A stretch of DNA of 26,008 bases from the IMG/VR virus record IMGVR_UViG_3300048838_000917, positions 1 through 26,008 of that record. The stretch is one strand, 5' to 3'. A program made the position numbers and the translations under genes. The DNA is from a virus. Of the stretch, positions 1 to 26,008 are shown piece by piece. The notes under the pieces are model-generated. The model saw only the letters and a program-made list of their open reading frames with translations, ran no database searches and was not told the DNA's origin. Positions within the stretch are counted from its first letter, which is position 1. Every line of letters begins with the position of its first letter.

Positions 1-315
1 TTCGTAGTATGCTTGTGCAACTATAAGCATACGGTCGTAAATATCTTCAACTTCGTTAATTAAATTACTACTGCTAGTAACTGCTTCGATAAGAATCGAG
101 GGCAGCCCTTGCTGAATAGTATTTGCAACTTGATCTATACCGCCAGCGGCCTGCGGCGATGAATTTCTTCCGCCCCACAATGCATTAGTAGTGCTAGGGG
201 ACGTGCCACTTAAATTTCCTCCGGCGTCACCCGCCCCTGCACTTCCGCCAGCACTAGACTTAGCAGAACCCTTAGACTCAAATCCCCCAGAAGAACTGCT
301 TTGAATTGTACTCAC
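1..315 (-). CDS. Partial unknown phage protein, N-terminal 105 residues
   Basis: The reading frame opens with GTG at 315-313 and stays open to the window edge, so only the N-terminus is visible. The GTG overlaps the TGA stop of the upstream gene (GTGA), and an AAGGGAG ribosome-binding site lies just ahead, which supports this non-ATG start. The first 55 or so residues are low-complexity Ser/Gly/Ala-rich, with a run of four serines near the N-terminus, and look like a flexible linker. After that a helical segment begins (IDQVANTIQQGLPSILIEAV and onward). Its position downstream of the tail-hub gene suggests a virion or ejected protein. I do not recognise a family. Confidence 0.7.
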   Translation of the reverse strand, partial: MSTIQSSSSGGFESKGSAKSSAGGSAGAGDAGGNLSGTSPSTTNALWGGRNSSPQAAGGIDQVANTIQQGLPSILIEAVTSSSNLINEVEDIYDRMLIVAQAYYE

Positions 316-1109
316 TTGCGGAACTCCCTTCCGTCCGGCAAATTATATGTCAGCGAAAGAGTGCTACTCTCCATACGCCTTGAGTACAGCAAAGAGTCTG
401 ACTGTGGAGCCGCATCATTCTTAAGCCCACCAAGAGTATTTTGCAGCAGATTTCCTGCGCCGTACATTAGGTCATTAGCTCTCGCGCCGTAAAAATTACC
501 CTTGGCAGTTAGCGCAGAAGCAACTGCACCAAAAGATGCGGCACCGTCGCGCGCTGCTGTTACAACATGTTTATTGGAATATTCTGCAACGGTGGTCATG
601 CGGTCAAACCGCCGCGCATTGTATATGTTTTCTTTATACTGTTCGTATCGGAAAAGATGATCCGCAGCATCAATCTTTGAAAGATCAAGTTGTCCATAAA
701 TATAATACTCAAGGAATGGATCGGCAGGGCGACCTACCGAATACATTCGCATTTTTCTGCCATAGTAACTATTGTAGAGTATATCGGTGTCGTTTGAACT
801 ACCAAAAACTATTAACCGGCTCTTAAACGCTAAACCACGCATAAATCCATATGCAGTCCCGTAACTAGCAACATAATCGGGGGTAAATTGTGCGTGAGTA
901 GCATACTGGCGTATCGAAGCTTCGATACGCGCCCGAAAATTATCTCGGTAGAATGCCCGTTGTTCAGCAAAAATATTTCTGTATTTTTCTGAAAGCTCAA
1001 CCTGTTTTCGGAGTAATCTAATTTGAATGCGCGCTAGCCTACGCGCCGCCTCAGCTTTGGCAATAGCAAGTGCAAGTGCAAGAGCGGCAGCAGGATCAAG
1101 CTCGACCAT
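312..1109 (-). CDS. Unknown protein, probably virion-associated (265 aa)
   Basis: The family is not recognised. The first 65 residues are a long Ala/Arg/Glu-rich helix (starting AAALALALAIAKAEAARRLA), likely coiled coil. The rest is mixed and rich in Tyr and Arg, with no clear membrane segment and no catalytic motif that I can see. The ATG overlaps the upstream stop as TAATG, and the stop overlaps the next GTG, so it is translated within the tail end of the late operon. An Ala-rich helical protein downstream of the tail hub in a short-tailed phage could be an internal or ejected virion protein, but that rests on position only. Confidence 0.75.
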   Translation of the reverse strand: MVELDPAAALALALAIAKAEAARRLARIQIRLLRKQVELSEKYRNIFAEQRAFYRDNFRARIEASIRQYATHAQFTPDYVASYGTAYGFMRGLAFKSRLIVFGSSNDTDILYNSYYGRKMRMYSVGRPADPFLEYYIYGQLDLSKIDAADHLFRYEQYKENIYNARRFDRMTTVAEYSNKHVVTAARDGAASFGAVASALTAKGNFYGARANDLMYGAGNLLQNTLGGLKNDAAPQSDSLLYSRRMESSTLSLTYNLPDGREFRK

Positions 1110-1633
1110 TAGATAATCCTAATAATTTTTTCTCTGAGTTCTGTGCTAACTTGCCGAGCAAAACCGTATCCCCCAAGACAGAATGCAGCAGCAAAAACAA
1201 TGTTTAACCAAGAAAGTCTCGCTGCTATATGCAATTGGCGAGTAAGCGCGTTATCCCTAGCCTCTAACTCAAAGCTATGCTCAACTGAATCTAGCCATGC
1301 ATTGATAGAAATGACTAAGGTAGGATGCAAAAAACCTTTAAAAGTCACATAGAATTGGTTAGTTTCAAAACCAAAGCTAAGATCCCCTAGCGCACGATAT
1401 AAGCCTGCAATATCAGGTTCGCCTTCCATCATATTATCGTACGCGCAAAACAAGGATGCCACGCTTGCGACAAAATCGCAAGCAGAAAGAAATCGCCCCT
1501 GCACTAAGGCAACTTCTTCCTTGTTAGTCTGTGGCATTTGTTCAACAACTTGCTTAAAACTTTCATGTACGATCTGACGGACTTCTTCATACACGCGATT
1601 ATTTTTCTGGAAAGTATCAAGCGTAATTTTCAT
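1109..1633 (-). CDS. Unknown protein with C-terminal membrane segment (174 aa)
   Basis: The family is not recognised. The body (residues 1-135) is alpha-helical in character. One hydrophobic stretch, residues about 140-158 (LSWLNIVFAAAFCLGGYGFA), could span a membrane and leaves a short charged C-terminal tail. The ATG overlaps the TGA of the tail-hub gene as ATGA, and its own stop overlaps the next start as TAATG. Being sandwiched between the tail hub and an Ala-rich helical protein suggests a virion protein that enters the host envelope, or a membrane-active accessory protein. This is inference from location. Confidence 0.75.
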   Translation of the reverse strand: MKITLDTFQKNNRVYEEVRQIVHESFKQVVEQMPQTNKEEVALVQGRFLSACDFVASVASLFCAYDNMMEGEPDIAGLYRALGDLSFGFETNQFYVTFKGFLHPTLVISINAWLDSVEHSFELEARDNALTRQLHIAARLSWLNIVFAAAFCLGGYGFARQVSTELREKIIRII

Positions 1634-3375
1634 AGGGGTTCGTTTCCGAGATCATCCATTGAGGTTGCAATGTGTACTTCGTGAACTTCCGCAGTTCCAA
1701 CTAACTCAAAGTACCAGTTAAGGGATTTATACAGGTGAGGTAGCCGGAATGGTTCATCTGTAAATACGGGGCGTTCATATTTAAGTATACCATCCCCATA
1801 CAGTTTGAACGTCAATTCTCCAGGCAAAGCTTGCCCGCTAGCAAAAGTTACTTTAGCCGCAGCGTAAGTCATACGAGCCGGCTGAACGAAAGTTTTGCTA
1901 CGCCACAAATACGGAGCATAGTAAGCTACCGTTCTTCCGGCATCGCGCTCAAGTCCATCCCAATACCTAATTTGTCTATCAAACGCAATGACAATTCTAT
2001 TATCTAGTGGGAAGTAAGAAGCGAGTATATCCGTATAGTTATGAGGTAGTAGTTCAGTATTAACAGTCGTAAGTTTACCGAATCTATTTTGCTCAGACGC
2101 AATATCCCTAACATCCATCAACCAAGCAAAAGTCGGACCAACGCCAAAATAGTACCCGTTTAACCACGCGCCTTTAGATGGCGAGTAGTCGCGGTTCCAT
2201 ATTTCAGGATGAATCCAATTTTGCGTTATGACTGTCTGGGTTTCTGGCGTTAAAGCAACTAACCCACGCTGGCTAGAAAACATTGCTCCGGCGTCGGTAC
2301 GAACTAAACTGCGAGGATTCTTGCAGATATAATAATCTGGGTATTGCCGAACATCAAACTTTGGCCCGGCAGCTTCTGGGGTAACAATAATCCGATAAGC
2401 AGCGCCGTGTTGTGAGGTTGCGTAGATAATATTGCGATTAACCACCATAGCGTTAATCGAAGTCGGAAGCATGATTTCGTTGCGCAACGGGTAAGCGTGC
2501 GCAAGAAAACGCTCAGACAACTTAATACGCCCATCAGGATATGCTATCGCTATATAGCCAGACTCTAACTCAGCCGCACAAATTGCGTCAACAACTTGCG
2601 GCATGAAAAATTCTTTAGAGAGTAGTAAATCGCCAGGGATCGCATCACTGGCAAGAGTATCATTATAGGTAATAACACCATCAGTAAAAATATCAATTTC
2701 GTCTACTAGATGGTAGTCGGTATCAAACTTATTTGAAAGTTCTTCACCCGTAGTATATGGGGAGATAGAACGGTATATACGAATCTTTTTTAGGCCAAAA
2801 GCAGTTTGTCCGCCTATGCTAGGAAGCAGTAATAAGTTAACGGTGTCACCTTCAAAACACGTAAATTCCCCGGTAGTTTGCCCGATACCGCCCTCTTCGC
2901 CAAACTGATTTACATACGTAGCACAATAAGTACGCACCATTTGGTGCGTACTACGCAATGCTGAATTTACCCCGTTCATAAACACCCGGGGGCCAGCAGG
3001 AACACCGATTTGCAAGAACGAAGGGCTTTTATTGTAAGATGCCCGTAATACCCCACTAGAAACAGAAAATACTCGCTCGTTTGTATCGATGCCTATGCCG
3101 TTTATATTATCGCGGAAAATATTTTTCCGGAGTCCGCGTATTACTAGCGGATACTGCGACTGCGGTACTCCGAAGAAAAAAGTATTGTATGTGGGATCGG
3201 CCGCAATCTCGGCGGCGTACGGCAGAAGTTCTCCGTTATAAGGTTTGCCGTAAGCTCTAAGCGTGCCAGTATCCAACTTACAGTTTTCGCAAAACGCGGC
3301 ATTTTCATTCGGCAATAGCTTGGGATCAAGCGCCGGAATCATGCCGCTAAAATTGCGAACCCGAATATTGGGCAT
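1630..3375 (-). CDS. Tail hub / nozzle-like (stabilisation) protein
   Basis: This 581-residue protein begins with NFSGMIPALDPKLLP, followed by NAAFCENCKLDTGTLRAY. That N-terminal pattern is one I associate with podovirus tail-hub/stabilisation proteins (functional counterparts of P22 gp10 or the T7 nozzle). The rest is beta-rich with repeated aromatic blades, consistent with a beta-propeller-like fold. The frame stays open 24 codons further upstream, but the start at 3375 is preferred: it overlaps the stop of the fibre gene as TAATG, has a GGGGA ribosome site, and leaves the conserved N-terminus at residue 1. The position after two adaptor genes fits a role closing the tail below the adaptor ring. 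The exact family is inferred. Confidence 0.75.
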   Translation of the reverse strand: MPNIRVRNFSGMIPALDPKLLPNENAAFCENCKLDTGTLRAYGKPYNGELLPYAAEIAADPTYNTFFFGVPQSQYPLVIRGLRKNIFRDNINGIGIDTNERVFSVSSGVLRASYNKSPSFLQIGVPAGPRVFMNGVNSALRSTHQMVRTYCATYVNQFGEEGGIGQTTGEFTCFEGDTVNLLLLPSIGGQTAFGLKKIRIYRSISPYTTGEELSNKFDTDYHLVDEIDIFTDGVITYNDTLASDAIPGDLLLSKEFFMPQVVDAICAAELESGYIAIAYPDGRIKLSERFLAHAYPLRNEIMLPTSINAMVVNRNIIYATSQHGAAYRIIVTPEAAGPKFDVRQYPDYYICKNPRSLVRTDAGAMFSSQRGLVALTPETQTVITQNWIHPEIWNRDYSPSKGAWLNGYYFGVGPTFAWLMDVRDIASEQNRFGKLTTVNTELLPHNYTDILASYFPLDNRIVIAFDRQIRYWDGLERDAGRTVAYYAPYLWRSKTFVQPARMTYAAAKVTFASGQALPGELTFKLYGDGILKYERPVFTDEPFRLPHLYKSLNWYFELVGTAEVHEVHIATSMDDLGNEPL

Positions 3376-4874
3376 TACGGAACATCCCCAATAGCAAGAA
3401 TCTGCATAGTACCGGATGCGGTCTGCGAACCAGTAAGCGCCGTACACCTAAGTTCGATTACGCCGCCTAAGAAATTAGTAACAATGTGCGTGATAGTTTT
3501 GTGTCCGCTTTTAAAAGCCGGAAGTCCTGCAACTAGACTTCCGTTAACGTACAACCCCACCGCAAAACTTTGATTATATTCGTCAGAGCCAGCGGTCGGA
3601 TCACTAAAAACTACATTTGCAACAATGTACAAAGCATCAGCAGCGCCAACAACTTGGCTTTGAATAGAATGCGTTACAGCCGGGGAAGCTATAGTTCCAA
3701 CACTATATTTTTCTGAAACTAAACTACCGAGCGAATTTAGCGCAACTTTCAAACTCGCAGGAGTAAGCGCACGATTGTTCGTAGTGAAATTTGTCGCTTC
3801 GGCGTTATCCGCGTACTCTGTTAACCCTTGTGCGGTATCCGTCGCCGAAGCAATATTGATAGTGCGAATACCCACGCCGCCAGAAGCAATCGTTACCCCA
3901 TTAGTTGTAGTAGTAATAGAACTAATAGGACCAAAGCCAGCAGGCACAGCAACGATTTGCCCCTGTGCGTTAACCTGAAAACCTTCGTAGGTTCCAGCAG
4001 CAACGCCCGTAGACGACAAGCCAATAGTCGGATTATTTGTGGGGACGCCAGAAACAGTAATACCGGTACCGGCATTAACAACAGTTACGGTACCAAGGCC
4101 GGCTCCGGGAGCAGAACCGTTAGCCACCCCCGTAATTACACCATTAACTACAGTAACAGTAGCATTGCTATAAATACCGTTAGGCAGCAAAGATGCTACT
4201 ACTTCCATCAAACGTCCGGTATTAGATACGCGGATACCAGTAACATATCCCGCGTTACCCATTCCGGCGCCAAACGTATTGCCACCCGTGCCTGTCGGGA
4301 AGATAGACGTAAGCGCAATATTTGGTTCAGTATTTGCGTCGCTGACGGTAAAATCAGGACTTGATTTAACAACCGTCACGGTGCCACTACCAGCTTGCTC
4401 AAATTCATCTTTAGCAAGCGGGTCAATATCAATCGTGTAGTTTGGATAAACACCAGTAAGCTGCAAGCTAGGACCAGCGGTAAACACTGGAAGCTGAATA
4501 TTGAAGTTAGCCGGCCCACCAGTAACAGCACCGGGCACATTTGACGTAATGGTAACAGCAGCACCTACCGCAGCCGCTTCTTCTTGGATACCATTAGCCG
4601 TCCACACAAAACGCATGGCCGATCCGGTCGGGAAGAAACTTGCGCTAGTATTAGCCTGCGCGCGAACGATAGTGGCAGTAGTGCCAACAACATTAGTCAC
4701 GCGCACTATTTCAAAACTAACGCCGTCCGACAATGCAACTTCGGTGTAGTTAGTTCCGTTAATACCGAGCCCTGTAAGATAGGCAATAGTCGCGGGGCTT
4801 AACGAAACCGACAAATCTCCCGGATTTAATGCGGCAGCAATCGTCGTGACAAAACCTTGGGCGGCAACAAACAT
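3375..4874 (-). CDS. Tail fibre protein (499 aa)
   Basis: The sequence is Gly/Thr/Val/Asn-rich with low charge, as in beta-structured trimeric fibres. Residues 345-379 read ATDTAQGLTEYADNAEA ... RALTPASLKVAL, the classic phage tail-fibre repeat (Phage_fiber_2 type). Two GTVTVV repeats, at residues 164-190 and 261-288, precede it. The N-terminal 100 residues look like a separate attachment domain. The C-terminal 115 residues (from about SEKYSVGTIASP) form a distinct beta-rich tip ending in a short hydrophobic strand. The gene lies between a small tail protein and the tail hub. It is therefore probably a second, hub-attached fibre, separate from the large fibre at 14.8-17.7 kb. Confidence 0.85.
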   Translation of the reverse strand: MFVAAQGFVTTIAAALNPGDLSVSLSPATIAYLTGLGINGTNYTEVALSDGVSFEIVRVTNVVGTTATIVRAQANTSASFFPTGSAMRFVWTANGIQEEAAAVGAAVTITSNVPGAVTGGPANFNIQLPVFTAGPSLQLTGVYPNYTIDIDPLAKDEFEQAGSGTVTVVKSSPDFTVSDANTEPNIALTSIFPTGTGGNTFGAGMGNAGYVTGIRVSNTGRLMEVVASLLPNGIYSNATVTVVNGVITGVANGSAPGAGLGTVTVVNAGTGITVSGVPTNNPTIGLSSTGVAAGTYEGFQVNAQGQIVAVPAGFGPISSITTTTNGVTIASGGVGIRTINIASATDTAQGLTEYADNAEATNFTTNNRALTPASLKVALNSLGSLVSEKYSVGTIASPAVTHSIQSQVVGAADALYIVANVVFSDPTAGSDEYNQSFAVGLYVNGSLVAGLPAFKSGHKTITHIVTNFLGGVIELRCTALTGSQTASGTMQILAIGDVP

Positions 4875-4877
4875 ATC

Positions 4878-5306
4878 TTACTCCAAAACAGGGGAAGGAT
4901 TTTCGTCTTGCCCAAACGGGAAAAACCGCGATGGGTTATCATATGCTCCAGCAGTATACCCGCGATTACCAATCCGAAAAGTATAATCGGGGCGCAAAGG
5001 TACGTCGCCTCGAAAATCAGAAAAATACACGCGGCCTACATACAGACCTTTAGGTAAGGCAAGGAATTGAGTATCTAATCTAAATCGCAAATTCCATTGC
5101 GCGTCATACCCATAAGGAAGATACTGCAAAAAAGTAGTGCCGTCAGTTCCTTTGCGAAATACACGCAAGGAAATATTTAGCCGCGAAGCTGTAGAAGGAT
5201 TAGACAGATTACAAGGGCAATCAGCAGGCTGATACACACTAATAACTATATCAGTATTTGCCGTAGTTATGTCGAGGAAACGTCGCTTCGCGGAAATGCA
5301 TTTCAT
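4878..5306 (-). CDS. Unknown small structural protein (142 aa)
   Basis: This beta-rich protein has several short aromatic strands (LRVFRKGTDG, WNLRFRLDTQFLALP, GLYVGRVYFSDFRG). The start at 5306 is supported by an ATGA overlap with the preceding adaptor gene and an AGGAG site just upstream. It contains a CPC motif near residue 30. The pattern of a polymer-like beta domain ending in a Gly/Tyr-rich stretch resembles phage head-tail or baseplate accessory proteins. I cannot assign a family. Its position between an adaptor and a fibre suggests a tail-assembly part. Confidence 0.75.
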   Translation of the reverse strand: MKCISAKRRFLDITTANTDIVISVYQPADCPCNLSNPSTASRLNISLRVFRKGTDGTTFLQYLPYGYDAQWNLRFRLDTQFLALPKGLYVGRVYFSDFRGDVPLRPDYTFRIGNRGYTAGAYDNPSRFFPFGQDENPSPVLE

Positions 5307-5935
5307 ACAAATCTCCTAGCGACCATATGCATCGGCCCACGAATTCTTGAAGCTTCACGCCGGTATCGCGCGCTACGCACGCCCTGCATATATTTAGCTT
5401 CGTACATCCGCGACCCGCCATAGTCGGTAAATGCTTGGCCCGGTATAGATAGTATACGCGCAATGGCGCCGGCTACAATAGTTTCTACCCAATCTTGGTA
5501 GAATTCTTCGGGGATTCCAACCGCATCATGCGTTAACGCAACAGCGATTTCATACTCAAGAGCGTCTTCTTCATCGTAGCTGGGCGTAGGGACTATACGA
5601 AGAAAACCGTCTTCTACCCAAAATTTATTTCCGCTTACTTCGCAGCACCGTGGTTCATAAGCGGGGCAGTATCTAATCTGCCCTCTGTAGCAAACTTTGC
5701 GAAGCGCAAGAAATCTTGCGCATCCATGTACGTCGATAGGGTATTCGTCAACGTCAGCTTGTAGACTAACAACATGCTTCTGCGTCAGAATTCCAGTTTG
5801 TTCTGAAAAGTGGATTCCCGCTAAACGAATATTGTGGTAAACAATTTCAGCTGGAATACCCATTGTAGCCGGCTGCGTATAAGGAATAAAACTATCCCAC
5901 CCACGAACTGGAATAGTATCTATTAATTGTGTCAT
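5303..5935 (-). CDS. Head-to-tail adaptor protein (210 aa)
   Basis: The N-terminus carries the VRGWDSFIPYTQPATMGIP stretch. The middle contains the CEVSGNKFWVEDGFLRIVPTP pattern followed by a strand with alternating hydrophobics. The C-terminal helix (WVETIVAGAIARILSIPGQ, then YEAKYMQGVRSARYRREA) is the typical end of phage head-tail adaptor proteins that sit under the portal ring. The gene is ATGA-coupled to the preceding adaptor and to the following small protein. Two consecutive adaptor-like genes are common in short-tailed phages. The family assignment comes from recognising the C-terminal helix and domain order and is moderately sure. Confidence 0.7.
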   Translation of the reverse strand: MTQLIDTIPVRGWDSFIPYTQPATMGIPAEIVYHNIRLAGIHFSEQTGILTQKHVVSLQADVDEYPIDVHGCARFLALRKVCYRGQIRYCPAYEPRCCEVSGNKFWVEDGFLRIVPTPSYDEEDALEYEIAVALTHDAVGIPEEFYQDWVETIVAGAIARILSIPGQAFTDYGGSRMYEAKYMQGVRSARYRREASRIRGPMHMVARRFV

Positions 5936-6627
5936 TTAACTGATCCTCGCGGTAGTAATTCTTCGCTGTGGTATTGCTTATCAACTTTAAGAATTTCACC
6001 CATAGCTCGGTAAAATTGACCTTGGTGAAACTCCATTAGTTTTTTAGACGTTTCACTTTCTTGGTCAACCTCATAAGCCCGGGCTTGCATCCACGACACA
6101 ATCGGGCCGTAGTATTTGGGATAAAAAGGAACCTGCGAATTGACGTTACCAAACTGCGGCGCTACTTCGCGGATTACTCCGACGAGCTGCACCAAACCTC
6201 GCGGCGCCGGATGCAGATAGAGAGTTCGTGGATCGCGGGCATCATAAGCCCAATTATAAATTCTAGGAATAGCAAAAGCACTTGTAGTGTAGTCTTTATA
6301 GTACGACATTATTACTTGGGTATCTACCCGAGTAAGTGGGATAATTATATTACCGCCTACAGGATAATACCCTGTAATATTTATAATTTCTTCTATGTTT
6401 GTGGGAATACCCACCTGCGTAGACAACGATGGAGTAGCGTTCCATACCGCTGTCTTCGTAACTAAATGCGGGTGCATTGCGCAGATACGTGCAACCGCAT
6501 CGTTGAAGTACGACAGCAAATCTGAAACAGACCAGCGTACATAATAGCCAAGACCCCCCGGAATCGAGGGGTCTTGGTCATTTAGCTGTCTGGATACATG
6601 CTCGATCGTACTTATGATCGTAGGCAT
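5932..6627 (-). CDS. Phage adaptor / head-tail connector protein (231 aa)
   Basis: The beginning (helix with QLNDQDP, then WSVSDLLSYFNDAVARICAMHP) matches the phage adaptor family in which an N-terminal helix-loop-helix binds the portal. The middle gives PRTLYLHPAP, the signature strand before the C-terminal helical half. Residues near SWMQARAYEVDQESETSKKLMEFHQGQFY form the long helix usual for this family. This is the first of two adaptors after the capsid genes, the normal order for gp4-like connectors. The stop overlaps the next ATG as ATGA. Confidence 0.8.
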   Translation of the reverse strand: MPTIISTIEHVSRQLNDQDPSIPGGLGYYVRWSVSDLLSYFNDAVARICAMHPHLVTKTAVWNATPSLSTQVGIPTNIEEIINITGYYPVGGNIIIPLTRVDTQVIMSYYKDYTTSAFAIPRIYNWAYDARDPRTLYLHPAPRGLVQLVGVIREVAPQFGNVNSQVPFYPKYYGPIVSWMQARAYEVDQESETSKKLMEFHQGQFYRAMGEILKVDKQYHSEELLPRGSVK

Positions 6628-6628
6628 T

Positions 6629-6988
6629 TTAATCCCCGATATCTAAACCACCAGCAAGTTGCGTAGCCGTCGGACTAACGGGGATTGCGGACAAAAGATC
6701 ATCCACTAAAGGTTTGCCGGTAGGCACACTCGGACCTAAATCTTCCCCGCTAACTTCGATAACCTCGGGCACCTTAGGTACTTCTTCCGCAACAGTTTCC
6801 GTCTCGGGTTCAGGAATATAACCAAACGGCTTATCCTGAATTCTAACATCTGTCTTAAAAATTACAACCGTATAGTCAGGATGTTTTTCAAACTTAGGAT
6901 TGTACGGGTATACAATTCCATTCTTATGGCGCAGATACTTAACCCCGGCCTTAAACTTTGCAGAAAACTGCGGACGCTTTACACCCAT
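6629..6988 (-). CDS. Unknown small protein downstream of the capsid genes (119 aa)
   Basis: The N-terminal 60 residues are basic and aromatic (VKRPQFSAKFKAGVKYLRHK). The second half is acidic and Pro/Glu/Val-rich (PEPETETVAEEVPKVPEV) and probably disordered. An AGGAG site lies 8 bases before the ATG. It is separated from the upstream gene by a strong hairpin. The split of a basic head and an acidic tail suggests a protein that binds another virion or DNA component. No family is recognised. A capsid or connector accessory role is plausible by position. Confidence 0.7.
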   Translation of the reverse strand: MGVKRPQFSAKFKAGVKYLRHKNGIVYPYNPKFEKHPDYTVVIFKTDVRIQDKPFGYIPEPETETVAEEVPKVPEVIEVSGEDLGPSVPTGKPLVDDLLSAIPVSPTATQLAGGLDIGD

Positions 6989-7003
6989 AATTTTTCTCCT
7001 GTG

Positions 7004-7033
7004 AAGCTAGCGGGGGAAATCCCCCGCTAGCTT
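7004..7033. terminator. Perfect 13-14 bp hairpin after the capsid genes
   Basis: The left arm 7004-7017 and right arm 7020-7033 are exact reverse complements (AAGCTAGCGGGGGA and its complement), so the RNA would fold into a stem of about 13 bp with a tiny loop. In the sense (leftward) direction no U-tract follows, so it would terminate poorly. In the rightward direction the stem is followed by a T-rich run (TTTATTTTCTT), an intrinsic-terminator shape. It may lower read-through, stabilise the 3' end of the capsid transcript, or block antisense transcription. Confidence 0.7.
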
Positions 7034-7040
7034 TATTTTC

Positions 7041-7574
7041 TTACCACTCACCGCGGAACGGCGTAATAACCAACGAAGCGACTTCAACGCGAAGGTCAGC
7101 AATTCCGCCGCCCGGAACCGCAGTCGGAACGACCTGCAAATAATGGTTGAAACTAAACAGCCCAACCAGACCGGCGCCAGAATTCACATAACCAACCGCA
7201 GCCGTACCAGCGTTGACACCCGTAGCGATATTGGTAGTAGCCGCCGAATCGAGATTCTTGACACGAATCGTCAGCGTAGTACCCGACACCGGAGTAGCAA
7301 CACGATACCAATGACCGAGAACAATCGAACCCGCCGGAATCACAGCAGCATTCCAGACTTCGTTCACATCATCGGCCGTCGGATTACGAGCAACGTAATC
7401 CTTAAGTGCAACATCGTTGGTAAAATCAAGGATGCGATTCAGCCAAGTGAACTGCGCAGCCTTATGCGTGGCAATATCCAAATGCTGCGAAGCCGTAACA
7501 GCCGCAGCCGGGAACATTGCATAGTCGAGATTAAGGACTCGACCACCACCGAGGAACAAATTATGCTCTGCCAT
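7041..7574 (-). CDS. Putative capsid decoration or head-fibre protein (177 aa)
   Basis: This gene lies directly after the major capsid gene and is similar in style: small, Ala/Val/Gly-rich and low in charge. The second half is beta-rich (IVLGHWYRVATPVSGTTLTIRVKNLDSAATTNIATGVNAG, broken here by strands), consistent with a jelly-roll or Ig-like surface protein. Residues near the N-terminus, LDYAMFPAAAV, may form the capsid-binding arm. A protein in this spot is usually a decoration protein made in hundreds of copies. This call is from position and composition and not from a recognised family. Confidence 0.5.
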   Translation of the reverse strand: MAEHNLFLGGGRVLNLDYAMFPAAAVTASQHLDIATHKAAQFTWLNRILDFTNDVALKDYVARNPTADDVNEVWNAAVIPAGSIVLGHWYRVATPVSGTTLTIRVKNLDSAATTNIATGVNAGTAAVGYVNSGAGLVGLFSFNHYLQVVPTAVPGGGIADLRVEVASLVITPFRGEW

Positions 7575-7585
7575 GACTTCACCTA

Positions 7586-8521
7586 TTAGGAAATGCGAGC
7601 GTACAGCGACGCCAGCGCCTTGGGTTGCAGAACCTTAAAACCGTACACCATAAGCGACTGGTAGTAACGGTCAAATGATTCCGCCGTTTCAGCAATACGG
7701 CTCTTTTCCAGCGTAGCAGCAAACGCCGTAGCACTGCGATGGCCCGCAACAATCTGATAGGCATTAGCGCCCACACCGCCGTCGAACACATACGGGACGA
7801 AGTTGCTAATGTAGATATCAAAGTTGCAGATACGATTCGGAATCTTACCGTTCAGGTAAGTGCTCTTGGAATCGCCACTGAAGTAGGCGGCGCGCAGTTC
7901 TGAATTCAGGATGACATTTTCAAACTGCGGCGGAACCACAATGAAACGATCCTGCACCGGAATGCACTGCTCGTTGAGCGTACTATGCACGTCGGTAAGA
8001 ACCGACAGAACATTAGTCGCATCGATAGTCACCGGAGCGCCCGTAGTACCGAGCGAGTACGCGCCGGAAATAACACCGGCAGAATTGCCCTGATTAGCTG
8101 GATCGGCGTCAGCAAACATTTCCGGCAGAAGATCCTGATCCACCGTAACGCCCATACGGTAGGCGGCACGACGCAAGAAGGCTTCCTTGATAGCCGGGAA
8201 GTTACAAATCTGCTGCTCGTCGATCTGATCGAACTTAATGTTGACGTACTTAGCACGATCAACGACCATCGTAACAGGCTCAAAACTGAGCGTGTCCGAT
8301 TCCATTCGACCATTCTTCTGGTAATCACGAACACGAACTTCCGGCTCACGGAAGAAAGTGATCTGATCACCACACTTATTCAGTTCACCAGTGTACTCAC
8401 GCGTCGTGATATCACCGTAAACCGTCGTGCAATAAAACAACTCAAGAAGCTCAAGGGAGAACTTCGGATTGATAATGCTACCGCTGTACTGCGGATAGCC
8501 GGGTGCGGCAGTAATAGCCAT
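7586..8521 (-). CDS. Major capsid protein, HK97-like fold
   Basis: The length (311 aa), the position directly after the scaffold, and the sequence style all fit a major capsid protein. The N-terminal arm (residues 1-60) leads to an E-loop region around RVRDYQKNGRMESDTLSFEPV. The core then has the long helix FPAIKEAFLRRAAYRMGVTVDQ, a VLTDVHSTLNEQ helix and a RFIVVPPQFENVIL strand-helix typical of P-domain and A-domain elements in HK97-type coats. A GAGG ribosome site lies upstream of the ATG. It forms the icosahedral shell around the portal and scaffold. The subfamily cannot be named without a search. Confidence 0.85.
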   Translation of the reverse strand: MAITAAPGYPQYSGSIINPKFSLELLELFYCTTVYGDITTREYTGELNKCGDQITFFREPEVRVRDYQKNGRMESDTLSFEPVTMVVDRAKYVNIKFDQIDEQQICNFPAIKEAFLRRAAYRMGVTVDQDLLPEMFADADPANQGNSAGVISGAYSLGTTGAPVTIDATNVLSVLTDVHSTLNEQCIPVQDRFIVVPPQFENVILNSELRAAYFSGDSKSTYLNGKIPNRICNFDIYISNFVPYVFDGGVGANAYQIVAGHRSATAFAATLEKSRIAETAESFDRYYQSLMVYGFKVLQPKALASLYARIS

Positions 8522-8531
8522 GATTTAATCC

Positions 8532-9467
8532 TCAAGAGTCAAAATTCACACGTCCCTCTCGTTCCGCCTTATCATAAGCCGCAACGAGTTCGTCGAAACG
8601 CTGCTTGGAAATTCGCCCTTTGCGGAAATCCTCACTGATTTTAGCTCGATCCGAAAACTTCAATTTTTCTTCGACCTTTGTAGCAGGTGCGGCTTTAACC
8701 GTACCGGGCATAGCCTGCGAAGTAAGTGAAGTCGACTCCAACTTAAACTCAGCAAAAATTTCTACAATGGTTTCAAGATCACGTGAACGGTGCGCATTAA
8801 GAAGCGCATCTTTTACGGTCAGATTAGTACGCGGAATTTTACTCTGCAAGTAAGTAGCCCAACGAGGACTATTTAACTTTGCCTGAAAATCTTTAACTCG
8901 GTCCTGAACCGTGGCCGAAAACATCCGCTCACTCATCGTAGAGTAGTCATTTTTAGTTTCTGCGAGTCGTTCCTCAAGCGTTCTAACTTGCTTGAGTAGC
9001 GGCTGCGCCATTTCCGCTGCGAATTTTCTAGCAACTTTTTCGATGACGGGCAAACTTTGCTTGTATGCCGCGCGTTCCTCTTCCGAAAGATCCTCGATCT
9101 GAATTTGTGGTTCAGCCGGTTTCGGAGCCGGTTCTGTCTTTTCCTTAAGAGCCTTCTTAAGTTCTGAATTTTCTTCAAGCACACGCTCAAGCATATTTTG
9201 CATACGCTCAAGCTGTGCATTAAGTTTAGCAAGATCGCTGGAAGAATCAATAGGGGTTTGCTGCCCGCCATCAGCAGGCGTGCTAGACGCGCCGGTGGCG
9301 GGTTCTAAGTAGCTAGTGGTAGTTCCGCCTTCCCCAGGGGTTTCCCCTGCTCCTGCGCCTTCCTGCGCGCCCGCCGCTGGAGCTGCGGCAGCCTGCCGCG
9401 CCTGCTCTTCCTCTTCGCGGCGAGCTTGTTCCAACTTTTCTTGCATCACTTTCGGCAAACCACTCAT
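8532..9467 (-). CDS. Capsid scaffolding protein (311 aa)
   Basis: The protein is highly charged and rich in Glu, Lys, Gln and Ala. It begins with a charged helix (MQEKLEQARREEEEQARQAA), then a Pro/Gly/Thr-rich linker to about residue 70, then a long heptad coiled coil (LNAQLERMQNMLERVLEENSELK). The C-terminus is basic and helical (GRISKQRFDELVAAYDKAEREG). This is the usual scaffold layout directly before the capsid gene. The frame could begin at a TTG at 9473, but the ATG at 9467 is preferred because GGAGA sits at a correct distance from it and only two bases from the TTG. It guides procapsid assembly and leaves before or during packaging. Confidence 0.85.
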   Translation of the reverse strand: MSGLPKVMQEKLEQARREEEEQARQAAAAPAAGAQEGAGAGETPGEGGTTTSYLEPATGASSTPADGGQQTPIDSSSDLAKLNAQLERMQNMLERVLEENSELKKALKEKTEPAPKPAEPQIQIEDLSEEERAAYKQSLPVIEKVARKFAAEMAQPLLKQVRTLEERLAETKNDYSTMSERMFSATVQDRVKDFQAKLNSPRWATYLQSKIPRTNLTVKDALLNAHRSRDLETIVEIFAEFKLESTSLTSQAMPGTVKAAPATKVEEKLKFSDRAKISEDFRKGRISKQRFDELVAAYDKAEREGRVNFDS

Positions 9468-9469
9468 TT

Positions 9470-9706
9470 TCAATTCTCCAATACGATTCGGATTTTCGGT
9501 GTCTTACCTGAAATTTGTTTCAAGGAAAACAGGATACTATTAAGGCCGCCTCTATGCTGCAAGAAATCTTCCGCCTTACATCCGAGAAGCATATTGAGGT
9601 TATTCTCAGCAGCTTCCGTCAGAATAGCAAGTACATCTTTTCCCGGCGTAGTATTTACCAGTGCATCGAGGCGCTCACGGGCTTGCTTATCGAGCGCCCT
9701 AGACAT
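9470..9706 (-). CDS. Unknown small protein before the scaffold (78 aa)
   Basis: The sequence is mixed helical with a hydrophobic middle (KDVLAILTEAAENNLNMLLGC) and no predicted membrane segment. It ends three bases before the scaffold ATG, so the two are probably coupled. Cysteine 43 is the only cysteine. I do not recognise the family. Position between a tiny basic protein and the scaffold suggests a role in head assembly. Confidence 0.65.
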   Translation of the reverse strand: MSRALDKQARERLDALVNTTPGKDVLAILTEAAENNLNMLLGCKAEDFLQHRGGLNSILFSLKQISGKTPKIRIVLEN

Positions 9707-9835
9707 TTATCGACCCCCGCAAGAACAACCTTTCTTCTTGCCGGACTTAGCCTTCATACCACCAGACTTCATTTCCTTCATCTTCGGCGCAAGATATTCA
9801 GTCTTGCCACCAGGTTTGCTCATGTTCTTCTTCAT
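9707..9835 (-). CDS. Tiny basic Lys/Gly-rich protein with CxCGG tail (42 aa)
   Basis: The ATG at 9835 has an excellent AAGGAGG site four to five bases upstream, among the strongest ribosome sites in the window. The frame runs 42 codons to a TAA at 9707, immediately adjacent to the next ATG. The product is strongly basic, with runs such as MKKNMSKPGG and KAKSGKKKGC, and ends GCSCGGR. Short Lys/Met/Gly peptides of this type occur next to head genes in several marine and soil phages, but their function is not known to me. It could bind DNA or the portal/scaffold, with the CxC pair as a metal or disulfide site. It is too short for standard gene-length cutoffs. Confidence 0.7.
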   Translation of the reverse strand: MKKNMSKPGGKTEYLAPKMKEMKSGGMKAKSGKKKGCSCGGR

Positions 9836-9845
9836 AACACCCTCC

Positions 9846-10244
9846 TTATTTGAGGAAAAAGTCAATAGCTTTGCCGACAGCATAAGCTACCAGTGAAATC
9901 GCAGCACCAGCGACTGCGATAATAACAACCATTTGCCCTTTAATCTTGGCCTGATTTAACTCTTGCCTGTTTCGCCAGTCTTCTAGCCGTTCAATACGGA
10001 GATCCACCCGAGTGGCCTTACGCCAATTTTCGATATCAATAACGCGCTCTACAACTTGTTCGTGACGATCAATGCTTTTTGACAGCCCCGTAATAGAAGT
10101 AGCAAGAACCGTTTGCGAGGCTTTTTGTTCGTGCATTGCATCGCGAAGGTCTGAAAATAGCTGTCTATGCTGCCGAAGTTCCTCGTCGATATTTTGTTGC
10201 GTTTGTGCGATCAACTTAAGTGCACTGTTTGTATCATCGGCCAT
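9846..10244 (-). CDS. Coiled-coil protein with C-terminal membrane anchor, holin-like (132 aa)
   Basis: The frame is open 65 codons further upstream, but the start at 10244 is preferred: a GGAAG/GGGAG site precedes it, and the upstream extension lies over the coding region of the preceding gene. Residues 1-100 are long charged helices with coiled-coil spacing. Residues 104-124 (QMVVIIAVAGAAISLVAYAV) form one membrane segment, followed by a short basic/aromatic end. This layout resembles small XhlA-type membrane proteins that cooperate with lysins. It lies two genes from the endolysin, which supports a lysis role. An alternative is a membrane-bound virion or regulatory protein. Confidence 0.6.
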   Translation of the reverse strand: MADDTNSALKLIAQTQQNIDEELRQHRQLFSDLRDAMHEQKASQTVLATSITGLSKSIDRHEQVVERVIDIENWRKATRVDLRIERLEDWRNRQELNQAKIKGQMVVIIAVAGAAISLVAYAVGKAIDFFLK

Positions 10245-10602
10245 TCTTCCAGCTCTCCCTCTTCTCCACGTAAAATGCACCGAGCGGAGTTTTCCCTTGA
10301 TATCGGAGGCGATATCTGCCGATAAGTTTGAACACATGCATTTCTTCAAACTCAGCGGCAAGATAATTCCCCGTATAATTAAAGAATTGCCCAGATCCTT
10401 CTCCGGCAACAGACTCAATAAGTAATTTATCGTTAGCACCTAAACCAAAAGCCTCGACGATAACGTAGTTATGCAGGTCCGTAACTTCAAATACGTGGGA
10501 GAGAACAGACGTAGAATCTTTCCCAAATAAAACATTTGGGTCAATCTTTTTATCTGCCTGCGGCGGAGTGGAAGACGTAACTACTGTGCCTGTCTTAATC
10601 AC
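10234..10602 (-). CDS. Single beta-module protein, related to the fibre N-termini (122 aa)
   Basis: The start is GTG at 10602-10600, overlapping the endolysin stop as GTGA, with a GAGG site upstream. From about residue 37 (FEVTDLHNYVIVEA) to about 114 (IGRYRLRYQGKTPLGAFYVE) it follows the same pattern as residues 39-118 of the 952-residue fibre: FEV, a strand, a Gly-rich turn, then G-x-Y-x-L/h-R-h. It is thus a stand-alone copy of the fibre-base module. It ends in a basic tail (KRESWKNGR) and overlaps the next gene by 11 bases. A role as a virion adaptor or a fibre-binding protein is inferred; no enzymatic motif is seen. Confidence 0.65.
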   Translation of the reverse strand: MIKTGTVVTSSTPPQADKKIDPNVLFGKDSTSVLSHVFEVTDLHNYVIVEAFGLGANDKLLIESVAGEGSGQFFNYTGNYLAAEFEEMHVFKLIGRYRLRYQGKTPLGAFYVEKRESWKNGR

Positions 10603-11114
10603 ACGGGAATCCTCACAAGATTCAAAACAAGAGAAGGGTTTCTACGTTTTGAAAAAACGCCGTCCCCACCATGCAATCGGGTATTCCCTTCAATAGTAAT
10701 GATATTGTCTCGTTTGTCAAGCTGATCTAACGCAACAATACCGATGTGACTAAAATCAAAAACAATAAAATCGCCGCGCCTAGCAAGTTCCCTACTAGGG
10801 TCAAGCAATCGGCAATTTGATTCTCGCCCCCATTCTGGCCAATCGAATGCTTTCGCTGACTTGCATCGCCACGAATCGGCAGACACGTTCCGGGAAATAA
10901 CTCCGGTTCTACGAAATTCATCTTCTACTCCGGGTTTTTTCAAAGCCTCACGAAGACACCACGAAGTAAACGCGGCGCACCAAGACCACGGACCGGGTTG
11001 GAGCCACGTGGCCTTTTGATACTCTACAATTCGCGGCGCATAATTCTTGGAGACTTCTTTGACTCCAATTTCATTCATCGCAATTTCGTAGATAGCGCGC
11101 GCGTATAAAGACAT
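10599..11114 (-). CDS. Endolysin, CHAP-type amidohydrolase/peptidase (171 aa)
   Basis: This is a NlpC/P60-CHAP-like cysteine peptidase that should cut peptidoglycan cross-links or amide bonds. The catalytic Cys46 sits in WSWCAAFTSWCL, His123 in FSHIGIV, and a polar third residue in IEGNTRLHGGDG (Glu142/Asn144). The first 30 residues (AIYEIAMNEIGVKEVS) match the helix that opens these enzymes. Length is normal for a single-domain lysin, and no cell-wall binding domain or signal peptide is visible, so release needs a holin. The gene is coupled to its upstream neighbour by a TAATG overlap. It lies 9 kb away from the holin/spanin genes. It could also be carried in the virion. Confidence 0.85.
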   Translation of the reverse strand: MSLYARAIYEIAMNEIGVKEVSKNYAPRIVEYQKATWLQPGPWSWCAAFTSWCLREALKKPGVEDEFRRTGVISRNVSADSWRCKSAKAFDWPEWGRESNCRLLDPSRELARRGDFIVFDFSHIGIVALDQLDKRDNIITIEGNTRLHGGDGVFSKRRNPSLVLNLVRIPV

Positions 11115-11743
11115 TAGTTAACCCCGTAACAATCGTTCTGCGTATTACTGTACGCCGCAGCTGCATGAATAAGGAAACTAGCATATCCGTAGTACGGTGT
11201 ACGGCTAGAATTAAATCTCGGATTTGAGTAAATCCAATATTCAAGTCCGATGGCTGCGGCTTTTACGGCTACTAAACTAAGCGTAGATGGATTATCGTTA
11301 AGTATCGGATTTGTTTCTCGGCAAAACGGACCTTTGGCAGGGTCATTATTAGAACGTAGAGTGGTATACAAATCAGCCGCATGCCCTACTACGGATAAGC
11401 TAAAAGCAATTTTTTCTTGTTTACTCCAATTTTCAGAACGCTCAAATGCCTGCGCTATTTCAGTGCTGTATCTATCGGAAGATTCCCAAGGAGAATCAGC
11501 AAGGCATAACGTAGGGATGATAAACAAAAACAACGCAAGAATTCGGGCAAGAAGACTAGGCTTGGGCGCATCTTCCGGCTGAATTTGCGCCCTAGCAGTA
11601 GCGTCGTCTAACTGGTCCACAGTAAATAGCGCGGGTACTAGCTTACCGTTTCTCCGCACTAAAGCTGGAAAATAGATAGTGGCCGCGCCGAATTTACGAT
11701 CATCATTTATTTCGACTTCCTTGATAACCGCGCTAGTTTTCAT
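11114..11743 (-). CDS. Membrane protein with ETNPIL motif (209 aa)
   Basis: Residues 1-62 form a soluble, charged domain containing ALFTVDQLDDATARAQI. Residues 64-82 (LLARILALFLFIIPTLCLA) are a membrane anchor. The remaining 125 residues contain VGHAADLYTTLRSN, CRETNPILNDNPS and a hydrophobic helix AVKAAAIGLEYWIYS. The ETNPIL block is one I have seen in small phage membrane proteins. The N-terminal piece resembles a separate small phage protein, so this may be a fusion. It directly precedes the endolysin and is TAATG-coupled to it, so a part in lysis or lysis control is possible. The function is not known. Confidence 0.6.
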   Translation of the reverse strand: MKTSAVIKEVEINDDRKFGAATIYFPALVRRNGKLVPALFTVDQLDDATARAQIQPEDAPKPSLLARILALFLFIIPTLCLADSPWESSDRYSTEIAQAFERSENWSKQEKIAFSLSVVGHAADLYTTLRSNNDPAKGPFCRETNPILNDNPSTLSLVAVKAAAIGLEYWIYSNPRFNSSRTPYYGYASFLIHAAAAYSNTQNDCYGVN

Positions 11744-11745
11744 AG

Positions 11746-12828
11746 TTATGTACCGTAAGCTGCAATCAAATGGCCAACTGCGTCGGCAATCGCTTGTTGA
11801 GTTAACGCCGCAGTTCCAGTCGTAGCGTCAACCGGCACCCCAAGCGCCACCGATCCAGCGGGCGGAACCGCACAAGTGCCAGTTAATTCATTAGCCGGAC
11901 CATAAACTGTACCTGTCCGAACATCTGCAACAGCAGGCATGTGCAGTGCGGACGTGTAATCGGCGGTGTACAGGTTTCTCGTGGACAGAAGATCGCTAGT
12001 TCTAACCTCCATATAAGTACCACTAGGAGAAGGAATCCATGCCCATCTGGCGCACCTTATTGGAGATGCGCCGTTACTTCCCGAGATAAGCGGCCCGGAG
12101 AAGTAAAATATAGTCGTGCTGCTCGCTCCGCTATCCACCGCTGGATGTAGGCCCGCGGTTATTGCGCCTCTTACCTCAACGCTGGTGCCGCTAGAAAGAA
12201 CTGTGCTGGCGATACCCGTCCCAGATTGGCCGGTGATATTCCCGACTATCGACAGCATTGCGCTCGAAAAATGCGTAATGCCACCAAGGCTGGTCGAGCC
12301 ATTCAGGGAACAGTTGCCGATGATATTACACGTTGTGGACCCGGTAAGAGCAAGAGCGACTTGCCCGGTCCCGATTACGTTTCCAGTAATGTTAAGGATA
12401 CCACCACTTGCAGCGGCGCCATTCCAGTTAGAGCCCCCGCCGTTCTGAATATCCCCGACAATATTCAGCGTCCCCGAGCCAGACATTGAAACAGCGCGTC
12501 CAGCGGTTCCTGTGCAGCTACCGATGATTGTCGAAACGCCGGGAGACGCATAGCTTGCATCGACGGCACTCGTTGTGGTGGCATTTCCGCCAACAACACC
12601 GTTCGTAGCTGTCAGAGTTACGCCTCCGCTTAGCGTAAACGCCCCTCCGGCGGCGACGGTCGGGCTTGACTCTGATTTGTTGCTTAGAGTCAGACAAGTG
12701 TAGTTACCGTCTATCGTAACAGTAAATCCATTACTGCGCACATCATCACCGGCAGCGGGTAGCGTACCGCCATCCCACGTTGCGGTACTACTCCAATTAC
12801 CGTTGGCTACAGCGTACCGAATAGCCAT
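11746..12828 (-). CDS. Beta-helix appendage/fibre protein (360 aa)
   Basis: The N-terminus (NGNWSSTATWDGGTLPAAGD) followed by NGFTVTIDGNYTC is a pattern I recognise from phage appendage proteins with a right-handed beta-helix. Residues 40-250 are short Gly/Ser/Thr/Asn-rich repeats with regular hydrophobics (TLNIVGDIQNGGG, ILNITGNVIGTG, CNIIGNCSLNG, LSIVGNITGQSG), which are about one helix rung each. The C-terminal 70 residues (VRTGTVYGPANELTGTCAVP, then GVPVDATTGTAALT) are a separate conserved tail. No active-site set for glycan cleavage can be picked out. It may be a receptor-binding or spacer part of the virion. Confidence 0.75.
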   Translation of the reverse strand: MAIRYAVANGNWSSTATWDGGTLPAAGDDVRSNGFTVTIDGNYTCLTLSNKSESSPTVAAGGAFTLSGGVTLTATNGVVGGNATTTSAVDASYASPGVSTIIGSCTGTAGRAVSMSGSGTLNIVGDIQNGGGSNWNGAAASGGILNITGNVIGTGQVALALTGSTTCNIIGNCSLNGSTSLGGITHFSSAMLSIVGNITGQSGTGIASTVLSSGTSVEVRGAITAGLHPAVDSGASSTTIFYFSGPLISGSNGASPIRCARWAWIPSPSGTYMEVRTSDLLSTRNLYTADYTSALHMPAVADVRTGTVYGPANELTGTCAVPPAGSVALGVPVDATTGTAALTQQAIADAVGHLIAAYGT

Positions 12829-12830
12829 TG

Positions 12831-13139
12831 TTAAGCCCTCACAGTAATAAACGCTTGGATTGCTTGCGAAATCGTACTGAGAGCAGCGGCCAGCGTCGGA
12901 TCAGACTGCGCCTGAGTATACGCATTTCCAAACACAAAAGATTTTCGCCCTAAACCATTAGGTGCAACATGCACCGTACTATCTTCTGCGACGCGATAGG
13001 GGGTAAGAGCAAGCACTACCTGCGCGCCTACGCTTGTTTCGTTGAAGGCCGGATTTGTGACAAGCTGCACTCCACAAAAGGGATATTCAACATCTTCGTG
13101 AACAAACGGTGTGGGTAAAACAAACCGCAAAGAAGACAT
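12831..13139 (-). CDS. Unknown small appendage-region protein (102 aa)
   Basis: A beta-rich first half (GAQVVLALTPYRVAEDSTVHV) is followed by an Ala/Gln helix (AYTQAQSDPTLAAALSTISQ) at the C-terminus. A GGAAA site lies upstream of the ATG. Small proteins with this plan are found in fibre/baseplate clusters of other phages, but I cannot name the family. It is enclosed by appendage genes on both sides, which suggests a fibre connector or chaperone. Confidence 0.65.
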   Translation of the reverse strand: MSSLRFVLPTPFVHEDVEYPFCGVQLVTNPAFNETSVGAQVVLALTPYRVAEDSTVHVAPNGLGRKSFVFGNAYTQAQSDPTLAAALSTISQAIQAFITVRA

Positions 13140-13149
13140 GGCAATTTCC

Positions 13150-13374
13150 TTACGAATACGTGTGCCCAGCGCGACCAGTCCAAGTTACGCCGACAGCTAC
13201 TTGTGTGCTAACATATACTCCTAGACTATATGTTAGCCGCGATATACTCCAAACGGGGTCTGTTTCAGCGGCGTTTTTTGGGGCCACTCCAGCATACTGA
13301 AAATTACCTTGTTCGTCATACCGTCGTTCTCCGCCGCTTCCTCCCCCTCCATAATTAAATCCTCGGAGTAGCAT
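13150..13374 (-). CDS. Short Gly-rich appendage protein (74 aa)
   Basis: The protein opens with a Gly-rich flexible leader (FNYGGGGSGGERRYDEQG) and then a compact beta domain with the pattern FQYAGVAPKNAAETDPVW, ISRLTY, GVTWTGRAGHTYS. This pattern recurs in small phage proteins adjacent to tail fibres and looks like a short beta-structured coupling domain. The stop of the upstream gene lies two bases before its ATG. The role is unknown; a link between fibre and virion is the best guess. Confidence 0.65.
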   Translation of the reverse strand: MLLRGFNYGGGGSGGERRYDEQGNFQYAGVAPKNAAETDPVWSISRLTYSLGVYVSTQVAVGVTWTGRAGHTYS

Positions 13375-13375
13375 A

Positions 13376-13879
13376 TTAAGCCTCCCAACGAGCGTAAACA
13401 GTTACCTGCGTATTGCTCGTGTCAACTCGACGAACTTCAAGTTGGTTAGCATTAGTAATGCCTTCAAACGTAAATCCGGCACCGTCGTTAATTGGCAAGC
13501 CTACGCCGGCACCGCCTTGACGAACTTCCAGCTTGGTGCCGGTATCATTCACAACAATAAGTCGTTCACATGCCTGCGCGGGAAATGCTGCCCAATCCGT
13601 ACCGACGACAGCTGTCTGTACAGACATATTTCCTGCACCCTGAACAGACAGATTTTCAAGGTAGTTAATTACGGTATCAAGTCGCGATTCTACTGAGGCT
13701 AGTTCGACAAGCAATTCGTCGTCGGCACTCATGCCGACGACTTTTACTACTCCGGTTGCAACACGGACACCACCGATAACTGAAACTAAACCTTGTTCGT
13801 TTGGCGGACTATCACGTTCAAACTTAGCTTCGTCGACGTAATTGATAGGCGCTCTGCGCTGAAGTTGCTGCAAACTCAT
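13376..13879 (-). CDS. Putative virion appendage protein with beta-sandwich C-terminus (167 aa)
   Basis: The first 45 residues (RRAPINYVDEAKFERDSPPN) are polar. Residues 55-80 form a helix (LLVELASVESRLDTVINYLENL) that could trimerise. The last 85 residues (DWAAFPAQACERLIVVNDTGTKLEVRQGGAGVGLP onward, broken here) are beta-strands in the style of phage receptor-binding or decoration domains. A GGAGG site precedes the ATG. The order of a polar head, helix bundle and beta tip is typical for small trimeric fibres. The family is not known. Confidence 0.65.
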   Translation of the reverse strand: MSLQQLQRRAPINYVDEAKFERDSPPNEQGLVSVIGGVRVATGVVKVVGMSADDELLVELASVESRLDTVINYLENLSVQGAGNMSVQTAVVGTDWAAFPAQACERLIVVNDTGTKLEVRQGGAGVGLPINDGAGFTFEGITNANQLEVRRVDTSNTQVTVYARWEA

Positions 13880-13888
13880 ACACCCTCC

Positions 13889-14821
13889 TTAGTTTACAGT
13901 CTGCGGAGAAATTAAGCACGCCTGCACAATAACTCGCGCAGAATCAGTACCCTCAGAATCAACCGGCGTAAGCGTCAGAAGCGAGGGGTCGCCGGCAATG
14001 TCCATGCGCCCGAAATTAGACGATACGACTAATTCATACTTTTCGGTCGCATCGATTACGATGCTACCCTCGGCGCCAGCAAGTGTAAACGAACCGCTAT
14101 CCACCATAACAGTGATCTTCTTGATAGCGTATCCATTCAGTGTGGTTCCAAAATCTAATGCCCCGCCGGCACTCGTAACCGTATAGAACCCAAACCTTTC
14201 AAGCGAGCTATACTGTTCGCTTACGGGCACCGGAAAAATAGGGGTACTGGCAACAGTCCCACCAGGTACATCAAAATACTCGTAGGTTACTGCACCAGTA
14301 GACGTATCAAGCGTCTGCTCGACCCAGACAAACTTTCTATCAGCGTTATCGTAGATCCAGAAACCGTCTTTCTTTCTACTACCAACAAGCGCAGGGGATA
14401 GCCCTGTACCCGTAACTGATCCGTTAAACGCTGGATTATATGCTGGAAGCGTATATTGCAATTTACTATCTAATCCACGCTGATCTTCTTCCAGATAAAC
14501 AATAACATTTTCTCCAGCATCTTGGCCGTCGCCTTCTCCGGCGCCGACAAATTCAACTTCGTAGATACCGGAAATAAGTTCCAAATGTTCCATGTTATTC
14601 TGACTGAGGCGAACTGCCTGCCCTTGCCTAATAACATCCGCCCAGACTGCCCCAAAAGAACCAGCCTGCGGGCTAATCTGCTTTTTCAGTTTGACATAAC
14701 TGCCTCCGGAAATTCCGGAAGCAGTTAAACGCACCGCGCCTTCGCGAACTTCAAAGCGCGGGCTAACTGCTAAGTCAGGCCGAGCATTGTTGATAAGAAA
14801 CAAACTACGTTCCGTTGCCAT
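13889..14821 (-). CDS. Fibre-associated protein with shared beta module (310 aa)
   Basis: Residues about 22-110 (PRFEVREGAVRLTAS ... ISGIYEVEFVGAG) follow the same plan as the module in the 952-residue fibre and the 122-residue protein. The middle (YTLPAYNPAFNGSVTG, KKDGFWIYDNADRKFVWVEQ) is a second beta domain. Residues about 205-310 form a third beta domain (YAIKKITVMVDSGSFTLAGAEGS, broken here). It sits between the main fibre and smaller appendage genes. The three-domain layout suggests a fibre base or adapter protein. No catalytic motif is visible. Confidence 0.7.
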   Translation of the reverse strand: MATERSLFLINNARPDLAVSPRFEVREGAVRLTASGISGGSYVKLKKQISPQAGSFGAVWADVIRQGQAVRLSQNNMEHLELISGIYEVEFVGAGEGDGQDAGENVIVYLEEDQRGLDSKLQYTLPAYNPAFNGSVTGTGLSPALVGSRKKDGFWIYDNADRKFVWVEQTLDTSTGAVTYEYFDVPGGTVASTPIFPVPVSEQYSSLERFGFYTVTSAGGALDFGTTLNGYAIKKITVMVDSGSFTLAGAEGSIVIDATEKYELVVSSNFGRMDIAGDPSLLTLTPVDSEGTDSARVIVQACLISPQTVN

Positions 14822-14834
14822 CGCTCAACTCTCC

Positions 14835-17693
14835 TTAGACAATTCCGACCCACGCGCCAGCGCGTTTGTGGTAGATCGTAGTCAGTGCACCACCATCGCT
14901 GCGGAAATAAAAATCTCCGTTGTTGCCGTCAGCATTATCAGGTGCGCCAACACCGCCATAAAGCCCCGCATTATTCTGGAAAGCACCTATAGGATGCCCA
15001 GGATAAACTTTACCGGCAGTTCTGATATCTTCGGTAAGATCATTGCCGAGGGTAACCTGGTTATTTTTAGTATTAGTAGCCTGATATCCAATAGCTACGC
15101 AATTTTCGCGTTTGAGGATTTCAATAAATCTATAAGTGCCTACCCCACCTGCGGCTGGGCTTATTCCGATGGCAATTAACGTCGTATTACTCTGTGCAAA
15201 TACCGTAAATGTAGTTCCATTTAGTATGTTTATTGGAGGGCTACCGCTTACCACATCAAATTTAACAGTGTGATATTCGCCTACGGCAAGGGTATGAATC
15301 GGCGTTGTAATAGTGTTTGTACCGTTAAATGCCGTACCCGTAAAATTAGCAGATATTGGACTACCGATAGCCCCTGCACCCGACTGCGAACCAATAAACA
15401 CGGACTTAACCGAGGATGCTGCTTGCCCAGAAGCGTAACCGATATTGATAGATTCTTCTTGTCCACCAAAAGAACCTGCATAAGGTCCAATAGCTACGGA
15501 ATCAGCACTATACCCTGCGAAAGTAGCTGAATCACCAATACTTAAATTACTGAGTAAATGCGCTGTATTTCCTGCGGACCAACCCATATTTAGAGTAAAT
15601 GCACGGTTAGGATCAACTGCCTCAACGCGCCCTTCAGTTTGCCCTTCGGTGCTAAATTTAATGCTTTGTCCGGTCTCAGTATATGTAACTTCTGTTTCGA
15701 TGGCAGGAACCACCGGAAACTTAGAAGCATCCATCACATAGTTTTTTCTCGGATATACAGCATTAGCACCCGCGGCAAGTCCTACGCAAAGAACCGAAAC
15801 AACTTGGTTATTGAAAACAGTGTTGTAGATATTTGCGCCAGCAGCAAACCCAAAGCAATCAATCGACGGAGCTACACCAGTGTACGACGCGAATGCCGTT
15901 GAACCTGCATTAACGCCGACGGCCACGATTGAACCTGCTTTAGCAGCAGAACCGGCATCTGGGCCAACCGCAGTAATGCCACCACCACCTTGCAAAACTA
16001 CGTTCCTTCCTGCCCAATTACCAAAAGCATTGATGGGAAAACTTTGCTGTTGGTTGCTAAAATTAATAGTATCCGCAGCACTATGCCCGACAACTGTAAC
16101 GTAAGGGCTGGGATTAAGTGAAATAACATTGGTGTGGTTACGGTATGCCGCACCGATAATGGTCGTAAAATCATTAAACCGACTTGCCCCAGAAGTACCT
16201 TCTGTGGCAATTCGGAGAACATTATTACGACCAGCATTACCCGTACCGGCACCGGGACCTACGCTATCGCCGATATAAATATTGCTTGACGAAGTTACAT
16301 TTTGGCCAGAACTAGTACCGATAGAAATATTGCCAAGACCAGAAACGCCTGTGCCGGCATTAAAGCCAATCGCAATTTGATTAGTTTGCAAACTCCCGGC
16401 ATTAACGCCTAAGTGTGCCGATTGCGTACCCGCCCGAGCATTGACAATATGCCCCAAACCTGCGGCGGTAATCACGAGATCGCCGGCAGTTTCTAGTTCG
16501 ATTTCCAAAGTGTTTGCCGCTTCAACCAATACACCCGGACCAGCAACATTTAACACGTTTTCGGCGCTAGGATCAATACGCAAATCGGCTTGCAGATTAT
16601 TAGCTGCAAGCGTAAGATCAATCGACTGCGTATCCGTTACGGAAGTAACGGCATTACCAACACCGCTATAGACGCCGTTAGCACGAAGCTCGATTAGATT
16701 ACCGGCATCGGGCGAACGAATAACCTGCGAACTAAGAACACCCATAGCGACGCTATGGTCAATAGTATTGGTATCGCTAGCGGTAGTAATCGTGCCCGCG
16801 AAACCCGTAGCGTACAGGCCGTTGGCACGAATCTCTAGCGAATTGCCACCGTCCGGCGAGATAATTGCATTTGCCGAGAGTACATTTGCCGCAAGAGTAA
16901 GGTCAATACTCTGCGTGTCAAGTACGCTGGTAGGCACATTTGCCGGATTGCCATTCTGCGGACCCGGCACATACACACCGTTAGCGCGAAGCTCAAGGAT
17001 TTGATTCGCGTCAGGCGAACGAATCACCTGCGAAGTCAAAATATTCGCAGTAACGGTATGGTCAATAGTGTTAGTATCGTTAGCCCCAACGATAGCATCT
17101 TCGATGTTGCCGTTGTTCGGTCCCCGCGCGTACATACCATTTACGCGGAACTCAAGGATATTTCGCGGATCGGGAGACAGAATAGCATCCGCACGGATAG
17201 TAACATCCCCCACACCGGGATCAGGATTTAAAGTAATATTGATAGTATTAGTATCAATTTCATCCAAAGAACGGACAACATTTCCGCCGGTTCCGAGCGA
17301 GGCGTAGTAATCGCCCCAATCGTGGGAAACGCTGAACGGGTAACAGAAAGCCTTAACCGTACCGAGGCCGCCGCCAGTAAGGCGAAGAACATAACGGCCT
17401 GAATAAAAGAGGATAACACTCGTAAGATCCTCGTCGAGAATCAGCGGAGTACCACGCACCGGAGTAAATGGGGTATACACCGGATTGCTGTCGTAGTCAC
17501 TTACACAATCAACTGCAACACCCTGTCCGGGGGCAAGATTATGTACGTGAATTACAACCGGCTCGTTCCAAACTTCAAAGACGGGAGAAACACCCGAAGA
17601 ACTTGTCTCGTCAAAAAGACGATTTTCTTTCTGAAACTGAGCTAATTGTGCGGCTCCATCGCGCTGGCGAGTACCGCGGGGATTAAGCGCCAT
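14835..17693 (-). CDS. Large repeat-rich tail fibre (952 aa)
   Basis: Residues 1-135 are an N-terminal attachment region with the shared beta module (FEVWNEPVVIHV ... SGRYVLRLTGGGLG). Residues 147-395 hold five tandem repeats of about 40-50 residues starting DTNTI or DTQSI. Residues 426-775 and 865-885 contain many GxxAG/SIG/AIG turns (QIAIGFNAG, NISIGTSSG, SVAIGPYAG, SVFIGSQSG, CVAIGYQA), the hallmark of YadA-type trimeric adhesin heads. The C-terminus (DGNNGDFYFRSDGGALTT ... AGAWVG) is a small conserved cap; no clear intramolecular chaperone domain is seen. Trimeric host-recognition fibre is the best call. It overlaps the upstream gene by 11 bases. Confidence 0.9.
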   Translation of the reverse strand: MALNPRGTRQRDGAAQLAQFQKENRLFDETSSSGVSPVFEVWNEPVVIHVHNLAPGQGVAVDCVSDYDSNPVYTPFTPVRGTPLILDEDLTSVILFYSGRYVLRLTGGGLGTVKAFCYPFSVSHDWGDYYASLGTGGNVVRSLDEIDTNTINITLNPDPGVGDVTIRADAILSPDPRNILEFRVNGMYARGPNNGNIEDAIVGANDTNTIDHTVTANILTSQVIRSPDANQILELRANGVYVPGPQNGNPANVPTSVLDTQSIDLTLAANVLSANAIISPDGGNSLEIRANGLYATGFAGTITTASDTNTIDHSVAMGVLSSQVIRSPDAGNLIELRANGVYSGVGNAVTSVTDTQSIDLTLAANNLQADLRIDPSAENVLNVAGPGVLVEAANTLEIELETAGDLVITAAGLGHIVNARAGTQSAHLGVNAGSLQTNQIAIGFNAGTGVSGLGNISIGTSSGQNVTSSSNIYIGDSVGPGAGTGNAGRNNVLRIATEGTSGASRFNDFTTIIGAAYRNHTNVISLNPSPYVTVVGHSAADTINFSNQQQSFPINAFGNWAGRNVVLQGGGGITAVGPDAGSAAKAGSIVAVGVNAGSTAFASYTGVAPSIDCFGFAAGANIYNTVFNNQVVSVLCVGLAAGANAVYPRKNYVMDASKFPVVPAIETEVTYTETGQSIKFSTEGQTEGRVEAVDPNRAFTLNMGWSAGNTAHLLSNLSIGDSATFAGYSADSVAIGPYAGSFGGQEESINIGYASGQAASSVKSVFIGSQSGAGAIGSPISANFTGTAFNGTNTITTPIHTLAVGEYHTVKFDVVSGSPPINILNGTTFTVFAQSNTTLIAIGISPAAGGVGTYRFIEILKRENCVAIGYQATNTKNNQVTLGNDLTEDIRTAGKVYPGHPIGAFQNNAGLYGGVGAPDNADGNNGDFYFRSDGGALTTIYHKRAGAWVGIV
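16518..17255 (-). repeat. Five-fold tandem repeat in the fibre gene
   Basis: Within the 952-residue fibre, five copies begin near residues 147, 206, 259, 307 and 354. Copies alternate between DTNTID and DTQSID starts, followed by NILTSQVIRSPDA or LAANVL-type strands and ending LRANGVY or IRANGLY. The alternation suggests duplication of a two-copy unit. Repeats of this sort can expand or contract by recombination and alter fibre length. Confidence 0.8.
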
Positions 17694-18003
17694 TGTTTGA
17701 CTCCAAAAGTTTGTTGACTAAATCACGTTGCTCGGCACAAAACTTAGAAAGATTTACACAAAGCTCGCGATAAAAGCCAAAAGCTGCCGAATCTTTTGGC
17801 GGCGCACCCATTATAGGATTATGCCAGTACAAAGTGCGGTTATTGAATGGACCAGTACCATCTTGCCGATAGGCTACCACACGTGCTCCGAACTGCACAA
17901 TAAATCTTTTCTCAAGAGGTAGCAATTTTTCTACGAATCCGGCACCATACAACACGTCGTACACACTATCCCCGGGAAATATTGGCGACTCGTCAAGGTA
18001 CAT
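17683..18003 (-). CDS. Small beta-barrel-like protein between portal and fibre (106 aa)
   Basis: The middle of this protein (VYDVLYGAGFVEKLLP, FIVQFGARVVAYRQDGTG, RTLYWHNPI) follows the GDxVYDxxYGxGxV ... F-x-x-RxVxYxxDGxxxxxTLYW plan of small SH3-like phage proteins. The C-terminal third is helical (FGFYRELCVNLSKFCAEQRDLVNKLLE). It starts just after the portal stop and overlaps the fibre gene by 11 bases. The function is not known. Its place suggests a portal- or fibre-associated adapter. Confidence 0.65.
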   Translation of the reverse strand: MYLDESPIFPGDSVYDVLYGAGFVEKLLPLEKRFIVQFGARVVAYRQDGTGPFNNRTLYWHNPIMGAPPKDSAAFGFYRELCVNLSKFCAEQRDLVNKLLESNNGA

Positions 18004-18005
18004 CG

Positions 18006-20030
18006 TTACGCTCCGAAGGGCATATTAGTAGGCGTCGGGGCGGGCAGCGCAAACCCCGCGTCAGGCGAAGCAGGCGGCACGCTACGCCCGTCTAGGGGCG
18101 GGCGGGGGGTTCCCTCAAGGGCAGACGGCGGCGCCGGCCTAGGGGCTTGCGCGAGGCCGGCAAAGGCATTGCCCCGCTTGGGATCAGGAATTACTTCATC
18201 AACATTATAACCCCGAGATTTAAGGATCTCACGAAGCAGTACGCTAACACCCTGCGGCGGAATAAACTGCAAGTATGGAGTAAGCACTTGCATAATTTCA
18301 ACAGTACGACTCTGCGACAATTCACGCTGCATAATACCGCTAGCACCGCGCGCAATAATCTGCGCATCGACCTTTGCAGCTTCATCGTCGCCGTACTTAA
18401 GTTCGTGATTGTAGTAGATAGTAACCGTAGGTGCAATTACGTCAGAATCAATATTAAGTAAAACTTGCTTAATACCCTTAGCAGCATTGCCCATCAACAT
18501 CGACAAGCCGCCCATTGTACGCCCGGCGCCAGCAACCTGCGGATTACCAAGCACATACGCCGGTACACCGCTGATATCGTCGGCAAGTTTAAGGTACTGA
18601 TCGACAATACCCTGCAATTCAGCAGCATTACTATCAACCTTCTGAAACCGGAAAACAGGTTCAGAAGTACCCGTCATGCTAGGTTCGGTACGGTACAATC
18701 TACCCGGTTCAATCTGGTGCGGCTGTTCTTCCTCGGCACTAAGGCGAGTAATATCAAACTCGCCAAACGGACCTGCGGAAAACGACATATTTTTTGCGAG
18801 ATTTCGAGCCGCAGCATTTGCCATGCGCTCGATAGACTCCAACAAATCCGGCAGAGCCTCGCCCCAAAAGCATCCATTAACTTTCTTAAAGCTAGTGGTA
18901 TGAATCGGACGCACGCCCAGCGGGTGTGGATTTAGCACCGCATAAATAGTCTCGCCATCGACGACCCACACAATGGATTCGTAAGGCTTTTGCGGATCAT
19001 CAACAAGCACGCCGGCGTCGATTAGCATCTGTCCTTTGAGAACACCGTAATACACAAGCGCATCAATATACTCTTCGCGCTCAGTATGATCGGTACGCTC
19101 TTTAAGGTGATCCTCTTCGCTATCCGTATTGAGATCAATACGTGCTCCGGAATGCTGAAACTTATCTAGCAACTTACGGACTGTTTCTGCCTTGAAACCT
19201 TCAATCGCCAAACACTCATGCAGATATGCGTAAGTAAGTTGCTTTTTAATGATGATATACGTACCATCTTGCCCGTTTGTAGAATCGCGAGACGGGAAAA
19301 CAGAAAGCGGATCAATCCGCTCACATTCCCGCACTACAACACGATGAACATCGATCTTATCTCCTACCCATCGCATACGCTCGCGCGAGCGAAGAATAGG
19401 CGCTTCAAAGATGGCAGTAGGATACGTGGTAACATCATCTAGAAAACGACGGAATTCGCGCATCCAGTTGCCTTCTAGCATTCTGTCGCGAATTAGTGTT
19501 TCCATATGCATAGCAGCTTGTGTCGCGCGGTCCATAACGAACCCACGCGCAAGCTCTTTGTAGCGTTTCGCGGCCTGAACAATAGCCCCCATATCAGAAA
19601 TCCCCATAGCAAGAATTTCTTGCTTGAGGTTTTCAATAGCTACTTTTTTGATATTTTCAGGGATTGTAGGGTTTGGCGTAGGTGCTAACGTCCACGGCTG
19701 TTCTTCGGCATTCGCCAGAATATCCGTCATCCACGACAGCGCCGCACGGCATTTAAGATCAATAATTGGGATATAGATATCAGACGTAGCCGCAACTAAG
19801 TCAGCATCTTCCGGGTCATACTCCCGCCGACGCCGCCGAAGCGCACGCATAATACGATTATCAACGCCCGAAGCTTGCCTGTTATCTCTCGCAATGCTGA
19901 AACAAGATTCTACATGCGAGGCAAGCGTATCCTCGACGATCTTAGCTTGAAGCTCGATAGCTTCGTATCGAGCTTCATCCGCACTTATTTCTTTTGCGGA
20001 TCGCGGGGCGGCGTAGTTAGTTAGGCTCAT
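18006..20030 (-). CDS. Portal protein (674 aa)
   Basis: The portal is the dodecameric ring at one capsid vertex through which DNA enters and leaves, docking the terminase and the tail adaptors. The sequence shows an N-terminal helical clip (KIVEDTLASHVESCFSIARD), the wing domain with many charged residues, and the conserved stem/crown stretch LLESIERMANAAARNLAKN followed by DQYLKLADDISGVPAYVLGN. After about residue 629 there is a Pro/Ala-rich tail ending PTPTNMPFGA. The length is at the upper end, as for podovirus portals. It overlaps the spanin gene by 14 bases upstream. Confidence is high from length, order and motif style. Confidence 0.9.
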   Translation of the reverse strand: MSLTNYAAPRSAKEISADEARYEAIELQAKIVEDTLASHVESCFSIARDNRQASGVDNRIMRALRRRRREYDPEDADLVAATSDIYIPIIDLKCRAALSWMTDILANAEEQPWTLAPTPNPTIPENIKKVAIENLKQEILAMGISDMGAIVQAAKRYKELARGFVMDRATQAAMHMETLIRDRMLEGNWMREFRRFLDDVTTYPTAIFEAPILRSRERMRWVGDKIDVHRVVVRECERIDPLSVFPSRDSTNGQDGTYIIIKKQLTYAYLHECLAIEGFKAETVRKLLDKFQHSGARIDLNTDSEEDHLKERTDHTEREEYIDALVYYGVLKGQMLIDAGVLVDDPQKPYESIVWVVDGETIYAVLNPHPLGVRPIHTTSFKKVNGCFWGEALPDLLESIERMANAAARNLAKNMSFSAGPFGEFDITRLSAEEEQPHQIEPGRLYRTEPSMTGTSEPVFRFQKVDSNAAELQGIVDQYLKLADDISGVPAYVLGNPQVAGAGRTMGGLSMLMGNAAKGIKQVLLNIDSDVIAPTVTIYYNHELKYGDDEAAKVDAQIIARGASGIMQRELSQSRTVEIMQVLTPYLQFIPPQGVSVLLREILKSRGYNVDEVIPDPKRGNAFAGLAQAPRPAPPSALEGTPRPPLDGRSVPPASPDAGFALPAPTPTNMPFGA

Positions 20031-20343
20031 TGAGGCACGCCTCTGCTTGCTTTTTGACGCTTGTCAATTCAATCATGCATGATTCGTAGGCTTCTGCGCC
20101 TTCGATATACGCACGCTCCAAATCATCCCGAGGTATTAGTCCTTGCTCGGTCGGGAGTGGAATTGGGTAAGCTTTTGGAAGGTTGAATTGAAGCTGGGGC
20201 TTGGGTTTTGATACTGGCGGCGAGTCTATCTCGGGCTTCGTTACTTTCTCGCCCCACTTGCATGAGGATATTACTACGGTCAGAGTCAATATCGCAAGAA
20301 CTCGAAGCGGGGTTTTGCCTCTGAATTTGTGTGTAGCGTGCAT
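20017..20343 (-). CDS. Outer-membrane spanin lipoprotein, Rz1-like (108 aa)
   Basis: A basic N-terminus is followed by a hydrophobic stretch (LRVLAILTLTVVISSC), with Cys28 at the lipobox (ISSC), so the mature protein should be a lipid-anchored outer-membrane protein. A Pro-rich segment follows (PEIDSPPVSKPKPQLQFNLP), typical for Rz1. The last 45 residues (DLERAYIEGAEAYESCMIEL) add a helix, making it longer than the classic Rz1 of lambda. It begins inside the Rz gene in another frame, with an AGGAG site, and continues 106 bases past the Rz stop. It acts with Rz to fuse inner and outer membranes at lysis. Confidence 0.8.
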   Translation of the reverse strand: MHATHKFRGKTPLRVLAILTLTVVISSCKWGEKVTKPEIDSPPVSKPKPQLQFNLPKAYPIPLPTEQGLIPRDDLERAYIEGAEAYESCMIELTSVKKQAEACLNEPN

Positions 20344-20650
20344 ACAAACTCCTATACTTTTGTTCCGCCTGTTCTTGTTCCGCGTTTCTTAATTGAACAA
20401 TACTATTAACGACGTCGAGCGCAGCGTGGTAATCTGCAATTACCTGATTTTGTTTCTCCAAATGCTGCTCGTATATGTCTTTGATTTCGCTCGCCTTTCC
20501 CTCGGCCAACTCTAATTTGACTTCGAGGTATTTGGCTTTCCAAACTGAATGCGCAACAAAACTAGCACCGCTGGCAGAAGCAATACTAGTCAAGAGCATC
20601 AAGATCGGTATGGTTTTGCCTTGTATCAGGTTGAGCATTTGGGTCCACAT
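20123..20650 (-). CDS. Inner-membrane spanin, Rz-like (175 aa)
   Basis: A single N-terminal membrane segment (about residues 13-33, TIPILMLLTSIASASGASFV) is followed by a periplasmic coiled coil (LEVKLELAEGKASEIKDIYE, then EQHLEKQNQVIADYHAALD) to about residue 110. The last 60 residues are Ser/Ala/Pro-rich. That layout is the i-spanin plan. Its last 221 bases overlap the Rz1-like gene in a different frame. It also overlaps the holin gene by 65 bases upstream. A second possible start is the Met at residue 5. Confidence 0.8.
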   Translation of the reverse strand: MWTQMLNLIQGKTIPILMLLTSIASASGASFVAHSVWKAKYLEVKLELAEGKASEIKDIYEQHLEKQNQVIADYHAALDVVNSIVQLRNAEQEQAEQKYRSLYARYTQIQRQNPASSSCDIDSDRSNILMQVGRESNEARDRLAASIKTQAPASIQPSKSLPNSTPDRARTNTSG

Positions 20651-20936
20651 GGATCGTTTTCGCTCTCAGAAGTGAAAGAACTGAATTGGACATATAGCCA
20701 GAAAAGAACGCCGAAGCAGCATTTAGCTGTTCAAACTCGCGCAACGCAAGGCAGCATCCAATAGTAATAATAGTATTATGAAGCAAATGGTATGGGTACG
20801 AGCGAATGTACGAAACTATTGATCCTTGCTTATGTATTACGCGGTATTGGACGGTTTTCTTTGTAACATGCGCCGCGCCGCCAAGTAAAGCGCAGAAAAT
20901 TACTATGACGATCGGCGATGTTAAGAATTCAATCAT
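20586..20936 (-). CDS. Putative holin, three membrane segments (116 aa)
   Basis: Three hydrophobic segments lie at about residues 7-24 (SPIVIVIFCALLGGAAHV), 51-67 (LLHNTIITIGCCLALRE) and 72-89 (NAASAFFSGYMSNSVLSL). The C-terminal 25 residues are charged. A small three-TM protein next to spanin genes is the usual profile of a holin, which forms the inner-membrane holes that time lysis. The ATG overlaps the upstream stop as ATGA, and its 3' end overlaps Rz by 65 bases, making a compact lysis group with Rz and Rz1. The endolysin is not in this cassette. Confidence 0.7.
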   Translation of the reverse strand: MIEFLTSPIVIVIFCALLGGAAHVTKKTVQYRVIHKQGSIVSYIRSYPYHLLHNTIITIGCCLALREFEQLNAASAFFSGYMSNSVLSLLRAKTIHVDPNAQPDTRQNHTDLDALD

Positions 20937-21409
20937 GCTTGTATCTCGTACTGGATTTTATCAGGTTCTCGGAAATAATCACCAGTATACCGATCTAAGT
21001 ATTTGTCGAAGAAAGGAATCTGCGGTGCGCTTGGCTCTACTGCAAATATTCCTCGTCTGCACTCGTAATACCGAAGTAATTTTCTAGCGTCTTCCAAAAT
21101 AGCATGAATGTTATCTTCTAAGTTAAGATTTCTATGTAACGTAATACCGTATGCCTGCAACATATTTTTGCGCTTAATAAAAAGAACCGCCGCTACGATA
21201 CGTTCGTTATGTTCCCACACCCACAGCCCTGCATCTGTGAAAGTAATCGCTGGCCGCATCCGTCGGAAAAAATCTTCCCGAGTAAAACTAGATTTTTTAC
21301 ATATAGTTGCTGTATCTGCAACTAAAAAGTTATACAAAAGTTCTAAATCAGCTTCGCTACTAAGCTGGCGAAGTATAGTATCTTCTGTGATTGCGAGGTC
21401 GTCAAGCAT
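20933..21409 (-). CDS. GNAT-like acetyltransferase-fold protein (158 aa)
   Basis: The second half has the pattern of a GNAT fold: strands (LWVWEHNERIVAAVLFIKRK), then AYGITLHRN, then a helix (IHAILEDARKLLRYYECRRG), then a strand (IFAVEP) and a FFDKYLDRYTGDYF loop. A clear acetyl-CoA Q/RxxGxG/A loop is not visible, so it may be a degenerate or non-enzymatic member. It overlaps the terminase gene by 8 bases and couples to the holin by ATGA. Small GNAT-like proteins beside the terminase/portal occur in several phages, with no established role that I know. The assignment is by fold impression only. Confidence 0.5.
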   Translation of the reverse strand: MLDDLAITEDTILRQLSSEADLELLYNFLVADTATICKKSSFTREDFFRRMRPAITFTDAGLWVWEHNERIVAAVLFIKRKNMLQAYGITLHRNLNLEDNIHAILEDARKLLRYYECRRGIFAVEPSAPQIPFFDKYLDRYTGDYFREPDKIQYEIQA

Positions 21410-22892
21410 ATTTTACTACTCTTTGTGGCCTAGATTCAGTTTCTCCAGCGCGTAGTATTCTGGCTTGCTTTCTAGCGCCCAGCCTTTGCGCGCCAAAACG
21501 AACGAATAGGCATCCGTACTGAATCGCATCCATTACATGCGAATGCATATTCTTGTCTGGTAGGGGCTTGTGCTGATCTTTCGTGCCTATAAGTCGCGCG
21601 TATGCGTATTGGCCAAGGAATCCCTCGCGCGCGAGCGTTACATCAGGCGACATAAGAAAGCCGTCAGTTCGATTCAAGAAGTAATCGACTGATTCTTTTC
21701 GTGCAATAAATGAGTTTGTGATTGCAGGAACGCCATATAAGTTACGTTCTTTGAGCACATCGAATGGTGTGCGCTTATCCAGCGACGAACGTCCTCGACC
21801 AGCAGGATCGCCAACGATGTAATACCGCATGTTAGAGTAGCGTGTGGATAGGATGGGGATTATGTACCCGTCCAGAAATTCTTCTAACGATACGTCTGTC
21901 GGCGTGATTTCTTCCAGCAATCTTACTCCACCTAGCGGCGCTTGCTGCATGAAAACACAAGCAGGAGTAAGGCCCCAATCCAAACCAATAACCAAAGGAA
22001 GTGATTTATCAACTTTGAGCTTTTCTTTCGCGACATGATGCTTGGTCTTGAAGTTGGGGAATACTGGCTTGCCATGCATTGGCACGCCATATTCATTGCA
22101 CACCATGCGGCGAATCGTGTTGTGATCGCCATTAGCCGAAGCAATAATCTTTTTATAGTAGTCGAACCCGCCGACAAAGGCTACATTTTCAGCTTCTGGA
22201 TTTTCAATATACTGTTCCGTCTGCTCGTCGAAAAGCATAGCAGGCGGCTGCGTAAAAAACTTATATCCTGGGGGAGTTTCATCTTCCGCATATCGATACC
22301 ACCAGTGCCGCGTAGATGGCGGGTTTGTATCCGCCACAATTCCTTTCCACGTAGCGCCTTTGAATACGATATTACCATGTTCATCTTCGATGACTTCGGG
22401 AAAACGACCAATACGCTGCGGGAGATATTTAATAACTTCGGCGTCAATTTCTGACGCTTCATTGATATAGGCACCGGTGTATTCGGTAGAGAGAAGTTTA
22501 CCGATATCATCAGGCGTATTTACCGCCATGAAGATAACTTCCATATCTACAGTAGTACCATCGCCTAGTTTGCGGATCATTCGTCCGCGGATAGGAATAT
22601 CGTAGACAATCGGGCAAACAGCATCAGGCACCCAGCGTTGCCAAGTTTTGATTGTCGTTTGCTTTAATTCGGGATACGTATTTCGGATTAACACGAAGCG
22701 AGTACGACGTACGCCTTCCCACGGTTCTTGCATATGGGCACGACGAAACAATTCCATCATACACGCGGAAGACTTACCAGAACCGACTGGTCCCCGTATA
22801 CCACGAAAGAAACTATTATCATTATGAAATTCTAGGCACGTTGGCGAAGCAACATACCTAATAATTTTATTTTTGCTGGAGTAGTCTGTCAT
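21402..22892 (-). CDS. Large terminase subunit (ATPase-nuclease)
   Basis: This is the motor that translocates DNA into procapsids and cuts concatemers. The Walker A motif GPVGSGKSS lies near residues 34-42. The Walker B segment TGAYINEASEI has the catalytic Glu at about 145, and VADTNPP is near residue 188-194 (coupling motif). The RNase H-like nuclease carries acidic residues at Asp305 (VIGLDWGLTP), Asp362 (YIVGDPAGRGRSS) and Asp455 (HSHVMDAIQYG). The start at 22892 is chosen because a GGA site lies close to it and the preceding in-frame Met at 22940 has none. It overlaps the small terminase by 26 bases. Confidence 0.95.
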   Translation of the reverse strand: MTDYSSKNKIIRYVASPTCLEFHNDNSFFRGIRGPVGSGKSSACMMELFRRAHMQEPWEGVRRTRFVLIRNTYPELKQTTIKTWQRWVPDAVCPIVYDIPIRGRMIRKLGDGTTVDMEVIFMAVNTPDDIGKLLSTEYTGAYINEASEIDAEVIKYLPQRIGRFPEVIEDEHGNIVFKGATWKGIVADTNPPSTRHWWYRYAEDETPPGYKFFTQPPAMLFDEQTEQYIENPEAENVAFVGGFDYYKKIIASANGDHNTIRRMVCNEYGVPMHGKPVFPNFKTKHHVAKEKLKVDKSLPLVIGLDWGLTPACVFMQQAPLGGVRLLEEITPTDVSLEEFLDGYIIPILSTRYSNMRYYIVGDPAGRGRSSLDKRTPFDVLKERNLYGVPAITNSFIARKESVDYFLNRTDGFLMSPDVTLAREGFLGQYAYARLIGTKDQHKPLPDKNMHSHVMDAIQYGCLFVRFGAQRLGARKQARILRAGETESRPQRVVKYA

Positions 22893-23343
22893 TTTCCTGC
22901 ACCAATCTTTCCCGAGCTTGAGCGGCCATTGCCGGATCAAGGATCATATTGAACTGATACGTAGGTCCATTATTGGCATTGCCATCAACCTTGATAGCAT
23001 CACCATATTTGGACTTATTTAGTTTGGCAGCTAACCAGCGGTAATGTTGCGCCAGGGCTTTTGCCCGATCAATTTCTTCTTTTCCATCGGCGTATTCCAG
23101 TTCGGTGGAAGCCTTATCTACTAAGGTTTCTGCACCAATACGCATAGCTTCGGTCAATTCGGCGTCGCCGATTTTTGACAAAAGTCCGCGTAATTGTCCC
23201 GAAGGAATTGAAAGTGATTTTGCAGCAGCAGAGAAGGTGTGGCCTTCCTGAACTTTCACAAGGAATAAATCAATTTGTGACTGCGATACTTCGGCAACTT
23301 CTGGCTTTACGTCCAGCGGTATTTTTATGGCAATGAAAGGCAT
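22867..23343 (-). CDS. Small terminase subunit (158 aa)
   Basis: The protein recognises the packaging site and loads the large subunit. A helix-turn-helix-like stretch occurs at residues 36-57 (TFSAAAKSLSIPSGQLRGLL). Then an oligomerisation region follows, and the block RWLAAKLNKSKYGD (residues 102-115) is a common signature of small terminases. The C-terminal tail (MAAQARERLVQENDRLLQ) is helical and could bind the large subunit. It is the first gene of the leftward late operon, immediately downstream of a sigma70-like promoter and a repeat array. Confidence 0.85.
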   Translation of the reverse strand: MPFIAIKIPLDVKPEVAEVSQSQIDLFLVKVQEGHTFSAAAKSLSIPSGQLRGLLSKIGDAELTEAMRIGAETLVDKASTELEYADGKEEIDRAKALAQHYRWLAAKLNKSKYGDAIKVDGNANNGPTYQFNMILDPAMAAQARERLVQENDRLLQQK

Positions 23344-23372
23344 TTAAGTAGCTCGATGTTGCGGCAGCTCCA

Positions 23373-23400
23373 GTGTTACACAACTTTTTTAGCTTGTCAA
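23373..23400 (-). promoter_or_regulatory. Leftward late-operon promoter upstream of the small terminase
   Basis: On the minus strand a perfect -35 TTGACA (23400-23395) is followed after 16 bases by TAACAC (23378-23373), a partial match to TATAAT. The start of transcription would be near 23365, about 20 bases before the small terminase ATG. The spacer holds CTAAAAAAGT, the same core as the upstream array, so a protein binding that core could compete with or recruit RNA polymerase here. Confidence 0.6.
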
Positions 23401-23455
23401 TATTATTTTTTGGGTTTGGATTGTGGGCAAACGGGGATTTCTGGGTCCGTACCCC

Positions 23456-23699
23456 GTACTTTTTAGGTTATTTTTGCTATTTTCCGGCGTACTTTTTTAG
23501 GATAGGCGAGTACGCTCGCAAACTTTCTACCTATTTCTATTATTTTTCCGGCGTACTTTTTTAGGGTAGGCGAGTATGCCCACAAACTTTTTACCTATTT
23601 TTATTATTTTTCCGGCGTACTTTTCTAGGTTATTTTTATTATTTTTCCGACGTACTTTTTTAGGTTATTTTTATTATTTTTCCGACGTACTTTTTTAGG
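23456..23699. repeat. Tandem array of CGTACTTTTTTAGG elements
   Basis: An 18-base element CCGRCGTACTTTTTTAGG occurs with its CC at 23484, 23548, 23612, 23647 and 23682, plus a shortened copy at 23456-23467 and a core copy at 23383-23392 inside the late promoter. Spacing is 64, 64, 35, 35 bp. Short units consist of the element plus TTATTTTTATTATTTTT. Long units carry an extra 29 bases with a small hairpin, GCGAG-TACG-CTCGC in the first long copy. Candidate iterons, regulator sites or a terminase binding array. Confidence 0.85.
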
Positions 23700-23722
23700 G
23701 TAGGCGAGTATCGGTGAGCTAT

Positions 23723-23750
23723 GGGGGGTGCGGGGGTACGGGGGCGGGGG
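23723..23750 (+). other. G-quadruplex motif
   Basis: The plus strand reads G6-TGC-G5-TAC-G5-C-G5, a textbook four-tract G-quadruplex motif with loops of 3, 3 and 1 base. It starts 23 bases after the last array element. On the minus strand it is C-rich and lies upstream of the late promoter. Confidence 0.75.
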
Positions 23751-23845
23751 TCCCGGCGCGCGTGGTCCGTATACCCCTATCCCTTGTTTTATCTTGAACC
23801 GCGCATTCTAACCGAGTCGATTATTCTTAAACCCTTTCCGTCGGG

Positions 23846-23873
23846 CACAAAAAAGCCCGCACAATGGCGGGCT
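23846..23873 (-). terminator. Leftward intrinsic terminator 1
   Basis: Reading leftward, the stem AGCCCGC/GCGGGCT (23854-23860 with 23867-23873) with a 6-base loop is followed by six Us. It would stop transcripts from the 92-residue gene before they reach the array and late promoter. Confidence 0.75.
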
Positions 23874-23930
23874 AAAATCGAACGCGCATTATGTGCTAAT
23901 GCCGTTGGTCCACTGGCAAATTACAGGCAC

Positions 23931-23961
23931 AAAAAAGCCCGCGCATTATGCGCGGGCTTTT
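23931..23961 (-). terminator. Terminator 2, near-perfect palindrome
   Basis: The arms 23933-23946 and 23948-23961 are exact reverse complements around one base, giving an 11-14 bp GC-rich stem. Leftward it is followed by T6, rightward by T4, so it could work in both directions. It shares GGCACAAAAAAGCCCGC with terminator 1, indicating a duplication. Confidence 0.8.
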
Positions 23962-24061
23962 CCTTAAATCATATTTTAATTCTAACCTACATACTGCCCA
24001 CAACCAGAAAACCATATATCGCTCCGCATGCCATCGCGTAGCCAATGGCGGCCCAAAGCAA

Positions 24062-24085
24062 AAGGGCCGCCATATGGCGGCCCTT
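24062..24085 (-). terminator. Terminator 3 after the 92-residue gene
   Basis: A perfect 24-base palindrome (arm AAGGGCCGCCAT) lies 24 bases downstream of the TGA of the small leftward gene, and on the minus strand it is followed by TTGCTTT. It is the natural 3' end of that transcript. Confidence 0.75.
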
Positions 24086-24108
24086 CCCCGTTCCCTTCCG
24101 ACGATTCA

Positions 24109-24387
24109 TCACTTGGGCTCGACCTTCACCAGCCGCAAGACATAGCCCGCAGCGCCGGCAATGGTGGCCTTCCGCGCGCTGACACGGAGCTTGCCGTCGG
24201 TCATCTTGCGCGCGGCGGTCGCGATCTTCCCCCGGATCTTGCCGACGTAAAAGTCTGCGGGCACCTTTGCCGCGCCCTTCTCCTGCATCTTCTCCACGAC
24301 TGCGACCGCATCAGGATGGAGCTTCACCGTGCGCCCACGGGCAACATTCACGACGGGCGCGTCGTCGGCAAAAAACTTGATTGCCAT
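24109..24387 (-). CDS. Unknown small basic protein, GC-rich gene (92 aa)
   Basis: The frame extends 27 codons further upstream, but the start at 24387 has GGAG/GGGA just ahead and is preferred. The protein is mixed alpha/beta and basic: VNVARGRTVKLHPDAVAVVE, then VPADFYVGKIRGKIATAARK, and it ends GAAGYVLRLVKVEPK. Composition and third-codon positions are clearly more GC-rich than in the neighbouring genes. It has its own terminators and stands apart from the late operon. A nucleic-acid-binding or regulatory role is possible from its charge, but I recognise no family. It may be a recent arrival. Confidence 0.6.
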   Translation of the reverse strand: MAIKFFADDAPVVNVARGRTVKLHPDAVAVVEKMQEKGAAKVPADFYVGKIRGKIATAARKMTDGKLRVSARKATIAGAAGYVLRLVKVEPK

Positions 24388-24664
24388 ATCCCTACTCCAG
24401 AAGTTTGCCGGCGACATTGCCGGCAGACGAATCAGACCATACTTTTCCCGGCACGACAAGCGCCGCAATGTAATCTAGTGTAAAGCAATTCGGGGCACAT
24501 CCGGCCGGGGCAGCAACATCGGAGAAACATACTGGCCAGCTTGGCGCAGCATTCGACCTGGCCCCGCCTGGCCCTGGCATTATCTAGGCGCGCTTCATTC
24601 GATTATTTCACTCGCCGGATAAAGCATTATCAATTCCCGCATCCGTTCCAAGTGTATGTACCGT

Positions 24665-24745
24665 TAGCGTAGCGGTGCCACGAATCGCGCGGCAGCAATT
24701 CATCCGAGAACTTAACTTGTGTGGTAGTCGCCTAGCGTAGCGGTG
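24665..24745. repeat. Direct repeat TAGCGTAGCGGTG, two copies 68 bp apart
   Basis: Exact copies of the 13-base word are at 24665-24677 and 24733-24745. The second copy ends two bases before the first GCAATCTTATT box. They may be regulator sites. Confidence 0.7.
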
Positions 24746-24747
24746 TC

Positions 24748-24792
24748 GCAATCTTATTGAGTATTGACAAACGCCGAGAAGTCTGATCTAAA
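24748..24792 (+). promoter_or_regulatory. Rightward promoter A with upstream GCAATCTTATT box
   Basis: GCAATCTTATT (24748-24758) precedes TTGACA (24764-24769), a 17-base spacer and TCTAAA (24787-24792). The -35 is perfect and spacing is optimal for bacterial sigma70 RNA polymerase. Confidence 0.6.
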
Positions 24793-24858
24793 TACTTAAA
24801 CATTATCGAACCGCACTTTACGTTATTCGCTGAACGCCCGCTGAATGATTTACCACAT

Positions 24859-24902
24859 GCAATCTTATTGTGTTTGACTTCTCCGGGGAGCGGCGTTCTA
24901 AT
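24859..24902 (+). promoter_or_regulatory. Rightward promoter B with the same box
   Basis: GCAATCTTATT (24859-24869), TTGACT (24874-24879), 17-base spacer and TCTAAT (24897-24902). It matches promoter A in box, spacing and -10 style, so the two probably share regulation. A third box at 24927-24937 is followed by an AT-rich run but by no clear -35. Confidence 0.6.
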
Positions 24903-24988
24903 TACTCATTCCATTTCCACCCTACAGCAATCTTATTTTTTATATACTTAAACTCGCACGTTTCATTTCCCAGACCCCCCAACAATTA

Positions 24989-25345
24989 ATTGCTGCGGGA
25001 TAGCCAAATGCAGGGTTTTGTTCCGCTGAAATAATGAAAATGCGCTAGATGAGACACATCCTATTGAATTGCGTGCGGGAAAGTCGAGACACAGAAAAGC
25101 CAAAAGCCGCCCCGATAATCAAAGAGAAAAGCTTAATGCATGCCGCTATCGTACATAGAAACCCCTCATATTAGGACTTCCTGATATTGTTCAGCCGGCG
25201 TTCAGTTACAACCCGCACACGAGGAAAATCAATGACTTAGGTCCGCCGAACCCCCGATTTTTTGGGGTCCGAGGGGTTATTCCAGCGGAACAACGACCGC
25301 ATTTTCCCAAAACCGTACGCAATTCATAATTGCGTACGGGAAAGT
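24989..25345. repeat. AATTGCGTRCGGGAAAGT elements
   Basis: The 18-base word occurs at 25067-25084 and 25328-25345 with one mismatch, and a weaker relative (ATTGCTGCGGGA) at 24989-25000. The two good copies are both followed by AGAAAA(G)CCAAAA at a similar distance. A GTTCCGCTG word at 25020-25028 recurs inverted at 25283-25291. The set looks like an old duplication of a control element. Confidence 0.7.
25313..25339. repeat. Perfect 12-bp inverted repeat
   Basis: The arms CCGTACGCAATT (25313-25324) and AATTGCGTACGG (25328-25339) are exact complements around CAT. It overlaps the second AATTGCGT element, so that element is here part of a dyad. Candidate operator, cruciform or origin part. Confidence 0.8.
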
Positions 25346-25462
25346 GGGGGGTAGAAAACCAAAATGGGGGTGCCAAAATAATAATTAATACTATTTCAAC
25401 CAAGCATGGTGTCCAGTCTCGGGTGTTCTGTTTTCTCTTCTAGAGAGAGAGAAAAAAAAAAC

Positions 25463-25488
25463 GGGCCAAACGGGGGGGAGGGGGGGGG
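25463..25488 (+). other. G-rich run with quadruplex potential
   Basis: GGG at 25463-25465, G7 at 25472-25478 and G9 at 25480-25488 give at least four G3 tracts. It lies about 100 bases before the rightward gene, after an AG-rich purine run. Long homopolymer runs here are also a likely source of sequencing error. Confidence 0.55.
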
Positions 25489-25591
25489 TTTGCCCCCACT
25501 TTTCTCCTCTCTCTCCAGCGGACGCCACACACGCCCAAAACACGACACAATGCTCGACAAGATTCCCGCCCAGCCAAAAATCAGGTGCCAA

Positions 25592-26008
25592 ATGCAAAAT
25601 CTATTCGATTTATTTCAAACCCGAATTCAGCTCGCAAATGAGTACCGCGAGCTACAAAAGCGAATGCGCGAGAATACTTCCGCCTTCGATCCCATATATG
25701 CCGAAATAAACGCAAATCACGATTCTATTCTGCAAAAACGGAGCGCCCACTGCTCTATCCCTATCTGGCACAGCACCCTATTCCCTTTACCCACAAACAC
25801 CGTTTGGCTAAGCAAGGCTGGTAAAGTCATGCTGGCGTACCCCAAACAATTAATCCCAGAGAATGAACTTATCAGCGCCTACGCCATGTGTGTAGATTCT
25901 TGCGGTGCACGCGAATGCAAATGCAACCAAGTAAACGAACTCTGGGTATTTCGCGACAATTCAAAACTGGTGCGCTCAATACATGGCACAATTCTACTGC
26001 CCAAGTAA
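25592..26008 (+). CDS. Rightward protein of unknown function with a Cys4 cluster (138 aa)
   Basis: The frame is open from 25406, but the stretch up to 25550 is coded by low-complexity DNA, so a later start is likely. The ATG at 25592 has AGGTG about five bases ahead; 25550 is an alternative with no good ribosome site. Residues 5-50 form a charged helix (TRIQLANEYRELQKRMRENT). The second half is beta-rich (TVWLSKAGKVMLAYPK, ELWVFRD) and has Cys100, Cys104, Cys109 and Cys111 in CVDSCGARECKC, a possible metal site. It is the first gene of a rightward module; its TAA is the last codon of the window. No family is recognised. Confidence 0.65.
   Translation: MQNLFDLFQTRIQLANEYRELQKRMRENTSAFDPIYAEINANHDSILQKRSAHCSIPIWHSTLFPLPTNTVWLSKAGKVMLAYPKQLIPENELISAYAMCVDSCGARECKCNQVNELWVFRDNSKLVRSIHGTILLPK

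Follow-up and report, generated by a model that had tools for sequence, protein, structure and literature searches.

Do three proteins of one phage, two from its fibre region and one encoded beside its endolysin, share a single beta-rich module, and if so, what does that module do? The question is raised by a virus record, IMGVR_UViG_3300048838_000917, of which a stretch of 26,008 bases (the window) was analyzed and in which nearly all genes lie on the minus strand. The window encodes small and large terminase subunits, a portal protein, a fibre region, an endolysin, a scaffold-like protein, a major capsid protein (PHROG 267) and tail proteins, and is a podovirus-type phage record from an uncultured bacterial virus. 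The nearest matches of its portal and terminase, at 20-40% identity, belong to podovirus-type phages (Rhizobium RHph_TM3_14A, HMO-2011 and Roseobacter phages for the portal; Pasteurella Pmp11, MEP301 and BcepC6B for the terminase), and no relative at the DNA level was found in the phage collection.

Scans of viral contigs and genome contigs returned only one close relative record, IMGVR_UViG_3300037458_000177 (63.5 kb; portal 67% and terminase 74% identical), together with one distant portal locus. The relative carries counterparts of all three proteins in unchanged order, namely a fibre of 1,001 aa (81% identical over the N-terminal 130 residues), a protein of 305 aa (49%) and one of 119 aa (43%). 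The genes and parts considered here are the following.

14835..17693, minus strand: gene of the 952-aa fibre (open reading frame; counterpart in the relative 55% identical)
17331..17624, minus strand: fibre module, residues 24-121 (alignments, profile search; 77 of 98 residues identical in the relative)
13889..14821, minus strand: gene of the 310-aa protein, directly downstream of the fibre gene (open reading frame, model)
14477..14809, minus strand: module of the 310-aa protein, about residues 5-115, core 15-115 (alignment, profile search, hhalign, model)
10599..11114, minus strand: endolysin, CHAP-like (Pfam CHAP E 2.7e-5, just below the Pfam cut-off; PHROG endolysin E 3.5e-8)
10234..10602, minus strand: gene of the 122-aa protein, almost a single module (open reading frame, sequence)
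10255..10539, minus strand: module of the 122-aa protein, residues 22-116 (alignments, profile search, model)
9846..10244, minus strand: coiled-coil protein with a C-terminal TM segment (start read from sequence; overlaps the end of the 122-aa gene)

The module comprises about 95 residues, is beta-rich and forms the N-terminal domain of all three proteins in both phages. An earlier note had proposed such a shared module by eye; its open reading frames stand, and the boundaries found here lie near those it drew. The six segments (three proteins in two phages) can be aligned from end to end of the module, and S, F, V, G, G and Y do not vary among them. Both the FEV opening and the closing strand-pair motif pointed out in that note were recovered: FEV is present in all three window proteins (FEV, FAV or FVV in the relative), and the closing motifs read YSGRYVLRL, LIGRYRLRY and ISGIYEVEF. 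The fibre and 122-aa copies also have in common a stretch before FEV, with an LF strand about 12 residues upstream. In the 310-aa protein an LF lies about 15 residues upstream of FEV (AF in the relative), so that the module probably begins there.

What surrounds the module differs from protein to protein. In the fibre a long repetitive shaft comes after it; in the 310-aa protein about 195 residues do, which include a second beta domain in the model; in the 122-aa protein hardly anything follows. The leaders preceding it likewise differ among the three, and the first 17 residues of the fibre, identical between both phages, form a peptide absent from the 310-aa and 122-aa proteins. Compared with its counterpart, the fibre is identical at 105 of 130 residues in the N-terminal part and at 443 of 822 in the remainder; the identity profile shows the N-terminal 420 residues conserved and residues 421-780 variable. 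As this conservation reaches about residue 420, the module is not singled out by it.

The description of the 122-aa protein as nearly a single-module protein adjoining the endolysin was borne out, the module occupying residues 22-116 of 122 and the GTG start of the gene sharing 4 bases with the endolysin stop. The relative's 119-aa gene shows the same order of endolysin, module and coiled-coil/TM genes and the same 4-base overlap with the endolysin. The gene is translationally coupled to that of the endolysin. In both phages it stands between the endolysin and coiled-coil/TM genes, the other two copies being located in the fibre region. The coiled-coil/TM protein is possibly XhlA-like, a weak assignment from one weak match; a longer open reading frame alone gave PHROG hemolysin at E 0.056, and the short form gave no listing. 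The region from the 310-aa protein to the endolysin has been largely exchanged between the two phages, with the module genes and the endolysin kept. Three of the window's five genes there have no counterpart in the relative, a 167-aa protein is 71% identical to one in the same region, and the fifth has a match elsewhere in the relative over its first 73 residues only.

Pairwise BLASTP within the window gave no signal among the three proteins. For a more sensitive comparison, pair-profiles were built from the window and its one close relative, each gene common to both phages was cut into pair-profile tiles, and between-gene tile pairs were compared by hhalign (n=4,027). The fibre and 122 modules ranked first of the 4,027 pairs (score 32.5, P 1.7e-5, 79 columns) and the fibre and 310 modules third (score 24.0, P 9.6e-4, 78 colinear columns). 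The pair at rank 2, a fibre-shaft tile against the ORF at 20586-20936 (score 24.1), covered 15 columns only and was judged spurious. Direct comparison of the 122 and 310 modules was not significant (score 13.0, rank 370 of 4,027), yet it held 68 columns in register. Alignments spanning at least 60 columns were obtained for 5 of the 4,027 pairs, and three of these five were the module pairs. As far as these sequence profiles go, the 122 and 310 copies are connected via the fibre and not by a direct match. A likeness between the C-terminal half of the 310-aa protein and the 167-aa protein was set aside, this pair not being among the top scores or long alignments listed from the tile comparisons.

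HMMs built from two of the families were searched against 3,913 ORFs from both phages and 14 other phage loci, leaving out one family at a time. In 3 of 3 trials the top non-member among the 3,913 ORFs was the member of the missing family or its counterpart in the relative: the 310-aa protein (E 0.017), the fibre (E 0.0018) and, in the last trial, the relative's 119-aa protein (E 0.092), where the window's own 122-aa protein reached only E 6.1. Single-family HMMs were unconvincing; with that of the 122 family, the fibre came up at E 0.96 and the 310-aa protein at E 2.9, and those of the fibre and of the 310 family listed none of the other families among the 3,913 ORFs. In the HMM search the module was absent from the 14 other phage loci.

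A full-length profile scorer was additionally tested against 2,810 phage decoy tiles. With two-family profiles, 0 of 2,810 decoys scored as high as the 122 module from fibre+310 or as the fibre module from 122+310, and 24 of 2,810 did so for the 310 module from fibre+122, which indicates a weaker 310 link by this scorer. For single-family profiles (n=2,810 each), the fibre profile was equalled by 1 decoy in its match to 122 and by 29 in that to 310, the 122 profile by 0 (fibre) and 279 (310), and the 310 profile by 87 (fibre) and 248 (122). We conclude with high confidence that the fibre and 122 modules are homologous, and with good but lower confidence that the 310 module belongs with them.

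With a six-row profile, the window record and the 63.5-kb record of the relative each gave exactly three matching places. Orthologues between the two phages are 43-81% identical; with the fibre copy, the paralogues share about 20-28% identity. Because orthologues are closer than paralogues and each phage holds three copies, the module was copied before the two phages separated. The module copying suggested earlier is supported by three divergent paralogues, placed alike at the N-terminus in two phages.

AlphaFold2 models of the 122-aa and 310-aa proteins were computed from separate two-row alignments and are of low confidence (mean pLDDT 52.9 and 52.3, respectively; about 47-72 per ten-residue block over the module of the 310-aa protein). 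Of the three segments whose structure prediction the earlier note had proposed, the analysis covered those of the 122 and 310 proteins (pLDDT about 53). Transferred through the sequence alignment, their strands are in the same register at 65 of 85 residues, with the best agreement at shift 0; 0 of 100 rotations reached 65 of 85, the best rotation giving 61. Folds that fail to superpose, the outcome that would have spoken against a common module, were not seen for this pair of low-confidence models.

The fold matches of the models all have Z below 8, a level that the tool calls commonplace, so that the fold class they point to is only suggestive. YomS (6i5o) matches both low-confidence models, with Z 7.9 over 96 residues for the 310 module, where it is the top VIA match, and Z 6.0 over 87 residues for the 122-aa model, where it ranks 38. 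The top VIA rows of the latter are carboxylase and collagen-binding domains (Z 7.5-7.1). Both models also match the ColG domain 1nqj (Z 6.4 for the 310 module, 7.1 for 122) and 9ues (Z 7.1 and 6.0), and both match BFVD A0A7S5V0E5 over the module. When the entire 310-aa model was searched against the PDB by Foldseek, most matches were cupins and other two-domain beta proteins with rmsd near 20 A, and they were discarded.

Neither Pfam nor PHROG nor NCBIfam offered a credible match to the three proteins or to the relative's counterparts (Pfam listed 0 families for P0001-P0003 at E up to 1), and no module protein matches a family with a known anchoring role in these three collections. The sole family listing, XisH (E 0.25), falls on the 305-aa protein of the relative and lies outside the module. 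In tblastn searches of 50,697 phage records, the window's 310-aa and 122-aa proteins had no match at E up to 10, the relative's 119-aa protein had one at E 7, and the fibre N-terminus had matches only at E 0.8 or worse. The three family alignments, searched against PDB sequences, had no match better than E 0.6. A listing of TAL effectors at E 7.5e-7, obtained with the six-row profile against PDB sequences, was taken as a repeat artefact, since no stretch passes alone.

What might the module do? For the fibre and the 310-aa protein, a virion-proximal mounting domain is the likeliest role. The N-terminal position of the module, together with conserved fibre residues 1-420 and variable residues 421-780, agrees with one end for mounting and another that faces the host, and the 310-aa protein, whose gene adjoins the fibre gene, would then most plausibly be a second appendage or accessory. 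We somewhat favour a joint reading in which the module would be a jelly-roll-type domain that sits virion-proximally and serves in mounting and oligomerisation; its paralogous copies would seat on the particle the fibre and the 310-aa accessory protein, the latter bearing its own copy. The 122-aa copy, produced along with the endolysin, would be a free-standing cap, decoration or assembly factor, or would have been recruited into the lysis cassette. The earlier note had placed all copies at the same virion site; the differing leaders count against this, and the 122-aa protein, which carries no appendage, counts against an appendage-mounting reading.

The T7-type fibre anchor, labelled Phage_T7_tail, attaches to the tail hub where adaptor and nozzle meet, and branched receptor-binding systems use a T4gp10-like docking domain and conserved short peptides on a second protein. 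The window modules share the N-terminal position of the T7-type anchor and have no sequence match to a described anchor family. For other podoviruses it is described that fibre N-termini are conserved on account of their binding to the hub and that one anchor may serve different bodies (PMC6872550, PMC10386132); the small adapter gp37 of K1-5 shares its anchor with the T7 and K1F fibres (PMC6872550). Like the anchors of podovirus fibres and tailspikes (T7, K1F, K1-5 gp37, KP32-type), the module is a conserved N-terminal domain on differing bodies. Unlike them, it has no Pfam, PHROG or NCBIfam match, occurs as three paralogues in one phage, and in one copy is a nearly bare domain coupled to the endolysin gene. 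In Sulfitobacter phage PhiGT1 and Rhizobiales relatives, dual tail-hub proteins (tubeA), excess fibre genes and a duplicated attachment ring are described (PMC10386132); that case concerns the socket and not the plug.

XepA and YomS share a 4+4 antiparallel beta-sandwich fold and form a pentameric disc. The 122-aa protein may instead be a lysis-cassette protein that works like them, with the fibre and 310 copies being structural and the fold, not an attachment role, being what is shared; we regard this as possible, though doubtful. It would agree with the coupling of the 122-aa gene to the endolysin and the coiled-coil/TM gene that follows in both phages, with the YomS rows among the VIA matches listed for both models, and with XepA, which adjoins xhlA, xhlB and xlyA and is described as absent from mature particles (PMC6834076). 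The same source describes these Bacillus prophage proteins (SPbeta, PBSX) as beta-sandwiches of one domain (YomS) or two (XepA), the C-terminal half of XepA resembling YomS, and proposes that XepA either disrupts membranes or is located at capsid vertices (PMC6834076). The proteins are alike in size and in lysis-cassette position (XepA versus the 122-aa gene), and both low-confidence models have YomS among their fold matches, at Z values below 8. XepA and YomS are not fibre N-termini, and kinship has no sequence support: a common plan seen by eye was not borne out by sequence, with hhalign P 0.48 and a PSSM z of 0.28 (1,033 of 2,810 decoys as high). Moreover, YomS is reported there as not cytotoxic alone and as adjoining tail genes, apart from the SPbeta lysis genes (PMC6834076). 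Since no sequence link to YomS was found, one fold serving as appendage base and as lysis-cassette protein stays a lead. The turret base protein of the archaeal virus HFTV1, which carries a capsid appendage, is described as having one probable structural relative only, 6IA5, a phage-like element protein of B. subtilis from the XepA/YomS study (PMC12494034); its hexameric capsid turret sets it apart from the window modules.

A general ligand-binding or oligomerisation beta-sandwich, for instance a sugar-binding one, reused with no tie to a virion site, would account for binding domains such as the collagen-binding one of ColG among the fold matches. We consider it unlikely, as the module is N-terminal in all three proteins and conserved in the fibre, and host-binding parts would be expected in the variable residues 421-780. 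Chance likeness of unrelated beta-rich segments has to be weighed at least for the 310-aa protein, given the empty BLASTP result, the 24 of 2,810 decoys and the noise-level comparison with 122 alone. It appears improbable even there in view of the third rank with 78 columns in register, the top non-member position among 3,913 ORFs and the strand register; for fibre against 122, chance is very unlikely. That the 122-aa gene, encoding a bare N-terminal module, is left over from a lost fibre gene and decaying is hardly credible: the frame is intact, with 122 and 119 aa in the two phages, 43% identity, the same place and the same 4-base overlap. Within the mounting-domain reading, a more speculative and rather improbable idea is that the free copy from the lysis cassette would, late in infection, occupy or cap the sites on the particle where appendages are mounted, setting the number of fibres or accessory proteins per virion, or would stop new virions from sticking to debris.

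Shared fibre anchor domains are already known; what is added here is an anchor-like family with no Pfam, PHROG or NCBIfam relative that occurs three times in one genome. A limited, word-based literature search found no report of such a three-copy set with a nearly bare, endolysin-coupled copy. Three in-genome paralogues outside any described family, one of them nearly bare, would define a new family of fibre anchor domains, and the 122-aa protein, small and probably soluble, would allow testing of what the domain binds. If the XepA/YomS fold match is true, it would join a lysis-cassette protein of unknown role with the bases of virion appendages.

Genes that separate the fibre group from the endolysin gene (11746-13374) have largely given way to unrelated ones in a close relative of this phage (record IMGVR_UViG_3300037458_000177). 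This stretch is therefore a swap region, and beta-roll repeats are found in some of the exchanged genes. The features considered are as follows.

11114-11743, gene of a 209-residue protein
11746-13374, swap region lying between fibre group and endolysin gene
13376-13879, gene of a 167-residue protein
14835-17693, fibre gene with a repetitive shaft
18006-22940, portal and large terminase genes
20017-20936, ORFs of 175 and 108 residues that overlap, each in its own frame

The head of the 209-residue protein gene has moved, since the first 73 residues of its product match, at 46%, an ORF that lies elsewhere and on the opposite strand in the relative. The 167-residue protein, whose C-terminal half hits PHROG 19032 (function unknown; E 7e-20), is 71% identical to its counterpart in the relative. 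In the fibre shaft, imperfect repeats of the type DTxxIDxTV...SPDAxxxLELRANGVY (residues ~145-390) are followed by many beta-roll repeats of the (A/S)IG type. Sinorhizobium phage Phosso encodes a protein that the fibre repeats of the relative match over ~140 residues, at 37%.

The nearest known phages differ between portal and large terminase, which points to a mosaic ancestry for the packaging genes.

At 20017-20936, the 175-residue ORF has an N-terminal membrane segment, the 108-residue ORF starts like a lipoprotein, and a small membrane protein adjoins the two. Searches of these ORFs against PHROGs returned no informative match. The two ORFs resemble a nested pair of Rz/Rz1 spanin genes. 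If this label is right, lysis genes would be split between two places, this pair and the endolysin, and the host would be Gram-negative.

Follow-up and report, generated by a model that had tools for sequence, protein, structure and literature searches.

Three exact copies of an 11-base box, GCAATCTTATT, lie within 190 bp of each other in the divergent noncoding region of an uncultured phage, and the first two are each found just upstream of a rightward promoter-like site (Table 1). This arrangement is real, nonrandom and, judging from its anatomy, probably functional. The best reading of the box is that of a regulator site specific to this phage lineage and centred near -44/-45. In the version that we favour, with a little less than even confidence, a sequence-specific regulator would activate tandem sigma70 promoters in the rightward direction via a dyad beside the -35. 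The general kind of arrangement, a phage promoter preceded by a site for a protein, has long been known. If the boxes are indeed a regulator site, they would provide a compact handle on the switch-on of the rightward genes in an uncultured, little-studied phage group, and could serve as bait in a search for the regulator.

Genome context of the boxes

The analysed window is the complete record IMGVR_UViG_3300048838_000917 (G000), a contig of 26,008 bases from an uncultured phage. Its leftward genes encode the small and large terminase subunits, a portal/adaptor protein, the major head protein and an internal virion protein. The boxes and promoter-like sites are located in the divergent noncoding region between these packaging and structural genes and the first rightward gene, which starts about 680-790 nt from the two promoter-like sites. 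The contig ends right after this gene, so that nearly all the genes that the promoters would serve, any phage regulator among them, lie outside the fragment. The stop codon of this last gene coincides with the exact contig end (26006-26008), as if the contig had been trimmed at a gene boundary. Longer alternative starts of the first rightward gene are possible at 25406 and 25550, and a family search with its product gave no match. The 92-aa protein encoded on the far side of the divergent region also had no match in a family search and did not detectably resemble its counterpart by position, and its predicted structure has a pLDDT of 50, an unreliable model. This protein was considered as a candidate regulator of the boxes.

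The complete layout can be seen in a 63.5-kb relative, IMGVR_UViG_3300037458_000177 (G001), of which the large terminase is 74% and the head protein 88% identical. Here, the structural genes run leftward, a divergent noncoding region spans ~19.4-20.8 kb, and the replication genes run rightward, including DNA polymerase A, an SNF2 helicase, a PD-(D/E)XK nuclease and an AAA/VWA pair. No DNA similarity was found between the box region or this end of the contig and annotated phage and plasmid records, and terminase alignment revealed no prophage relatives in genomes.

Table 1. Features of the divergent region and its flanking genes. Ranks refer to the 51,936 window positions scored with a sigma70 weight matrix built from approximate textbook frequencies.
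Feature	Position	Strand	Remarks
Small basic leftward gene, 92 aa	24109..24387	-	Far side of the divergent region; low-confidence fold
Box 1, GCAATCTTATT	24748..24758	+	About -51 to -41 from the inferred start 24799
Promoter-like site 1	24764..24792	+	TTGACA (24764-24769), 17 nt, TCTAAA (24787-24792); rank 12 of 51,936
Box 2, GCAATCTTATT	24859..24869	+	About -50 to -40 from the inferred start 24909
Promoter-like site 2	24874..24902	+	TTGACT (24874-24879), 17 nt, TCTAAT (24897-24902), then TACT; rank 6 of 51,936
Box 3, GCAATCTTATT	24927..24937	+	No G after the box
-10-like TATACT, then TAAAC	24943..24953	+	TATACT at 24943-24948; no recognisable -35
First rightward gene, 138 aa	25592..26008	+	ATG with AGGTG ahead; start picked by inspection

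The boxes and the promoter-like sites

An exact 11-mer occurring three times within 200 nt was found in none of 300 dinucleotide shuffles of the window and in none of 2000 shuffles of the divergent region. The box consists of A or T at 8 of its 11 letters, and the remaining G, C and C are identical across the three copies. Together with the next base it forms the dyad CAATcttATTG (24749-24759 in copy 1 and 24860-24870 in copy 2), which is broken in box 3. The motif CAATNNNATTG occurs three times in the window, with 0.4 occurrences expected. The boxes are spaced 111 and 68 bp from start to start and thus do not share one helical phase.

Two sites of the form TTGAC(A/T), 17-base spacer and TCTAA(A/T), described in an earlier note on this DNA, are present as claimed. 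The same note placed the box 15-16 bases upstream of both -35 hexamers; this holds as a start-to-start distance, the gap between the end of the box and the -35 being 5 and 4 nt, respectively. The -35 matches TTGACA at 6/6 positions in site 1 and at 5/6 in site 2, and the spacer of both lies inside the 16-18 nt range of sigma70 promoters. Site 1 also has a TG ahead of its -10, and TACTTAAAC directly after it. Within the divergent region, the weight matrix ranks site 2 first and site 1 second. By a rough analytic estimate, the probability that both boxes precede such good sites at the same offset is ~1e-6. Neither -10 hexamer combines closeness to TATAAT with the expected A (position 2) and T (position 6): TCTAAA and TCTAAT both carry a C at position 2 and score 1.0 and 4.8 bits, respectively. 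Because of this second base, a strict consensus scan omits both sites; it also makes their unaided strength doubtful, and they are thus termed promoter-like sites rather than promoters. Folding of the leader RNA just downstream of them is no better than that of shuffled sequences. Leftward use of the boxes was rejected, as the reverse complement contains TAAGAT but no fitting -35.

A comparison of the two units reveals that identity is confined to the elements. The box is identical at 11/11 positions, the -35 at 5/6, the -10 at 5/6 and the subsequent TACT at 4/4 (9/10 for the -10 and TACT together), whereas only 5/17 positions agree in the spacer, 2/20 in the 20 nt upstream and 8/20 in the 20 nt downstream. 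A recent duplication would have copied the spacer and flanks as well, so this pattern argues for selection. The repeats, their spacings, the relative conservation and the location of the units can be read directly from the DNA.

The third box was said to stand without a promoter. No -35 is indeed present there, but the good -10 hexamer TATACT follows after 5 nt, which places box 3 at about -28 to -18 (~-22) relative to this site. Counting from the last two T of the box, the sequence continues as TTTTTTATATACTTAAAC. The motif TACTTAAAC is found only at 24793, after promoter-like site 1, and at 24945, after box 3.

Search for the box and the unit in other sequences

Further boxes, which the earlier note suggested looking for, did not turn up: there are no other exact copies in the 26-kb fragment, which lacks nearly all rightward genes, and GCAATCTTATT is absent from G001 at 0 or 1 mismatch. 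With two mismatches, the divergent region of G001 contains a sole plus-strand look-alike, GCAATTTTTTTG / GCAATTTTTTTGAGT at 20058, which is near chance. At 19720-19894 of G001 (L016), three leftward TTGACA-N17/18-TAGCMN units with TGTGCTAGC in common are located upstream of a small leftward gene. The divergent region of G001 thus resembles that of G000 in carrying repeated promoter-like units at the same place in the genome; its units differ in being leftward, in having the -10 region in common instead of an upstream box and in lacking GCAATCTTATT. Both phages thus use this place for repeated units resembling promoters, with differing sequence and direction. The same region of G001 also contains TTAATA at 12-nt steps, in two clusters (19906-20110). 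In the more distant relative G004, no composite box-promoter unit was found; inspection by eye identified a TTGACT-N17-TACCCT site, in which the -10 has a TGC in front of it, preceding its other-strand block.

A single match, L006, lies in an unrelated phage sequence with no second box and is at about chance level, and this match was rejected. The composite pattern of box, TTGAC and -10 gave one viral match (L025) and four genome matches in unrelated phyla. In L025, the box and the end of a helicase-like gene overlap; this match and the four scattered genome matches, as a group, are taken as chance, the chance level for composite matches being our own estimate. Paired boxes 40-70 nt apart gave six viral matches, five of which lie inside repetitive open frames. 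Two exact boxes, 56 nt from start to start, occur at 10325-10390 of L030, in the divergent noncoding region of an unrelated phage, possibly by chance; L030 has no TTGAC at the matching offset and was not retained as the same signal. With only isolated matches at about chance level, the box does not, at this search sensitivity, qualify as a signal in wide use among phages or hosts.

Proposed role of the boxes and alternative explanations

The constant position of the boxes, their exact conservation next to a random spacer and their location in the divergent region are best accommodated by shared control through an upstream protein. The earlier note proposed a shared early-control signal bound by an activator or by the alpha subunit of RNA polymerase; its shared upstream-protein control best fits the anatomy, and its alpha-subunit version is the weaker one. 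The 'early' timing and the involvement of an activator are what we infer from the sequence. In the proposed mechanism, a regulator encoded by the phage or the host would control two sigma70 promoters of the host type, arranged in tandem, from which the replication/early gene block to the right would be transcribed. Its dimer would occupy the short dyad CAAT-CTT-ATTG, beside the -35 and centred ~44-45 bp ahead of the start, from where it may touch RNA polymerase in a class II-like activation and offset the defective -10, with its C for A at position 2. Box 3, on the -10-like TATACT without a -35, might be a third such site, used to tune or block a minor start. Assuming a start 7 nt after the -10, the centres of boxes 1 and 2 lie at -45 and -44, within the class II range of ~-40 to -45, and this position, the dyad and the poor -10 together favour a regulator that aids the polymerase.

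Among the closest known arrangements is the middle promoter Pm of phage Mu, where a Mor dimer binds a dyad centred at -43.5 (PMC4390567). Both are phage promoters for the host sigma70 polymerase, and the Mor dyad lies near the box centres of ~-44/-45. At Pm there is a single site, with 5-bp arms in 16 bp, and no -35, whereas the present region has two promoter-like sites with good -35s and 4-bp arms in 11 bp, in different letters. Activated promoters such as Pm usually lack a good -35. The middle promoters of T4 likewise combine a phage-specific short box with a host-type -10; however, the MotA box replaces the -35 at 12 +/- 1 bp from the -10, whereas here an intact -35 follows boxes 1 and 2, and the gap from box 3 to TATACT is 5 nt.

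Two features count against an activator and would be accounted for by an operator: the -35 hexamers are good, and box 3 lies at ~-22, where a class II-type activator would not work. The shortness of the dyad and its break in box 3, the lack of a common helical phase among the boxes and the absence of the box from G001 also weigh against the favoured mechanism. A repressor on boxes 1 and 2 would block the polymerase at the edge of the -35, and box 3, which lies at -28 to -18 relative to TATACT, would cover the spacer and -10 of a third start. Three sites that differ in their position relative to the -10 are more easily reconciled with a repressor than with an activator. However, boxes 1 and 2 stop 4-5 nt upstream of the -35 and not over the core promoter, repression does not need an exact common offset, and no repressor gene was seen in the 26-kb fragment. 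A repressor fits almost as well, and activation stays somewhat ahead of repression; taken by itself, the operator explanation is rather doubtful.

An UP-element-like contact for the C-terminal domain of the alpha subunit, at strong host-type early promoters as in T4, is improbable. The boxes, at ~-51 to -40, overlap the zone where the alpha subunit contacts DNA, and T4 early promoters, which join UP, -35, TGn and -10 elements (PMC2988021), likewise have further conserved sequence ahead of the -35. However, UP elements consist mainly of A and T tracts (PMC4390567). The exact retention of GCAATC seen here is not something that such a motif requires, which weakens this explanation. The T4 early promoters also have an excellent -10, in contrast to the mixed-base box and poor -10 found here. 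It is quite unlikely that the repeats are the leftover of a local duplication without regulatory role, with possibly inactive promoters. Phage divergent regions, including that of G000, are rich in short repeats, nothing alike was found in the relatives and the -10 boxes carry C at position 2; yet, identity confined to separate functional-looking elements amid random sequence is unlike copying. We give similarly little credence to a phage-specific promoter class made of box, TTGAC and TCTAAWTACT, in which a polymerase redirected by a phage factor would tolerate the C in the -10; what is really recognised would then be TCTAAWTACT, with the box as an activator site. Iterons, repeats for the initiation of replication rather than transcription, are very improbable: short boxes repeated in the main noncoding region would suit them, but the spacing is uneven (111 and 68), there are only three copies, the window contains no match to the DnaA box (TTWTNCACA) and the boxes are tightly tied to -35 and -10 elements.

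Other features of the region

Upstream of the small terminase gene (window 23383-23760), at least four copies of CGTACTTTTTTAGG are found in 35- and 64-nt repeats, followed by GAGCTATGGGGGGTGYGGGGGTACGGGGG. This CGTACTTTTTTAGG/GAGCTATGGGGGGTGYGGGGGTACGGGGG region is kept in G001 at 18641-18817 to a degree well beyond chance (alignment score 67, null maximum 32), and the repeats could represent late promoters or a packaging site. At 23919-23964 of the window, CAGGCACAAAAAAG, a hairpin and CTTTTCCT form a structure like a two-way terminator, with one in the same place in G001 (18983-19028).

The leader of the first rightward gene (window 25270-25600) folds much better than shuffled sequences (z -3.2). 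Within it lie a hairpin with a perfect 12-bp stem (25313-25339) and an arm of low complexity made of GAGAGA, poly-A and poly-G (25440-25518). The motifs TTGTTCCGCTGRAATAA, GAAAATGCG and TGAATTGCGTRCGG each occur in window segments 25018-25084 and 25277-25345, in opposite orientation, unnested and ~240-260 nt apart.
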